Shown here piece after piece: positions 1 through 64,000 of a stretch of DNA of 64,000 bases. The stretch comes from Lignipirellula cremea (GTDB taxonomy: Bacteria; Planctomycetota; Planctomycetia; Pirellulales; Pirellulaceae): positions 5,127,001 through 5,191,000 of the forward strand of contig NZ_CP036433.1 of NCBI RefSeq assembly GCF_007751035.1, given 5' to 3'. Numbering within the stretch: the first letter of the stretch is position 1; each line of letters opens with the position of its first letter. The position numbers were made by a program, and so were the translations under genes. Under the pieces are notes generated by a model. The model worked only from the letters and a program-made list of their open reading frames with translations. It was not told the origin of the DNA and searched no databases.

Positions 1-1385
1 CCAAAAATGAGATCTCGTATCTGGCGGATGACGAGCAGCCCAATGTCTGGATCGACTGGATCGAAACGGAAGGGCCGTTTCCGCGATTTGAAGGAACGAT
101 CGACCCGTCGCTGGTGAAACTGCACCCTACCCGGGCGACCGACGAAGAAGCCCGGGCGATGATCGAGAAGTTCGCCCTGGCGGCCTTCCGTCGCCAGCCG
201 CCGTCGCCCGAATACCTGGACCGCGTGTTCGATATTTACCAGCAGACGCGGGAGAATGGGGCCGAAGCAAACGTCGCCACGCGTGAGGCCCTGAAGGTTG
301 TGTTGGCTTCGCCCCGCTTTCTGTTCTTGTACGAACCGAACGTCGAAGGGGAAAAGCGAAAGCTGACCCCTCTCGAACTGGCCGTGCGACTGTCCTACTT
401 TCTGTGGAGCGGTCCGCCCGACGAAGAGCTGTACCAGGCGGCGGAAAGTGGGGAACTGGCGTCGCCCGACGGCCTGGCCCGGCAACTGGATCGGATGCTG
501 AAATCCGAGAAGTCGGAACAGTTCGTCGTGAATTTTGTCACGCAGTACCTGGAGCTGGATCGTCTCGACGGCGTCAGCCCGGAAGCGACTCCGGCGCCGG
601 ATTACGATCGTCCCCTGCAGGAAGAATCCCGCCGGGAGGTGTTCGCCTTTTTCCGTTATCTGCTGCAGGAGAATCAGCCTGTTCGCGACATGATCGATGC
701 CGATTACGTGGTGGTGAACAGCCTGCTGGCGGACTTTTACGGCATTCCCGATGTGCATGGCGACCTGTACCGCAGGGTTCCCTTGCCGGCCGGTTCTCCC
801 CGTGGCGGCCTGCTGGGTCAGTCGGCCATTTTGACGCTTACCGGGACCGGCGAACGCACTTCGCCGGTGGAGCGTGGGGCCTTTGTCTTGCGAAAAATCC
901 TGAATCGTCCGCCTCCGCCGGCCCCGGCCAACGTGCCGATGCTGGAAGAAGAAGGGCTGGGAAACCGTTCCATTCGAGAAACGCTCAGCATCCACATGAG
1001 CAAGGCGCAGTGCAGTTCGTGCCATCGCCGCATGGATCCGCTGGGCTTCGGACTGGAGAATTTTGATCCGGTCGGCCGATGGAGAGAAACGGTCCTGTCC
1101 GCCGACAAGTCGACGCGGTTCCCGATTGAACCCGCCGGCCTGATGCCTGATGGAGAACGCCGCTTCGCCACTCCGGGCGAGATGAAAAAGCTGATGATGA
1201 ACGATCAGGACGAATTCACCACCGGCCTGACCCAGGCCATCATGACCTACGGCATCGGTCGAAAAATCGGCTATGCTGACCAGGTGGAAGTCGAACGTAT
1301 TGTTGACGCCGCGTCGACGGCAGGGGGCGGGCTGCGAACCCTGCTCCATGAAATTGTTAAAAGCAGTGCCTTTCAAACCCGCTAA
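1..1385 (+). CDS. Planctomycetal cytochrome-like protein (DUF1592/DUF1588/DUF1585), 5'-truncated by the window
   Basis: The C-terminal 460 residues are visible; the reading frame (first full codon at base 3) is open to the window edge, so the gene starts upstream. Reading from the edge, a WIDWIETEGPF segment ends the ligand-binding-like region seen in this family. Then come a DUF1595-like helical stretch, the DUF1592 part with LSYFLWSGPPDEEL, the DUF1588 part with RGGLLGQSAILTLTGTGERT and a heme-type [19 protein letters not shown] motif near base 1012, and a DUF1585 tail ending KSSAFQTR. An internal GTG at 114 is not a believable start because conserved family sequence lies before it. The DUF1552 gene follows 13 bp downstream, so the two probably form an operon. 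The biochemical function of the family is unknown; an exported c-type cytochrome role is inferred from CxxCH. Confidence 0.93.
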   Translation, partial: KNEISYLADDEQPNVWIDWIETEGPFPRFEGTIDPSLVKLHPTRATDEEARAMIEKFALAAFRRQPPSPEYLDRVFDIYQQTRENGAEANVATREALKVVLASPRFLFLYEPNVEGEKRKLTPLELAVRLSYFLWSGPPDEELYQAAESGELASPDGLARQLDRMLKSEKSEQFVVNFVTQYLELDRLDGVSPEATPAPDYDRPLQEESRREVFAFFRYLLQENQPVRDMIDADYVVVNSLLADFYGIPDVHGDLYRRVPLPAGSPRGGLLGQSAILTLTGTGERTSPVERGAFVLRKILNRPPPPAPANVPMLEEEGLGNRSIRETLSIHMSKAQCSSCHRRMDPLGFGLENFDPVGRWRETVLSADKSTRFPIEPAGLMPDGERRFATPGEMKKLMMNDQDEFTTGLTQAIMTYGIGRKIGYADQVEVERIVDAASTAGGGLRTLLHEIVKSSAFQTR

Positions 1386-1398
1386 GGTTCCCCCTTCG

Positions 1399-2676
1399 AT
1401 GAAAATTACGAACTCGATCACCCGTCGGACCCTGCTGCGCGGCGTCGGGGCAACCATGTGCCTGCCCCTGCTGGAATCGGTGGCCCGTTCGGCGACGCCT
1501 GACAAAGAGCAGCCCCCCCAGCGCATGATCTTTATCGGCCACGGCTGGGGCGTGCCGATCCATGACTGGTTCCCCGAGACCGAAGGCGCCGACTACGCCC
1601 TGACCCGCTGCCTGGAGCCGATGGCCCGCCATCGCAGCGACTTTTCCGTGTTGAGCAATCTCTCAAACAAGCGGGCGACCGCCGGCCACTGGGGCTGCAC
1701 GACCTGGTTGACATCGGCCGAAGTGAACGGCTCTGGCTCGGTCAAGAACGGCGTCTCCGTCGATCAACTCGCCGCGCACCACCTGGGCGGGCAGACACGC
1801 TTTCCCTCGCTGGAACTCAGCTGCCCCAACGAAGGCGGTTTCGGCCAGGGGTTATCCCTGTCCTGGTCGCTGGCCGGCAGTCCGGTCGCCGGCGAAACCA
1901 GCCCGATCGGCCTGTTCGACCGCTTGTTCGGCGCCGAAGAAGTCTCGCTTGAGCAGCGCAAGTTCATGCTCAGCCGCGATCATTCCGTCCTCGACGCCGT
2001 GATGGCCGACGCCAAGGCGATGCACGGCAAGATTTCCCGCCGGGACCGGGAAAAGGTCGAAGAATACTTCCAGTCCGTCCGCGATATCGAAACCCGCCTG
2101 GGCCGGTCCGAAGATTGGCTGGACATCCCCAAGCCGCCGGCCCCTTTTGAGCGACCGGCCGGCAAGATGAAGACTTCAGAAGAGCTGACCGTCATGTACG
2201 ACCTGATGGCGGCCGCCATCGAAGCCGACCTGACGCGCGTGATCTCCTATCGGCAACCGACGGTCGGCCTGATGGCCGAAGCCGGCTTCAAAGTCGATGG
2301 GCACCAGACAACCCACTGCAGCAAAGACAGCGATCCTTATCGCGCTTCGCTGGCCAAGAATATCAAAGAGATGGAACTGCTCGCCCGCTTCATCGACAAG
2401 CTGAAGAACATCCAGGATGTCAACGGGCAATCGGCCTTCCACAACAGCATGATCGCCTACGGCGGCGGCATCCGCAACGGTCACGGTCTGCGCAACACGC
2501 CTACGCTCGTGGCTGGCCACGGCGGAGGCGGCCTCGACCAGGGCCGGCACTATGTGTACACCGAGGATCACACCCCGCTGGCCAACCTGTGGCTCAGCAT
2601 GCTGCGACAAACGGGCATCCAGGTCGAACGCTTCGCGGACAGCGACGGCTCCCTGCCGGGGCTGTTCTCCGTCTAG
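1399..2676 (+). CDS. DUF1552 (HxxSHH family) protein, Tat-exported
   Basis: 425 residues. The ATG at 1399 is preferred over an upstream in-frame start inside the previous gene because it gives a compact Tat signal (SITRRTLLRGVGATMCLPLL). The body matches the DUF1552 family: GWGVP and WFPETEGADYAL near the N-terminus, a central DREKVEEYFQSVRDIETRL helix, and a C-terminal GHGLRNTPTLVAG / PLANLWLSMLRQTGIQVERF block. At the family's HxxSHH position this copy reads HQTTHC, so the diagnostic motif is degenerate. It follows the cytochrome-like gene by 13 bp, the arrangement of all four such pairs here. Function unknown; the shared C-terminal block suggests an alkaline-phosphatase-like fold (inference). 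Confidence 0.93.
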   Translation: MKITNSITRRTLLRGVGATMCLPLLESVARSATPDKEQPPQRMIFIGHGWGVPIHDWFPETEGADYALTRCLEPMARHRSDFSVLSNLSNKRATAGHWGCTTWLTSAEVNGSGSVKNGVSVDQLAAHHLGGQTRFPSLELSCPNEGGFGQGLSLSWSLAGSPVAGETSPIGLFDRLFGAEEVSLEQRKFMLSRDHSVLDAVMADAKAMHGKISRRDREKVEEYFQSVRDIETRLGRSEDWLDIPKPPAPFERPAGKMKTSEELTVMYDLMAAAIEADLTRVISYRQPTVGLMAEAGFKVDGHQTTHCSKDSDPYRASLAKNIKEMELLARFIDKLKNIQDVNGQSAFHNSMIAYGGGIRNGHGLRNTPTLVAGHGGGGLDQGRHYVYTEDHTPLANLWLSMLRQTGIQVERFADSDGSLPGLFSV

Positions 2677-2731
2677 TCGCAACGGCGCAAACGGAATTCC
2701 CGTGACGCATTTCAGGTGACAGGGCCCCACG

Positions 2732-3694
2732 ATGAAACCAACCATCCGCCTGGTATTAACGCTTGCCATACTGACGCTGTCCGCTCCGCTGACTGCGGCG
2801 GAGCCGACCGGCATTTATCAACGGGGAAGCGGTTTCACGCCCGACAAGGTTGTTACCTTTAAAAGGATAAACGACCGGTCGCTGAAACTGGATCTGTTTC
2901 TGCCTGCCGACTGGAAGGCGTCCGACACCCGGCCGGCGGCCGTCTTCTTTTTTGGCGGAGGCTGGTCCAAAGGGGACACGCGGCATTTCTACGCCCAGGC
3001 AAAATACCTGGCCAGTCGCGGCATGGTCGCCATTTGCCCTGACTATCGCATCAAAAAAATCGACGGGGTTCAGCCTTACGACTGCGTGGAAGACGCCAAG
3101 TCGGCCCTGCGGTACGTGCGAAAGCATGCCAGCGAACTGGGCATTGATCCGGAGCGAATTGCGGCCGGCGGAGGTTCAGCCGGCGGCCACCTGGCAGCCG
3201 CGGCGGCGACCGTCAAGGCTTATGATTGCCCCGACGACGATCTGTCCGTTTCCCCCGTTCCCAATGCCCTGCTGCTTTACAATCCGGCCTGCGACATTAG
3301 CCCCGAAGGCGCCGGCTTCGACCGGATGAAGGACTACTGGAAAACCATCTCGCCGATGGAGAACCTCATAGGCAAAGTGCCGCCGACACTCATCCTGCTG
3401 GGCGAAAAAGACGTCGTCTTCCCGCCCAAGCGAGCCCGCATTTACCAGCAGCGGATGCAGGCCGGCGACAACCGTTGTGAACTGGTCATCTACCCGGGCG
3501 AGTCGCACGGCTTCTTCAATCTCGATCGCGGTTCGCAACCTTCCGACATGGCGAAGAACAAAAAGATCTTCCTCGCCACCACCGCGGAAATGGACCGCTT
3601 TCTGCAGTCGCTCGGGTACGTCTCCGGCGAGCCATCCGTCGGCGCCTGGTTCAACCAGCAAGAAGCCCGCGACGCAGCGGCGCAAACAGAGTGA
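2732..3694 (+). CDS. Secreted alpha/beta-hydrolase (esterase/lipase-like)
   Basis: 320 residues with a Sec signal peptide (about residues 1-23, ending LTAAEP). An FFGGGWSKGD segment forms the oxyanion-hole region usually written HGGG in this family. The nucleophile elbow is GGGSAGG with Ser149; Asp227 (GEKDVVF) and His259 (GESHGFF) complete the triad. The length and order match the BD-FAE/acetylesterase type of hydrolase often placed among planctomycete polysaccharide genes. It starts 55 bp after the DUF1552 gene on the same strand and may be co-transcribed. It ends 10 bp from the convergent mutM. The substrate cannot be read from sequence; a carbohydrate ester is plausible. Confidence 0.9.
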   Translation: MKPTIRLVLTLAILTLSAPLTAAEPTGIYQRGSGFTPDKVVTFKRINDRSLKLDLFLPADWKASDTRPAAVFFFGGGWSKGDTRHFYAQAKYLASRGMVAICPDYRIKKIDGVQPYDCVEDAKSALRYVRKHASELGIDPERIAAGGGSAGGHLAAAAATVKAYDCPDDDLSVSPVPNALLLYNPACDISPEGAGFDRMKDYWKTISPMENLIGKVPPTLILLGEKDVVFPPKRARIYQQRMQAGDNRCELVIYPGESHGFFNLDRGSQPSDMAKNKKIFLATTAEMDRFLQSLGYVSGEPSVGAWFNQQEARDAAAQTE

Positions 3695-3704
3695 CGCTTT
3701 CCTG

Positions 3705-4541
3705 TCAGCGTTTCGTCTGGCAGGCAGGGCAAAAGAACGTCGATCGCTGGGTCTGCACGATCCGTTCGATCGTTGCCTGGCCGCAGCGGCGACACAGGTC
3801 GCCTTCGCGATCGTACACGCGATGATGGTTCTGGTAGCCGCCCGATTGATTCAGGGCGTTACGATAGGTGCCGTCCCCCAGCGTCGATCCTTCATAGAGG
3901 ATCGCCTCTTCCAGCACGTGCAGCAGCTGCTCATGCACCCGGCGCCACTGGGCCGTCGTCATCCGGTCGCAGCGTTTCTGGGGGTGCACGCCCGCCAGGT
4001 GCAGCACTTCAGAAGCGTATAGATTGCCAACGCCGGCCAGACGTTTCTGATCGAGCAGCGCCGGCTTGATCTCGCGCTGGCTGCCGCCTAACGCCTGCTG
4101 GAGCTGTTCGGCCGTCAGGGTCAAGGCATCAGGGCCGATCTTCTCCGGTCCCAGCCGCACGGCGTATTCGGCAGGCGACAACAGCCGCACCGAACCCAGC
4201 CCCCGTCGGTCCCAGAACAGCAGCGGCTGCTCGAAGCCTTCCAGGTCCACCCGCAGCCGCAAATGCTCGGCGCCGGGCGGGTCGGCGATCAGCACCAGCC
4301 CCGTCATCCGCGGCTCGAAAATGATACAGTCGTTGGAACTCAAACGGACGACCACCCGTTTCCCGATCCGATCGATCGCGACAATCGTGCGACCGACCAC
4401 CCGACGGCGAAAGGCCGTCAGCTCCGGTTCGATCGTAATCGGTCTGCAGGCACACGGCGGACGAGCCACGTCGGCGATCACGGCGCCAACCACCGGCAGC
4501 AGTCCCCGCCGCATCGTTTCGACTTCTGGTAGTTCCGGCAT
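3705..4541 (-). CDS. mutM: Formamidopyrimidine-DNA glycosylase (Fpg/MutM)
   Basis: 278 residues, full family length. It removes oxidised purines such as 8-oxoguanine from DNA and nicks the abasic site. The N-terminus MPELPEVETMRRGL gives the catalytic Pro2 and Glu3, and GKRVVVRL carries the conserved lysine. The helix-two-turn-helix lies around residues 155-215 (LLDQKRLAGVGNLYASEVL). The C-terminal zinc finger is CRRC ... CPAC at about residues 248-274. All key residues are present. The gene stands alone on the minus strand, convergent with the hydrolase gene. Confidence 0.97.
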   Translation of the reverse strand: MPELPEVETMRRGLLPVVGAVIADVARPPCACRPITIEPELTAFRRRVVGRTIVAIDRIGKRVVVRLSSNDCIIFEPRMTGLVLIADPPGAEHLRLRVDLEGFEQPLLFWDRRGLGSVRLLSPAEYAVRLGPEKIGPDALTLTAEQLQQALGGSQREIKPALLDQKRLAGVGNLYASEVLHLAGVHPQKRCDRMTTAQWRRVHEQLLHVLEEAILYEGSTLGDGTYRNALNQSGGYQNHHRVYDREGDLCRRCGQATIERIVQTQRSTFFCPACQTKR

Positions 4542-4834
4542 CGGGAGGAGACACGAGCCTTTCGTTGGATGGGCGTACTAACAACGGGACGGGGGGCGGT
4601 TTGTTCCGGCGAATGAACCCGCAGCAAGACGTCCGTCCCTTCCCGCTTCAGGATACCAGATCAAACCGAATCCGGGCGCCGCCTTGTGCATTGCTGGCAG
4701 TGCTGTCGTAGCGTGGTTCCGATTGTTACCAGCTTGTTACCCAGAGGGCGGGGGCGAGCGTGTAGAACATAGACTGGCGGCCGGTGGTCGCCTTCCATTT
4801 CGCCGCACCCTGGAACGCGCTGAGGAGACTGGTC

Positions 4835-7800
4835 GTGAGAGGTATACAACATGGGATCGCAGCCGCCTGCCTGGTCTGCCTGCTGGCGAACGTCGCCACA
4901 GCCGACGCACCGGCCGACCTGAAGCAGGGAGTCGAACGCCTGGCCGCCGGCGAAGCGGCCGCCGCGTTGCCGCTGCTGGAGTCCGCCGCCGAAGGGCTGC
5001 CCGCGTCGGTGGAAGCCCACCTGGCCCTGGGCGATTGTCGCCTGCAGCTGGGGCAGATCGAGAAAGCGCTCGCCAGCTTTCGCCAGGTGCGAGCGCTGAG
5101 TCCCAACCATCGACGGGCCAAAGAGATCATCGACGCCCTGGCATCGCAGGAGAAAGACTTTGACAGCAAGTTCGCGTATGCCGAACAGTTGATCGCCAGC
5201 GGAGAATACCTCGCGGCCCAGGCGATCCTGCTGCATGTAATCTGGGAACCGTACAGCGACGAGGAACTCGATCGCAGTCGCCTGTTACTCAAGACGGCGA
5301 AATTTTTTACCTTGACGCAAGGGAAGTCCAAGAACTCGGCGATGAGCGACTTTCACAAGGACGGCCCGTATCGCTCAAGCGACCCCAACATTCGCGGAGC
5401 GGCCCAGGTGCTCGACGCGCTGCTGGTCAGCGTTCAATCCAAGTCAGCCGATCTGGACACGTTGCTCTCCGGCGCCGACAAACTCCCGGCTCCCTGGCCG
5501 GCCCGGGCTGTCCTGGCGCGAGCCGCCCAGCTGGCATTGTCGGGCGACGATCCGGTCGCCGCTTCCCGCCAGTTGCGGCAACATGCCGACGCCTTGCCGA
5601 AAGACGTATTCTCATGGTGGGCCATTCCCGCCGTTAAGGATCTGCTCTCTCAGGCCGAATCGGCCCACGGAGCCGGTCGCCGGGACGAAGCACTCGCCAT
5701 TTTATGGCCCATGTTCAGCGCCGGCGATACGCCTGCCGCCGGGGCCGCCGCGGAACTCAACTGGCAGGCCGGCTGGATCACAGGCCGCATGCCGAGCAGG
5801 GACAACCTGCTGCCGCTCGTCGCTCAGGTTGCGGCGCTCGTACCGAGTGCAGCGACCGCAAGCCCGTTGACGGCGGCCGATCTGGCGCCGCTTGCCTGGT
5901 CCGCCGATCTGCTGCTGGCGGTGGGCGCAGAACATCACCTCGATTACAGCGAACGTCTGCTGGAACTGGCGAGGACCGCTGGCCAGCGGTCGACCGCATC
6001 GGGTCCGGCGGAAAAACTCTCGCCGGGGACCGATCTGCAGCTGTCGATCTTGGCTCGCCTGGCATCGACGACCGATGACGAAACGGCGCGGAACGCCGTC
6101 GTGGTTCAGGTGCGATCGCTGCTCGATGCGCACGCAGGGCACGCATCGCTCGCTCTGTTACTGCAGCGGATCGTCGTGCTGGCGGACGACGCCGCGCCGA
6201 CGGCTGTGCAATTGCACTCTGCGTTCGCCACCATGGCGGACGGCCCGTCGCAACGCTTGCTGCTCAAATATGCGGCGGCCGGTTACCTGTCGCTCGCCCG
6301 GCAGCTTGATCCGCCGGCGACCCAGACGGTGGACCCGGCCGCGCCGCTGGCCCGGGCCGATGCGATCGCCCTGGTGCTGGAGTCCCGCGCGACTGCGGCA
6401 GCTGCCGACAAACTGGCCCTGCCGCAGGAAGTGCAGGCGATTGTCAATCTCTACGCCAAGCGTCGTCAGTGGACGGCCGCCCAGGCCGCCGTCGCGGCCT
6501 TTTTCCAGGAACGCGATCCGGCCGCCGCCGCAGTTGCGAATGCGCAAATCCTGCTGCGTCGGCAGCAGTCGCAGGACCAGCAACGCCTGGCGGCCCAGCT
6601 GCAGCTGGCGGAGAAGCTGCCGGAAGAACTCACGACCGTCCTCGCGGCCGCGATGACCGCCCTGCCGGCCGACGGCGATGCCCCTTTACGCGAACGTCTG
6701 CTGGCGTCGGTCGATCCGATGATCTCGCACTACACTTCGCTCGAGCGCCTGGATCTGGCGCGGGCCATGATCGCCGCGCTTGCCGGCAAGGAAGATTCGC
6801 CGGCCGCCGACTGGGCGCTGTGGAGCGAGTCGCAACTCCTGGCCGGGACCGCTGCCGAAGCAATCCAGGCGCAGGCCAGTCGGTTCGAAAAAGGCCGCAA
6901 GCTGGAGCCGCACCCGGCCCATCAGAAAGAGATGGACCTGCTGGGCCAACTGCTCACCCAGCATCCTCGCAGTCGCTTCGCCGCCCCGGCCGCCTCCGCA
7001 CTGGCAGGTATTCCGCAGATTTATGAACATCACCAGGCCTTTGCGGCGTCGGAAGCACTGCTTACGACCTTCGTAAAAAAGCACCCTGGCCTGCTCGCCG
7101 CCGAACAACTGGAGCACCAGGCCTTGCTCGTCCTGTTCCGCCGGGCTGAGGCTGCCTTTGAAGAAGCGGCCCCCCATGAGCCGCCGCCTGTCGCCATGTC
7201 GGCCGAGTATCAAGCGGCCGTGCTGGCCGCGGCGGCCTGGCTCAAAGCGCATCCCGCCGGCCCGCATTCCGCACAGGTAGAGCGGCGCATCTTCGACGTC
7301 GCCAAAACCTACGGCCAGATCAACGCCTGGGCGGCCGCCCGCACGGTGATCGCGGAGTTTGGCAATGCGACTCCCGACTTCCGTCATCCGTCACGTCTGC
7401 GACTGCTCACCGCGGTCGCCTGGCTGGGCGAACTGGACCGGGACCATGCCCTGGAGTACTTCCAGCTCGGGCTGCTCCCTGGCGACGGCGATTCGGCCTA
7501 TGGCGACGCTTCGTATAGCGCTATCGCCAGTAACACGGCGTCCGGCTTCGCTCCGCCCGCTCTCCGACTGGGCGAATCGTATGGTCCGCCGGGGACCTAT
7601 CCCGCTTCCGGTCCCGTTCCGACTCCCACCGTTGTCCCGTCGGCGGAGCCCGGGCAGCCTGGGATGGACGCTCCCAACGCCGGGCCCCCGCTACCCGTCG
7701 CGCCGCAACCTTACCCGTCTACCAGCCCTGCGCCATCCGGCTACGGTTATGCGGCTCCCTCCCGGCCGGAGAATACGGCCCTGGCGATGATCCAGCAGGC

Positions 7801-10168
7801 CCAGCGCCGCCAGTCGGCGAACGTCGCCAATATGGAAGCTGCCAACGAAGGGCAGCAGGGGAACGCGCCGCAGCAAGGCCAGCAACAGATGATGCAGCAG
7901 GAGATGCAGCAACTCGACGGCACAGCCATCGCCACGACGGCCGGCACGGTGCTGTCGGAAGCGGAAATGAAACGGCAGGACGACGCCGCCGACCAGGCGT
8001 ACCGTCTGCTGATCGCCCTGCTTGGGGAGCCCGAGTCGCGGACTGCTGCCGCTGACGCCCGCAGCCAGGTTTTTTGGCTATTCGGCTTTCTCGAAGGAGA
8101 GCAGCGGTTCGACGCCGCGGCCAATTGGATCGAACGCTATCTGACCGATCAGCCCGACGACCCGGCCCAGACGGCGCTCGCGTACCAGTTGCTGCAGGAT
8201 CGCCTGCACTGGGCCGGACGAACGTCCCCCAGCGACCGGATCGACCTGGCGTTTCTGGACCAGCGGCACGAGCTGTTCGCCGCCGCGCGGAAACAGATTA
8301 CCGTCTTCATGGCCAAGTACCTTGGCGACAAGCACTGGCGTCGCCAGGCTCAGATGCTGCAGGTCGAAAGCCACCAGCAAGAGGCCCGACTGGCGGCCAA
8401 GGTCTCCTCCGTACGTGCCAGCGGTTTGCTGGTCCAGGCGGCCCGCACCTTGCTCGAGGTGCTGCGCAGCGAACCGGATCATCCGGCGGCGGCCAGTTTC
8501 CCGCAGCAGTTGTGGAACATTGGCGAGCATCTCCATCGCCTGGGCCAGCGGGACCGGGCCATCTATGTATTCAGCCAGATTCCGATCTATTTCCCGCTCG
8601 ACACTAACGCCAGCCTCGCCGTGCGGCGGATTGCCGAACTGCATGCCCAGGGGCTGTCGAATCCGCTCAAGGCGGTGGAAACCTACCAGGAGTATCTCAA
8701 CCTGGCCGGGGCGGATCCGACGACCTCGAACCAGATTTACGACATCGCCGAGCGGCTCGCCGCCAGTCGACGTTACCTCGAAGCGCTGCATGTGTACGAC
8801 GTTTTCGTCGACAGTTTCCCGACCGACGAACGGGCCTGCCTGGCGCTGCAAGGGATCGGCCGCACCCACCAGGCGAACGAAGCCTGGGAGGAAGCGCTCA
8901 AGTCGTTCCAGCGCGTGCTGGACGAATACCCGACCTGCGCCTCGCTGCCCGATGTGAAACTGGCGATCGCCGAGTGCTACATCAACCTGAGCGAATGGGC
9001 CAAGGCTCGCAAGCTGTACGAGGAGTTCGCCCAGGCGTACCCCGAACATGGCCAGGCCGCGATGGTGGCCGGCCGCTCGCCCGTGCTCAAGCAGCTGGAC
9101 CGCTACCAGACGCTGCTGTCCGACAAAGAAGTCGATCGGAACAAGGATGACGCCCAGTTCCAGATTGCCCGGATCGTGCTCAACCAGTTAGGCAACCAGG
9201 TCAAGGCGATCGCCGAGTTCCGCAAGGTCACCGCCAACTTCCCCGGCAGCGACCTGGGCGACGACGCCCAGCTGGAGATCGGCAAGACGCTCCTCGCCCT
9301 GGATCGGGGCGACGAGGCCCGCACCGAACTGGCCAAGGTGGCGACTAACTTCCCGGGCAGCCCGTTTGCCGACGACGCCCTGTATATCATTGGCTCCAGT
9401 TACCAGCAGCAGGCCGAACGCCTGGCGGTTGTCACCAGCGAAACGGCCTGGGCCAGGGCGTATGAGCGGAACCAGCAGCTGGCTTATCAGCAGTTTAACG
9501 ATGTCGTCCAGGCCCAAGCCAAAGAGCAGTCGGCCCGGCGGGCCCAGCTCAAAGGCGCCGGCAAGTCGGTCGAACTGGGGCTCGACGAAGCGGCCAACTC
9601 CTTCCGCTACAACGGCCGCAACTTTGATAACATCAGCAACAGCGCCAAGCTGGCCGAACAGCAAGCGGAAACGGAAAGCGCCCTGCAGGTGGCCAACCGG
9701 CAGGATCGCATCAACGAAGCGTACCGCGAAGCCGTGGCCCAGTTCAGCCGCGTCTCCACGGAATATCCGCTGGGCGACAAGACCGACGACGCACTCATCG
9801 AAATCGCTCAGATCTATGAGACGCGTTTGAAAGATCGCGCGGCCGCCATGAAGACCTACCAGCGCGTCGTCGAGCTCTTCCCCGGCACGCCGGTCGCCGA
9901 AGACGCCGCCTGGAAGGTGGCCGCCTTTTACGAACAGGAAGGCCAGTTCGCCGCAGCGGCTAGCGCTTTTCGCGAATTCACCCGGACTTATCCGGCCAGC
10001 AGTCGCGTCGCCGACGCACAGTTCGCCCTGGCCGAAATGCTCGAACAGTTAGGCAAATGGAACGACGCCATGGACGCCTATGAGATCTTCCGCCAGAAGT
10101 TCGCCGGCCATGCCAAAGCGAACCTGGCTTCCGATCAGATCAACTGGATCAAGGCGTACCGTAAATAG
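4835..10168 (+). CDS. Very large secreted TPR-repeat protein
   Basis: About 1777 residues. A GTG start at 4835 is chosen because GAGGAG lies 7 bp upstream and it gives a clean signal peptide (VRGIQHGIAAACLVCLLANVATADA); the next in-frame upstream GTG (4784) lacks both. The rest is almost continuous TPR-like helical repeats, for example LHRLGQRDRAIYVFSQI and repeated YPxxxxADDAL-type units near the C-terminus that resemble YbgF/Tol-Pal-type outer-membrane TPR modules. A Pro-rich then Gln-rich linker (about residues 907-1032, bases 7555-7930) divides it into two arms. The next gene, 80 bp downstream, is another exported TPR protein. A periplasmic scaffold role is inferred; no enzymatic motif was seen. 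Confidence 0.9.
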   Translation: MRGIQHGIAAACLVCLLANVATADAPADLKQGVERLAAGEAAAALPLLESAAEGLPASVEAHLALGDCRLQLGQIEKALASFRQVRALSPNHRRAKEIIDALASQEKDFDSKFAYAEQLIASGEYLAAQAILLHVIWEPYSDEELDRSRLLLKTAKFFTLTQGKSKNSAMSDFHKDGPYRSSDPNIRGAAQVLDALLVSVQSKSADLDTLLSGADKLPAPWPARAVLARAAQLALSGDDPVAASRQLRQHADALPKDVFSWWAIPAVKDLLSQAESAHGAGRRDEALAILWPMFSAGDTPAAGAAAELNWQAGWITGRMPSRDNLLPLVAQVAALVPSAATASPLTAADLAPLAWSADLLLAVGAEHHLDYSERLLELARTAGQRSTASGPAEKLSPGTDLQLSILARLASTTDDETARNAVVVQVRSLLDAHAGHASLALLLQRIVVLADDAAPTAVQLHSAFATMADGPSQRLLLKYAAAGYLSLARQLDPPATQTVDPAAPLARADAIALVLESRATAAAADKLALPQEVQAIVNLYAKRRQWTAAQAAVAAFFQERDPAAAAVANAQILLRRQQSQDQQRLAAQLQLAEKLPEELTTVLAAAMTALPADGDAPLRERLLASVDPMISHYTSLERLDLARAMIAALAGKEDSPAADWALWSESQLLAGTAAEAIQAQASRFEKGRKLEPHPAHQKEMDLLGQLLTQHPRSRFAAPAASALAGIPQIYEHHQAFAASEALLTTFVKKHPGLLAAEQLEHQALLVLFRRAEAAFEEAAPHEPPPVAMSAEYQAAVLAAAAWLKAHPAGPHSAQVERRIFDVAKTYGQINAWAAARTVIAEFGNATPDFRHPSRLRLLTAVAWLGELDRDHALEYFQLGLLPGDGDSAYGDASYSAIASNTASGFAPPALRLGESYGPPGTYPASGPVPTPTVVPSAEPGQPGMDAPNAGPPLPVAPQPYPSTSPAPSGYGYAAPSRPENTALAMIQQAQRRQSANVANMEAANEGQQGNAPQQGQQQMMQQEMQQLDGTAIATTAGTVLSEAEMKRQDDAADQAYRLLIALLGEPESRTAAADARSQVFWLFGFLEGEQRFDAAANWIERYLTDQPDDPAQTALAYQLLQDRLHWAGRTSPSDRIDLAFLDQRHELFAAARKQITVFMAKYLGDKHWRRQAQMLQVESHQQEARLAAKVSSVRASGLLVQAARTLLEVLRSEPDHPAAASFPQQLWNIGEHLHRLGQRDRAIYVFSQIPIYFPLDTNASLAVRRIAELHAQGLSNPLKAVETYQEYLNLAGADPTTSNQIYDIAERLAASRRYLEALHVYDVFVDSFPTDERACLALQGIGRTHQANEAWEEALKSFQRVLDEYPTCASLPDVKLAIAECYINLSEWAKARKLYEEFAQAYPEHGQAAMVAGRSPVLKQLDRYQTLLSDKEVDRNKDDAQFQIARIVLNQLGNQVKAIAEFRKVTANFPGSDLGDDAQLEIGKTLLALDRGDEARTELAKVATNFPGSPFADDALYIIGSSYQQQAERLAVVTSETAWARAYERNQQLAYQQFNDVVQAQAKEQSARRAQLKGAGKSVELGLDEAANSFRYNGRNFDNISNSAKLAEQQAETESALQVANRQDRINEAYREAVAQFSRVSTEYPLGDKTDDALIEIAQIYETRLKDRAAAMKTYQRVVELFPGTPVAEDAAWKVAAFYEQEGQFAAAASAFREFTRTYPASSRVADAQFALAEMLEQLGKWNDAMDAYEIFRQKFAGHAKANLASDQINWIKAYRK

Positions 10169-10248
10169 GCTCCGCCCGACGCAGTCGTTTCCCCACTCGT
10201 CATCCGACAGGGCCAGACGCTCTTTCGCACCATACAGGATATCTACCG

Positions 10249-11568
10249 ATGAAAATCTCAACCCTCCTTCTCACCCTGGCGTTCTGCCTGCCATGCCTGG
10301 TCTCGCCAGCGCAACAGCCTTTGGCAGAGGCGCCGATTCCCGCCGTCTCTCCCAAGGAAGCCGAGGCCGCCGAGGAACTGTTCCAGGCCGGCCGCAATCT
10401 TTTCTTTCAAGGGAAGTACCTCGAAGCGGCCGAGAAACTGCAGAAAGCAGTCGCTGGCAATCCGGCCAAAACGTCGTACAAGCTGCTGCTCGCTAAGGCC
10501 CACCGTTACGGCCAGCAACCGGAAAAGGCGATCGCGGTGTTTGAAGCGATCCTCCGCGAGAACGGAAGCCACGTGGAAGCCGGCATCGAACTGGCCGAGT
10601 TGCTGGACCCGCTCAAAGAATCCGATCGCGTCATTGGCGTGCTCGAGCCGCTGCTGAAGTACAAGCACGATTATCCGCTGTACCACCTGCTGGCCCAGGC
10701 CAACTATCAGAAAGAGAATTTCGAGAAAGCCCAGCACTACTACGAGGAAGCGACCCGGCTCAACGACCAGAACGCCGACGACCATTACCAGCTGGGGAAT
10801 ATCTATCTGGCGCAGCAGCGCTTCGCCAAAGCGGCCGTCGCCTACGAACGGGCGGGAGATTTAGGCGTTTCGACCGGCGTGTATCATTTCAAGCTGGCCA
10901 GCGTTTACTTCAATCTGCACAACTACCTGGGCGCCGTGCATGCGGCCCAGATCATCGGCGGCCAGACGGGACAGATCAAGAACGAGCTGTACCTGCTGGA
11001 CCCCGTCCCCGGGCAGAAGGACTTTTTCTATGTGTGTCCGCCGCAAAGCGCCGTCTATCAAACGGCCAAGGCCCAGCAACTGGGCGTCGATGTGTTTGAC
11101 ATCCGCTTTCTGGAAGCGAACATCTGGCTGAGCGCCCGGCGGTACGCCCGCGCCAATCCGATGTACGCCGAGCTGGAGGAAGAAGTCTCCAAAGCGAACG
11201 CCGGACTGTTCTGGTACTATTGGGCGCAGGCCGCTTTGGGAATGGACGACCTGGAACAGTACCTGGTGCGGCTGGACAAAGCGATCGCCGCCGATCCCGA
11301 AGTTTACAAACCGACCAAAGCCGACGCGCTGGTGACAGTCGCCGAGCGGCACCAGCAGCAGGGCGACACGGCCAAACATAGCGAGTACCTGCAGCAGGCC
11401 GTCGCGGTCACCCCGTTGTCCGCCCGGCTGCACCTGATGCTGGGCGACGCGCACTGGATCGCCAGTGAGCGGCGGCAAGCGGTCGAACAATATAAACTGG
11501 TGTTAGAGTTAGAACCCCAGCACGCCGACCGCGTTCGTTTGCTGAACCGCATTCGCGAAGCGAGTTAA
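10249..11568 (+). CDS. Secreted TPR-repeat protein
   Basis: 439 residues. AGGA upstream of the ATG and a signal peptide (MKISTLLLTLAFCLPCLVSPAQ) support the start. TPR units run through most of the chain, for example AAEELFQAGRNLFFQGKYLE near residue 45, NYQKENFEKAQHYYEEATRL near 145 and HWIASERRQAVEQYKLVLEL at the C-terminus. It follows the 1777-residue TPR protein by 80 bp on the same strand, so the two are likely expressed together and may interact. No catalytic motif is visible; function unknown. Confidence 0.9.
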   Translation: MKISTLLLTLAFCLPCLVSPAQQPLAEAPIPAVSPKEAEAAEELFQAGRNLFFQGKYLEAAEKLQKAVAGNPAKTSYKLLLAKAHRYGQQPEKAIAVFEAILRENGSHVEAGIELAELLDPLKESDRVIGVLEPLLKYKHDYPLYHLLAQANYQKENFEKAQHYYEEATRLNDQNADDHYQLGNIYLAQQRFAKAAVAYERAGDLGVSTGVYHFKLASVYFNLHNYLGAVHAAQIIGGQTGQIKNELYLLDPVPGQKDFFYVCPPQSAVYQTAKAQQLGVDVFDIRFLEANIWLSARRYARANPMYAELEEEVSKANAGLFWYYWAQAALGMDDLEQYLVRLDKAIAADPEVYKPTKADALVTVAERHQQQGDTAKHSEYLQQAVAVTPLSARLHLMLGDAHWIASERRQAVEQYKLVLELEPQHADRVRLLNRIREAS

Positions 11569-11625
11569 GCCAGTCTCTGGCCCGGCGGCTGTCCTCTCCC
11601 CTCGACCGCCGCCGGAGAAACAGGC

Positions 11626-12393
11626 ATGCAAATCCAAGGGAATACGTTCCTGGTGACAGGAGCCGCCTCGGGTCTGGGCAAAGGAACCACGGAGGCGCTC
11701 GTCGCCGCCGGCGCTAATGTGATTGCCGTCGATCTTAATGCCACTGTACTGGGGGAAGCCGTCGAGCCGCTGGGCCCGGCGGTCGTCGCCGTGACGGCGG
11801 ATGTGGCGGATGCCGCCGACGTGCAGCAGGCGCTAGACCTGGCATCCCGTTTCCCCGGGCCATTCCGCGGCGTCGTCAACTGCGCCGGCGTGCTGGGAGC
11901 GGCCCGCACGCTGGGACGCCGGGGCCCGTGCGAGCTGGAGCTGTTTGAGAAAGTCGTGCGGGTCAATCTGATTGGTACGTTTAACGTCTGTCGTCTGGCC
12001 GCCGCCGCGTTGAATGCGCAAGAGCCCGACGAAGAAGGGGAGCGCGGCGTGCTGGTGAACACCGCATCGGTCGCTGCATTCGAAGGCCAGATCGGACAGA
12101 CGGCCTACTCCGCTTCCAAAGGCGGCATCGCTTCGATGACGTTGCCCATGGCCCGCGACCTGGCGCCTTTTGGCATCAGGGCAATCGCCCTGGCGCCCGG
12201 CGTGTTTGATACGCCCATGATGCAGGCGGCCCCCGCCGAGATCCGCGAAACGCTGTCGGCCGCCACCCCGTTCCCGCCGCGACTGGGCCGCCCCGAGGAG
12301 TTCGCGGCGCTGGTGCTGCACGTGATCGAAAACCGCATGCTCAACGGCTCGGTCATGCGCATTGATGGCGCCCTGCGCATGCCGCCCCGGTAA
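11626..12393 (+). CDS. SDR-family dehydrogenase (3-hydroxyacyl-CoA dehydrogenase type 2-like)
   Basis: 255 residues, a full-length classical short-chain dehydrogenase. The Rossmann motif is TGAASGLGKG; Asp at the end of beta-2 (VIAVDLN) points to NAD(H). NCAG, the catalytic Ser in NTASVAAFEGQ and the YSASK active-site pair are present. The C-terminal GVFDTPMMQ and RLGRPEEFAALVLHVIEN resemble the HSD17B10/3-hydroxyacyl-CoA dehydrogenase type 2 group, so beta-oxidation of short or branched acyl-CoA is the likely role. A GGAG site sits 8 bp before the ATG. No other beta-oxidation gene lies nearby. Confidence 0.93.
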   Translation: MQIQGNTFLVTGAASGLGKGTTEALVAAGANVIAVDLNATVLGEAVEPLGPAVVAVTADVADAADVQQALDLASRFPGPFRGVVNCAGVLGAARTLGRRGPCELELFEKVVRVNLIGTFNVCRLAAAALNAQEPDEEGERGVLVNTASVAAFEGQIGQTAYSASKGGIASMTLPMARDLAPFGIRAIALAPGVFDTPMMQAAPAEIRETLSAATPFPPRLGRPEEFAALVLHVIENRMLNGSVMRIDGALRMPPR

Positions 12394-12497
12394 AGGTGTC
12401 GAAGGCGGAGTCGATGCGGTATCATGGTTGGCGCGCAAGGAGAGCAGCCCGTTCCGCCGGGGTTGCTTCCCGACTCTCTTACTAGCGGGCAAATCCG

Positions 12498-12992
12498 ATG
12501 ACGAACGAATACCCCAATCCCTATGCGAGTCCGGCGCCGCTGGACTGGAAGCAGGTGACGCCTGAAGAAGCGAAGCCGCAAGGGCCGCAGCTGGAGCTTT
12601 CCGCTGTCACCTGCAGTCGCCTCCGCCTGACCAGCTGGATTCTCTGGGCGGCTGCCGTCGTCTTCCTGTTCTACGCGTTCATCACGATTTCCCGGGTGGG
12701 GGTGTCGTTTTGGTTTTATCGCGAAAACTACTGGGAATCCGGTGGGATGTTTCTGATTTCCAACCTGGTTTCTCTCTTTATCGGCGTCTGTTGGCTGCTG
12801 CTGGCTGGTTCACTGTGGCAGTTTTCCCAGCAGCTGGGCGGCCTGGCTGCCCAGCCCGGGGGGAGATTTAGCGCCGACGACCTGGAACAGGTCATTGCCT
12901 GGCTGGGGAAAACCGCCTTGGCTCTAGGCTTCCTGATGCTGGTGCAATTTGTCAGCAACGGGGTGTTTTTTCTGCTGGCCAGCTACTCCTGA
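12498..12992 (+). CDS. Small integral membrane protein, function unknown
   Basis: 164 residues. The N-terminus has the NPYASP motif common in planctomycete membrane proteins (YPNPYASPAPLDW). Three hydrophobic segments follow: about residues 48-66 (WILWAAAVVFLFYAFITI), 84-103 (FLISNLVSLFIGVCWLLLAG) and 139-160 (ALALGFLMLVQFVSNGVFFL). Between the second and third is a short soluble loop with SADDLEQVIAWLGK. No recognised domain. It ends 10 bp from the convergent SDR gene. Confidence 0.8.
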   Translation: MTNEYPNPYASPAPLDWKQVTPEEAKPQGPQLELSAVTCSRLRLTSWILWAAAVVFLFYAFITISRVGVSFWFYRENYWESGGMFLISNLVSLFIGVCWLLLAGSLWQFSQQLGGLAAQPGGRFSADDLEQVIAWLGKTALALGFLMLVQFVSNGVFFLLASYS

Positions 12993-13002
12993 GACCACGC
13001 CG

Positions 13003-13809
13003 TCAGCTGGTCATCTTCCTCAGCAGCCAGTCGCCCCAGCGGGGTGAGATGGCCGCCAGGATCAGCAGCAAACGGGCTTTGCCGGGCAGCACCAGTTCGG
13101 GCTGCCGCTTCTGGCACGCCGTGAGAATCCGCCGGGCCACGCGTTCTGGATCCAGCCCCTTGATCCGAGCGCCGCCGCCGGGCCGCCGGGCCGATTCCGG
13201 CAGGTCGGCCGCTTCCTGGTCGTAGCGCTGGCCCGCATCAGGTCGGGCCAGCGGACCCGGGCAAACCAGCAGCACATGCACGCCCGTCTCGGCCAGTTCC
13301 AGGCGCAGCTGCTGGCTGAAAGCGGCCAGCGGGAACTTGCTCACTGCGTACGCTCCGAGAAAACGGGAAGCCGTTTTGGAAGCGAGCGAACCGATGTTGA
13401 CCAGATGCCCGCGGGACGCTTCCAGGTGCGGGATCGCGGCCTGGCTGCACCGAACAGCCGTCAGCACGTTCGTATCGAAGAACTCCCGATGCTGCTCTAC
13501 GGTAACGTCGATCAGGCGCCCCCGGTGGGAACGTCCCACGTTGTTGACCAGCAGGTCGATTTGCCCAAAGCGGGCAACCGTTTCCTGGACCAGTCGGTCG
13601 GCTTCCCCTGGCTGGGCCACATCGCAGGCGACGGCCAGAATCCGTTCGCCGGAAGGATCCAGCTGGATGGCTGCCTGGTTCAGGCGTGCGGGATCGCGAG
13701 CGGCAATCACCACGTTGGCGCCGGCATGCAGCAGGGCCTGCGCCATCACGAACCCGAGCCCCGCAGATCCACCGGTGACGATGGCCGTTTTTTTTTCCCA
13801 GTACGCCAT
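13003..13809 (-). CDS. SDR-family oxidoreductase
   Basis: 268 residues. TGGSAGLGFV forms the cofactor loop; the basic residues after beta-2 (VIAARDPARL) suggest NADP(H). NNVGRSHRG, catalytic Ser in NIGSLAS and the Tyr/Lys pair in YAVSKFPL are present. The last ~40 residues (LLLILAAISPRWGDWLLRKM) are hydrophobic and may sit at the membrane, as in dehydrogenase/reductase SDR family member 7-type proteins. It starts 6 bp after the stop of the upstream hemerythrin-like gene, so the two are one transcription unit. Substrate unknown. Confidence 0.92.
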   Translation of the reverse strand: MAYWEKKTAIVTGGSAGLGFVMAQALLHAGANVVIAARDPARLNQAAIQLDPSGERILAVACDVAQPGEADRLVQETVARFGQIDLLVNNVGRSHRGRLIDVTVEQHREFFDTNVLTAVRCSQAAIPHLEASRGHLVNIGSLASKTASRFLGAYAVSKFPLAAFSQQLRLELAETGVHVLLVCPGPLARPDAGQRYDQEAADLPESARRPGGGARIKGLDPERVARRILTACQKRQPELVLPGKARLLLILAAISPRWGDWLLRKMTS

Positions 13810-13815
13810 GCGTGG

Positions 13816-14292
13816 TTAATCGCCCACGCCGATATCGCTGTCCATGGCGTCGAGAATCAACTCGTTCTCGGCATTCTCATGCTGCGCGAAACGAGTGTGA
13901 AACTCGATAAAGCCATCGGCCAGCACGGCGGCGCCGTCGGCCTGTGGTTCCCGGTAGACCCAGCGTTCGATCCGTTCGACCAGGTCGCAAATCTGCAGGT
14001 ACAGCACCTCGTGCTCGGCCCGCAGGTTTTCGGCCCTGTCATAGAGGCGCGGGGCGGTTTCCGTCGCGACGTCGACATAACCGAAGAACTCTTCCAGGGC
14101 GAAATGCATGGCGATCTGGTCCCGCAGTCGAGTGGCGGAATCGCTGATCTGTTGCGGCTCGACAACGCTTTCCCCCAGTCGGGAGAAAAGCTCAGCCGTG
14201 TCGCTAAAGTCGCGCCGCAACTCGGCGTTGTCTTCCTTGATTTCCTGCAGAAACGCCGCGTTTACCGAAACGGTTCCAAGTACGTTCGCCAT
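13816..14292 (-). CDS. Hemerythrin-like (HHE) domain protein
   Basis: 158 residues with a strong AGGAGG ribosome site 5 bp before the ATG. The arrangement HFALEEFFGYV (about 80-90), EHEVLYLQ (about 108-115) and FHTRFAQHENAENELI (about 132-147) gives the spaced His/Glu ligands of a hemerythrin-type four-helix bundle that binds a di-iron centre and senses or carries O2 or NO. The chain is all-helical with no signal peptide, so it is cytosolic. It is followed immediately by an SDR gene. The first ligand histidine of canonical hemerythrin is not obvious at the N-terminus, so the iron site may be altered. Confidence 0.82.
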   Translation of the reverse strand: MANVLGTVSVNAAFLQEIKEDNAELRRDFSDTAELFSRLGESVVEPQQISDSATRLRDQIAMHFALEEFFGYVDVATETAPRLYDRAENLRAEHEVLYLQICDLVERIERWVYREPQADGAAVLADGFIEFHTRFAQHENAENELILDAMDSDIGVGD

Positions 14293-14587
14293 GCTGTCCT
14301 CCTGCTTCTACGCCGGTTTGCCCAGCGTTCAGGTTTGCCGGAAAACCCGCGGAGATTTGAGTTGTTCCGTGTTGCGGGAGAAATCGCCGCACTCACACAG
14401 AACGGTAAGATGAGCATGCGCGCAGTTTAGCATGGTCGGTTAATCGCTGTCAAAGAATGGACACGACGGATTCTTGAAAAACAGCAAGATTCGTCTTGAC
14501 GCGGACCGCCCAGAAAGAGTAATTCCGGTTCTCTCAAAAGGCTCCTCCGAGCGCCGTCGCGCGCGTTCTTTGATGGCTGACAGAACT

Positions 14588-15679
14588 ATGAAAAACCGAA
14601 GAAAACACCGTCGTTTTTCCCATTTCTGGCGAGCGTGCTCCGCGCTCCTGCTATTGTTTGCAATCAGTGTTTCGCCCAGCATGGCATGGGGCCAGACGCC
14701 CGGTATTCCCGGACCTCCCGGGTATGTAGCGCCGGGCGGGTCTCCGCTGCCGTTTCCCGGCGCAGGCGCCTATCCGCCGCCGCATCCAACGATGATCTCC
14801 TCCTGCGGGGAATGTTTGCATGCGGGCACGGTTGCTTTTTGCAATTCGGCGATTGGAAGGTTTTTGAAAGAGATGACCAAGCCGCTGCAGGCTTTGACGG
14901 GCGGTATTCCGGGGATCGTGCCGCCGACCGCAGCCGAACTGGCCGCAGGCGGGCCCGTGGGCGTGGCGGCCAAGATCAAGGCTGAACAGATTAACGCAAA
15001 AGCCCGACAGGCAGCCGTGAAAGAGCTGGGCCTGGTGGATTGCCATTACTTTCCCGAAGCCGAAGCGATGCTGATCGCCGCTTTGCGTGCCGACACTAGC
15101 GACTGCGTCCGGTTCGAGGCGGCCAAGAGCCTGAGCAATGGCTGTTGTTGCTCCAAGGCGGTTGTCGCCGCACTGAATATCAGCGTGTCCGGCAGTGAGG
15201 AAGACGGCCATCCCAGCGAACGCTCGCCAATGGTGCGTTCGGCCGCCATCTGCGCGCTCAACGTCTGTATGACTTCCTGCGGCGGCGAAGAGCCGGTCTC
15301 GCCGTCCTCGGTGTTGCCGCGTCCCGAGTTCCCCTTGCCGTCGCCCGACGCCCAGCTGGAGTCGATCCCGGCGCCCGAACCGCAGATCCAGAAAACAGCC
15401 TACTACCAGGCCGTCGATCGCCAGCCGTTCCACCTGGTGGCGGCCCGTTCCCGCCGCCTGCTGGCCCAGTACCAGCCGACCTTGCCGCCCGGCGCCCTGG
15501 CGAACGAAGCTTCGCCGGTCCAGCGGCCGCGCAGCCTTTATGAGCTTTGGGCCGAAGCCGCACCGCAGCCCAGCGCTGCTCCGGTCGCCCGAACGAACGT
15601 TCCTGGTCAGCAATCGCCCGTCCAGCGAACCGGCCCCGCCACGCCGCGCCCGCTCGCTCCGGCTCCGGCGCCTCGCTAA
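14588..15679 (+). CDS. Secreted Cys-rich HEAT-repeat-like protein
   Basis: 363 residues from the ATG at 14588, chosen because it places a basic N-terminus (MKNRRKHRRF) directly before a signal peptide ending SMAWGQ; ATG 14573 and an upstream start at 14474 stay possible. A Pro/Gly-rich stretch follows, then a helical region (about residues 130-250) with HEAT-like units such as FPEAEAMLIAALRADTSDCV and FEAAKSLSNG. Several clustered cysteines occur (CGEC, NGCCCSK, CMTSCGG), unusual for a secreted bacterial protein and suggestive of disulfides or metal. The tail of about 100 residues is Pro/Ala-rich and low in complexity. Function unknown. Confidence 0.8.
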   Translation: MKNRRKHRRFSHFWRACSALLLLFAISVSPSMAWGQTPGIPGPPGYVAPGGSPLPFPGAGAYPPPHPTMISSCGECLHAGTVAFCNSAIGRFLKEMTKPLQALTGGIPGIVPPTAAELAAGGPVGVAAKIKAEQINAKARQAAVKELGLVDCHYFPEAEAMLIAALRADTSDCVRFEAAKSLSNGCCCSKAVVAALNISVSGSEEDGHPSERSPMVRSAAICALNVCMTSCGGEEPVSPSSVLPRPEFPLPSPDAQLESIPAPEPQIQKTAYYQAVDRQPFHLVAARSRRLLAQYQPTLPPGALANEASPVQRPRSLYELWAEAAPQPSAAPVARTNVPGQQSPVQRTGPATPRPLAPAPAPR

Positions 15680-15709
15680 TCGCAGAGAGAGAACGTGCTA
15701 GACTCAACG

Positions 15710-15731
15710 CCTGGTGTTTTACGAAACCAGG
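15710..15731. terminator. Weak hairpin between the HEAT-repeat and macro-domain genes
   Basis: CCTGGT (15710-15715) pairs with ACCAGG (15726-15731) across a T/A-rich loop, 31 bp after the HEAT-repeat stop and 20 bp before the macro-domain ATG. There is no T-tract, so it could equally be a leader structure for the downstream gene. Confidence 0.3.
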
Positions 15732-15751
15732 TGTAATCGAAAGAGTAAGGC

Positions 15752-16219
15752 ATGATCACGTATCTCCAAGGCGACGCCACCGAACCGGCGGGAGACGGCC
15801 CGAAGATCTTGTGTCAAATCTGTAATGATACGGGCGGCTGGGGGAAAGGCTTCGTCGTCGCTATTTCTCGCCGCTGGAAGGCGCCGGAGAACGCGTATCG
15901 CGACTGGTATCAGCACCGGGAAGAGAACGACTTTGCCCTGGGCGCTGTGCAGTTTGTCCCGGCGACCGACATGATCGAAGTCGCCAACATGATCGGCCAG
16001 CACGGTACGCGATCGAAGCAGGGCGAGCCGCCGATTCGTTATGAGGCCGTCCGCGAATGCCTGCGGCAGGTGGGCGAACATGCCGTGCGGAGGAGTGCCA
16101 GTCTGCACATGCCGCGGATCGGCTGCGGTCTGGCGGGCGGCGAATGGAGCGAGATCGAGAAGATCCTCGGCGAAACCATTCCTGCCGAAGTCGCCGTCAC
16201 CGTTTATGATTTTGAATAA
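15752..16219 (+). CDS. Stand-alone macro-domain protein (ADP-ribose-binding, Poa1p/TARG1-like)
   Basis: 155 residues, a single macro domain. Visible landmarks are the N-terminal ITYLQGDAT, the CNDTGGWGKGFV loop where the substrate ribose is held, and PRIGCGLAGGEW near the C-terminus, which is the phosphate-binding glycine loop. These resemble the ALC1/TARG1/Poa1p branch, whose members bind or hydrolyse ADP-ribose esters or ADP-ribose-1''-phosphate. No ADP-ribosyltransferase or NAD-linked gene is adjacent, so an ADP-ribose scavenging or deacylating role is inferred from family only. Confidence 0.87.
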   Translation: MITYLQGDATEPAGDGPKILCQICNDTGGWGKGFVVAISRRWKAPENAYRDWYQHREENDFALGAVQFVPATDMIEVANMIGQHGTRSKQGEPPIRYEAVRECLRQVGEHAVRRSASLHMPRIGCGLAGGEWSEIEKILGETIPAEVAVTVYDFE

Positions 16220-16244
16220 CGACGACGGAAGAAGAGGGACGCCG

Positions 16245-16281
16245 CCGTTTTCGCCGCACAGAAGCTGCGCGACGAAAACGG
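16245..16281. terminator. Hairpin in a convergent intergenic gap, likely bidirectional terminator
   Basis: CCGTTTTCG (16245-16253) pairs perfectly with CGAAAACGG (16273-16281), and an inner CGC/GCG extends it. It lies between the stop codons of the macro-domain gene (plus) and the sialate O-acetylesterase gene (minus). The T-rich stem arms, rather than a long trailing T-tract, supply the weak pairing. Confidence 0.45.
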
Positions 16282-16297
16282 ATGCAGTCAATGCCGC

Positions 16298-17758
16298 TTA
16301 CCAGTTGTCGGTGCGGAACGGCGAGGCCGGAATGCCTTCGCGGTTGTAAAGGTTGGCGCCTTCGGGATTCATCGAGAAGGCGTAGCGGACCGCCTGGGGC
16401 GAGGCGACTTCCGCCGATTTGACGACGATGGTGTCGCCATCGATCACGGCGTCGGCCCAGTGCCAGACTTTATCCTCGCCGGCGATAGCAAAGCGCTGGA
16501 GCTTGCCGTCTTTGACTTCTTTGGTCGGCTCCAGGCCTTCTTTTTCGCCCACGATCAGCCCGCTGCCCACGTTGTCGAACATCAGGCGAATCGAGTCGCC
16601 TTCGACCTTCTGGCCTTTATACAACGGGCCGCTGGCAACCAGATCCTGTTTGTCGTAGGTCTGGTGCAGAGCCCACTGGGCCAGTCGATCGCCCACGTCC
16701 TGCTTGTTGCGGGGGTGGATGTCTTTCGCTTCGCCGATATCAATGATCACGGCCATGCCGGTGTGTTTGATATCGAGGGCTTTTCGCTGGGCTTCACGCA
16801 GTTTGGCCCAGCCGTTGCCGCCGGCCGGATCGTCGTTCGGGGCCTGGAAGTCGGCCAGCTGCACCCAGTAAAAGGCCAGGTCCGGGTTGAACAGTTTGCG
16901 CCAACCGTTTACCAGGGCCTTGGTTTTGTGGTAGTACGATTCCCCTTCGCCGCCGTTGGATTCGCCCTGGTACCAGATCGCCCCGCGCATGCAGAAGGGA
17001 GCCAGCGGGTGAATCATGGCGTTGTAGATGGCGGACGGTGAGCCGCCGGCGACCTGGGTGGTTTCATCATAGGCGTCGACCGTATTGGCAATCTCTTTCA
17101 ACTCAGGGACGCTGTGGAAACCGGCCGGCGACGTCCACGGTTCAATGCGGGTGCCGCCCCAGTTGGACCCGATGAGGCCGATCGGCACATTCAATTCTTT
17201 CTGCAGGCGGCGGCCAAAAAAGTAACCAACGGCCGAGAAACTTCCCGACGTGGTCGGACCGCACACCTGCCACTTGCCCGGACATTCGCTCAGCGGAGTC
17301 GGCGACGTCAAATGACCCGGCACATTAAACAGCCGGATCAGCGGGTGATCCGAATCGGCGATTTCCTCTTTTCCGTTGATCGCGCCGCCCAGGCTCCACT
17401 CCATGTTGGACTGGCCAGAGCAGATCCAGACTTCGCCGACGAGAACGTCTTTCAGTTCGATCGTGTTGGCGCCGGAGACCGTCAGCGTGGCGCCCTGGTC
17501 GCTGGCCTTCAGGGCCGTGAGCGTTACCTGCCAGCGTCCGTCCTTGCCGGCTTCGGTCGACTGGCTCTGGTCGCCAAACTGGACCGTGACCTTTTCGCCC
17601 GGTTCGGCCCATCCCCAGACCGGCACAGGCAGCTCGCGCTGCAACACCATGGAGTCGCCAAAGACCGAGGCCAGCTTCACTTCCGCCTGGGCGGTCGCGG
17701 CTCCCCAGGCCAGGGCGATGCCGATTGCCGTTCCGACAATACTCTTTCGAAAACTCAT
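16298..17758 (-). CDS. Sialate O-acetylesterase-family protein (SGNH hydrolase)
   Basis: 486 residues. The start at 17758 is set by AGGAG 6 bp upstream and a signal peptide (MSFRKSIVGTAIGIALAWGAATAQA); the frame continues upstream without one. An N-terminal beta-rich region is followed by the SGNH hydrolase core: GQSNMEWSLGG with the nucleophile Ser near residue 116, AIWYQGESNGGEG, and the Asp/His pair in AKDIHPRNKQDVGD. The family removes acetyl groups from sialic acids or other glycans. It lies 192 bp downstream of a sulfatase on the same strand, so the pair may act together on decorated polysaccharides outside the cytoplasm. Confidence 0.93.
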   Translation of the reverse strand: MSFRKSIVGTAIGIALAWGAATAQAEVKLASVFGDSMVLQRELPVPVWGWAEPGEKVTVQFGDQSQSTEAGKDGRWQVTLTALKASDQGATLTVSGANTIELKDVLVGEVWICSGQSNMEWSLGGAINGKEEIADSDHPLIRLFNVPGHLTSPTPLSECPGKWQVCGPTTSGSFSAVGYFFGRRLQKELNVPIGLIGSNWGGTRIEPWTSPAGFHSVPELKEIANTVDAYDETTQVAGGSPSAIYNAMIHPLAPFCMRGAIWYQGESNGGEGESYYHKTKALVNGWRKLFNPDLAFYWVQLADFQAPNDDPAGGNGWAKLREAQRKALDIKHTGMAVIIDIGEAKDIHPRNKQDVGDRLAQWALHQTYDKQDLVASGPLYKGQKVEGDSIRLMFDNVGSGLIVGEKEGLEPTKEVKDGKLQRFAIAGEDKVWHWADAVIDGDTIVVKSAEVASPQAVRYAFSMNPEGANLYNREGIPASPFRTDNW

Positions 17759-17950
17759 TGTTAACTCCTGAAATGCGATGGCAAAACCAGCCCTGCCCGG
17801 ACCTGTAACAAGCCGCAGCGGCGTCGCCGTGCGGCGGCAATCGAGCAAGGGATGCGTACTATAAGCGATTGGCGCCGGCCATGCGACAAGGAGCAACTGT
17901 CGACGCCCAGGAAGGCTTGCCGGCTGTTCAGTCGGCGAGTGATTGCCGAC

Positions 17951-19657
17951 TCAAGGAGCTTTTTTTCCGGCGGCCTGCGGTTGCTTTTTCCGGGGCGGTG
18001 CGGCGGCCGTTTTCGCGGCCAGTCGATGGATTTCTTCGGTCTGGCGATTCCAGAGGGCTTCCATCTCGGCGACGCGGGACGGCTGCGCGTCGGCCAGGTT
18101 GTTGGACTCGGCGCGGTCGGTGCGCAGGTCGTACAGCTCCCAGGGATCGCCCTTGGCGGCGACCAGCTTCCAGTCGCCTACGCGGATAGCCCGATGACCT
18201 TCATGGAGCCACCAGATCGATTCGCGGTCGATGACGACGTCCTTTGCAAACGCCGGGAGCAGACTATGGCCCGGCGCGGGCGGGATCGGCTCGCCCTTGT
18301 AATCTGTCGGCTTCTCAATTCCCAGGGCATCGAAAATCGTCGGCGCGATATCCGTCACATGCCCTGGCGTGTGCCGGCGTTCCCCGCGGGCGGCAATGCC
18401 GGCTGGCCAGTGCACCAGCAATGGGGTGCTGATGCCGCCTTCGTGCACCCAGGTTTTGTGGCGGCGGAACGGGGTGTTGGCCGCGCTGGAAAAACCCGGG
18501 CCCAGGCACAGGTACGTGGCCGCACTGCCGGGCTCTGCTTGCGGATCATGCCCGCCGTTGCGGACCATAATTTCGGCGCTGGCCCCGTTGTCGGAGGCGA
18601 AGAAAATCAGCGTGTTGTCGTACGCTCCCATTACCTTGAGCTGCTCGAAAAGGCGGCCGATCTCGCGGTCCATTCGATCGACCATGGCGGCATGGATGGC
18701 CATTTTGGTCGCCTGGAACGCACGCTGTTCGTCAGTGAGTTCGTCCCACGGCAAGGGGCGATTGACCTCGCCTGGTCCCAGTTTAGCGATCGCGTCGGGA
18801 AAGGCGTAAGGCGGCCCCACCGTGGGTTCCAGCGGAGAGAGCGTGGTCTTTAGCAGCCCCGATTTCTGCTGTCGGGCGAAGCGACGTGCACGCGTCGCCT
18901 CCCAGCCGTCCAGGTAGGCGTCGCGGTAACGGGCGATATCTTCCGGCAACGCATGCAGCGGGAAGTGCGGCGCGATGAAAGCTACGTAATGAAAGAACGG
19001 CCGATCGGCGTACTTCTGGGCGTGTTCCTGCAGGCAATCCACCGCATGATCGACTGTGGCGATCGTGGTGTAATACGGTTCGTCGGCCGTTTCTTTGATC
19101 GGGACGTCGTCAATCCAGTTCCCCTTGGCGGAGAAATAGTTTCCCTGGTTGTTCACGTTGAGCGACCGATCAAAGCCCGCGTCCAGCACCTTGCCGTCCA
19201 GATGCCATTTGCCGCTATGGTACGAGCGATAGCCATGCGGCCGTAAAAAGTCCGGCAGCAACCGAGCCCACGACTGCCGCACTCCCGAACCGCCGCCCCG
19301 CAGATCGGGCAGCGCATCGCGATGCACCTGCTGTGCGTAATACCCGGTCATCAAAGCGGCCCGGGTGGGCCAGCAACGGGCCGTATTATAGAACTGCACA
19401 AACTGCAGGCCCCCGCTCGCCAGACGATCCAGATTCGGCGTAGCAATCTCCCCGCCATAACAGCCCAGATCTGAGTACCCCAGGTCATCCGCCAGAATGA
19501 ACACGATGTTTGGCCGGGCAGGTTTTTCTGCTGCGGACGCGATGTTTCCCGCGCCGATCGACTGTATCACGGCGAACGCGACCAGCAGGAGGGTCGCGAT
19601 TCCGCCGGGCAACGGGGCGATTGAATTGGGCTGGCGTGCAAGAGACGCGGCTAACAT
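17951..19657 (-). CDS. Secreted sulfatase (formylglycine type, arylsulfatase-like)
   Basis: 568 residues from the ATG at 19657, which has AAGGA about 8 bp upstream; an upstream in-frame start at 19729 lacks one. A signal segment precedes PNIVFILADDLGYSDLG (metal-binding Asp pair). The sulfatase signature NTARCWPTRAAL places the Cys converted to formylglycine at residue 95. SGKWHLD, the HFPLH metal/substrate region and FASDNGAS near the C-terminus complete the active site. The tail is Lys/Pro/Ala-rich. A maturase (FGE or anSME) is not in the window. Context with the acetylesterase and sugar-modifying genes suggests glycan desulfation. Its leader DNA is repeated near 32.2 kb. Confidence 0.94.
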   Translation of the reverse strand: MLAASLARQPNSIAPLPGGIATLLLVAFAVIQSIGAGNIASAAEKPARPNIVFILADDLGYSDLGCYGGEIATPNLDRLASGGLQFVQFYNTARCWPTRAALMTGYYAQQVHRDALPDLRGGGSGVRQSWARLLPDFLRPHGYRSYHSGKWHLDGKVLDAGFDRSLNVNNQGNYFSAKGNWIDDVPIKETADEPYYTTIATVDHAVDCLQEHAQKYADRPFFHYVAFIAPHFPLHALPEDIARYRDAYLDGWEATRARRFARQQKSGLLKTTLSPLEPTVGPPYAFPDAIAKLGPGEVNRPLPWDELTDEQRAFQATKMAIHAAMVDRMDREIGRLFEQLKVMGAYDNTLIFFASDNGASAEIMVRNGGHDPQAEPGSAATYLCLGPGFSSAANTPFRRHKTWVHEGGISTPLLVHWPAGIAARGERRHTPGHVTDIAPTIFDALGIEKPTDYKGEPIPPAPGHSLLPAFAKDVVIDRESIWWLHEGHRAIRVGDWKLVAAKGDPWELYDLRTDRAESNNLADAQPSRVAEMEALWNRQTEEIHRLAAKTAAAPPRKKQPQAAGKKAP

Positions 19658-19681
19658 GAGCAATTCCTTGGGGGCGAACCT
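19593..19681. repeat. Dispersed 88-bp repeat, copy A (sulfatase leader)
   Basis: This stretch covers the ribosome site, start codon and first ~20 codons of the sulfatase. It is mirrored at 32179-32266 in the same orientation with about 85% identity by eye, including identical blocks GGCAACGGGGCGAT and CAATTCCTTGGG. See the matching entry. Confidence 0.75.
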
Positions 19682-20179
19682 TGGGCGAGAGAGTCTTCCC
19701 AGTATCGGGTCGAGATGTGGGCCGGTCAACTTTGCGGAAGAGAGCGAGGGGAAGCATCAGGGGGCGGTCTGGCATTGGAAGCAGGCGGATTGCGGCTCTT
19801 GCACGATGCCGGGCTCGAAGAAGCGGGCGCCCTTGTTCGATGAGAAGGGAGAATGGATTCGCGGGAAGGAGAGCAAGGAAGCCGCCAGTGGCAGGTGGCG
19901 CGGGTTTGTTCGGACTGCATCCAGGACTGCGAGCAGGGATTGGCGAAGGGCGAGGGCAGCAAAAGCCGTCGCGATAATATGGTGCGTTGGCGGAACGACC
20001 TATCCGTCTTTGCGGCAGGGGCAAACGGTCCTCCGTTCTGAAAGGGAAGCCGTTCGAGCCGTTGCATGTTTTAAAAAGCAGGATCCAAACGCCGTTCGGC
20101 GTCGACCACGTGAGCGATCTAACGAGGCGACACCGCGAAGGACAACCAAGGCGGGATGTTTATCTGACCCAGGACGATT
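19658..20179. other. 522-bp intergenic region between sulfatase and Gfo/Idh genes
   Basis: No convincing gene. Reading frames on both strands here are low in complexity (Arg/Pro/Ser-rich) and unlike any family. The first 24 bp belong to the dispersed repeat. The sulfatase promoter should lie here; no clear -35/-10 pair was found by eye. Confidence 0.6.
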
Positions 20180-21259
20180 CTATAAGGGAAACCTTACAGG
20201 CCGGCCGAGTTCGTTGGAGCGGTAAATGGCGGTGAACATTTCGACAACGATGCGGCCTTCCTCGCCAGTTACCAGCGGGGAGCGGTCCTCCAGAATGGAG
20301 CGCAGGAAGTCTTGGATTTGCAAGGCGTGATAGTGCGTGGCGACGTCGATTGTTTGGAAGCTCTGACGGTCGGCAGCTTCGAACTCGCCCAGTTGGTGCT
20401 CTTCGCCGGGAATGGTCCAAACGTCATTCAGCGGTGGTTCGGTGACGCCGCTCATGCCGGCCACAAAGGTGGCGCCGGTGTCTGTCTGCACGCCGACCGA
20501 GGCTCCGTTGGCTCCGTGAATATGAATCTTCGTGTAGATCCCTGGCTTTTGCGAAAGACTGGCCACAACATTGCCCAGCGCGCCCGATTTGAAGCGAATC
20601 ATCGCCAGCGCCGTGTCTTCGACTTCCATGTAAGGATGATTCAGATTCGACCAGTAGCCGGACACCTCATCAATCTCGCCCATGAACCATTGCAGCATGT
20701 CGAGCATATGGGGCGATTGGTTCACCAGCACGCCGCCGCCTTCGGTTTCCCATTTGCCGCGCCAAGGATCGGATTGGTAGTAGGCCTGGTCGCGCCAACT
20801 AAACATGGAAAACGCGCCCAGGATTGGCTTGCCGATTTTCCCGGCATCGATCGCGGCCTTCATCCGTTGAACAGGCTCAAACAACCGCCTTTGGCTGACG
20901 ATTCCCAGTTTGATTTGGCCTTTATCGGCCGCTTCGAGCATGGCGTCACAACTCTTGAGCGACGACGCCATCGGCTTTTCGATCAACACGTGAACGCCGG
21001 CCTGCGCCGCCTGCAGGCAGGGTTCTTCGTGGAGCGGATGCGGCGTGCAGATGGTCACTGCCTCAACGTCGGCTCGGCTTAGCATTTCCGCCACGGAGTC
21101 AAACGCCTGGACGCGGTACTGTTCCGCGAAGGATTGCGCTCGGGAAAGCTGCGCGTCGCACACCGCGACGAATTCGGATTCGGCGAGCGTGCTGAGCGCT
21201 TGCGCATGCGTCTGACCGATTTTCCCGCAGCCGATGATCGCGGTTTTGATTCGTCTCAT
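20180..21259 (-). CDS. Gfo/Idh/MocA-family NAD(P)-dependent oxidoreductase
   Basis: 359 residues. The N-terminal Rossmann fold has AIIGCGKIGQTHAQAL, and the family's catalytic EKPMASSLKSCDAML follows near residue 94. The C-terminal alpha/beta part contains NQSPHMLDMLQWFMGEIDEV, which carries the usual His. Such enzymes oxidise or epimerise sugars and cyclitols. No signal peptide, so cytosolic. It lies 66 bp downstream of an epimerase-like gene on the same strand, a frequent pairing in sugar catabolism. The exact substrate cannot be deduced. Confidence 0.93.
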   Translation of the reverse strand: MRRIKTAIIGCGKIGQTHAQALSTLAESEFVAVCDAQLSRAQSFAEQYRVQAFDSVAEMLSRADVEAVTICTPHPLHEEPCLQAAQAGVHVLIEKPMASSLKSCDAMLEAADKGQIKLGIVSQRRLFEPVQRMKAAIDAGKIGKPILGAFSMFSWRDQAYYQSDPWRGKWETEGGGVLVNQSPHMLDMLQWFMGEIDEVSGYWSNLNHPYMEVEDTALAMIRFKSGALGNVVASLSQKPGIYTKIHIHGANGASVGVQTDTGATFVAGMSGVTEPPLNDVWTIPGEEHQLGEFEAADRQSFQTIDVATHYHALQIQDFLRSILEDRSPLVTGEEGRIVVEMFTAIYRSNELGRPVRFPL

Positions 21260-21325
21260 GATCGCTCTTGTGGTTCGACTCGCGGGATCAAAGCAAGGGC
21301 GCCCAGGCGCCGATGGAACGCCGAA

Positions 21326-22225
21326 CTAGGGGGCAAAATGTTTGGCTACCATTCTGCGAAGGAACGCCAGGGACTGCGCCATTTCGTCCAGGCCGTTCAT
21401 GCCGTCTTCGATGCTGATCCAGCCCTGATAGTTATGACCCGCCAGGATGCTGAAGATTGCATCGTAATCGTTCAATCCCTGCCCCGTGACGCCATGGCGC
21501 AGGTCGGGCGAGTAGCCCAGCGTGCCGTCGCTCTGTCGCAATTCTTCCAGCGTCGTTCCTTCCGCCAGATAGCGGTCGCTGGCGTGCATGCTGACGACAC
21601 GATCGGCCACATGCCGCAATAAATCCAGCGGGTCGTCGCCAGCCACGATGGCGTTCGAGGGATCGTACTGGACGCCGAAGAACTCTCGCTCGGGAATCGC
21701 CGCCAACAACTCAAGGAACACCTCCTGTTTCTGGGCGAACTCCGGGTGCTTCCAGAAGCCATCCTTGTAGTGGTTCTCTAATCCGAGAATCACGCCATGT
21801 TCGCGAGCCACTGGCAATACCTGCTCGATACACTGGGCGACCCAGGCGATTCCCTGCTCGCGATGGACGTCAGGATAGCGTTGGCCGCTCAGCACGCGGC
21901 AGACGGCCCCTCGTCCGCCCAAATGATGGGTGACGCGGATCATGGCAACCTCCCGCTCGATCGCTCGTTTTCGCGCGTCTGCATCGGGGTTGGTGAAGTC
22001 GGGCGAGCAGCATAGCATCGGCATCAGGAAGCCGGCCGCAGATATCGCCTCGCCCACCTGGTCAAGATAGTCGGCCTCCAGGCTGGTGAAAAAGCCGTCG
22101 TACATCTCCAGCCCATCGGCGTCCAGCGGCCTTGCCATTTCGATCCAGTCAAAAACCGACATGGATCGCTCGCCAGCGATTTGTTCAAGATAGCACTTGG
22201 GGAATGCGGAGATTCTTGGTCGCAT
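21326..22225 (-). CDS. Sugar phosphate isomerase/epimerase (xylose isomerase-like TIM barrel)
   Basis: 299 residues. The ATG at 22225 is chosen because AAGGA lies about 7 bp upstream and family similarity begins there (MRPRISAFPKCYLEQI); the open frame further upstream is Arg/Ser-rich and unconserved. Metal-ligand type residues of the AP-endonuclease-2 fold are visible in LGLENHYKDGFW, GVQYDPSNAIV, VVSMHASDRY and WISIEDGMNG. It is followed by a Gfo/Idh/MocA gene, so a joint role in isomerising and oxidising a sugar released from polysaccharide is likely (inference). Confidence 0.9.
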   Translation of the reverse strand: MRPRISAFPKCYLEQIAGERSMSVFDWIEMARPLDADGLEMYDGFFTSLEADYLDQVGEAISAAGFLMPMLCCSPDFTNPDADARKRAIEREVAMIRVTHHLGGRGAVCRVLSGQRYPDVHREQGIAWVAQCIEQVLPVAREHGVILGLENHYKDGFWKHPEFAQKQEVFLELLAAIPEREFFGVQYDPSNAIVAGDDPLDLLRHVADRVVSMHASDRYLAEGTTLEELRQSDGTLGYSPDLRHGVTGQGLNDYDAIFSILAGHNYQGWISIEDGMNGLDEMAQSLAFLRRMVAKHFAP

Positions 22226-22636
22226 GGCGTTTCCTTGATTCTGATGGGGGCGGCCGAAAGCGATCGTCTCCACGCGCTCTCCCGCCTGACGGCGTCTTGC
22301 CCTGGATTCCGTCCTTGGCACGCAAGATACGGTTCGATCCGAGAAAGCCGCCCTTGCCGGAATCGGCCGTCGGTTTCTTCTCGGTTGGGGAGCGAAAAGA
22401 AACGGACTGCAGCTGGCGAAGCGAATTGTACTTTGGCGAGCCCCGCCGCTGCAATTCAGGATGAAGCAGATCGTCGCTGGAGTCGCCCTACGCGATGGGA
22501 TTGTCCATATGGTAGCATAAGGCGACTTTGTCAAACGATACACGGCTTCCCACTTCGACCGGCCCTTGACGGAGTTCCTCCGAGGAAAGCCGACCACTCG
22601 ATCAGGGACACGTAAGGCAAACCAACCGAAAGATTC
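22226..22636. other. 411-bp divergent intergenic region
   Basis: Separates the minus-strand epimerase/Gfo unit from the plus-strand serine hydrolase. It should hold both promoters. No gene, repeat or strong hairpin was recognised. Confidence 0.6.
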
Positions 22637-23728
22637 ATGATGCAAAAGTTTGTTTTGGCGATTGTTATCGCCGTTGCGGCCTTTGTTGGTCCCGCTGCTA
22701 TTTTGGCGCAAAGCGACAACTTGCCACGCAGCACGCCTGAGGCTCAGGGAGTTTCTTCAGCGGCGATTCGCGAGTTCGTTGAAACGGCCAATCAGGAAGT
22801 GAATACGATGCATAGTTTTATGCTCGTACGACACGGGCATGTGGTTGCGGAAGCCTGGTGGGAGCCGGAGTCGGCCGAGAAGCAGCATGTGCTCTGGTCT
22901 CTGAGCAAGAGCTTTACCTCGACCGCCGTGGGACTGGCCGTGGCCGAAGGGAAACTGAGCGTTGATGATCAGGTGCTCAAGTTCTTCCCCGACGACGCAC
23001 CGCCGGAGCCTTCCGCCAACCTGAAGGCGATGCGGATTCGCGACTTGTTGACAATGAACACAGGCCATCAGGACGAAGTCAACTTGAGAGAAGCGGACCA
23101 CTGGGTCAAGGCGTTTCTGGCGCATCCTGTTCCGCACAAACCGGGCACGCACTTCCGCTACAACACGCCCGCAACTTACATGCTGTCGGCGATCGTGCAA
23201 AAAGTAACGGGGCAGACCGTGCTGGAATACTTGACGCCGCGACTGTTTGAACCGTTGGGGATCGAGGATCCGAAGTGGGACGCCAGCCCGCAGGGCGTCT
23301 CGATTGGCGGTTACGGTTTGTTCCTTCGCACCGAGGACATCGCCAAATTTGGCCAGTTGTACCTGCAGAAAGGCAAGTGGAATGGGAAGCGGCTGTTGCC
23401 GTCGGATTGGGTCGAGCAAGCGACATCCAAACAGGTTTCCAACGGTAGTGATCCGAGTCGCGACTGGGATCAGGGCTACGGATTTCAGTTCTGGCGTTGT
23501 CGCCATGGAGCCTATCGCGGCGACGGCAAAGATGGACAGTTCTGCCTGGTGCTTCCCGAGCAAGACGCCGTCATCGCGATTACTGCGAACACGCGCGACA
23601 TGCAAGCCGAACTGAACGTTGTCTGGGACAAGTTGCTCCCTGCCTTTGGCGATAAACCGTTGGCAGAGAATCCAGACGAACAAGTAAAGCTGAAGGCGAC
23701 GATCGCAAAGCTCAAAGCTTCCCGATAA
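22637..23728 (+). CDS. Secreted serine hydrolase (class C beta-lactamase/EstB-like)
   Basis: 363 residues with a signal peptide (MMQKFVLAIVIAVAAFVGPAAILAQ). The SxxK nucleophile motif is Ser88-Leu-Ser-Lys91 within LWSLSKSFTS. The YxN-like element is RYNTPATYMLSAIV, and the third element is replaced by HGAYRGDGKDGQF instead of KTG. DLLTMNTGH is the conserved region after the first helix pair. Such proteins are esterases, D-amino-acid peptidases or amidases more often than true beta-lactamases. It is convergent with the DUF1552 gene at 23790, 61 bp away. Confidence 0.9.
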   Translation: MMQKFVLAIVIAVAAFVGPAAILAQSDNLPRSTPEAQGVSSAAIREFVETANQEVNTMHSFMLVRHGHVVAEAWWEPESAEKQHVLWSLSKSFTSTAVGLAVAEGKLSVDDQVLKFFPDDAPPEPSANLKAMRIRDLLTMNTGHQDEVNLREADHWVKAFLAHPVPHKPGTHFRYNTPATYMLSAIVQKVTGQTVLEYLTPRLFEPLGIEDPKWDASPQGVSIGGYGLFLRTEDIAKFGQLYLQKGKWNGKRLLPSDWVEQATSKQVSNGSDPSRDWDQGYGFQFWRCRHGAYRGDGKDGQFCLVLPEQDAVIAITANTRDMQAELNVVWDKLLPAFGDKPLAENPDEQVKLKATIAKLKASR

Positions 23729-23789
23729 GTCTGTTACAGGGAGGGAAGTCCAAGCGGCTGGCCTCGACTTGCGAGTGTTTCAGCCGTGT

Positions 23790-25055
23790 TCAGGCAGTCT
23801 CGAGTCCGGTGAGTGTTCCGGTCGCGTTGGAGAAGCCGCCCGTTTCGATACCCAAACGCTGGAGCATGCTCACATACAGGTTGCACAACGGCGGTGGCGC
23901 GTCGGGATCAAATGCCAGGTGCTGGCCGTGTCGGAATCCACCGCCGGCCAACAGCACCGGCAGGTTCTTGACCGAGTGGCTGCTGGCGTCGCCGAGATTG
24001 CTGCCGAGAAAGATCGTGGTCCGTTCGAGCAAGTTAGAGTCGTCTTCCTGCGACTGTTTGAACTTCGCCAGCAGGTCGCGGATCGTCTTCATTGTTTCGA
24101 CTTCGACGATCTGCAGTTGCTCCAGCTTCTTGGGGTCTTTGCCGTGATGCGACAGGTCGTGATGGCCCAGCGACACGCCGGAAATCGGCGGCGCCTTGGT
24201 GGATCCCTGCAGCATGATCGTGACGAGTCGTGTTGAATCCGTTTGCAGGGCGAGATGCGTCAGATCGAACAGCAACTTCGTGCGGCCGATGAGATCCGAG
24301 GCGTTCGCAATATCAAGGGGCGGGGCGGCGTCCACGGCGGGCTTGGGCCTTTTGCACCACAGCTCCTCGTTGTGCAGACTGCGCTCCAGGTCACGGACGC
24401 TTGTCATGTACTCGTCGAGCTTTTCGCGATCATTGACGCCAAGAAAGCTGCGTAGATCGGCGGCCTGGCCGCGAACGTCGTCCAGAATACTGCGGCCTTC
24501 TTCCAGACGCTTCAGCTGCGTGTGGACTTCGTCGTCGGCGCCCTTGAGGAACAGGCGGGCAAACACACGTGCAGGCGAATTGTCCGCGGGGATCTGCGCG
24601 CCGGTTCGCGTCCACGCCAGTCCCAGTCCTTCACTTGATAACGTCAGCGTGGGAAATCGCGTTTGCTCGCCGATCTGCTCGGCCGCAAACTGATCGAGCG
24701 AAATCGAATTGCGGAATCCGGGGCGGCCTGCGCCTTCGGCTCCCGTTAGAAAACTGGCGGTCGCCTGATGAGCGAAGCCGGGACTGTTCCCCGTGTGCAT
24801 CAAACCGGAAATGACGGTGAAGTCATTTCGGAAATCGTTGAGCAACTCCAGGTGGGTCGTTGGTTCATAATTCCGGCCCGCCTGTTCCGGAATGAAGTTA
24901 GGCGGGTAAAAACCGAGCGGCGCGCAGATGCAGACCATGCGACGTTTCTCCCGATCCGCACTCGCTGAGGCTCGCGCCGGCGTAAAGGCGTCGAGGGCAG
25001 GCAGCGCCAAGGAGACGCCAGCGGCGCGCAGGAATTGTCGGCGGGAAAATCTCAT
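23790..25055 (-). CDS. DUF1552 (HxxSHH family) protein, Tat-exported
   Basis: 421 residues. AGAGGA lies 6 bp before the ATG, and a Tat signal (MRFSRRQFLRAAGVSLALPAL) opens the chain. The family motif is intact here: GHHDLSHHGKDPKKL (HxxSHH). The conserved helix DREKLDEYMTSVRDLERSL and the C-terminal block SHSVKNLPVLLAGGGFRHGQ followed by PPLCNLYVSMLQRLGIETGGF are clear. It is 98 bp downstream of its cytochrome-like partner on the same strand. This is the most canonical of the four copies. Function unknown. Confidence 0.94.
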   Translation of the reverse strand: MRFSRRQFLRAAGVSLALPALDAFTPARASASADREKRRMVCICAPLGFYPPNFIPEQAGRNYEPTTHLELLNDFRNDFTVISGLMHTGNSPGFAHQATASFLTGAEGAGRPGFRNSISLDQFAAEQIGEQTRFPTLTLSSEGLGLAWTRTGAQIPADNSPARVFARLFLKGADDEVHTQLKRLEEGRSILDDVRGQAADLRSFLGVNDREKLDEYMTSVRDLERSLHNEELWCKRPKPAVDAAPPLDIANASDLIGRTKLLFDLTHLALQTDSTRLVTIMLQGSTKAPPISGVSLGHHDLSHHGKDPKKLEQLQIVEVETMKTIRDLLAKFKQSQEDDSNLLERTTIFLGSNLGDASSHSVKNLPVLLAGGGFRHGQHLAFDPDAPPPLCNLYVSMLQRLGIETGGFSNATGTLTGLETA

Positions 25056-25153
25056 GCGATGTCCTCTTGGGGGCCGGCGGCGCTTGCCGCGGCTTGGTTT
25101 GATCGCGTTGGTGCGGCGGAGGTCCGACGGCCGTTTGTGCGGCTAGCTTGCGC

Positions 25154-27583
25154 TTACTTGCTCTGAAACACGTCGCTTTGAACAATTTCATGGATCAACG
25201 AACGAAAGCCGTAGTTCTTGTCTCGCACACGATCTACGATCGCATCAAGCTCCGCCCGGTCGGACGTCGTTGAGACCGAACCGGTGGCGTAAGTCAAAAG
25301 TTTTTCCGCCAGAGCCCGGGCCAGTTGATCCTTGTCTTCGAGCAGCAACTGCTTGAACTCGTCGATGTCTTTGAATTTTCTGCCGTCTGCGAGCACATCG
25401 GCGGCGTCCACGGCCGGGCCGTGCAGGTATCGTTGCCGGCGACCGTCGATGATCACCCGATCGCCTTGGCCGATGCTGCGATAGCGATCGCGCCAGCCGC
25501 CGATCACGTCGAAGTTTTCCAGGGCGAAACCCGGGGGATCGATTTTGACGTGGCAACTGGCGCAGGCGGCGATGTCGCGATGCTTGGAAAGTTGTTCACG
25601 AATTGTGACGGCGCCGCGAATGTCAGGTTCGATGGCTTCCACATCAACATTCGGCTTTGGCGGCGGCTCGCCCAGGATCCGATCCAGCACCCAGGCTCCG
25701 CGAAGAATTGGCGAGGTGGTCGTGCCGTTTGCGGTCAATTTCAAGACACTCGCCATCGTCAACACTCCACCGCGATGACTGCCGGGCGGGAGCAATACTT
25801 TGTGGAACTCCATCCCTTCCATGTCCGGGACGCCGTAGTGCTCGGCCAGCCGGCCATTAAGCATCGCAAAATCCGATGCGACGAAGTTCGTCAGGCTCAG
25901 GTCGTGTTTTAGAATTTCGTCAAAGAACAGCAGCGTCTCTTTGACGCTCGACACCTTGAGGATGTCATCGTATTCAGGGTACAGCATCCGATCGGGCGTC
26001 GTCGCGTCGATCGCGCGCAAGCCGAGCCATTGACCAGCGAAGTTTTCCGTGAAGGCTGCGGCTTTCGGATCGTGCAGCATTCGCTCGACCTGCTGGCGGA
26101 GCGTCGTGGGCTGATTCAGCAGTCCCTGCTCAGCGAGATCCCTAAGCTCTTCATCGGGCAGCGAACTCCACAGGAAATACGACAGCCGCGAGGCGAGGGC
26201 AAAGTCGTCGAGCTTTCCCGGTCTCTCTCGCAAAAACAGGAAGTGCGGCGACACCATCACGGCGCGTAAACCGACTCGCATTGCTTCCTCGAAAGACGCA
26301 TTCTCGTCCAGTTTTGTCTGCACCCGAGCCAGGAACGGCCTGATGTCGGAATCGGTCACGTTGCGGCGAAACGCCCTGCGCGTGAAGTCTCGCAGAATTC
26401 GCTCGGCATCGATGAGCGGCTGTTGGGAAACGACTTCGCGTCGGCCCGAACGGTCGCCGGTGTGTTCTTGTGGCATATCGCCGAACAGCAGTCGATGACT
26501 CCTGGGCGGCCACGCATCGAGAAGCGGTCCTTCGATATCGACCCATTGCACGACAAGTCCGGGTCCCTGGTAGTTCTCCGCGCCGACCTTCTCCACAGCG
26601 GGAGGAGTCGCGCCGAGGTCGTCGGCGATGATGCGAATGGTATGATTCGGCTCCATCGACCATTCGAACTCGACGACGGTCGGCTTGTCGGCGGGGACGT
26701 CAAAGTAACCGACCAAATCCTGCTGGGCCGCCGCATTCATCGGACCCGCCATAATATGAAACGTGACGGGCTTCTGTGTCTGAAAACCATAGCCGGAAAT
26801 GCGAAAACGATATTTGCCCCGCACGCGGCTATGAAACTGCCAAAGCGTGACCTGTATATTCGCCGAGACCCACGAACTGAAGATTGCCACGCCATCGTCG
26901 AGGTGGCGATACACGCTGCCGGTCGCCTTGACCGCTTTTTCGTTCTTGATGTCGAAGCGCTTCTTGACGACATCGGGCTTTGGCCCCGAAGCGATTGCGG
27001 CGTTGATGGCCCGCTCCGCCGAGTCCAGATAACTCTTCATCAGGTACGACGATATGTGCATCGATTCCGCGCTGTTGTCGAATCCGGTAATCGAAGTGTC
27101 GGCCGGCAGCAGGTCTTTCAGCTCCACGTCAACCGCCAGCAAGTCGCGAACGGTGTTGACATACTCGGCCCGATTCAACCGTCGCAGAACCGTACGTCCT
27201 TGAGCGGCGATTACGGCCGATTCCGCCGCAGCAACCCGACTGTTGATCGCTTCCACGACCGACGCAATCTCGTCTGCTGTTGGTTGCGGTTTTTCCTTCG
27301 GCGGCATGGCGCCGGTGCGGAGTTGTTCCACGATTCGCAACCAGCCCTCCCGATGATTCCGGTCAGCGAAGTCGGACGGCAGGGCGTCGAGCGAGAATTC
27401 GCCTTGGGGTTCCGAGCCGCCGTGGCAACTTCGGCAATACTTTTCGAAGAACGCAGACGCAACCTCGTCGCCCGCCAATGCCGTGGTGCAGCGCGTTGGC
27501 AAAAACAATGCGACGAGCCACAATGTGGCCGAAAGTATTGTTGTGCGGAGGGGATGTGAGGGACGGGTCATCCTGTGAATCAT
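25154..27583 (-). CDS. Planctomycetal cytochrome-like protein (DUF1587/1595/1592/1588/1585)
   Basis: About 809 residues. The start is uncertain: ATG 27583, ATG 27571 and an upstream frame to 27613 are all possible. After a Sec-type signal comes the first heme motif (CRSCHGG, about residues 50-54). In order follow a DUF1587 part (LNRAEYVNTVRDLLAVD), a beta-rich region, a DUF1595 part (FTRRAFRRNVTDSD), a DUF1592 part (LSYFLWSSLPDEEL), a DUF1588 part with GSHRGGVLTMASVL and a second CASCHVKIDPPGFALENFD, and a DUF1585 tail (EIVQSDVFQSK). Two CxxCH motifs suggest two c-type hemes outside the cytoplasm. It is first in a two-gene unit with the DUF1552 gene. Confidence 0.93.
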   Translation of the reverse strand: MIHRMTRPSHPLRTTILSATLWLVALFLPTRCTTALAGDEVASAFFEKYCRSCHGGSEPQGEFSLDALPSDFADRNHREGWLRIVEQLRTGAMPPKEKPQPTADEIASVVEAINSRVAAAESAVIAAQGRTVLRRLNRAEYVNTVRDLLAVDVELKDLLPADTSITGFDNSAESMHISSYLMKSYLDSAERAINAAIASGPKPDVVKKRFDIKNEKAVKATGSVYRHLDDGVAIFSSWVSANIQVTLWQFHSRVRGKYRFRISGYGFQTQKPVTFHIMAGPMNAAAQQDLVGYFDVPADKPTVVEFEWSMEPNHTIRIIADDLGATPPAVEKVGAENYQGPGLVVQWVDIEGPLLDAWPPRSHRLLFGDMPQEHTGDRSGRREVVSQQPLIDAERILRDFTRRAFRRNVTDSDIRPFLARVQTKLDENASFEEAMRVGLRAVMVSPHFLFLRERPGKLDDFALASRLSYFLWSSLPDEELRDLAEQGLLNQPTTLRQQVERMLHDPKAAAFTENFAGQWLGLRAIDATTPDRMLYPEYDDILKVSSVKETLLFFDEILKHDLSLTNFVASDFAMLNGRLAEHYGVPDMEGMEFHKVLLPPGSHRGGVLTMASVLKLTANGTTTSPILRGAWVLDRILGEPPPKPNVDVEAIEPDIRGAVTIREQLSKHRDIAACASCHVKIDPPGFALENFDVIGGWRDRYRSIGQGDRVIIDGRRQRYLHGPAVDAADVLADGRKFKDIDEFKQLLLEDKDQLARALAEKLLTYATGSVSTTSDRAELDAIVDRVRDKNYGFRSLIHEIVQSDVFQSK

Positions 27584-27919
27584 ACTCGATTCGCAGTCGT
27601 TTGCACGTGTCAAAATTCAACAATAGCGGGTCCTCCGACACGGCGTTTTGTTTCGGAATACTCGCATGCCTTGCGCTTTAGCCGCGGACCTGATGGAAGC
27701 TGACTGCCAATTCCGCGAGTGCGATCGCAAACCGGAAGAAGTGCGTGCAATCCGCCGTCAGCATCGGCAACCGGAGCGGCAAGTTGCAAACCTGGCGACA
27801 TGCGACTAAAACGATTGAACCAGGTGAAAGACCCAACCCTCCAGAAGTACAATCCAAGCGGCCCGGTAAACCAGAACATTAACTTGGCGCTGGTCAATGG
27901 GATCCGAGGTGAGGTAAGC
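27584..27919. other. 336-bp divergent region between two cytochrome-like genes
   Basis: Holds the two divergent 5' ends of modules at 25.2 and 27.9 kb. An open frame runs into it from the right-hand gene (to 27719) but lacks family similarity, so it is treated as non-coding. No clear promoter hexamers were identified. Confidence 0.55.
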
Positions 27920-30415
27920 ATGCTCAACGCAATCGGGCGATGGAAGTTTCGGTGCCTGCTGGCGATGCTTGCAGCGTGCGCGGCGGCGAACGGCCTTGCC
28001 GACGAGCTGATTCCATTCAGCAAGGCGGCCCCGATCCTTAAAAAGCATTGCTACGGTTGCCACGCAGCGGAGAAGCCAAAAGGCGACCTGCGCATCGACA
28101 CGTTGAATCCGGATCTGATCCAGGGCGACGACGGCGATCACTGGCGCGAAGTGCTCGATCGGCTCCACTTTGGCGACATGCCTCCCAGGACCGAGCCGCC
28201 GCTGGAGGCGGCCGACCGTGATTTGCTGACTGGCTGGATCGTGCAGGAACAACGCCGCGCCGCGCAGGCTTCGCATCCGGCCGCGAATTTTCGACGGCTG
28301 ACGCGCCGCGAATACGAACGGACGATGCAGGACCTGTTGGGTTTGCCCATCGAATTCGGCTCGCGTTTGCCGGAAGACGGAAAGTCGAAGGAAGGCTTCC
28401 GCAACGACGGCGACGCCCTGCGGATGTCGCCGTTGCAGTACGAGATGTACCTTCAGATCGCCGACGAGGCGCTCGCCGAAGCCATTGTCAGTGGACCGCC
28501 CCCCGAGGTGCATCGCTTTCGGCTGACGGCGAATCAGCCTCCGTCCGTCCTTCCCAGACCGGAGGGCGGCGCGGGGGAGACCTTGGATTATGCGGCCAAT
28601 GACAAGAGGTTCACGATTAGCGCCGATTGTGATTTCGGCAAAGAAGCCGTTGGCGTGCTGCTGCCCGCCGCCCCGCGTCCGTTCCAGGAAGCGGCCCTGA
28701 AGAGGCCCGCTTTCCGCTACGGCTTTCGGCTTCACCATGCTTATCGCAAAGGTGAGACGCGGCTGGTGGTGCGAGCCGCCCGCGGCGATGCCGGGCCTGA
28801 CGCCCACTTCCCGCAGCTGGCCATCGGCATCGGTTGCACAAACATGCATGGCGTCGAACTGCGCAACATCGGCGAGCCGATCGTGGTCGAGCATACGGAG
28901 TTTCGCGACTATGAATTTCGAGTGCGGATGGAAGACTATCCGCTGCCCAATCCCGGTCGGCTGGAAAGCCGGAACTCGACCGTCTTTATGGTCTGGAACC
29001 CAGCCAAGGCGGGCGCGAACCCTGCCAGTTCACCAAAACTGAAGATCGAATGGATTGAATTCGAAAGTCCGTTCTTCGAGTCCTGGCCGCCGCCGTCGCA
29101 CGAAAAAATCCTGTTTGACGACTCAGGGCTGGCGGAGCCGGAATACGCCCGTGAAGTGATGAAACGCTTTACCTCTCGCGCCTTTCGCGGCCCGGTCAAG
29201 CCGGCGGAACTCGACCGGCTGATGGAGTATTGGACGATTGCACGTCAGGAGTCGGACTCGCTGGAAAGCAGCCTTCGCGATACGCTCAGCCTGACGTTGA
29301 CCTCGTCGCGCTTCCTCGCATTGCCAGCGAGCCGCACCGAAGACAGCGGTAAACAGCGACTTTCTGATCACGAACTCGCGGCGCGGCTTTCGTACTTCCT
29401 GTGGAGCAGCATGCCAGACGAAACGTTGCTCCGACTCGCCGACGAGTCGCAGCTGCGCAATCCGAGCGTTCTGGCCGGTCAGGTTCGCCGCCTGATCCAG
29501 GATCGCCAGGCGTGGCAATTCGCCGAGCAGTTCGCCGCGCAGTGGCTTGAACTGGATCGACTCGAACGCGTCATCATCGATCCGAAACGCTACCCCCAGT
29601 TCAACGATCCGTTTGAGCGACTGCAACTGCTCGCTGCCATGCGTCTGGAAACGATTCATTTTTTTCACGAGGTGTTACAAGCCGATCTGAGCATCCTGAG
29701 CTTCCTCGATTCGGATTTCACCCTGGTCAACGAAACGCTGGCCGCCCACTACGGGATTCCCGAGGTACAGGGTCCGAATTTTCGCAAGGTGACGCTTGAC
29801 CCGGCGCTCCATCGCGGCGGCGTGTTGACCCACGCCGGTATCCTCGCTGGCCTTTCCGACGGCAGCGACGCCCATCCGATCAAACGCGGAATGTGGCTGC
29901 TGAAAAACTTGCTGGATGACCCGCCTCCTCCCCCGCCGCCGAATGTGCCGGAACTGGATCGCGAAAACGATCCAAAACTCCGCGGCCTGACCGTTCCCGA
30001 AGCCCTCGCGCTGCATCGTTCCAGCGCCTCGTGCAATAGCTGTCATGTCAAGATCGATCCTTGGGGCGTCGCATTCGAGGAATACGACGCGGTCGGCAAC
30101 TGGCAGCGTGAGGGGATCGGAGCGGAGTTGCGGAAAAGACGCACATCGCATCCAATTGACTCCGTAGCCAACCTCCCCACCGGCGAAACCGTAAACGGCC
30201 TGCAGGAGCTGAAATCAGAATTACTCCGGTCGCAGTCGGACAACTTCCGACGGGCGATGTTGCGAAAGGTGGCCGCGTACGCCTTAGGCAGATCGCTGAC
30301 ACTCCGTGACAGGGAAGCGATCGACGCTCTTGCGCCGGCCTTGAAAGACCGCGGCGATCGCCTCTCCGCGCTGATTGAATTGATCGTGGCGAGCGAACCG
30401 TTTCAGACGAAGTGA
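27920..30415 (+). CDS. Planctomycetal cytochrome-like protein (DUF1587/1595/1592/1588/1585)
   Basis: 831 residues. The start at 27920 is favoured by GAGGTGAGGT just upstream and a signal peptide (MLNAIGRWKFRCLLAMLAACAAANGLA). First heme motif CYGCHAAEKPKGDL at residues 44-48; DUF1587 part LTRREYERTMQDLLGLP; a beta-rich middle; DUF1595 part FTSRAFRGPVKPAELDRLM; DUF1592 part LSYFLWSSMPDETL; DUF1588 part HRGGVLTHAGILAGLSDGSD with second motif CNSCHVKIDPWGVAFEEYD; DUF1585 tail IVASEPFQTK. The usual TGERTSP-like segment is replaced by SDGSDAHPI. The DUF1552 partner begins 21 bp downstream. Confidence 0.94.
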   Translation: MLNAIGRWKFRCLLAMLAACAAANGLADELIPFSKAAPILKKHCYGCHAAEKPKGDLRIDTLNPDLIQGDDGDHWREVLDRLHFGDMPPRTEPPLEAADRDLLTGWIVQEQRRAAQASHPAANFRRLTRREYERTMQDLLGLPIEFGSRLPEDGKSKEGFRNDGDALRMSPLQYEMYLQIADEALAEAIVSGPPPEVHRFRLTANQPPSVLPRPEGGAGETLDYAANDKRFTISADCDFGKEAVGVLLPAAPRPFQEAALKRPAFRYGFRLHHAYRKGETRLVVRAARGDAGPDAHFPQLAIGIGCTNMHGVELRNIGEPIVVEHTEFRDYEFRVRMEDYPLPNPGRLESRNSTVFMVWNPAKAGANPASSPKLKIEWIEFESPFFESWPPPSHEKILFDDSGLAEPEYAREVMKRFTSRAFRGPVKPAELDRLMEYWTIARQESDSLESSLRDTLSLTLTSSRFLALPASRTEDSGKQRLSDHELAARLSYFLWSSMPDETLLRLADESQLRNPSVLAGQVRRLIQDRQAWQFAEQFAAQWLELDRLERVIIDPKRYPQFNDPFERLQLLAAMRLETIHFFHEVLQADLSILSFLDSDFTLVNETLAAHYGIPEVQGPNFRKVTLDPALHRGGVLTHAGILAGLSDGSDAHPIKRGMWLLKNLLDDPPPPPPPNVPELDRENDPKLRGLTVPEALALHRSSASCNSCHVKIDPWGVAFEEYDAVGNWQREGIGAELRKRRTSHPIDSVANLPTGETVNGLQELKSELLRSQSDNFRRAMLRKVAAYALGRSLTLRDREAIDALAPALKDRGDRLSALIELIVASEPFQTK

Positions 30416-30436
30416 CACAACGTGAAAGGGTCAAAC

Positions 30437-31759
30437 ATGCCCAAATTCTCCTGGCGTTTGGATCGACGGACATTTCTCCGGGGCGCCGGCGTAACGCTGG
30501 CCTTGCCGTGGCTCGAGGCGATGTCTTCAGCCGCCGACAACTCGCCGAAGCCAAAGCGGTTCTGTGCATTCTTTTTTGGCAACGGGGTGGCGCTCTCGAA
30601 ACCGGATCATCCGACGGCCGATTGGAACTGGTTTCCTCGCACGGACGGACCCGACTACCAATTTACAAAATCCCTGGATCCGCTTGCGCCGCACAAGCAG
30701 GACCTCACCATTTTTGGCCAGCTCTCCCATCCCACCAGCCGGCATCTGATCGGTCACAACACCGGCGACGTCTGGCTCAGCGGCGCCGACATTCGCCTCA
30801 ATCTCAACAATTCGATTTCCCTCGATCAGTTGATCGCTCGGAAGTTCGGCAAGGAGACCCGCATCCCGTCGCTGGTGCTGTCGAGCAACGGCGGAGCCGG
30901 CATGAAGAGCCGCGCGACGACGATCTCTTTCGACGCGCAGGGCCGCGCGATTCCAGCGGAATCCAATCCTCGCAGAATTTTCGAACGCCTGTTCGAAAGG
31001 CCAAGCGACGAGGATCTGGCAACGCGCCGGCGTGCTTTGGCGTCGGGTCGCCGGCGGGTTGACTTTCTGCTGGACGATGCGCGTTCGCTCCGCAATCGGC
31101 TCGGCCGACCGGACCAGCAGCGGCTCGACGAGTTTCTCGATTCGCTGAATGAAGTCGAGAACCGACTGACCCGCGCCCAGATGTGGCTGGGCCGGGCTGC
31201 GCCGTCGGTCGATCGCGAGTCAATCAACCTGGATGTCTCGCAGAGCGGTCCGGCCGACTACATTCGCACCATGATGGACCTGATCGTGTTGGCGTTCGAG
31301 ACCGACACGACGCGGGTGGCGGCCTACCAGATTGGGTCGGAAGACGGCCACGGCATTTGCGACAAGTTCCCCGCGATCCTCGGTTTCGGCAAGGGACACC
31401 ATGGCCTCAGCCACTCTAATCCCTCAAAAGAATCCGGCTGGGGCGAGTACGACCGATTTCTGGCAGAACAGTTTGGCTATTTCGTGAAGCGGCTAAGTTC
31501 AATCCACGAAGGGGGAACAAGCCTGCTCGACCGCACGCTGGCCCTCTACGGCAGCGGCACGAGCAGCACGCATAACGCGCGCAACTATCCGCTGATCCTG
31601 GCAGGCGGCAAGGACCTTGGACTGCGACACGGCCGCTACTTGACACAACCGGCCGAGCGTCCACTGGGCGACTTGTTCGTCACCATGCTGCACCGCCTGG
31701 ACATCCCCGTGAAGCGATTCGCGGACAACGCGGGCGAGTTCAGTGAAATCATCGCGTGA
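30437..31759 (+). CDS. DUF1552 (HxxSHH family) protein, Tat-exported
   Basis: 440 residues. AAAGGG 7 bp upstream favours the ATG at 30437 over an in-frame GTG at 30422. Tat signal RLDRRTFLRGAGVTLALPWL. The diagnostic motif reads GHHGLSHSNPSKE, so the last His of HxxSHH is Ser. Family helix DQQRLDEFLDSLNEVENRL, then a C-terminal block STHNARNYPLILAGG / LRHGRYL / PLGDLFVTMLHRLDIPVKRF. It is the 3' member of the module starting at 27920. Compared with the other copies it has GNGVALSKPDHPT near the N-terminus rather than the GWG segment. Function unknown. Confidence 0.93.
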   Translation: MPKFSWRLDRRTFLRGAGVTLALPWLEAMSSAADNSPKPKRFCAFFFGNGVALSKPDHPTADWNWFPRTDGPDYQFTKSLDPLAPHKQDLTIFGQLSHPTSRHLIGHNTGDVWLSGADIRLNLNNSISLDQLIARKFGKETRIPSLVLSSNGGAGMKSRATTISFDAQGRAIPAESNPRRIFERLFERPSDEDLATRRRALASGRRRVDFLLDDARSLRNRLGRPDQQRLDEFLDSLNEVENRLTRAQMWLGRAAPSVDRESINLDVSQSGPADYIRTMMDLIVLAFETDTTRVAAYQIGSEDGHGICDKFPAILGFGKGHHGLSHSNPSKESGWGEYDRFLAEQFGYFVKRLSSIHEGGTSLLDRTLALYGSGTSSTHNARNYPLILAGGKDLGLRHGRYLTQPAERPLGDLFVTMLHRLDIPVKRFADNAGEFSEIIA

Positions 31760-31789
31760 GGATTTGACTCTCTTGATCGGAATCATGCG

Positions 31790-31993
31790 ATGAGAACATG
31801 GGTGCTTCTCTTTTTGTGTTGGAGCGGCATTACCTCGGTGGGTTTCGCTGCCGACGAAACTTCGTCGGAACTCGTGGGGAAAGAAGTTCAGGCGTTTCCG
31901 CTGACAAACCTCTTTGTACGCATGCTGCACCAGATGGAAATCTCCGTTGAGGACTTTGGCGCTAGCACGGGAGTCGTGTGGGAACTCGGATAG
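31790..31993 (+). pseudogene. Chimeric stub: Sec signal peptide fused to a DUF1552 C-terminal tail
   Basis: 67 codons. Residues 1-22 form a typical Sec signal peptide (MRTWVLLFLCWSGITSVGFA); after about 15 linker residues, residues 37-67 (FPLTNLFVRMLHQMEISVED then FGASTGVVWEL) align with the last ~30 residues of the DUF1552 proteins in this window (PLGDLFVTMLHRLDIPVKRF). The Tat signal and about 380 residues of body are missing, so this is a deletion remnant rather than a working DUF1552 protein, though it remains an intact small frame that could be expressed. It lies 30 bp after a full DUF1552 gene, but the shared tail is too diverged to be a fresh copy of it. Confidence 0.7.
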
Positions 31994-32369
31994 CAGCAGG
32001 CATTTCCGCGTGGAGTAAAGGCGAATTTCAGGTCGAACGCGACGCCGCCACTCCTCCTGATTCCCAAGCATGAGCGACAGATTGGCGAACTAGCCTGGGC
32101 CTGGTCGCGAGCAGAGCAAGATCGCAGCGCGCCGGCATGCGTAGTGATTGAATCCCGGCGCCTGCGTCAAAGTGGACAGTCGCGATTCGGCCTGGCAACG
32201 GGGCGATGGAATCGGGCTGGCGTACCAGGGCGCGGTTAACATGGTCAATTCCTTGGGAACGAACCTCCGCTGGGATGGAGCTTCAAATCGTCTCTTTACG
32301 GCAGTGGTTGTCACTGCTTTTATCGGAGCAGTCGCCGGAGCCTGGCAAGCCGGAATGCCCGCGTCGGCG
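31994..32369. other. 376-bp gap with gene debris
   Basis: No intact gene. It contains copy B of the sulfatase-leader repeat (32179-32266). On the minus strand that copy can be read as RFVPKELTMLTAPWYASPIP, which parallels the sulfatase leader RFAPKELLMLAASL, but the frame soon loses similarity and stops near 32090. Confidence 0.6.
32179..32266. repeat. Dispersed 88-bp repeat, copy B (relict sulfatase leader)
   Basis: Same orientation and order as 19593-19681. Identical blocks include GTCGCGATTC, GGCAACGGGGCGAT, GGGCTGGCGT, TAACATG and CAATTCCTTGGG. It corresponds to the 5' leader and first codons of the minus-strand sulfatase, but no sulfatase follows it, so it is either a gene remnant or a short repeated element. 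Confidence 0.72.
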
Positions 32370-33659
32370 TCAGGCGATGATTTCCTTGAGCGGCCCTGTA
32401 CTGTCGCCGTGACGTTCCGCGTTAACGCCAAGGCCTTGCAGCAAGGTGAGCCAGGCGTTGCATAGCGGGGTGTTTTTGGGTGCGACGATATTTTCGCCCA
32501 GTTTGATTCCGGCGGCGCCGCCGCTGAGCACGGTTGGGCAATTGCTGAGCGAATGGCCCGTCCGGATGTTGCTGCCGTAGACCAGGCAGACATTGTCAAA
32601 CATGCGGCTGCCGTCGAGTTCTGGCGTTGCCTTGAGCTTGTCGAGAAACCCGCAGAGGAGCTCGCTCTGCGTCAGGTCGCGCTTGCGGGAAGCGGCAAGT
32701 TTTTCGGCCCGGGTTGTGTGGTAGTGGCTCATGTCGTGCTGGTTCACGTTGACGCCGATGCTGGACAGCAGGGTCCGCACCGGCTGGCGATAGGTCAGCA
32801 CCCGCGAGCAATCGGTTTGCATAGCCGCGATCATCAGATCGTACATCAGCTCGATCTCTTTGAAGCCTTCGACTTCGCCCGGCGGTTGCGGCATCGTTGT
32901 TTGCGGCGTCGGAACGCCGATCCATTTCTCTTCCTTGCCGAGTCGCGTTTCGATGTCGCGGACGCCTTCGAAGTACTCGTCGAGCTTCTCCGTGTCGCGT
33001 TTGCCGAGTCCCCGTCGCAAGTCCCGGGCGTTCTCCAGCACCGTATCCAGTACGCTCCTTCGCTGCGCCAATAGCGCCCTGCGCTGTTCGATGGGAGTGG
33101 TGTCCCGCGAGAAGAGGCGGTGGTAAGCCTCCAGCGGACCGTTCTGGCCAGCGACCGGTTTCCCACGAGAGTCCCAGGCCAGCGAGAGTCCAGGGCCATG
33201 ACCCGAGCCAATGATGTTGGGGTCCGCGGCGTTGAGCTGCAGGGAAGAGAAACGCGTCTTCAATCCCATCTGGGCGGCGGCGACCTGATCGAAGGAAACG
33301 CTATTGTGAAAGCTTTGTCCAGGCTGAGCGTATCGATTGGCGCCCGTCAGCCACATGGTGCTGCCCCAGTGCCCTTCGTTGGAATGCTTGTGCCACAATC
33401 CCTGGACGATGCTGAAATCGGCCTTGTGTCTGGCGAGCGGCGACAGACCCTCAGGCAACTCGTAATCAGCGCCTGGCTGCTCGATACTCGGATACCAGGT
33501 TTCTTCGGTAACGCCCCAGCCAAAGCCCAGGACAATCAGTCGCTTGGGCGCCGCTTCGGGCGCAGGCGTCGCAGCGAAGGCGCGGTAGCCAAGCGAAGGC
33601 AGCGAGGGCAGAGCGATTAACGCGGTGCTGGAGCGGAGGAATTGACGGCGGGTGTTCAT
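32370..33659 (-). CDS. DUF1552 (HxxSHH family) protein, Tat-exported
   Basis: 429 residues from the ATG at 33659, which gives the signal NTRRQFLRSSTALIALPSLP; an upstream in-frame start would overlap the preceding gene. The motif region reads NQHDMSHYHTTRAEKL (HxxSHY, with His one position later). GWGVTEETWYPSIEQPGADY, the helix DTEKLDEYFEGVRDIETRL and the C-terminal GHSLSNCPTVLSGG / PLCNAWLTLLQGLGVNAERH are present. Its gene follows the 1109-residue cytochrome-like gene by 25 bp on the same strand. Most similar among the copies to the one at 1399 in overall pattern. Function unknown. Confidence 0.93.
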   Translation of the reverse strand: MNTRRQFLRSSTALIALPSLPSLGYRAFAATPAPEAAPKRLIVLGFGWGVTEETWYPSIEQPGADYELPEGLSPLARHKADFSIVQGLWHKHSNEGHWGSTMWLTGANRYAQPGQSFHNSVSFDQVAAAQMGLKTRFSSLQLNAADPNIIGSGHGPGLSLAWDSRGKPVAGQNGPLEAYHRLFSRDTTPIEQRRALLAQRRSVLDTVLENARDLRRGLGKRDTEKLDEYFEGVRDIETRLGKEEKWIGVPTPQTTMPQPPGEVEGFKEIELMYDLMIAAMQTDCSRVLTYRQPVRTLLSSIGVNVNQHDMSHYHTTRAEKLAASRKRDLTQSELLCGFLDKLKATPELDGSRMFDNVCLVYGSNIRTGHSLSNCPTVLSGGAAGIKLGENIVAPKNTPLCNAWLTLLQGLGVNAERHGDSTGPLKEIIA

Positions 33660-33684
33660 GATCGGATTCTCGTTGAGCGAATCT

Positions 33685-36600
33685 TCATTTGGATCGGAAG
33701 GCCTCACTCTGCACGACGGCGTGAATGAACTCGCGCGTGCGGAAGTTCTTCTGTCGGGTAGTCTCCACCATGGATTCTAGCAGCGGCTGGTCGCCAAAAC
33801 CGAGGGGTCGGCCCAAGGCGTATTCGACCAGCGCCGCGCTAAAGCCAACGGCGAAGTCGTCGGATTTGGCAGCGATGAGATCACGCAGCTCGAAGTAATT
33901 CTTGAAAGAGGGACCGCCATAGAAAGCGGCGCCAGCGTCAATGGTCCACTCCTTGCGGGATCCCGGGATGGGTTTTCCGTTCTCATCCTTCACCTGGTAC
34001 GCGTCCTCGGTTCGCCACTGGCCGACGGCGTCGAAGTTTTCCAGGCCGAAGCCGAGGGGATCAATCTTGCGATGGCAACTAGCGCACTGCGGATCTTCCT
34101 GGTGGGCCAGCATGCGTTCCCGGGTCGTAAGAACCTTTCCCGCCAGACGCTCGATTTGAGGCACGTTGGCCGGGGCTGGCGGCGGCGGATCGTTGAGCAA
34201 TTTACGAAGCACCCAAACGCCACGTTCGACCGGGTTCGTACGTTCGCCGTTGCCGCCCATGAAATGGGTGGCGGCCATTCCCAGTAAACCACCACGTGGC
34301 GAGCCTTCCGGCAGAAGGACTTTTTCGAAACCGTCGCCCGCGGGCCTGGGCACGCCGTAGTAGTCGGCCAGCACGCGATTGACGACCACATAATCAGCCT
34401 TTAGCAGATCGGTCACCGGCGCGTTTTGCCGCACGAGGTAAGCGAACGTTTCGTACACCTCGTTCTTCGCGGACAGTCGGGTGCTGTCGTCGAACCGCGG
34501 GTACAAGGGACGATTGACTTCAAAAAAGTCAAACCTCTCCATTTGGAGCCACTGGAAGAGAAAGCCGTGGACAAACTCGTCCGCTCGGGGATCGTCCAGG
34601 AGTCGCGTAGTCTGGCCCGCCAGGATTGCGGGCTGGCTCAACTTGCCGCTTTTGGCGAGATCGAGCAAGGTCTCATCGGGCGGCGCGCTCCACAGGAAAT
34701 ACGAAAGACGGGTTGCAAGTTCGAGATCGGTCAGCTGGCGTGATTCTCCGCCCTGCGCTGGCTCCGAGAGGTACAAGAATTGGGGGGAGGCCAGGATGAT
34801 CGACAGGGTGTCTTTCAGGGCCGTGGTCGAATCCTCGCCGTTTGTCCGGTAGGCGTCGTAAACTTCAGCCAGGCGTTGAATGTAACCCTCCGACGGCTCA
34901 CGACCGCGGAAAGCAACCGTGGCGAAGCGGGTGAGCGCCGCCTTGATATCCTCGGCGGCGTAGGCTTCGGTTCCCCCTGAGGCGGGCAGGTCGAGAGCGG
35001 CCAGCGCTGGCGGCATGGGTTTGGCTGCTTCACTTACCCGCTCGATCTCCATCCAGTCAATCCACAGCGCCAGCACCGGGCCAATGCCGTTTCGCTTCAC
35101 GGCTTCTGACCGTTTGCGGCCGCCCTCCTGATTGGTTTCCCAGGCGCCTTTCTCGCGAAGCCAAAGCATGCGATCCCCACCCGCGATGTCCCGAGTCAAG
35201 CTGAAAGGCATTTCGATGATTTGCGGGTTGTCCAGAGTCCCCGTCACTTCAAAGGTGGCTTGCACCTGGCCATTGCGAGGATGCATCCCTACCTGCAGAA
35301 AACGCTGTTCCGGGAGTGAGTCCTCCGTCGCCGCCACTCGCGCGCGAAAGAGGTAGTCTCCGCTTTTCCACGCCGAAGGCACGGGACACTGCAGATGATC
35401 CAGGGCGATCCGCGAGGGATGGAGGGTCATGACGCCCAGATAAGCGCCCCGGTCCAACGCTGGCCGGGAGAGATAGTACTCGTGGTACTGCTGCCAGTTA
35501 GGGCCGAGCGCGACGTTCGCCTTGTCGGCGTTATTTTCCATGGTTTGAAAACCGAACGACTCCGGTGACGGGGCCCCTTGGATCTTCGCCCAGGAGCGTC
35601 GCAAGACGGCTTGCGAGGCCGACGCTTTTTTCAGTTCCGCAACGATCGCCGCGTTCTCGGGTCGGGCGGCTGCTGCATCGACCGCATCGGCCCAGCGTTC
35701 GGCCCGTTGTCGATCGTCTTTCTGACTCGCCACATACTCCGCAACCTTGTCGTTCACCTCTTCACATTCGAAGCGAAAACTCCGCAGTCCCTGCGCTGAG
35801 ACGTGAGCAAGCTGTCGGTTCGCTATCACCCGGAAACCTGCGGGAGCCGGCGTCGCGGCGAGGGGGAGACGCACGATTTCCATCCAGTCCACCCAGATCG
35901 CGGCCTGCGGTCCGATGCCGTTCTGCTGTTTTGCCGCTGCGAACAATCGCTGGGATTCGGTGTGATCGGCGGCGTCTTTTTCACGAATGAAGACCTGCAG
36001 GCCTTCGATCTTCTGGTGCTCACTTGTCAGCGTAAGCGGGATTTCGATGACGCTGGGTTCTTCGAGGGACCCCGTTACTTTGTGCGTGCTAAGAATCTGT
36101 CCGTTTGGCGGATCGATTCCGAACTCAATAACGCATCTCTCTGGCGGTGCGTCGTCCGCCCGGGCCAGTCGGATGCGCACGAGGTAATCCGCCGGCGACT
36201 TTCCATTCCACCTTGGGGGCACGATCAAATGCATCGCGGTGTTGACGCCTCCCAGGGGGGACAGCCAGGCGCCTTCGTCCTGGTGCGGGAGACCGCGCAG
36301 GTACTCATAATAGGGACGCATGGAATCGGCGTCGGCTTCGTGCTCCTGCTCCGTCGCGACTGCGGCATCGGCTAATCGGCGCATCCGTTCGTTGGACTCT
36401 TCCGCCTGATAGCGGAAGGACTGCTCGGATTCGGCCTCTGCGGCTAAAGCGAAAGCCTCTTCCAGCGCCTCACGTCCCAGCGACTGATACTGCTCGATCT
36501 GGGTCGCCGACATAAAAAGGTTTTGCCCGGCAGTATCAAAACCGCCCGTTCCCGAATCACTGGGCAATTCGCCCACATTAATCTTCACCCCCAGCAAATC

Positions 36601-37014
36601 GCGCAGCGTGTTTCGGTACTCGCGCCGATTGAGTCGCCGCATGGTGATGGCGCCGCCCTGATCCCCCAGGTGCTTGCGTACGTCGACCATGACGTTGGCA
36701 AGTTCGTCGAGGAAGTCGGTCTTCGCCTGCGCTGGCAGCGGTTCTTCCTCTTCCGGGGGCATTGCCCCCGAATTAAGCACGTTGAGAATCTTCTGCCAAC
36801 GCTCTGCCGTTTCTATTTTATCGATGGTGAACGGCAAGTTATCGAGCCGCACCTGACCGTTCTGTTCTTCGCTGTTGTGGCATTTGTAGCAATGCGACTT
36901 GAGCAACGCGCGATGACCGTCAGGCATCGAAACGCCGCCCATCGTCTGCGAAAAAACCGGCGGTGTGAACAACGACAGACACGCCATCGAGACGAAAGCG
37001 ATGCGATAAACCAT
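33685..37014 (-). CDS. Long planctomycetal cytochrome-like protein with a duplicated internal domain
   Basis: 1109 residues, longer than the 809- and 831-residue relatives here. Signal peptide about 1-23, first heme motif [10 protein letters not shown] (42-46), DUF1587 part [20 protein letters not shown]. Two copies of a beta-rich domain follow, about residues 225-382 (ending [15 protein letters not shown]) and 505-660 (ending [15 protein letters not shown]). Both contain a YL-rich lead, VTGxLxxPxxIExP and a terminal W-I/V-DWME. Then DUF1595, DUF1592 ([14 protein letters not shown]), DUF1588 with [14 protein letters not shown] and second heme motif [19 protein letters not shown] near residue 976, and a DUF1585 tail ([10 protein letters not shown]). 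The extra length is fully explained by the duplication. DUF1552 partner follows. Confidence 0.93.
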
Positions 37015-37180
37015 TTGCAGCAGCGGGAGTAGGAAGGACTACGACGCCCGTCAGAACGGGGCGAGAGCGATGGGGAAGGAGTTTGCTAAATCGGCTAAAG
37101 AGAGGCGTATTTTAAAGGAGATCTTAACCGTCCAGGTTTGCGTGTGTCAATTAGTTTTTGCCGTGATCATGTATGCCGGC

Positions 37181-37518
37181 CTACTCCCAGCGACCTCTCG
37201 CAACGTCGTCCTGGCATGAGTGCGGCGGCAAATCGCTGGAGTGCACCAGTCGCTGACAGATGTGCTCCATCTGTTCCACGGATCGCAACGTGGGAATGGC
37301 CTGCGGTTGATGGCGATGGTAATAGTGGACGATCAGATTCCACAATTTGGCGAGTTGCCGTAATTCGGGTGCAAACATGCTGACGCGACAGTTGCCCCGC
37401 GCGACATGAGTCCCACCAGTTGCATAAAGGTTTCCGAGTCGCGCGCATCCAACTGATGGCGCATCTAGTTCTCCAGCTCATTGAACGCCGTGAGGAACCG
37501 CAGTTCAAGATCCGCCAT
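37181..37518 (-). pseudogene. Broken small gene (internal stop plus frameshift)
   Basis: Reading leftward from the ATG at 37518: MADLELRFLTAFNELEN, then TAG at 37467-37465, continuing in frame as MRHQLDARDSETFMQLVGLM and further, then coherent sequence moves to another frame ending at 37181 (LRQLAKLWNLIVHYYHRHQP, VEQMEHICQRLVH). Together these look like one helical protein whose LWNLIVHYYH part resembles the N-terminal helical region that precedes CBS domains in some bacterial proteins; no CBS domain is left. One stop and one frameshift break it. The family guess is tentative. Confidence 0.55.
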
Positions 37519-37586
37519 GGTCGCTGGGACTCCAGAGTTTCGGTTGGGCTATTGGCGGGACTGCACCCAAATTGCACTTTCTGACG

Positions 37587-38336
37587 CTATGCGTGCGCGG
37601 CAGCTTCGGCCAGGATTTCGGCGAAGTGCATGACGCGGGTGGATTTGTTTTGCCGGCGCAGGAAACCTTCCAGGTGCATCAGGCAGGACATGTCGGCGGC
37701 GGTGAGAACTTCGGTTCCGCCCTGTTCGTGGTCCTGGATGCGGTCGAGCCCCATCATGCAGGAGACGGCCTCTTCTGCCACCGCAAAGGTGCCGCCGAAA
37801 CCGCAGCATTCATCGGGTCGCATCAGCTCGGCAAACTCTACGCCATCGAGCATTTCCAGCAGGCGACGTGTTTTGCTGAAGCTGGGCCCCATCACTTCGC
37901 TGGAAGAGCCCATCCGCAATTCACGCAATCCATGGCAACTTTGATGCAGGCCCACCTTGTGTGGGAAGGAACCCGGCCAGGCGTCGAGTTTGAGTACGTC
38001 GACCAGGAATTCGCTCAGCTCAAACGTTTTGGCTTTCAGCTCCGCAAAGCCAGGCTGGTCGGCCAGGTATTCTTCGTAATGGTGGCGGACCATCGCCACG
38101 CAGCTGCCGGACGGGGCGACCACGTATTCATACGGGGCGAAGATCTGCAGGAACCGTTCGGCCAGCGGTCGCGTTTCGGTGGTGCAACCGGAATTCGCCA
38201 TCGGCTGGCCGCAGCAGGTTTGCGCACGGGGGAACTCAATCTCGACGCCGCAACGCTCCAGCACGGCGACGGTCGCCATGCCGACCTGCGGATAAAGCTG
38301 ATCAACGTAACACGGGATAAACAGGCCTACCTGCAT
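37587..38336 (-). CDS. lutA: LutA/YkgE-type (Fe-S)-binding protein with two CCG domains
   Basis: 249 residues, full family length. Two cysteine-rich CCG domains: CYVDQLYP ... RAQTCCGQPMANSGC in the first, HQSCHGLRELRMG ... DECCGFGGTFAVAEE in the second. In LutABC this subunit belongs to the L-lactate oxidising iron-sulfur complex; related CCG proteins include glycolate oxidase GlcF and heterodisulfide reductase subunit B. The first codons overlap the TGA of the CobW-type gene region (4-bp gap), so they are co-transcribed. Neither lutB nor lutC lies on either side, so partners must be elsewhere or absent. Confidence 0.9.
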   Translation of the reverse strand: MQVGLFIPCYVDQLYPQVGMATVAVLERCGVEIEFPRAQTCCGQPMANSGCTTETRPLAERFLQIFAPYEYVVAPSGSCVAMVRHHYEEYLADQPGFAELKAKTFELSEFLVDVLKLDAWPGSFPHKVGLHQSCHGLRELRMGSSSEVMGPSFSKTRRLLEMLDGVEFAELMRPDECCGFGGTFAVAEEAVSCMMGLDRIQDHEQGGTEVLTAADMSCLMHLEGFLRRQNKSTRVMHFAEILAEAAAHA

Positions 38337-38340
38337 TCCA

Positions 38341-39531
38341 TTATCTCATTCGATGTGTGGGCACAGGACGGCCAGGACGAAAACGTTGCATGTCGGCCAC
38401 GGCGGCCTGCAGGTGAAGTTCGGCGGCGGTTGCTTCGACGGCGGCGACGACCATCTGCTCCAGCTGTTCCGGATCGCCGGCCGCCCGCGCGTTCACGATA
38501 AACGCCGCCTTTTCGGTCTCGACGCCGGAAACCTGGGAAAGTTCGGCTTCACTACCGGAGACGACCAGATTGGCGATCGCCGTCGCTTCGCCGGACTGGC
38601 CGAGCACCTTCAGATGGGCCGGCTCCAGCTTCCCGTCCTGCATCCGCTGGCGGATCGCTTCCACCAGCCGCAGCACGGCCTTATCCAGAGCAAAGGGGGC
38701 TTCGCCTGTGACGTCGATCGTGCAGTTGAGCCAGCCCAGCTCCGCTTCGCCTTCGGCGTAAACGTCGTAGTCGACCTCCATGAACGACTCCCGTCGCTGC
38801 CCTGGTTGATCCAGCAGCAACGCCAGACGGTCGAAACCTTCGCCGGTGCGGGCGCTCACGGCGAGGACCTGTTTTTGAGGGTACTTTTTGGACACCAGAT
38901 CGATCAGTTCCTGCTGCTCGGCGGGGCTGAGCTTGTCGATTTTGTTGACGACCAGAATGTCGGCTTCTTCCAGCTGTTTCAGGAAGATGTAGGCCGCCTT
39001 GGGAGAGAAGCCGACGCCTTGTTCGGCCCGCAAGATTTTCAAACCGTGTTCCGGTTTCAGCAGGACGGCCAGCGGTCCCAGCTCGTACCGCTCGCCAAAC
39101 ATCTCGCGTAATGGCTCCAGTACGGTCGCCGCCAGATCGGTGCAGCTGCCGACCGGTTCGGCCAGAATCACGTCGGGCGCCGAATCAAATTTTTCCGCCG
39201 TTTCGACCAGTTCGTCGAACCGGCAGCAGAAGCAGGCGCCGGGTACCTCGCCCACGTCGAATCCCTGGGCGCGCAAGGATTCGGTATCGACCAGATTGAA
39301 GGCCTGGTCGTTGGTGACGATCGCGACTTTCTTGCCTGCGGCCATGTATTGGCGCGCCAGGCGAGCAATCGCGGTCGTTTTGCCGGCGCCAAGAAAGCCG
39401 CCGATCATGACAAATCGCACTCGTGTATCGCCCAAGGCATGGTACTCCGTTCGCGCGTCGGTTCCGCTGGTGGTCACTCCTGGGTGATTATAGTAGAAGT
39501 AACTTCCGTCGTCGGCGCCCTGTTCGCCCAA
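38341..39531 (-). CDS. CobW/HypB/UreG-type GTP-binding protein
   Basis: Up to 396 residues. P-loop GGFLGAGKTTAIARL, then VAIVTNDQ, a CFCC metal-type motif (GACFCCRFDELVE), AEPVGSCTDLAATVLEPL and the NKID base-recognition motif (VVNKIDKLSP) identify a G3E-family GTPase of the metal-chaperone type. The N-terminus is uncertain: ATG 39531, GTG 39477 (MTTSGTDARTEYHALGDTR onward) and GTG 39423 are possible, and a TATAAT element inside the longest version argues for a shorter one. Upstream partner of the LutA-like gene, with 4 bp between them; the pair may serve metal or Fe-S handling (inference). Confidence 0.88.
   Translation of the reverse strand: MGEQGADDGSYFYYNHPGVTTSGTDARTEYHALGDTRVRFVMIGGFLGAGKTTAIARLARQYMAAGKKVAIVTNDQAFNLVDTESLRAQGFDVGEVPGACFCCRFDELVETAEKFDSAPDVILAEPVGSCTDLAATVLEPLREMFGERYELGPLAVLLKPEHGLKILRAEQGVGFSPKAAYIFLKQLEEADILVVNKIDKLSPAEQQELIDLVSKKYPQKQVLAVSARTGEGFDRLALLLDQPGQRRESFMEVDYDVYAEGEAELGWLNCTIDVTGEAPFALDKAVLRLVEAIRQRMQDGKLEPAHLKVLGQSGEATAIANLVVSGSEAELSQVSGVETEKAAFIVNARAAGDPEQLEQMVVAAVEATAAELHLQAAVADMQRFRPGRPVPTHRMR
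39488..39493 (-). promoter_or_regulatory. Possible -10 element for the CobW/LutA unit
   Basis: TATAAT on the minus strand (ATTATA on the plus strand) stands out in GC-rich sequence between divergent genes. No matching -35 hexamer was found 16-18 bp upstream, so only the -10 match is supported. If real, translation of the GTPase starts at or downstream of GTG 39477. Confidence 0.35.
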
Positions 39532-39600
39532 AGCAGGCGTTCCCCGCCACCCAAGCCAGCCGGCATTGGCTGCAGCCCGCGATCCCTGCCGAGAGTTCCC

Positions 39601-40737
39601 ATGACCGATTCACGCCTGGCGCTGCATGGCGGCCCGCCCGTTTTCCCCAACGGTCCGCCGACCTGGCCGCAGGCGGAACCTGAGGTAGCGAACGCCGTGT
39701 CCGCCGCCCTGGCAAGCGGCGACTGGGGCCGGTACCACGGTCCCCATTGCGGAAAACTGGAAGAACGGCTGGCCAGCCGGCACGGCGTGGACCAGGTGCA
39801 ACTTTGCTGCAGCGGGACCATCGCCGTCGAGCTGGCGCTGCGCGGCTTCCATCTTCAGCCGGGCGACGAAGTGCTGCTGGCGGCGTATGACTTTCCCGGC
39901 AATTTCCGCGCGATTGAAGCGATCGGCGCCAGGCCCGTGCTGATCGACATCGACCCCCGCAACTGGACGCCCGACCTGGCCTCCTTTGAGCAGGCAATCA
40001 CCAGCGGCGTGAAAGCGGCCATCGTTTCCCATCTGCATGGCGGTCTGGCGCCGATGCGGGAGATTACCCAGCTGGCTCGCGATGCCGGCGTGCCGGTGCT
40101 GGAAGATGTTTGCCAGAACCCCGGCGCCACGGTGCAAGGGCGACCGGCTGGAGCCTGGGGCGATGCGGCTGTGTTGAGTTTTGGCGGCAGCAAGCTGCTG
40201 ACGGCCGGTCGCGGCGGCGCGGTGCTCTCGTCCCAGCCGCAGATCATGCAGCGGATCACCATCTTTCGCGACCGCGGAAACGACGCCTTCCCGATGAGCG
40301 AGCTCCAGGCCTGCGTGCTGCTGCCACAACTGGAGCAGTTCGATCAGCGACATGCACGGCGACTTGCGGCTGTCGCCCGATTGACCGCGGGGCTGGCTGG
40401 CATGGAGTGCCTGACGCTGGTCGCATTGGATTCCGACGATTCGCCGGCCTTTTATAAACTGGGGATGAGGTATCGACCGGAGGCCTGCGGCCAGGCTCCG
40501 CGAGCCGCGTTCATTGCCGCGGCCCAGGCGGAAGGACTGGCGATTGACGCCGGTTTTCGCGGGTTTGCGGGCCGCAGTTCCCGACGCTGTCGCAGCGTGG
40601 GGTCGCTTGAGCAGGCTCGTCTGGCGGCCGAGCAGACGCTGGTGTGGCATCATCCGATCCTGCTGGAGAACGACGACGTCCTGGATCGGGCCGCCGCCGC
40701 CGTGCGAAAGGTTGTCAATGGTCTGCTCTCGGCTTAG
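39601..40737 (+). CDS. DegT/DnrJ/EryC1/StrS-family PLP-dependent aminotransferase
   Basis: 378 residues. The ATG at 39601 opens MTDSRLALHGGPPVFP, the conserved start of this family. PLP-site landmarks: QLCCSGTIAVELALRG, AYDFPGNFRAIEAIGA, EDVCQNPGATVQG and SFGGSKLLTAGRGG with the Schiff-base Lys198. RDRGND and the MSELQACVLLPQLEQFD dimer segment follow. Members convert keto-sugars to amino-sugars or act in cyclitol antibiotic synthesis; here no other sugar-nucleotide gene is adjacent. Divergent from the CobW-type gene; surE follows after 89 bp. Confidence 0.92.
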   Translation: MTDSRLALHGGPPVFPNGPPTWPQAEPEVANAVSAALASGDWGRYHGPHCGKLEERLASRHGVDQVQLCCSGTIAVELALRGFHLQPGDEVLLAAYDFPGNFRAIEAIGARPVLIDIDPRNWTPDLASFEQAITSGVKAAIVSHLHGGLAPMREITQLARDAGVPVLEDVCQNPGATVQGRPAGAWGDAAVLSFGGSKLLTAGRGGAVLSSQPQIMQRITIFRDRGNDAFPMSELQACVLLPQLEQFDQRHARRLAAVARLTAGLAGMECLTLVALDSDDSPAFYKLGMRYRPEACGQAPRAAFIAAAQAEGLAIDAGFRGFAGRSSRRCRSVGSLEQARLAAEQTLVWHHPILLENDDVLDRAAAAVRKVVNGLLSA

Positions 40738-40826
40738 CCTGATTTCTCCCCCCAATTCCCCATAACAATTTCCGCTTCGCCTGGTCTGCCGGCGGTTCCC
40801 ATACTCTGTAACTCGCGAAACGCCTG

Positions 40827-41540
40827 ATGAAAATCCTGATTACCAACGACGATGGTATCGATGCGGCGGGGATCGCGTCGCTGTATGCGGCCGCCTTGCC
40901 TTTGGGAGAGGTGACGGTCGCCGCTCCGGCCCGGCCATTTTCCGGCTGTGGGCATCAGACCACCACGCATGAGACGATTGCCGTCAGCGAGATTCGTCCC
41001 GGCTGGTTCCGCATTGACGGTACGCCTGCCGATTGTGTGCGGATTGCCTTGCGGGAGCTGGCTGCCGACGCCGACTATGTTTTGTCGGGAATTAATGAAG
41101 GGGCCAACCTTGGCGTCGACATTTATATGTCGGGCACCGTCGCGGCCGCGCGGGAAGCTGCTTTCTTTGGCAAGCCTGCGCTCGCCATCTCTCAATTCCG
41201 GGAACGCGGAGCCGAACGTCGTTGGAGTCACTCAGAGCGATTGTCCGCCCTGGTGCTGCAGCGACTGTTGCCAGTCAAGATCTCCGCTGGCCGATTCTGG
41301 AACGTGAACCTGCCTGATAATCTGAACGACGATCAGGCCGCGGAAGCGATGGCTGTCGAGCAGATGGTGGTAACCCATGTCGAACGTGCGCCCTTGCCTG
41401 TCGAATTTATCCGCACACCAGACGGATTTCGATATTCGGGGCTGTATCACGAACGGTTGCGTTCCACGGGATCTGATGTCGACGCCTGCTTCTCAGGCAA
41501 AATCGCGCTGACGTTGCTGGGCGAAGATCTGGAAGACTGA
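40827..41540 (+). CDS. surE: 5'/3'-nucleotidase SurE
   Basis: 237 residues. SurE dephosphorylates nucleoside 5'- and 3'-monophosphates in the cytosol and is linked to stationary-phase survival. The metal site is seen in ILITNDDGIDAAGI (Asp-Asp) and SGINEGANLGVDIYMSGTVA (Asn), with APARPFSGCG and the GTPADCV loop between. The C-terminal dimerisation part is shorter than in Escherichia coli SurE. It is convergent with csrA, 37 bp away. Confidence 0.96.
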   Translation: MKILITNDDGIDAAGIASLYAAALPLGEVTVAAPARPFSGCGHQTTTHETIAVSEIRPGWFRIDGTPADCVRIALRELAADADYVLSGINEGANLGVDIYMSGTVAAAREAAFFGKPALAISQFRERGAERRWSHSERLSALVLQRLLPVKISAGRFWNVNLPDNLNDDQAAEAMAVEQMVVTHVERAPLPVEFIRTPDGFRYSGLYHERLRSTGSDVDACFSGKIALTLLGEDLED

Positions 41541-41548
41541 CCCGTAAA

Positions 41549-41575
41549 GGCGATCTGCTTCCGAGACAGGTCGCC
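41549..41575. terminator. Hairpin between convergent surE and csrA
   Basis: GGCGATCTG (41549-41557) pairs with CAGGTCGCC (41567-41575) with one T-G wobble. It fills the 37-bp gap between the two stop codons and could serve both directions. Only TTTAC follows on the minus strand, so termination strength is doubtful. Confidence 0.45.
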
Positions 41576-41577
41576 GG

Positions 41578-41808
41578 TTAGCGAGCCGGGCGGCAAAGAG
41601 CCGCGGGCATTTCCGCGATTTCTTCTGGGCCTTCGCTGGCGTCCGAGAAAGCATTGGCGATCGCTTCGAGTTCACCGCGAAGGATGCTGACATCGCCAGG
41701 AGCAGTCACGCCGATCGAAACCCGATTACCGGCGATCCGGTTCACCACGATCCGCACCCCGTTGCCGATAACGATCTCTTCCCCGATTTTGCGACTGAGA
41801 ACCAACAT
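41578..41808 (-). CDS. csrA: Carbon storage regulator CsrA
   Basis: 76 residues. CsrA is a dimeric RNA-binding regulator that recognises GGA in leaders of target mRNAs. MLVLSRKIGEEIVIG starts the five-strand fold; the RNA-contact region GNRVSIGVTAPGDVSILRGEL is intact. The C-terminal tail after residue 55 (SEGPEEIAEMPAALCRPAR) is longer than in the 61-residue Escherichia coli protein. AGGA lies 7 bp before the ATG. In flagellated bacteria csrA often neighbours fliW and flagellin; none is seen here. Confidence 0.96.
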   Translation of the reverse strand: MLVLSRKIGEEIVIGNGVRIVVNRIAGNRVSIGVTAPGDVSILRGELEAIANAFSDASEGPEEIAEMPAALCRPAR

Positions 41809-41943
41809 GGATTTTCCTTCCGTGAAAAAATTCGCTCTGTAGAAAACACCGCTAGCAGGCGGGATGGATTGCGAACAAGCCGCGAGTCTCTACGACTCAT
41901 TCCTTGGGCTTGGGAGAATTTAACTGCACAAAATGTGCCGCTT

Positions 41944-41959
41944 GCGAAATTATTTTCGC
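41944..41959. other. Short perfect inverted repeat upstream of csrA
   Basis: GCGAAA (41944-41949) and TTTCGC (41954-41959) around a TTAT loop, about 136 bp upstream of the csrA start. GGAATGAGG follows. Could be an operator or RNA hairpin. Confidence 0.4.
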
Positions 41960-42056
41960 GGAATGAGGCAGATTTGTGCGAATCCTCGCGTTATGCGTCC
42001 CTTTCCGTAGGGAAATTGGGGTCGTCGCTACTTGACCACAGAGAGGATTCGAGCTC

Positions 42057-42081
42057 AAAGTGAGAATCCGAGTCTCATTTT
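42057..42081. terminator. Terminator-like hairpin between csrA and the enolase-superfamily gene
   Basis: AAAGTGAGA (42057-42065) pairs with TCTCATTTT (42073-42081) over a 7-nt loop, with one G-T wobble. A-rich and T-rich outer arms give the look of a bidirectional terminator, but no gene ends nearby on either strand, which would make sense if it ends an unrecognised small transcript. Confidence 0.4.
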
Positions 42082-42413
42082 GATGCGCGGCCGTCCTGTG
42101 GCTGAGCGATTATTGACCCATCGAGCGGACAATCTGGTCGCATTCCGTTCACGCCAGGTGAAGCTGGCATCGCCGTCACTTCACTGCTAGCGATATCATA
42201 GTGGCAAAGGGCGTCTCCCGGCAAGTCGAAAAAATTTGGCGGTTCCGGGGCGAACGCAGTCGCGCCGCAGAATGCCATTTTGGCCGGCAAAAACTCGCAG
42301 CAAAGCTCGACTCCTGACTGGTCGAGTCGTATGATGCGACCTCGTGTCCAGCGACTATCTCCATCTCCACCTCCTGCCCAGCAAGCTGGCAGTGTTTGTG
42401 CCGGAAAACGACC

Positions 42414-43496
42414 ATGAAGGTAACCCGACTGAGGCTGACCCTTGTCGAAGTCCCCCAGGTTCACCCGGTTGCTCCGTACAAGTCCCGTTTGAGGACCAGT
42501 TCCGCCACCCGCAGCGCGATCGTCGAAGTGGAAACGGACGAAGGTCTGACCGGCTGCGGCGAGTTCAATGTGAACTTTATCGAGGGATTCAGCGCTCGCC
42601 GCCTGGAGCAGCAGGCCAGTGACTGGCTGCCGGGAAAAGACCCGCAGAACCTTGCCTGGTTTCACACGCATTGTCCCTTCCCGGCGAACCTGAAGTCAGG
42701 CGTCGAAATGGCATTCTGGGATCTGGCGGGCCAGGCCGCGGGGCTTTCTGTCGCGATGTTGCTGGGCGGCATGGTCCGCACGCAGGTGGAAGTGGCCGCC
42801 TGCATGGGCGTGCAAAGCTACGCCGACGCCGGCAAACTGGCGACGTACTTCCTGGAGGAGGGATTCACGACGCTCAAGGCGAAAGCGGGCCTCGAAATCC
42901 GGCAGGATCTGGAGATGGTTTGCGGCGTGCGGGACGCTGTTGGCTCTCGCCTGAAATTACGACTGGATCCTAACCAGGCCTACTCGCGCGAGCAGTCAGC
43001 CGAACTGGCGCGGCAGCTCGAACCGTTTGATCTGGAGTACCTGGAGCAGCCGCTGCCCGAACAGCCGCTTGCCGATGCGAGGTGGCTCCGCAGCCAAAGC
43101 CGCACGCCGATCGCATTGAATGAAAGCGTGGTGGGCCCTGCCAGCGTGCTGGAGATTCTGCGCGAAGAGGCCGCCGATTTCCTGCTGCCCGATACGCACA
43201 TCGCTGGCGGGATTCAGCCCTGCGTGACGATCGGCCGTATCGCCGAAGCCGGCGGCTTGCCCTGCATCATGCACTGCGGCCACGACCTGGGCCCCAAAAC
43301 GGCGGCCATGCTGCACATCGCCGCCGCCTGTCCGGCGTACTCGCTGGCCAATGATACGACGTATTACGGACTGGAGGACGACATCATCACCGAGCGATTC
43401 GCCATTCAGGCCGGCAAGATGAACGTCCCCACCGGCCCCGGTCTGGGCGTGCGGATCGACCCCGAGAAGCTGGCCCGGTATCGCGTGGATTGCTGA
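42414..43496 (+). CDS. Mandelate racemase/muconate lactonizing enzyme-family protein (enolase superfamily)
   Basis: 360 residues; ATG 42414 is preferred to the upstream in-frame ATG 42396 since family sequence starts at MKVTRLRLTLVEVP. An N-terminal capping domain (IVEVETDEGLTGCGEFNV) precedes the TIM barrel. Barrel landmarks are FTTLKAKAGL (KxK catalytic lysines), LRLDPNQAYS (first metal Asp), YLEQPLPEQPL (Glu), ALNESVVGP (third ligand position, Glu where many have Asp) and MHCGHDLG. The pattern is closest to muconate cycloisomerase or cis-3-hydroxyproline dehydratase groups. It abstracts a proton alpha to a carboxylate; the substrate is unknown. Convergent with gnd. Confidence 0.9.
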   Translation: MKVTRLRLTLVEVPQVHPVAPYKSRLRTSSATRSAIVEVETDEGLTGCGEFNVNFIEGFSARRLEQQASDWLPGKDPQNLAWFHTHCPFPANLKSGVEMAFWDLAGQAAGLSVAMLLGGMVRTQVEVAACMGVQSYADAGKLATYFLEEGFTTLKAKAGLEIRQDLEMVCGVRDAVGSRLKLRLDPNQAYSREQSAELARQLEPFDLEYLEQPLPEQPLADARWLRSQSRTPIALNESVVGPASVLEILREEAADFLLPDTHIAGGIQPCVTIGRIAEAGGLPCIMHCGHDLGPKTAAMLHIAAACPAYSLANDTTYYGLEDDIITERFAIQAGKMNVPTGPGLGVRIDPEKLARYRVDC

Positions 43497-43518
43497 GGTC
43501 ACGCGGCGATAAAGTCAT

Positions 43519-43558
43519 TGAAAAAGGCGATGCGTTCCTGGCGGGAAAGCATCGCCTT
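43519..43558 (-). terminator. Rho-independent terminator downstream of gnd
   Basis: On the minus strand AAGGCGATGC (43558-43549) and GCATCGCCTT (43533-43524) form a perfect 10-bp stem with a 15-nt loop, followed by a run of T (43525-43521). It lies about 70 bp beyond the gnd stop. Confidence 0.75.
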
Positions 43559-43629
43559 GTGTTCGTCTCGCGAGCCGTCACAACGACAGTGGTTCGCGAA
43601 CGGACTCTTCGTTTCGCTCGATCTGCCGA

Positions 43630-45075
43630 TTACTCAGCCGGCGTGCGACGCAGTTCCAGCCATTCCGTGTGGAACGTGCCGGGCTTGTCGACCCGCTGAT
43701 AGGTATGGGCGCCGAAGTAATCACGCTGGGCCTGGAGCAGGTTGGCCGGCAGGCGTTCGCGACGGTAGCTGTCGTAGTAGGCCAGGGCCGTGCTGAACGC
43801 GGGAACCGGCAAACCGAGTTCCGTCGCCAGCACCACGACATCCCGCCAGGCCTGTTGCCCGCCGTGAACGGCTGTGGTGAAGAACGGGTGGAGCAGCAGG
43901 TTTTCCAGCTGCGGGTTCTCGTCGAAGGCTTCTTTGATGCGATCGAGGAACTTCGCCCGAATGATGCAGCCGCCGCGCCACAGCAGGGCGCAGTCGCCGT
44001 AGTTGAGCGGCCAGTCGTGTTCTTTGGCGGCCGCCTGGAGCTGGACAAAGCCCTGGGCGTAACTGCAGATTTTGGAAGCGTAGAGTGCCTCGCGAATTTT
44101 CTCGACCCACTGCTTCCGCTCGTCGGCGGAGAACGTTTTGCTGGCGGTCGGACCTTCCAGAACTTTGCTGGCGCGGGTGCGGGCTTCCTTGACGGCTGAC
44201 AGGGTGCGGGCGTAAACGGCCGCGGTGACGAGCGTACTGGGAACGCCCAGGTCGAGGGCCAGCTGGCTCATCCATTTGCCGGTGCCCTTGGCGCCGGCGA
44301 CATCGAGGATTTTGTCGACGAGATAGTCGTCGCCTTCTTTGACGCTGAAAATATCGCGGCTGATTTCGATCAGGTAGCTCTGCAGTTCGCCCCGGTTCCA
44401 TTCGTCGAAGACTTCGTAGATTTCGTCGTTCGACAGGCCCAGGCCGGCGGAGAGCATCTGATAGGCTTCGCAGATCAGCTGCATGTCGCCGTATTCAATG
44501 CCGTTGTGCACCATTTTGACGTAGTGCCCGGCGCCGCGGGGGCCCACCCATTCACAGCAGGGGATGTCGTCGTTCGGGCCGACCTTGGCGGCGATCGCCT
44601 GGAAGATCGGTTTCACGATCGGCCAGGCTGCTTCGCTGCCGCCGGGCATCATGCTGGGGCCCTTCAGGGCGCCTTCTTCGCCGCCGGATACGCCGGTGCC
44701 GACGAAGAGCAGGCCTTTTTCTTCCACGTACTTGGTGCGGCGCTCGGTGTCGGCGTAGTGGGTGTTGCCGCCGTCGATGATCACATCGCCGGGCGAGAGC
44801 AGCGGAATCAGCTGTTCGATCAAAGCGTCGACCGCGGGGCCGGCCTTGACCATCAGCATGACCTTTTTGGGGCTGGCCAGGTTATCGACCAGTTCTTCGA
44901 TGCTATGGCAGCCGACGAACTTTTTTCCGGCCGCCCGGCCGTTGATCAGGTCATCAACTTTTTCGGTGGTGCGGTTGAACACCGCGACGCTGTAGCCGCG
45001 ACTCTCTACGTTGAGAGCCAGGTTCTCGCCCATTACCGCCAGGCCGATCAGGCCGAAATCGCATTTCTCGCTCAT
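43630..45075 (-). CDS. gnd: 6-phosphogluconate dehydrogenase, decarboxylating
   Basis: 481 residues, full length of the long-chain form. It oxidises 6-phosphogluconate to ribulose 5-phosphate and CO2, making NADPH in the oxidative pentose phosphate pathway. GLAVMGENLALNVESRGY is the cofactor loop with the NADP-type VFNRTTEKV after it; GVSGGEEGALKGPSMMPGG and GAGHYVKMVHNGIEYGDMQ are the substrate site with the catalytic Lys and Asn. YFGAHTYQRVDKPG near the C-terminus is the conserved tail. AGGA about 10 bp before the ATG. zwf is not in the window. Confidence 0.98.
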   Translation of the reverse strand: MSEKCDFGLIGLAVMGENLALNVESRGYSVAVFNRTTEKVDDLINGRAAGKKFVGCHSIEELVDNLASPKKVMLMVKAGPAVDALIEQLIPLLSPGDVIIDGGNTHYADTERRTKYVEEKGLLFVGTGVSGGEEGALKGPSMMPGGSEAAWPIVKPIFQAIAAKVGPNDDIPCCEWVGPRGAGHYVKMVHNGIEYGDMQLICEAYQMLSAGLGLSNDEIYEVFDEWNRGELQSYLIEISRDIFSVKEGDDYLVDKILDVAGAKGTGKWMSQLALDLGVPSTLVTAAVYARTLSAVKEARTRASKVLEGPTASKTFSADERKQWVEKIREALYASKICSYAQGFVQLQAAAKEHDWPLNYGDCALLWRGGCIIRAKFLDRIKEAFDENPQLENLLLHPFFTTAVHGGQQAWRDVVVLATELGLPVPAFSTALAYYDSYRRERLPANLLQAQRDYFGAHTYQRVDKPGTFHTEWLELRRTPAE

Positions 45076-45179
45076 GTTGTCATTTTCCTAAAAGGCGTTG
45101 AGCCTGACTGTAGATATCGCCAATCCGGAGGCCAGCTCCGCCCTGCCGAATCGGCGGGCAAAACGGCGACGCGGCGCCA

Positions 45180-46046
45180 CTAGCTGATCAATTTCCAGGA
45201 CGGTTTCTCGGGCAGGAACGCATCAAATTCGTTGAGCAGCTTCTGCTGGTAATCACCGGCGAACTGGTCGTTGAGGAATTTGTCGATCCCTTCCTCGTAG
45301 AACCGCTGCCAGCTGGCTTCTTCTTCGCCCGGGTTAATGGGATAGAACAGGCACTGGTTGGCGGCGGCGGCCCGATAGTCGCCAGGGGCGTCGCCGATCA
45401 TCAACGTATGGTTCGGTTTGTATTTGGCGGCGTTGGCGAGCGTTTCTTTTTTGCTGCCCGACTCCTGACCGCAGATCGCTTCCACAAAGCCGTCGACGTT
45501 ATGCTCGGCCCATTCTGCCTTGAGGGCTTCGTTGGGGGTGGCGCTGCAAACGAGCATGTCGGCCTTGCCGGAGAGTTTTTCCAGGCATTTTCGCACATAC
45601 GGGAACGGCGGCACCCCTTCGACCATCTCCGCGACTGTTTCGTTAACTTTTTTGGACCAGGCCAGAGCGAGCTGAAGCTGCTCGTCGTTGGTCTCTTTGA
45701 CTTTGGCTTCCAGGGCCGGATTGCCCAGCTTGGTTTCGACCTGGATCCACTCGGCGAGGGACTGCGGGATTTCAATCGTGACGCCGCGGGCCGCCACTTC
45801 GGGGCGTTTCTGCAGCCACTCGAGCGCTTCGACCAGCGCCGGGAAGCGATTGATGCCGCGGCCTTTGGAGTACAGGTTTACAAATTCGGCCGCTTCGCGA
45901 ACGTATTTGCTGATCGCCTGCAGCTTGTAGAACTTGATGATGTTGGGGATGAAGCATTCTTTATGCTTGAGCTCCATGGTGTCGAAGACGCAGCCATCAG
46001 AGTCAATGCCGACAAGAAAATCGTGTTTGGGAGTAATTTCGTACAT
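45180..46046 (-). CDS. HAD-superfamily hydrolase
   Basis: 288 residues from the ATG at 46046 (MYEITPKHDFLVGIDSDGCV); the frame is open further upstream but without similarity and overlapping dapA. Motif I is GIDSDGCVFDTM with nucleophile Asp and acid Asp; motif II VCSATPNEAL; motif III lysine in GQESGSKKETL; motif IV MIGDAPGDYRAA. The helical insert after motif I (about residues 35-150) is a cap domain. Such proteins are phosphatases of small metabolites, and the substrate is not evident. It lies 47 bp downstream of dapA on the same strand. Confidence 0.88.
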   Translation of the reverse strand: MYEITPKHDFLVGIDSDGCVFDTMELKHKECFIPNIIKFYKLQAISKYVREAAEFVNLYSKGRGINRFPALVEALEWLQKRPEVAARGVTIEIPQSLAEWIQVETKLGNPALEAKVKETNDEQLQLALAWSKKVNETVAEMVEGVPPFPYVRKCLEKLSGKADMLVCSATPNEALKAEWAEHNVDGFVEAICGQESGSKKETLANAAKYKPNHTLMIGDAPGDYRAAAANQCLFYPINPGEEEASWQRFYEEGIDKFLNDQFAGDYQQKLLNEFDAFLPEKPSWKLIS

Positions 46047-46093
46047 GGGCCAGGCGTTAAATGAAGGAAGGCGGCGAGCACGCCCCGGGGGTG

Positions 46094-46981
46094 CTATTTC
46101 AAACCGTAGTTGGACAGTGTTTTCTGCAGCAACGCCTCGTCCTTGGCATTGAGCGGCGTCATTGGCAGACGCATTTCGCCCGTATCGCGGCCGAGCAGTT
46201 TCATCGCAATTTTGACAGGGATCGGATTGGTCGACAGGCCGAGCATATCCCGGCACAGCGGGAACAGCTTATGGTGCCATTTCTGGGCCGTCGCCAGATC
46301 GCCGGCGATAAACGCCTGAACCAGGGCGATCATATCTTGCGGAACGATGTTGCCTACTACCGAGATGACGCCTTCGGCGCCGATCGACATCAGGGGCAGT
46401 GTCAGGCTATCGTCGCCGCTGAGGACGGTCAGATCGGTCATGCCCAGAATCTGCGACGCCTGGTCGAGCGAGCCGGTGGCTTCTTTCACCAGGGTGATGT
46501 TGGGAATTTCCGCCAGGCGGGCGATCGTTTCCGGCTCGATGTTCTTGGCCGACCGGCCAGGAATGTTGTAGACGCAGATCGGGATTTCAACGGCCTCGGC
46601 GACTGTCAGGTAGTGCTGATAGAAGCCTTCCTGGGTCGGTTTGTTGTAGTACGGAGCAACCAGCAGGGCGGCGTCGGCGCCTGCTTTTTCCGCCCAGCGT
46701 GTCAAACGCAGTGCTTCGGCGGTGCTGTTGGATCCGGCGCCTGCCATAACTTTGATGCGGCCGGCGACCGTTTGCACCACTTCGGAGATGACTTCTTCGT
46801 GTTCGTCGTGGGTCAATGTCGGAGATTCGCCGGTGGTTCCGACCGGAACCAGGCAGGTTGTCCCTGCGGCGATTTGAAACTCGACTTGTTCGCGCAACCT
46901 GGCGCGATCGACCGCACCGTCTTTAAACGGCGTGACCATCGCCACCGACAGGCCAGCGAATGCGGAACCTTTACGCGTCAT
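46094..46981 (-). CDS. dapA: 4-hydroxy-tetrahydrodipicolinate synthase
   Basis: 295 residues from ATG 46981 ([19 protein letters not shown]); an open extension to 47113 is unlike the family. DapA condenses pyruvate with aspartate semialdehyde in lysine/diaminopimelate synthesis. [14 protein letters not shown] is the pyruvate-carboxylate loop, [12 protein letters not shown] holds the catalytic Tyr, and Lys166 in LVKEATGS forms the Schiff base. [11 protein letters not shown] is the conserved late loop. No other dap gene is adjacent; a HAD hydrolase follows. Confidence 0.97.
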
Positions 46982-47271
46982 GATTTCGTGAAACCAAAAA
47001 GCACAAAACAAGCTCGAACCAAAGATTGGCCCGATGAAACCGCCCCAATCATACTGGACCCTCGCGGGAAAGAAAAAGGGGTAGCCGACTGCGTAACCAG
47101 GCTCGCCCGCCACAGTTTCCCTGTCGCAAGCGCGCCACGTACGACGGGAACTCGCCAGGTGCGGTGGATTCGTTCGCCTGAATCGGTTTTAATCTAACCG
47201 AGTCACCGTTAACGCCCGATTAAGGCTGAGGATTCGCCCCTTCTTTTTTTGGAACGCTGCAGGGAACGCCC

Positions 47272-48717
47272 ATGAAACCGTCACTGCCGCCGGCCCAATC
47301 ATCGCATGCTTTTTCGAATTGGTCCGCCCGCACCCGTGAAGGGCTCACGGTTTGCCACCGGCGAGGCATGCTGAAAGCAAGCATGGCCGGGCTGGCGGGT
47401 TTGACGCTCCCCGAACTACTCCGGCGCCGGGCGTCGGCCGCGGAACCGGCGCATGGCGGCAAAAGCCTGATCCTGCTCTGGATGGCGGGCGGTCCCAGTC
47501 ACCTGGATATGTGGGACCCCAAACCGGGGCGGCCGGTCGAGAACCGCGGCCCGTTCGACACCATCTCGACAAAACTGCCCGGAGTGGCGATCTGCGAACA
47601 CCTGCCGCTGCAGGCGGCCATGATGGACCAGTGCACGCTGATTCGCAGTGTCGACTGTCGTCACAGCAACCACCAGCCAAACGTCGTGATGCAAACGGGC
47701 CATCTGGAAGCGGCCCCGCGCACCAATCCCCAGGCCAGGCTGATCCCGTCGATCGGTTCGATCGTGGCGAAGTTCCACGGCGCCAATCATCCGTCGATGC
47801 CGCCGTATGCGGCCTTTATGAAGCATGACTCGCACCTGGGGTTTGCTGGGATGCTGGGCAAACGCTACGACCCGTTCATTGCCGACAAGGCGGTCGACCT
47901 GCCGGTCTACACCGATGTGGGCGTCGATACGGGCCGCACCACGGGGCCGGGCGTGCTGGCCGGTCCGGCGGATCTGGGACCCTTGCGCTTGGCCCAGCGG
48001 CAATCATTACGCCGCCAGTTCGATCGCCTGCGACACGATCTGGATCTGAACGGATCCATGGAAGCGCTCGATCACTACGAACGCCAGGCGATCGAGCTGG
48101 TGACGGGCGGCCGGGCGCAGCAGGCGTTCAATCTGAAAAACGAATCGCCAGCGGTGCGCGAGCGTTACGGGAAACATTTATGGAGCCAGCAGGCGTTGCT
48201 GGGCCGGCGGCTGGTGCAGGCCGGTTGTCCGTTTGTCACGCTGGATTTGAGCCATCACCGGGCTTCCGGCACCTGGGATACGCACGGCGATTTCACTGTT
48301 TATGGGGGCATTGAAAAAGGCCTGCGTCCGCTGCTGCCAGTGTTTGACCATATGTTTACCACGCTCGTCAGCGACCTGGAGCAGCAAGGGATGCTGGACG
48401 ATACGCTGGTGATTGCGATGGGCGAGTTCGGCCGCACGCCGCAGATCGGCACGCAAAATTCGTCCGACGGGCGGAACCACTGGCCGGTGGTCATGTCGAT
48501 GCTAATGGCCGGCGGCGGGCTGCGTCATGGACAGTTGATTGGCGCCAGCGACAGCGACGGCGGGCAGATTGCAGAGCGGCCAGTGACCCCGGGTGATCTG
48601 GCGGCGACAATTTATCGATACTTTAATATTCCTCTCGACGCTACTTATCTGGATTCACGCGGGCGACCCCACTACATCGTACAAAACGGCGGGCAGCCAA
48701 TTGCCGAGCTGTTTTAG
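47272..48717 (+). CDS. DUF1501 (sulfatase/alkaline phosphatase-like) exported protein
   Basis: 481 residues; AGGGA 6-7 bp before the ATG. The N-terminus carries the CHRRGMLKASMAGLAGLTLP export signal usual for DUF1501 proteins (Tat-like twin Arg). LILLWMAGGPSHLDMWDPKP, RHSNHQPNVVMQTG, GTWDTHGDF, VIAMGEFGRTPQIG and GRNHWPVVMSMLMAGGGLRH mark the alkaline-phosphatase-like metal site. These proteins are usually paired with DUF1549/DUF1553 cytochrome-like proteins in Planctomycetes; no such partner lies next to this one. Substrate unknown. Confidence 0.93.
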   Translation: MKPSLPPAQSSHAFSNWSARTREGLTVCHRRGMLKASMAGLAGLTLPELLRRRASAAEPAHGGKSLILLWMAGGPSHLDMWDPKPGRPVENRGPFDTISTKLPGVAICEHLPLQAAMMDQCTLIRSVDCRHSNHQPNVVMQTGHLEAAPRTNPQARLIPSIGSIVAKFHGANHPSMPPYAAFMKHDSHLGFAGMLGKRYDPFIADKAVDLPVYTDVGVDTGRTTGPGVLAGPADLGPLRLAQRQSLRRQFDRLRHDLDLNGSMEALDHYERQAIELVTGGRAQQAFNLKNESPAVRERYGKHLWSQQALLGRRLVQAGCPFVTLDLSHHRASGTWDTHGDFTVYGGIEKGLRPLLPVFDHMFTTLVSDLEQQGMLDDTLVIAMGEFGRTPQIGTQNSSDGRNHWPVVMSMLMAGGGLRHGQLIGASDSDGGQIAERPVTPGDLAATIYRYFNIPLDATYLDSRGRPHYIVQNGGQPIAELF

Positions 48718-48979
48718 GGATTTTCGCCAGGCTCTTCCCTCACCTCTTTGGCGACATCGACCGATAAGAAAAACTTTCGGCCAGGCCTGGTTCGGCTACT
48801 GCAGCGGACCGGCCTTTACTCGATTGGTAAATCGGGGCAAAATTGAATCGTCGTTTGGCGGTCGACAGTTTTGGAATTGCGTCGATTGATTTTGCGATGG
48901 CCTGGAGGTCGTCGTAATGCTTGCCTGGCGACACCAACGCGGCGAGCGTTCGTAAAAGAGGTAATCAGGGAGAACCCGC

Positions 48980-51208
48980 ATGCGTACGAGCGTATCTTTG
49001 GCAAGCGTGCGCGCGTTGATGGAAGGACGTCACGGAGATCCGGGCTCGGTTCTAGGGCCGCATGAGATCGACTGCGGCGATGGCAAAGCCATGGCGGTTC
49101 GCGCCTTTTTTCCCGAAACGCAGCAAGCCTGGATCCTGGATGCTCCCTCGGATCCGCCACGAGCCATGCGGAAGATCCATCCGGCTGGCCTGTACGAAGC
49201 GATTTGTCCGATACCTGCCGTTGCCCGCCGTCCCCACTACCAACTACGCGTCGCCGGCCCCGGGGGCGAAGTGAAAACTATGCACGATCCTTACGCCTTT
49301 GAACCTTACCTGTCGGACTTCGACCTTTACCTGTTTGGTGAAGGTTCGATGCTCAAAGCCTACGAAAAATTCGGCGCCCAGATGCGTACGGTCGACGATA
49401 CGACCGGCGTGAACTTCGCTGTCTGGGCGCCCAATGCCCGCAGCGTCAGCGTGATTGGCGACTTCAACGACTGGGACGCCCGCCGTCACCCGATGCGCAA
49501 GCTCATCCCCAGCGGCGTGTGGGAGCTGTTCGTCCCCGAGCTGGAAGCCGGCGCCCATTACAAGTACCGGGTGACGACCGAACACGGCGAAGCGGTCGAC
49601 AAGTCCGACCCGTACGGCTTTGCCGCCGAACTGCCGCCCCGCACAGCGTCGATCGTGCGCGACCTGTCCCAGTACCAATGGGGCGATCAGGACTGGGTCG
49701 AAAAGCGGAAAAAGACCAATCAGCTGTCGCAGCCAATCTCGATCTATGAAGTACACCTGGGCAGCTGGCGAAAGCAGGAAGGGAAAACCAACGGCTGGAT
49801 CGACTACCGCGACCTGGCCCGTCGCCTGGTCCGCTACTGCACGCAGATGGGCTATACGCACATTGAACTACTGCCGGTCAGCGAGCATCCGTACTCCGGC
49901 AGCTGGGGCTATCAGACGGTCGGGTATTTCGCTCCCACCAGTCGACATGGTTCACCGGAAGACTTCATGTATTTTGTCGACCACTGCCATCAGAACGGCA
50001 TTGGCGTGCTGGTCGACTGGGTGCCCGCGCACTTCCCCCGCGACGGTCATGGCTTGCGTCGTTTTGACGGCAGCCCGCTGTTCGAACATGCGGACCCGCG
50101 CCAGGGCGAGCATCCTGACTGGGGCACCATGATCTTCAATTATGGTCGAGCCGAAGTCCGCACCTTTTTGATCTCCAACGCGCTGTTCTGGCTGGACAAG
50201 TACCACATCGACGGCCTGCGCGTCGATGCGGTCGCCTCCATGTTGTACCTGGATTACAGCCGCGAACAGGGAGAGTGGATCCCCAACCAGTACGGCGGCC
50301 GCGAGAATATCGAGGCGATCGACCTGCTCCGCAAAGTCAACGAACACACCCATCGTGAATTCCCCGGAGTGCTGATGGTGGCCGAGGAATCCACGGCCTG
50401 GGGCGGCGTTTCGCGACCGACCTCCATCGGCGGCCTGGGCTTCACCTTCAAGTGGAATATGGGCTGGATGAACGACTCCTTGCGCTACATGCACGAGGAT
50501 CCGATCAATCGCCGGCATCACCACAACGAACTTACGTTCAGCATGATTTACGCCTTTACGGAAAACTTCATGCTGCCGCTCTCGCACGATGAAGTCGTGC
50601 ACGGCAAAGGCTCCCTGCTGGATCAAATGCCGGGGGATCTGTGGCAGAAATTCGCCAATCTGCGTTTGATGTATTCCTACATGTGGACCCATCCCGGCAA
50701 AAAACTGCTGTTCATGGGCGGCGAATTCGGCCAGTGGACCGAGTGGAACGCCGACACCGAACTGCAGTGGGATCTGCTGGAATGGGGCACCCACGGCGGA
50801 CTCAAGCAGATGGTCGCCGACCTGAACGCCATGTACCGCCGCGAACCGGCCCTGTACGAAGTCGACTTTGAAGAAGCCGGATTTGAATGGGTCGACTGCA
50901 TGTCGGCCGACGAGAGCATTCTGGCTTATCTGCGGAAGGCCAAAGATCCCAGTGACTTTGTCCTGGTTTGCGCCAACTTTACCCCGGTGGTGCGTCCCCA
51001 GCGAAAGATCGGCGTGCCCGGCCCCGGCCTGTACCGCGAGATTTTCAACAGCGATTCCAAGTTTTACGACGGAACCGATGTCGGCAACGGGATGCCGCAG
51101 GAAGCAAAACAGGAGGAAGCCCAGGGACGTCCCTGGTCGATCACCGTCAACTTCCCACCGCTGGGCGTGTGTGTCTTCAAGCCGGAACCGAAAGCCAAAC
51201 TCAGCTAG
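48980..51208 (+). CDS. glgB: 1,4-alpha-glucan branching enzyme
   Basis: 742 residues, full length with both N-terminal domains. GlgB makes alpha-1,6 branches in glycogen. The N-terminal N1 region (to about 110) and the CBM48 domain ([20 protein letters not shown]) precede the GH13 barrel. Active-site motifs: [15 protein letters not shown] with nucleophile Asp416, [10 protein letters not shown] with acid Glu469 (spacing 53 as in Escherichia coli GlgB) and [23 protein letters not shown] has Ala in place of the usual Gly. AGGGAG lies upstream of the ATG. glgA/glgC/glgP are not in the window. Confidence 0.97.
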
Positions 51209-51234
51209 CAAGCTTAGGCAGTTCCCCCGTCTCC

Positions 51235-51257
51235 GCCGGGACGCAGCAGCGTCCGGC
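51235..51257. terminator. GC-rich hairpin between convergent glgB and ketosynthase-like genes
   Basis: GCCGGGACGC (51235-51244) pairs with GCGTCCGGC (51249-51257), with one bulged G and a 4-nt loop. No T-tract on either side, so termination is uncertain. Confidence 0.3.
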
Positions 51258-51341
51258 AAGGAACAGGCATCGCCTGAATCGCGTGAGCGGGTCGCCTGCG
51301 GAAGCCTGCCCGCGGGCGGCAATCGTCAACACCGCGGGCGA

Positions 51342-52598
51342 TCAGGTGGCGGTGAGAATCACCGCGGTCGCCTGGCCGGTGTACGTTTGATTGAGAGCGA
51401 TCACCGCGCCCTGGGGATTCTTTTTGAGCTCGCCTGCGATCACCTTCACGGGGCAGGCCGGGTCTGGCGTTTCGTAATTGAGGGTGAACGGCGCTACGCC
51501 ATGGGCCAGGCCCAGCAGGCTGACAGCCATTTCCACCGCACCGCCGCCGGCGCCTAGATTGCCAAAGAAGCTTTTCGGAGCGGTTACGGGAGTATCGCCC
51601 AGCACATCGTGAATGGCCTGGGCTTCTACCAGATCTTCGTTGACGGTGCTGAGCCCGTGCGCGTTGACGTAGCCGATGTCGGACGCTTTCAGGCCGGCGT
51701 CTTCCAGGGCCAGGGCGATCGAACGCCGGATCGCTCCGCCAGCGGGTTCGCCGCCGGTTTGCTGGGTGCGGGCGAAGCCTTTGACTTGTGCGAGGATGTT
51801 GGCGCCGCGGTTCAGAGCGTGGTCGCGACTTTCCAGCACGATGGAGGCGGCGCCTTCGCCGATCACCATGCCGTCGCGATTGGCGTCAAAAGGGCGGCAA
51901 GCGCCGGTCGGGTCGTAGATACGATGCGACAGGTTCGCCATGCCTCGATACACCATCGGCGTGGGATTGGTCCGCTCGCCCGATCCACCGGCGATCATCA
52001 CATCGGCCCGACCGCGTTCAATAATGGCGGAGCACTCAATCAGCGCCAGCGAGCCGGAGACTTCGCTCAGCGTAATGGTGTTGCACGGGCCGCGGGCGTC
52101 GAACGCAATGCCGACGTGGCAGGCTGTCATGTTGGGCAGGTGTTTGAGCATCCATAGCGGATACAGGTCGCGCATGGCCGATTTGGCCCAGCGATCAAAG
52201 TGGAACTCACCGTCTTCCAGGCAATGGCGGTAGGTGTCTTCGAACTCTTCCAGCTCGCAGTAATACAGTTCGCCGCCAAAGACCACGCCCAGGCGATCGG
52301 GGTCGACGCCGCCTTTTTCAATCCCTGCGTCTTCCATTGCCAGGAATGCCGAGGAGTAGCCAAACTGGATCGGACGGCACATGACCTTGATCGCTTTTCG
52401 CGGCTTGACGTACTGCTTGCCGTCGAAGTCCTGGATCAGGCCGCCGATATCAAAGGCCCAGTCGCGACCGGGGAACATGCCGCGGCGGACAATGCCGCTG
52501 CGGCCTTCAGCCAAAGATTGCCAGAACGCCTGCTTGCCGATGCCAATCGGCGAAACCATCCCAACACCGGTGACTACCACTTCTCGCTTTTGCACCAT
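51342..52598 (-). CDS. Beta-ketoacyl synthase-family protein lacking the catalytic Cys
   Basis: 418 residues from ATG 52598 (MVQKREVVVTGVGMVSPIG), full KAS I/II length with thiolase fold. In the segment aligned to the FabF GPxxxIxTAC site it reads RGPCNTITLSEVSGSLA, so the nucleophilic Cys is replaced by Glu179. The first active-site His is kept (His314 in NAHGLST) but the second is Asn347 (FFGNLGAGGGA). Cys and one His loss means ordinary condensation is unlikely; the pattern recalls chain-length-factor or decarboxylating KS-Q proteins, in which Cys is replaced, usually by Gln. No ACP or partner KS gene is adjacent. Convergent with glgB. Confidence 0.9.
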   Translation of the reverse strand: MVQKREVVVTGVGMVSPIGIGKQAFWQSLAEGRSGIVRRGMFPGRDWAFDIGGLIQDFDGKQYVKPRKAIKVMCRPIQFGYSSAFLAMEDAGIEKGGVDPDRLGVVFGGELYYCELEEFEDTYRHCLEDGEFHFDRWAKSAMRDLYPLWMLKHLPNMTACHVGIAFDARGPCNTITLSEVSGSLALIECSAIIERGRADVMIAGGSGERTNPTPMVYRGMANLSHRIYDPTGACRPFDANRDGMVIGEGAASIVLESRDHALNRGANILAQVKGFARTQQTGGEPAGGAIRRSIALALEDAGLKASDIGYVNAHGLSTVNEDLVEAQAIHDVLGDTPVTAPKSFFGNLGAGGGAVEMAVSLLGLAHGVAPFTLNYETPDPACPVKVIAGELKKNPQGAVIALNQTYTGQATAVILTAT

Positions 52599-52971
52599 TA
52601 CCGCCGCACCGGGGAAAGGATTCTGCAGGCAATCTTTCAAGGACTTGCCGGATGGATCGCCCGAACCGGACTCAAAAAGCCACCCATTCAGAAGCGAAAG
52701 AATCGGAAAATCAGGCCCATATCGGGGAACCGTACCGCTGGTCGGGCAGAGCCAGCAATGCGTCTGTAGGGAAACTAGCCCGCCATTTTGACAAATTCAA
52801 GCGAGCTTACCTAGTACACCTGCGATCGGTGGTGTTCTCAGGAGAGATTAACGATTATTGGGATTTCCGGAAATATCGGGTTGTTCACAACTTCTCCTGC
52901 CCGGCGAGAGCATCCCCCAGGCGGTTATCGTCGGCGGGAAACGTGCAACGGCTAGTCGGGACCATCGACTC
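52599..52971. other. Non-coding stretch upstream of the ketosynthase-like gene
   Basis: Nothing recognisable. Frames crossing it are unconserved, and one runs through the terminator at 52972-53033, which argues against coding. Confidence 0.55.
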
Positions 52972-53033
52972 AAAAAAAGCCCGACGCGCAAACAAGGGAG
53001 AACAGAAACGCTCCCTTACTCGCGCGTCGGGCT
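52972..53033 (-). terminator. Strong two-level Rho-independent terminator
   Basis: Perfect 12-bp outer stem AGCCCGACGCGC (52978-52989) with GCGCGTCGGGCT (53022-53033), and inside it a perfect 7-bp stem AAGGGAG/CTCCCTT. On the minus strand it is followed by a run of seven T (52978-52972). It lies 62 bp after the stop of the 52-residue lysine-rich gene. Confidence 0.85.
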
Positions 53034-53095
53034 GGTGAGCGTCGCAGGCCGGGCGCTGTACGCCAAACGAGCCGGCGGGCAGAAAGACCTGGAGA

Positions 53096-53254
53096 CTAGC
53101 TCTTTTTTCCCGTCTTTTTCTTTGCGGCAGCTTTCTTTGCTTTTGCTTTGGGTTTGGCGGTCGACTTGGCTTTGGTGTTTTCTTCCGGCTTTGCGAACGC
53201 CAGATCCCAACCGTCCGCGTATTCCTTGCTGGTTCCTACGCGCGTAATAGTCAC
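53096..53254 (-). CDS. Small lysine-rich protein
   Basis: 52 residues with a GTG start at 53254; GAGGA sits about 9 bp upstream. The first 20 residues (VTITRVGTSKEYADGWDLAF) form a distinct hydrophilic head; residues 21-52 are almost only Lys, Ala, Pro, Thr and Ser (TAKPKAKAKKAAAKKKTGKK), like histone H1-type tails. A strong terminator follows, supporting a separately transcribed gene. Lys-Ala tails of this kind bind nucleic acids; role otherwise unknown. I believe similar short proteins occur in other planctomycetes, from memory only. Confidence 0.72.
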   Translation of the reverse strand: MTITRVGTSKEYADGWDLAFAKPEENTKAKSTAKPKAKAKKAAAKKKTGKKS

Positions 53255-53624
53255 AGTTTTGCTTCCTCGTAGATCAATTAGGGATGACTTCAGCCAGGGC
53301 CCTCCGTCGGGTCAACAAGCTGTATATTTTGTGTGGTACAAAAAACCGTCGCTTCGGTCAAGGAGCAGCACGCCAAATGACGGCCGCCGCCCAGACACGG
53401 ATCGAGCCGATTTGACGCGGCGAATCGAAGTACGACCAGCGGAGATGATCGCTTTACTGCGCCTCCATCGTCTTCAAACCCATGGCATCGCTCCCGGCAG
53501 CGCGACGCAGACCTCTCTGACGGTCGTCCGGGGTTTTTGCTGGACATTCTGCTTCGAATTGTCAAACTGATGGCGGAGTCGGACCCCACGCTCTTCAGGC
53601 CACCCGATCGCAGGAACCCTTCGC
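53255..53624. other. 370-bp divergent region
   Basis: Separates the lysine-rich gene (minus) from the large beta-propeller gene (plus). An A/T-rich patch around 53319-53347 may be part of a promoter. No gene recognised. Confidence 0.5.
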
Positions 53625-56600
53625 ATGCCATCCACTTTTCCCCGTGTCGCGTTGCTGCTGCTTGCCGCCTGCCTTCCTTTGTCGTTATCTGCGAGCGAAA
53701 CGGCCAGGCGAGATCGGGCTCGCCTGGACCTGGAACGCGGGATTGTGGCGGTCATCGGATTGCCCGACGGCGACCTGCAGTACCCGATCGATCTGGCGGC
53801 AGGGAACGAGCTGACATTTTACGTCCAGCTGGACGATGCGGCCCAGGCCCGCCAGTTGCGCGAACAGGCCGACGCCGCTGGGTTGCTGGGCGGACGACTG
53901 GTCGTGGAGGTCGGCGGCCCTCAGAGCATCCATCTGGCCGCTAACGTGGCCGACGCCGTGTTCGTCCACACCTCTCCTGCGAAGAGCCCCAGCGACGCCG
54001 TAGTGCTCCACGTGCTGCGTCCCGGAGGAGTCGCCCGTCACGCCGATCGGGAACTCGTGAAGGAATCGCCGGCCGGCACTGACGACTGGAGTCATCCTTA
54101 CCACGGACCCGACAATAACCCGCAATCACAAGACCAGCTGGTAAAAGGGGCCTTCCGCACGCAGTTTATTGGCTACCCCAAATTCAGCCCGATGCCCGAG
54201 CAGTCCGTCATCGCCGGCGGCCGCATTTTCAAGGCGATGGGTCACATCGCCCACAAGGCGAACCAGAACGACATGCTCAACACGCTGCTCTGCATCAACG
54301 CCTATAACGGGGTGGTGCTGTGGCGGCGGCCGCTGCCGGCGGGCTTCATGATCCACCGGAACACCATGATCGCCACGGAGGACGCCCTGCTGCTAGGCGA
54401 TCATGAATCGTGCAAGGTGATCGACGCCCGGACCGGCAAGGTGCGGGAGGAAATTACGATCGATCCCGAGCTGACCGATGGCCCCGTCTGGAAGTGGATG
54501 GCCCTGCGGGACAACGTGCTCTACGGTCTGGTCGGTAACCTGGAGATCCAGGTCGACACCCAGAAATCCGATCGCCGCGGGCTGGGCCATTGGCCGTGGG
54601 GCATGTGGAAAGGGCACGACTACGCCGATCCCCGCACGGCCTTCGGCTACGGTCGCACGCTGGTGGCGATCGATATGACCACGAAGAAGCTGCTGTGGAA
54701 TTACCGGGACGAAGAGTTTCTCGACGCCCGCGCCGTCTGCATGAATCGCGAGAACCTGTACCTGTTTACGCCCGGCAAGTTCCTGGCCTGCCTTAACCCC
54801 CGGGACGGTTCGCTGCGCTGGAAGAACGCTGATGAAAAGCTGCTCCAGGCGATCGGCGCCGGCGGCAAGGCCCAGCACTACACCACCGGATACGCCACGA
54901 CCTGCTACGCCAAGTGCACCGAAGATTACCTGTTCTTCGCCGGGCCCCAGCGCGAACGACTGGTCGCCGCCAAGGCGACCGACGGCAGCCTCGCCTGGAC
55001 GTATCCGATCGGCAACCTGCAGCTGGTGCTGCGCCCCGATGGGGTCTGGGCGGCCGGACCGCAAGCGTCCGAGTCCGGCGTGCAACTGGATTACGCTACG
55101 GGCGAGGTGCTCAACAAGTTCCCGGCCCGTCGGGCCTGCACCCGGGCGACTGGATGCCTGGACAGCATCTTCTATCGGGCCAACGGCGGCACGGTCCGCG
55201 TGCTGACCGAGAATAACGTCGCCCAGCATTTCGATCCGATGCGGCCGCCCTGCCAGGACGGCGTGCTGGTTGCGCATGGCCATTTGTACTGGGGCCCTTG
55301 GATGTGCGGCTGTCAGTTGTCGCTGTACGGCAACATCGGCCTGGCTCCGGTCGCCTCTGACAGCGACGTCAAAGCGAAACTCCCGACTGCACCCGGCTCT
55401 GACACGGAATCGAATATTTACGCCGACGCCCTCGCCGCGGAAGCGAATCTGCAGTCGGTCGAACCCTTGCCGATCGCCGCCGACGACTGGCCCGTTTACC
55501 GCGGTACGCACGCCCGGAATGACCTGGCTGCCGGGACGATCCCGTCCGACGTGGAGCTGGCCTGGAGGGTGCAGGCTTCTCCTCATGAAATGCTGACCGC
55601 CCCGGTTGCCGCGGGCGGCATGGTGTTTGTCGCCAATCGAGCCGGCTGCGTCCAGGCGTATAACTCTCACGGAGAAAGCGTCTGGAAAACGTACGTCGGC
55701 GGGCCCGTCTACTATCCGCCGGAGATCTCGCAGGATCGGTTGTATGTCGGTTCGGCCGACGGTCGCGTGTATGCGTTCGCCGCCAAAACGGGACGTCCGC
55801 TCTGGTCGTTCCGCGTGGCTCCGCGGCAACAGCTGATTCCGGTCTACGACAAACTGATCTCGTCCTGGCCGGTGGCGGGAGGGGTCGCGGTGCGGAACGG
55901 CCGCGTTTACGCCGCCGCCGGCATCACCCATTACGACGGCGTGTACCTTGTCGCCCTCGACGCGGTGACCGGCCAGCTGCTGGCCCGGAATGAAACGTCC
56001 GGCGTGCTGTCCGCCGAGGTCAACAACGGCGTGAGCCTGCAGGGGAACCTGCGGATCGAAGGGAACGAACTGCGGTTCCTGGCCGGCGGCGTTTATGAAA
56101 CGGCACGCTACGATCTCGACAGCCTGAAGTGCCTGAACGATCCGCTGGTGCAGGTGACGTCGCAATTCCGCACGGCCTTTTACCCGTACTATCCCGAGTA
56201 CAGCAAGTACGTATCGCTGGACTTCAGCTGCCCCAACGGCTGCTCGCTGGTGCATGACGCCAGCTATGAAGGCAGCCAGTTCGTGAACATGGCCCTCAAA
56301 GACGCCCTGCCGCCCGGCGTGAAGCTGGAGCCGCAGGAAGAGGCCCGCTGGATTCGTCGCCGAGGCGGACCCGTGCAGAAGACCCTGTGGCAAGACAAAG
56401 CCGATCGCCGGTTCACGGCTTTTGCCGTGACGGCAGAAACGCTGCTGTCCGCTGGTCATCCCGACGCGGAACCGGACGCTCATTTTCTGGTCGCGACGGA
56501 AGTCGCCAGCGGTAATGATCGCTGGAAAAAGAGTTTGCCCGCCGCGGCCGTCAAAGGAGGACTGGCGGTGGCGAATCAGGGTAGAATCTATCTCACGCTG

Positions 56601-56660
56601 GAAAATGGCGAGTTGCTCTGCTTTACTCCCCAGGAGTCGCAGCAGCCGGCGCCCCGCTGA
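53625..56660 (+). CDS. Large secreted PQQ-type beta-propeller protein
   Basis: 1011 residues. AGGA about 9 bp before the ATG and a signal peptide (MPSTFPRVALLLLAACLPLS). A ~140-residue N-terminal region without propeller repeats includes LRPGGVARHADRELV, which resembles a methyltransferase-like or Rossmann fragment seen before propellers in related planctomycete proteins. From about residue 160 the chain has PQQ-like repeats such as INAYNGVVLWRRPLPAG, DMTTKKLLWNYRDEEF, ATDGSLAWTYPIG and GRVYAFAAKTGRPLWSFRVA. The second half restarts with DDWPVYRGTHARNDLA, suggesting two propellers. Cofactor binding is not certain. A second propeller gene follows after 102 bp. Confidence 0.9.
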   Translation: MPSTFPRVALLLLAACLPLSLSASETARRDRARLDLERGIVAVIGLPDGDLQYPIDLAAGNELTFYVQLDDAAQARQLREQADAAGLLGGRLVVEVGGPQSIHLAANVADAVFVHTSPAKSPSDAVVLHVLRPGGVARHADRELVKESPAGTDDWSHPYHGPDNNPQSQDQLVKGAFRTQFIGYPKFSPMPEQSVIAGGRIFKAMGHIAHKANQNDMLNTLLCINAYNGVVLWRRPLPAGFMIHRNTMIATEDALLLGDHESCKVIDARTGKVREEITIDPELTDGPVWKWMALRDNVLYGLVGNLEIQVDTQKSDRRGLGHWPWGMWKGHDYADPRTAFGYGRTLVAIDMTTKKLLWNYRDEEFLDARAVCMNRENLYLFTPGKFLACLNPRDGSLRWKNADEKLLQAIGAGGKAQHYTTGYATTCYAKCTEDYLFFAGPQRERLVAAKATDGSLAWTYPIGNLQLVLRPDGVWAAGPQASESGVQLDYATGEVLNKFPARRACTRATGCLDSIFYRANGGTVRVLTENNVAQHFDPMRPPCQDGVLVAHGHLYWGPWMCGCQLSLYGNIGLAPVASDSDVKAKLPTAPGSDTESNIYADALAAEANLQSVEPLPIAADDWPVYRGTHARNDLAAGTIPSDVELAWRVQASPHEMLTAPVAAGGMVFVANRAGCVQAYNSHGESVWKTYVGGPVYYPPEISQDRLYVGSADGRVYAFAAKTGRPLWSFRVAPRQQLIPVYDKLISSWPVAGGVAVRNGRVYAAAGITHYDGVYLVALDAVTGQLLARNETSGVLSAEVNNGVSLQGNLRIEGNELRFLAGGVYETARYDLDSLKCLNDPLVQVTSQFRTAFYPYYPEYSKYVSLDFSCPNGCSLVHDASYEGSQFVNMALKDALPPGVKLEPQEEARWIRRRGGPVQKTLWQDKADRRFTAFAVTAETLLSAGHPDAEPDAHFLVATEVASGNDRWKKSLPAAAVKGGLAVANQGRIYLTLENGELLCFTPQESQQPAPR

Positions 56661-56762
56661 TTCCCACTCCTTTTTACCTTTCCATTCGGCCCTGCCCGCA
56701 TCAGGCGACATCGCCTTCGCGGCCCTGGGCTCTTGCCCCCAATGATCCCCGAGGAAAATCAC

Positions 56763-58076
56763 GTGTTGCGAAACTCTTCAAAGTATCTTCCCGTCGCTGC
56801 GCTGGCGGTCATTTTTTGCTGCGTCTGTCCGTCGGCCCAGGCGGAGAACTGGCCCGGCTGGCGCGGCCTGGACGGCAACGGGGTGAGCCACGAGACCAAC
56901 GTGCCGACCCAGTGGGACGCCGTGAAGAATGAGAACATCGCCTGGAAGACCGAGCTCCCCGGCGACGGCTACTCCTCCCCGGTGGTCTGGGAAGACCGCG
57001 TGTTCGTGACCTCGTGCAAACTGGAAACCGAAGAACGGGTGCTCACCTGCCTGGACCGTCTCACCGGCGAGATCCTGTGGAACCGCACGGTGCTGAAGTC
57101 GCCGTTGGAATCCAAGCACTCGCAAAACTCGTACGCCTCCGGCACGCCGGTGACCGACGGCAAAACAGTATTCGTCTCCTTTCTGGAAGTCGACGGCAAA
57201 GAAGTGCCCGCTCCCAATGTGGGCAAGTCTCGCAACATTACTCCCGGCCGGATGGCGGTCGCCGCCTACGATTTCGACGGCAAGCTGAAGTGGCTCAAGT
57301 ACCCCGGGCCGTTCGTTAGCGCCCATGGCTTCAGCAGTTGCCCCGTGCTGTACAAGAACATGGTAATCGTCAACGGTGATCATGACGGCAAGTCGTACGT
57401 CGTGGCGCTCGACCAGGAGACGGGGGAAGAAATCTGGAAAACGCCGCGTGAATACGGCATTCGCAGCTATGTCACCCCGATGATTCGCGAGATCGAAGGC
57501 CGCACGCAGATGGTGTTCTCCGGCAGCAAGCGGGTCGTCAGCCTCGACCCGAATAACGGCGAAGTGCACTGGAAAATTGAAGGCCCGACGGAGCAGTTTG
57601 TCGCCTCGATGGTGTACGACGACGGCCTGTTTTATATGTCGGCCGGCTTCCCCACTCATCATGTGATGGCGATCGACCCGACTGGCTCCGGCGACGTGAC
57701 CGATACGCATGTTGTCTGGCATGAAACCAATGCCAAATGCTACGTGCCGTCGCCGGTCGTGGTGGGCGATTACCTGCTGGTCGCCGACGATCGCGGCACG
57801 GGCAACTGCTATAACAAGAAAACCGGCGAACGTCTGTGGCAAGAACGGCTGGCGCCGCACTACCACGCCTCGCTGGTCGCAGCGCAAGGGCTGGCCTACT
57901 TTGTTGACGACGACGGCCTGACCAAAGTGGTGAAGCCGGGACCGGAACTCGAAGTCGTCGCCGAGAACCCACTGGGCGAGTTCTGCTCGTCATCGCCCGC
58001 CATCTCGCAGGGACAAATCTTCCTGCGCGGCGAGAAGCACCTGTTCTGTATCGGCAAGAGCGCCGACAGCAAATAG
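56763..58076 (+). CDS. Secreted PQQ-type beta-propeller protein
   Basis: 437 residues from a GTG at 56763, which has GAGGA about 8 bp upstream and opens the signal peptide (VLRNSSKYLPVAALAVIFCC); an ATG at 56733 is in frame but lacks a site. The mature part begins ENWPGWRGLDGNGVSHETNV, standard for this planctomycete family. Repeats include CLDRLTGEILWNRTVLK, DFDGKLKWLKYPGPF, DQETGEEIWKTPREYG and NNGEVHWKIEGPTE, giving about seven blades. Probably co-transcribed with the upstream 1011-residue relative; terminator follows. No catalytic site can be assigned. Confidence 0.92.
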   Translation: MLRNSSKYLPVAALAVIFCCVCPSAQAENWPGWRGLDGNGVSHETNVPTQWDAVKNENIAWKTELPGDGYSSPVVWEDRVFVTSCKLETEERVLTCLDRLTGEILWNRTVLKSPLESKHSQNSYASGTPVTDGKTVFVSFLEVDGKEVPAPNVGKSRNITPGRMAVAAYDFDGKLKWLKYPGPFVSAHGFSSCPVLYKNMVIVNGDHDGKSYVVALDQETGEEIWKTPREYGIRSYVTPMIREIEGRTQMVFSGSKRVVSLDPNNGEVHWKIEGPTEQFVASMVYDDGLFYMSAGFPTHHVMAIDPTGSGDVTDTHVVWHETNAKCYVPSPVVVGDYLLVADDRGTGNCYNKKTGERLWQERLAPHYHASLVAAQGLAYFVDDDGLTKVVKPGPELEVVAENPLGEFCSSSPAISQGQIFLRGEKHLFCIGKSADSK

Positions 58077-58111
58077 CGATCGTCCTCTAAAAATCACGAT
58101 CGCCAAACAAG

Positions 58112-58142
58112 AGCGGGTTCGCAGCAGCGGACCCGCTTTTTT
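58112..58142 (+). terminator. Rho-independent terminator after the beta-propeller genes
   Basis: AGCGGGT (58112-58118) and ACCCGCT (58131-58137) form a perfect stem, followed by six T (58137-58142). It lies 36 bp after the stop of the 437-residue propeller gene. Confidence 0.85.
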
Positions 58143-58195
58143 CACAACACGACCTGCCCCACTCCCAAGAACCAGGAACCAGGAACCTCTCCCAC

Positions 58196-59839
58196 TCACA
58201 CGCGACGTCCGCGTTGCTGGCGATACCGGGCGATCAGGGCGTTCGTGGAACTGTCGTGGTCCGCGGCCGGCGGCTCCTCGGATTCCAGCTCGACCGTGAT
58301 CTTCTGGGCCAGCGCTTTTCCCAGCTCCACGCCCCACTGGTCAAAAGCGTTGATATTCCAGATCACGCTTTGCGTGAAGACCGCGTGTTCATACAACGCC
58401 ACCAGTTTTCCCAAAGCGGCGGGCGTCATTCGATCCAGCAGCAGCGTGTTGGTCGGCCGGTTGCCGGGGAACGTTCGCGGCGCCACCAGTTCCGGCGAGG
58501 CTCCATCGGCGGCCACTTCGTCCGGCGTTTTGCCAAACGCCAGGGCTTCAGTCTGGGCGAAAAGATTCGCCATCAGCAGATCATGATGCCGGCCGATCGG
58601 GTTCAGGCTGTTCACAAAACCGATGAAGTCGCAGGCAATCAGCCGCGTTCCCTGATGGATCAGCTGGTAAAAAGAATGCTGGCCATTGGTGCCGGGCTCG
58701 CCCCAGAAAATGGCTCCGGTGGAGTAGTCCACTTCGGCGCCAGAGAGCGTCACCCGCTTGCCGTTGCTTTCCATCGTCAGCTGCTGCAGATAAGCCGGGA
58801 AGCGTTTGAGATACTGCGAGTACGGCAGGACGGCGACCGTTTCAGCGCCCAGGAAGTTGGTGTTCCACACGCCCAGCAGGCCCATCAGCGCCGGCAGGTT
58901 CTCGCGCAGCGGAGCGGTGCGGAAGTGCTCGTCCATGGCGTGGAAGCCGGCCAGCAGATCGGCGAAGTTCTCCGGGCCAATGGCGATCATCGTCGACAGA
59001 CCGATGGCCGAATCCATCGAATATCGCCCTCCGACCCAGTCCCAGAACTCGAACATGTTGGCCGGATCAATGCCGAACTCGCGCACCTTGGCTTCGTTGG
59101 TCGACAACGCCACAAAGTGCCGGGCGACGGCTTGTTCGTCTTTCAGCGTTTCCAGCAGCCAGCTGCGGGCCGAGTGGGCGTTGGTCAGCGTTTCGACCGT
59201 GGTGAATGTCTTGGAGGCGACAATGAACAGCGTCTCCGCCGGATTCAGGTCGCGCACGGCCTCGGCGAAGTCGGTCCCGTCGACGTTGGAAACGTAACGC
59301 ATCGTCAGATCGCGCTGGGCATAGAACCGCAAGGCTTCGTGCGCCATGACGGGGCCCAGGTCGGAGCCGCCGATTCCAACGTTGACGACGTTCCTGATCG
59401 GCTGGCCTGTATGACCCCGCCACTGGCCGGACCGCACCGACTCGGCGAATTTGCCCATCTGGTCCAGCACCGCATGCACGGCGGGGACAACGTTCTCGCC
59501 GTCGACTTCGATGACCGCATCCGCCGGCGCCCGGAGCGCCGTGTGCAGCACCGCGCGGCCTTCGGTGACGTTGATCTTTTCGCCCCGGAACATGGCCGCA
59601 ATTCGCGCCGGCAGATGGGCTTCCTCAGCGAGGTCGACCAGTCGCGTCAGCGTTTCGTCGGTGATGCGGTTCTTGGAATAATCCAGGTACACGCCCACCG
59701 CGTCGGCCGTCAAACGCTGACCTCGATCAGGATCGGCGGCAAACAGGTCGCGCAGGTGGGCGTCGCCCTGCTTGGCGGCATGTTCGACAAGGGCTTTCCA
59801 GGCGGGACGCTGCGTCAACGGTTGCGGCAAGGGATTCAT
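58196..59839 (-). CDS. pgi: Glucose-6-phosphate isomerase
   Basis: 547 residues, full length of the long PGI form. It interconverts glucose 6-phosphate and fructose 6-phosphate. ATG 59839 has GGAG 8 bp upstream; a longer frame to 59896 has no similarity. [63 protein letters not shown] and [12 protein letters not shown] are the family signatures, including the catalytic Glu, His and Lys. It stands alone, convergent with the propeller genes. Confidence 0.98.
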
Positions 59840-60062
59840 GGCGCGGGCTCCAGCAAAAAGATGCGCGGCCCGCTCGCACGGCGGGGGAAGCCGCACGAAA
59901 CGAATTCCAGGCCGCTCCGTGGCTTGAAAATATAACCCGGCCAGTTCGATTCCGCACGGGGACCACGTTTGGTCGCTGCGGCCAGTCTTGGATTTTGCGG
60001 GACAGCAGGGGGAGGGGAACTCCCGTCATGATTGGAGAAATTCGACTTCCCGCAGGCCATGC

Positions 60063-61076
60063 CTATTCGCGCACGTTTTCATCCCCATCGCGGGTGATGG
60101 TCGCCCGCCAGATCGGCAAGGCGATCGACTCGGAGACAAAGGCGACCGAGCCGTCGACCCGCGTCGTGTTGACGCCGCCGGGGTGATAGCTGCGCGAAGT
60201 GACCGCGGCGTACGTCATCCGAGAGTTGGATTCGGCTTCGCGATAGGAGTTGAAATCGACGTCTTCGATTACGCCCGAGTTGTCGTAGGGGACGAGGGTG
60301 TTCGGCCCAAAGACGCCCGTGAATCCGGTCTGGTGAGCGCGTCCGTCGACCCATTCGGTGTGGCCGGACGTTTTCCGCGTGCTGCCCAACAAGGGTAGCA
60401 AGTCGGCAGGCACGGCCGGGATGGGGGCATTCGCGGTATTGGGATTGGCGCTGTTGCGGAAATAAACAGTAAAGGCTTTCACTTCCGCGAAGGCGAGCGT
60501 TTGGCTGGCGCCGTCGGTCACATCGGCGATGCTGGTGCGACTGTTGGGAAAGATCAGCCCGTCGCCGCCGGTGTTGGTCGTCGGGTCGAAGACAAACCAG
60601 ACGCCCATGTTGGCCCCATACGACAGCGGATATTGCACAATGGCGCCGTCGGGGCGTTCTTTGTCGCTTGTCTCGCTGGGGCACAAATAGGTGTTGATGC
60701 GTTGTCGGGTTACGTTTCCTTGCACGCCGTAGGACTGGCTCCAGTCGATCAGGCTCTGCAGATTCTCGGCTTCCACATAAGGCAGCAAGCGGGCCATGGC
60801 CGACCAGGGGCTGGAGCCGTATTCAATCGCGGCCGAAGGCGGGAACACCCGATGGGAGTCGTGGTAGTTCAAAAGCGCCAGACCGAGCTGTTTCGAATTA
60901 TTGGAGCAGGAAGCACGCCGAGCCGCTTCGCGGGCCATTTGCACGGCCGGCAACAACAAGGCGACCAGGACGCCGATAATGGCGATCACCACGAGCAGTT
61001 CGACCAGCGTGAAGCCGCGTCGCAGGGGACGGGACCGAACCAATGAGGGAGAATCAGGGGAAGGCAGAGCAGGCAT
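60063..61076 (-). CDS. DUF1559 protein with type IV pilin-like N-terminus
   Basis: 337 residues from ATG 61076; ATG 61100 and 61112 are in frame and possible. A basic leader is followed by the prepilin cleavage and methylation segment RRGFTLVELLVVIAIIGVLV, so the mature N-terminal helix spans the inner membrane as in pseudopilins. Then comes MAREAARRASCSNNSKQLGL, the DUF1559 start, and a C-terminal SYHPGGVNTTRVDGSVAFVS box typical of the family. DUF1559 proteins are greatly expanded in Planctomycetes; function unknown, probably surface or secretion-related. Divergent from the Sel1 gene. Confidence 0.95.
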   Translation of the reverse strand: MPALPSPDSPSLVRSRPLRRGFTLVELLVVIAIIGVLVALLLPAVQMAREAARRASCSNNSKQLGLALLNYHDSHRVFPPSAAIEYGSSPWSAMARLLPYVEAENLQSLIDWSQSYGVQGNVTRQRINTYLCPSETSDKERPDGAIVQYPLSYGANMGVWFVFDPTTNTGGDGLIFPNSRTSIADVTDGASQTLAFAEVKAFTVYFRNSANPNTANAPIPAVPADLLPLLGSTRKTSGHTEWVDGRAHQTGFTGVFGPNTLVPYDNSGVIEDVDFNSYREAESNSRMTYAAVTSRSYHPGGVNTTRVDGSVAFVSESIALPIWRATITRDGDENVRE

Positions 61077-61389
61077 CGCTAGTTCCAGTTGAAGAAACAT
61101 CGCTAATTCCAAAAGGGGCAGGGAAGACCGCGAATCTCGTTATAGATATTGAGACCGTGTATTGATTAGGACGCAGCGTACTTGAATCTCCTGTCGAATC
61201 AACCGCCAAAACGAAAAAAACGGGGGCAGACCATTCCGGTCCGTTCTCCCTGCATGCGATAGTTTGCCATCATCCTGGCGACACGTGGTTGCGAACTTTC
61301 CAGCCCTGCGCAAGAATGCGTAGTCGGCATCGGCGTGCAACGCCTCCGACGCGATACGGGCGAACTCAAGAAAACGATGGACAAGCCAG
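61077..61389. other. 313-bp divergent intergenic region
   Basis: Lies between the DUF1559 and Sel1-repeat genes and should hold both promoters. An A/T-rich patch (61138-61170) occurs on the DUF1559 side. A near-duplicated GGAA-TTAGCGATG / GGAA-CTAGCGATG at the two candidate DUF1559 starts leaves that start open. Confidence 0.5.
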
Positions 61390-64000
61390 ATGGGCGTGAC
61401 GCTATTTTTTGCCGGTCAACTTCGCGACCAGGAAGCAGTCAAGCAGGTCATTGCCGCTGCGCGCGCCTATGCAGCGCACATGGATTGGGCCGCGGAATCC
61501 CTGGATACGCCCTCAGGCGTGCTGCGACGACTGGCAGGTCCGCATGAACCGCTCGACGTGCAAACGACCTCGATTCGGTCCGCCCAGCAGCGATTTGAGA
61601 ATCTGTATCAGGGGCCCGTGTCAGGGGTGGCGATCTACCCGCACCCCGACTGTGAACCGATCCGGCTGGAGTTCGACGCTGACGGTTATATCCAGCAGGG
61701 AGTCAAAACCCAGTTTGCCGGACCCGAGTGCCATATCGAACTGGTCGCGCTCCTGCAGGAGATCGCGCCGTACTTCGAACGTTTTAGCGTCTCCGATGAA
61801 GGCGGCTACTGGGAATCGCTCGACCCCGAGGTGTTGCGATCGCAATTCGAACTGGCCCAGTCCGCCCTGACGGTGCTTGCCGAACAGGATCCCCATGGCC
61901 GGTTCCACGTCGCTGATGAAGAGGGCCGGCTCGTGGATTTTGTCGACTCGCAGGGACAAGAGGTCAACGTGAGCGTGTTGCCGCCCGGTTCCGAAACCGA
62001 ACATCCTCTGTCGCGCGAACTGGCCGAGCTGATGGAGCGGGCCGAAGCCGATGATCCGATCGCCCTGCGGGAACTGGCCGTGCGCACCCGCACCGGTGTG
62101 GGAGTGAACGAAGATCCCGAAAGGGCATTCGCCTTGCTGCGGCGAGCCGCCACCCTGGGAGACCTCGACGCACAGGCCATGCTGGGCGTTTGCTATCGTT
62201 ACGGCGAAGGCGTCGATTCCAACGAAGGCACTGCTTTGTACTGGTTCCGCAAGACGGCCGAGAGCGGGAATCCCCTGGGCCAGTTCATGCTGGGCGACTG
62301 CTATAAAATGGGCGTCGGCGTCGGCCAGGACTACACCGCTGCGGCCAAATGGTTCCAGAAGGCCGCCATGCAGGAACTGGCCGACGCCCAATTTTCGCTC
62401 GGCGTTTGCTACTACCGCGGCCAGGGCGTGCCCCAGGATAACGCCCAGGCGGTCGCCTGGTTACGCAAAGCTGCCGACCAGGGCCAGGGCTACGCCATGA
62501 ATCTGCTGGGCGAATGCTATCGCACCGGGCAGGGAGTGGAGACGGACCGGGAAATGGCGGCCCAGTGGTATCAACTGGCGGCGGAGCAGGAAAATCCTCA
62601 CGCCCAGTTCCATCTGGCCGAAGCCCATCGCACGGGCCAGGGCGCCGTGCTCGATTACGCGGCCGCACTGCGCTACTATCAGCTGGCTGCCGCCCAGGGG
62701 CATCAGGGAGCCATTAACGCTGTGGCGGGCGAGTACGACCTGTCGGAGATCGAAGAGCTCGACTTTGGCCAGGTGGAAGCCGACGCCGAAGCCGGCCAGC
62801 CGCATGCTTTGTTCCTCCTGGGGCAGTGTTACTACAGTAACCAGTACGTGCCGCAAAACATGAGTCGGGCCGTCGAGTACTGGATCCAGGCCGCCGAGCA
62901 AGGACATGTCGACGCCATGCTCATGCTTTCCTACTGCTACCGCGACGGCGACGGGGTCGAACAGAACCCGGCGCAAGCGACCTACTGGCGCGGCAAGGCG
63001 GCCGATCTGGGGCATGCGGGAGCTATCCTGGACCAGGCGTTTGAGGAGTACTTTCATCCGGGCGGCCAGGACGCCCAGGCGGCGGAAAAGTTTCGCGAGG
63101 CGGCCGTTCGCGGCAACGGTCAGGCCTGCAACATGCTGGGCGAATGCCTGCTGCATGGCATTGGCGTCGAGCCCCACGAAGAGGAGGCGGTCTCCTGGTT
63201 CCGCCGCGCCGCTGAGCGATCGTTCGTCCCGGGACTGGTCAACCTGGGCGACTGCCTGCGGGCGGGCTGGGGCGCCGAGCAGGACGAGTGCGAAGCTTAC
63301 CGCTGCTATCAAAAAGCGGCCACCCTCGACGAAGAAAACGGCCTGGCCCGCAGCCGACTGGGCGACTGCTGCCTGGAAGGGCTGGGCGTCGTTCAGGATT
63401 TCAACAAGGCGATCAAATGGTTTCAGGAAGCAATCGCCCTGGACTTGCCCGACGACGGCTACTCCCATCTGCAGCTGGGCCGTTGCTACGAATTGTTCCT
63501 GGACGACCTGCCCGACTATGCCCAGGCGGTCGTGCATTATGAGCAAGCGGTGGAGGCCGGTTCGCTGACGGCGGCGGCCTGCCTGGGACGCTGCTTTTTG
63601 CACGGCCTGGGCGTTCCGCAGGATCCCGAACGGGCCGTGGAACTGTTCACCCAGTCCACTGCCGGCGACGATCCGACCGCGGCTTGCGAGCTGGGTTGCT
63701 GCCACGAATACGGCGTTGGCGTCGACATCCACTGGGAGCAGGCCGTCTCCTGTTACCGCCTGGCAGCCGACAATGAAATGCCGCATGGGATGGCGCTGCT
63801 CGCCCTGGCCCATCTCCGAGGGCATCTGCTGCCGCGGGATCTGGAACAAGCCCAGCAACTGCTAAGTGCGGCGGCGGACCTTGACCTGAACCTGGCCCAA
63901 TGGGAACGGGGATACTGCTTTGCGCTAGGACTGGGAGTCGACGCGGACCCGCTGCAGGCGGAAAGATGCTGGAACAGCGCTGCTTCTGATAGCCTTGCCA
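61390..64000 (+). CDS. Large Sel1-repeat protein, 3'-truncated by the window
   Basis: 870 codons visible, open at the window edge. The start ATG at 61390 gives MGVTLFFAGQLRDQEAVKQV, with no signal peptide. The first ~220 residues are a non-repeat domain (VSGVAIYPHPDCEPIRLEFD). Sel1-type repeats then run without break, e.g. AMLGVCYRYGEGVDSNEGTA, FMLGDCYKMGVGVGQDYTAA, FSLGVCYYRGQGVPQDNAQA and CLGRCFLHGLGVPQDPERA; about 15 or more units. Nearly all share LG-x-C-Y, so the array is quite regular. Such solenoids mediate protein-protein contacts. Cytosolic as far as can be seen. Confidence 0.9.
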   Translation, partial: MGVTLFFAGQLRDQEAVKQVIAAARAYAAHMDWAAESLDTPSGVLRRLAGPHEPLDVQTTSIRSAQQRFENLYQGPVSGVAIYPHPDCEPIRLEFDADGYIQQGVKTQFAGPECHIELVALLQEIAPYFERFSVSDEGGYWESLDPEVLRSQFELAQSALTVLAEQDPHGRFHVADEEGRLVDFVDSQGQEVNVSVLPPGSETEHPLSRELAELMERAEADDPIALRELAVRTRTGVGVNEDPERAFALLRRAATLGDLDAQAMLGVCYRYGEGVDSNEGTALYWFRKTAESGNPLGQFMLGDCYKMGVGVGQDYTAAAKWFQKAAMQELADAQFSLGVCYYRGQGVPQDNAQAVAWLRKAADQGQGYAMNLLGECYRTGQGVETDREMAAQWYQLAAEQENPHAQFHLAEAHRTGQGAVLDYAAALRYYQLAAAQGHQGAINAVAGEYDLSEIEELDFGQVEADAEAGQPHALFLLGQCYYSNQYVPQNMSRAVEYWIQAAEQGHVDAMLMLSYCYRDGDGVEQNPAQATYWRGKAADLGHAGAILDQAFEEYFHPGGQDAQAAEKFREAAVRGNGQACNMLGECLLHGIGVEPHEEEAVSWFRRAAERSFVPGLVNLGDCLRAGWGAEQDECEAYRCYQKAATLDEENGLARSRLGDCCLEGLGVVQDFNKAIKWFQEAIALDLPDDGYSHLQLGRCYELFLDDLPDYAQAVVHYEQAVEAGSLTAAACLGRCFLHGLGVPQDPERAVELFTQSTAGDDPTAACELGCCHEYGVGVDIHWEQAVSCYRLAADNEMPHGMALLALAHLRGHLLPRDLEQAQQLLSAAADLDLNLAQWERGYCFALGLGVDADPLQAERCWNSAASDSLA

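Follow-up and report, generated by a model that had tools for sequence, protein, structure and literature searches.

What does a ketosynthase-like protein do once it has lost its catalytic cysteine, in a locus with no acyl-synthesis genes around it? The question is raised by a gene of Lignipirellula cremea located at 51342..52598 on the minus strand (ATG at 52598, stop codon at 51342-51344) of the window, by which we mean the whole 64-kb stretch of DNA that was analysed. Based on Pfam matches, alignment, a structural model, trees and gene linkage in other orders, we consider its 418-aa product to be, probably, a catalytically dead, chain-length-factor-like subunit (KSbeta) that pairs with a canonical ketosynthase (KSalpha) encoded elsewhere in the host genome (G000:C1:5369794-5371074).

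A ketosynthase fold without a working active site

The protein matches PF00109 (1e-33) and PF02801 (2e-19) in a Pfam profile search, and its AlphaFold2 model (pLDDT 92.1, pTM 0.91) superposes on FabF structures with a Z of ~60 and on the actinorhodin chain length factor (CLF; PDB 1tqy_B) with a Z of 57.9 and an rmsd of 1.7. The ketosynthase fold proposed in the first-pass annotation is thus well founded, while the NCBIfam fabF score of 276 lies far under the cut-off of 493.75. Alignment with solved FabF proteins, E. coli FabF included, and with the relatives described below also upheld the residue changes that had been read from the sequence. The catalytic Cys position is occupied by Glu179 (codon at 52062..52064, minus strand), which the model puts at the nucleophile elbow, in the opening turn of helix 178-194, and Asn347 (51558..51560, minus) stands in for the second catalytic His; the first catalytic His, His314 (51657..51659, minus), and the active-site Lys, Lys342 (51573..51575, minus), are kept. 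The gating Phe is replaced by Tyr406 and the FGFGG loop is gone, with residues 403-409 (51372..51392, minus) reading NQTYTGQ where KSalpha proteins have SFGFGGQ.

Of the Cys-His-His triad and gating Phe of a FabF / KAS II enzyme, the Cys, the second His and the gating Phe are therefore missing, and the protein also differs from KS-Q, which has Gln at the Cys position and both His, in carrying Glu179 and Asn347. The combined loss of Cys, gate and second His rules out ordinary condensation, in line with the earlier judgement that this is not a normal condensing enzyme. That judgement would be open to doubt if another cysteine took the place of the nucleophile. The candidate named in that context, the Cys of the RGPCN motif (residue 172), falls seven residues short of the nucleophile column, and nearly all relatives have Asn or Ser in its place; we rejected it as a substitute nucleophile.

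An acidic family conserved across Planctomycetia

Strong KSbeta relatives are present in all of the Planctomycetia genomes searched (118/118), mostly two per genome, which rules out a horizontal one-off. Three phylum-wide matches (L033, L036 and L037) are ordinary Cys-His-His ketosynthases and were left out of the KSbeta count. Across 70 aligned KSbeta rows, the Cys column holds Glu in 40, Asp in 27, Ser in 2 (in one genus) and Asn in 1, so that 67/70 are acidic; the first His is retained in 56/70, the Lys in 64/70, and the second-His column holds Asn in 48, His in 12 and other residues in the remainder. The gating loop is lost in the family. By contrast, Cys, both His, Lys and gating Phe are each found in 35/35 KSalpha rows. 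The position of Cys160 (52119-52121, minus) is Cys in 61/70 KSbeta rows and Ser in 8; most KSalpha proteins have Gly or Ala there, and FabF has Gly.

Whether homologues bearing the same Glu/Asn pair form a clade had been posed as a check. The family does make one clade, whereas the Glu/Asn bearers do not separate within it: because Asn and His alternate inside the acidic family, the pair is the commonest state of this larger family and not a clade of its own. Six sampled KSbeta pairs from close relatives gave dN/dS values of 0.05-0.08 (the window copy is without a close relative), and one KSalpha pair gave 0.046. The KSbeta values indicate strong purifying selection and exclude decay in the sampled lineages; with no stops among the matches listed, a decaying gene was ruled out for the family.

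The two subunits also differ at residues 147-156, where KSbeta reads PLWxLKYLPN, with a basic residue at position 152 in 70/70 rows, and KSalpha mostly reads RELEQEPN, with an acidic residue (E) there in 30/35. The window protein carries this signature as PLWMLKHLPNM (residues 147-157; 52128..52160, minus), the KSalpha counterpart resembling xxRELEQEPNM. The corresponding stretch of FabF lies at the dimer interface and bears a Phe that reaches into and lines the partner's acyl pocket. Taken together, the contrast between the subunits and the interface role in FabF hint at heterodimer specificity and pocket lining.

The likely partner ketosynthase and its gene cluster

Within the window the gene does stand by itself, being the sole PF00109 match, with no FabA-like or PP-binding match in the 64 kb and with neighbours (6-phosphogluconate dehydrogenase, a DHDPS family member, DUF1501, GlgB, PQQ beta-propellers and phosphoglucose isomerase) none of which is an acyl-synthesis gene. 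To this extent the initial description of a gene encoded alone is accurate; it does not hold genome-wide, as a likely partner ketosynthase and an ACP are found ~190 kb away. There, the host KSalpha gene forms part of a DH1-ACP-DH2-KSalpha row that contains no KSbeta. A second host KSbeta, also Glu/Asn, lies at G000:C1:5581895-5583172, ~400 kb from the window gene.

In other orders, the two ketosynthase genes adjoin each other, an arrangement that a single window does not reveal and that points to the genomic partner which the first-pass annotation had suggested looking for elsewhere. Using f-numbers as working labels for genome families, 49 f84-f88 genomes have KSbeta and KSalpha in the same orientation with KSbeta directly upstream, at a gap of 13-276 nt and in one case 729 nt (match-coordinate lists compared by hand). 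Every fetched f84-f88 locus (20/20) has the order ACP-DH2-KSbeta-KSalpha, usually with DH1 and often with KR upstream, the fullest form being DH1-(KR)-ACP-DH2-KSbeta-KSalpha. The identical ACP-DH2-KSbeta-KSalpha order recurs in four distant Planctomycetota (G055, G031, G127 and G142), and several other families likewise have KSbeta beside a canonical ketosynthase and ACP, unlike the window locus. Orthologues of the host KSalpha are co-conserved with KSbeta, occurring in 118/118 Planctomycetia genomes, and DH2 occurs in 59/59 genomes. Family f4 (G002 and G034) has KSalpha without a recognised KSbeta nearby, which could mean that certain lineages use KSalpha by itself. In the window's order the KSbeta gene has departed from the cluster and duplicated; in the host the DH1-ACP-DH2-KSalpha remainder still forms one row.

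The host DH2 (L045:8119-8664, equivalent to G000:C1:5369118-5369663), a FabA-like protein whose gene adjoins KSalpha, has lost its catalytic His (EYFAGY...E) and looks like a second degenerate component of the same system. The same His is lost in several relatives of the host's family, while others keep HFPG...E. Many f84-f88 genomes (L103-L105, L107, L108, L110, L112-L115, L117-L121) carry a GH3-like (acyl-adenylating) gene downstream of KSalpha, and its product may release or conjugate the acyl product; an alpha/beta-hydrolase gene is also found downstream of KSalpha in the f84-f88 loci examined, often between KSalpha and GH3. We did not regard GH3 as a fixed part of the cluster since, although frequent in f84-f88, it has no match in the host genome. 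This absence, together with a DH2 that lacks its catalytic His, means that the pathway may have changed in the host.

Ketosynthase matches also occur at two further host loci. A canonical ketosynthase (L267:5397-6692, G000:C1:5713396-5714691) sits on a long branch and groups with the base of the clade formed by KSalpha, with no ACP, DH or KSbeta recognised among its neighbours. Two ketosynthase matches, together with four or more ACP matches in tandem, make the 3806-aa open frame at G000:C1:419443-425433 suggestive of a multidomain PUFA-type synthase.

Origin of the two subunits

Relationships were inspected in a 128-row tree and in a careful 49-row tree under a mixture model. KSbeta forms one clade in both (support 99 with 128 rows, 100/99 with 49 rows), with the KSalpha clade as its sister; in the 49-row tree the two clades have 100/99 each. 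Four KSbeta-clade members from family f15 keep Cys-His-His and are positioned at the base of the clade. The f15 genomes (L055, L056, L057 and L058) have a tandem ketosynthase pair with Cys in both, and their DH2 is without the HFP motif. The Cys of the f15 KSbeta-clade member, encoded beside its ketosynthase, is likely the ancestral state. The best trees place planctomycete KSbeta and Streptomyces CLFs on separate branches, and they favour an origin independent of the actinomycete CLFs, although a joint clade has a p-AU of 0.032 with 49 rows under the mixture model but of 0.165 in the larger quick tree.

A broader reading would join these observations, and we put it forward as possible rather than probable. 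Planctomycetia would possess a core, class-wide second acyl synthase, with KSalpha and KSbeta derived from a duplication inside Planctomycetota, independently of actinomycete KS/CLF. One KSalpha would be common to two unlinked KSbeta paralogues in the window's order and in family f2, so that a change of dead subunit would alter what the single active subunit makes.

A probable chain-length-factor-like role and its alternatives

KS/CLF type II systems are organised in the same way, with a dead ketosynthase next to an active one and in the company of ACP, KR and DH. Most likely, KSbeta and the host's canonical KSalpha would form a heterodimer, in which KSalpha would perform the Claisen condensation on ACP. 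KSbeta would physically complete the dimer and, from its side of the interface, line the distal end of the acyl pocket, thereby setting, and limiting, chain length, while Glu179 would plug its own active site. The host DH1-ACP-DH2-KSalpha cluster would then be part of a second, fatty-acid/polyene-like synthase. The clusters have KR and two DH, and the genes examined included no recognisable enoyl reductase, so our guess is that the product is an unsaturated or polyene-type acyl chain.

Counting against the pairing are the lack of linkage between KSbeta and KSalpha in the window's order, where a single close KSalpha would have to serve two KSbeta, as well as family f4 and the host pathway changes noted above. 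The dispersal and duplication of KSbeta genes there, and an accD-like gene near one paralogue, could be taken to mean that the protein was freed from KSalpha and became a homodimer acting by itself as a scaffold or regulator that binds acyl chains or ACP. We find this improbable, given that its relatives share an operon with KSalpha, that KSalpha is also present in every genome, and that the KSbeta signature at residues 147-156 is unaltered after dispersal.

Slightly less probable again is a KS-Q-like decarboxylase, with Glu179 standing in for Gln and malonyl-ACP being decarboxylated to an acetyl starter. Decarboxylation would require both His, yet KSbeta has Asn in place of the second in 48/70 rows and lacks the first in 14/70, and the gating Phe loop is missing as well. 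In its favour, the window protein keeps His314 and Lys342, and Glu179 is similar in position and chemistry to the Gln of KS-Q and of the ActI CLF, which is cited for starter decarboxylation (PMC6638757). We give the least credence, and very little, to a repurposed catalyst in which Glu179 would serve as the nucleophile or base of a novel acyl transfer: the acidic residue is nearly invariant and selection is strong, but Asp and Glu interchange, Ser replaces them in one genus, and both His columns vary, so that there is no constant catalytic set. A chain-length-factor-like KSbeta is accordingly the reading that we compare with known systems below.

Relation to known systems

The Glu/Asn combination had been called unusual, but it is not without precedent. 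Rhodopirellula baltica RB4527 (NP_866153), with Glu163, His298, Lys328 and Asn333, and RB3714 (NP_865682), with Asp163, His298 and His333, were tabulated in 2009 (PMC2649909 Table 2) and treated as divergent FabF paralogues with deviant active sites and unknown substrate, discussed for ladderane synthesis. These proteins of a related planctomycete show the same residue pattern as the window family and resemble its two KSbeta paralogues, an orthology judged from residues only; that study presented no partner, KSbeta reading or class-wide survey for them (PMC2649909). We set the ladderane link aside, as published descriptions confine these lipids to anammox bacteria (PMC2649909, PMC4790861).

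Acidic residues have also been reported in CLFs. A 2019 paper noted that the Cys position is Gln in the ActI CLF but Asp in AntE (PMC6638757). AntE, the CLF of AntD/AntE, thus resembles KSbeta in its acidic residue, but it belongs to a maker of aromatic polyketides, and the comparison is by description, outside our trees (PMC6638757). CLFs of actinomycete type II PKS share with KSbeta the fold, the loss of Cys, the retained Lys and a gene beside a canonical ketosynthase; they differ in forming a separate branch of our best trees and, for Streptomyces CLFs in the same alignment, in having Gln at the Cys column instead of Glu/Asp, and the window's order, in contrast, has its KSbeta and KSalpha genes apart from each other. 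Highly reducing KS/CLF type II systems (PMC10698177), such as those for ishigamide (KS/CLF 6kxd) and aryl polyenes (ApeO/ApeC; ApeC is ~half-size, PMC8358021), combine KS-CLF with KR, DH and ACP like the planctomycete set, but they are secondary-metabolite clusters, whereas the planctomycete set is found throughout a whole bacterial class.

The open literature that we searched held no description of the planctomycete KSalpha/KSbeta core system, its class-wide spread, or its dispersal and duplication. Within that literature, the Glu/Asn residues and acidic CLFs were already known; what is new is the interpretation as KSbeta, the conservation across the class and the split and duplicated gene layout.

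Overall, what looked like a strange lone enzyme would become one of two halves of a conserved system for building acyl chains, which all the Planctomycetia genomes searched possess. An evolutionary series is visible, from Cys in both halves, through one half that is dead and acidic, to a dead half that is relocated and duplicated, and this series bears on how an enzyme turns into a pseudo-enzyme partner. The system also permits a direct test of whether exchange of the dead subunit alters chain length.
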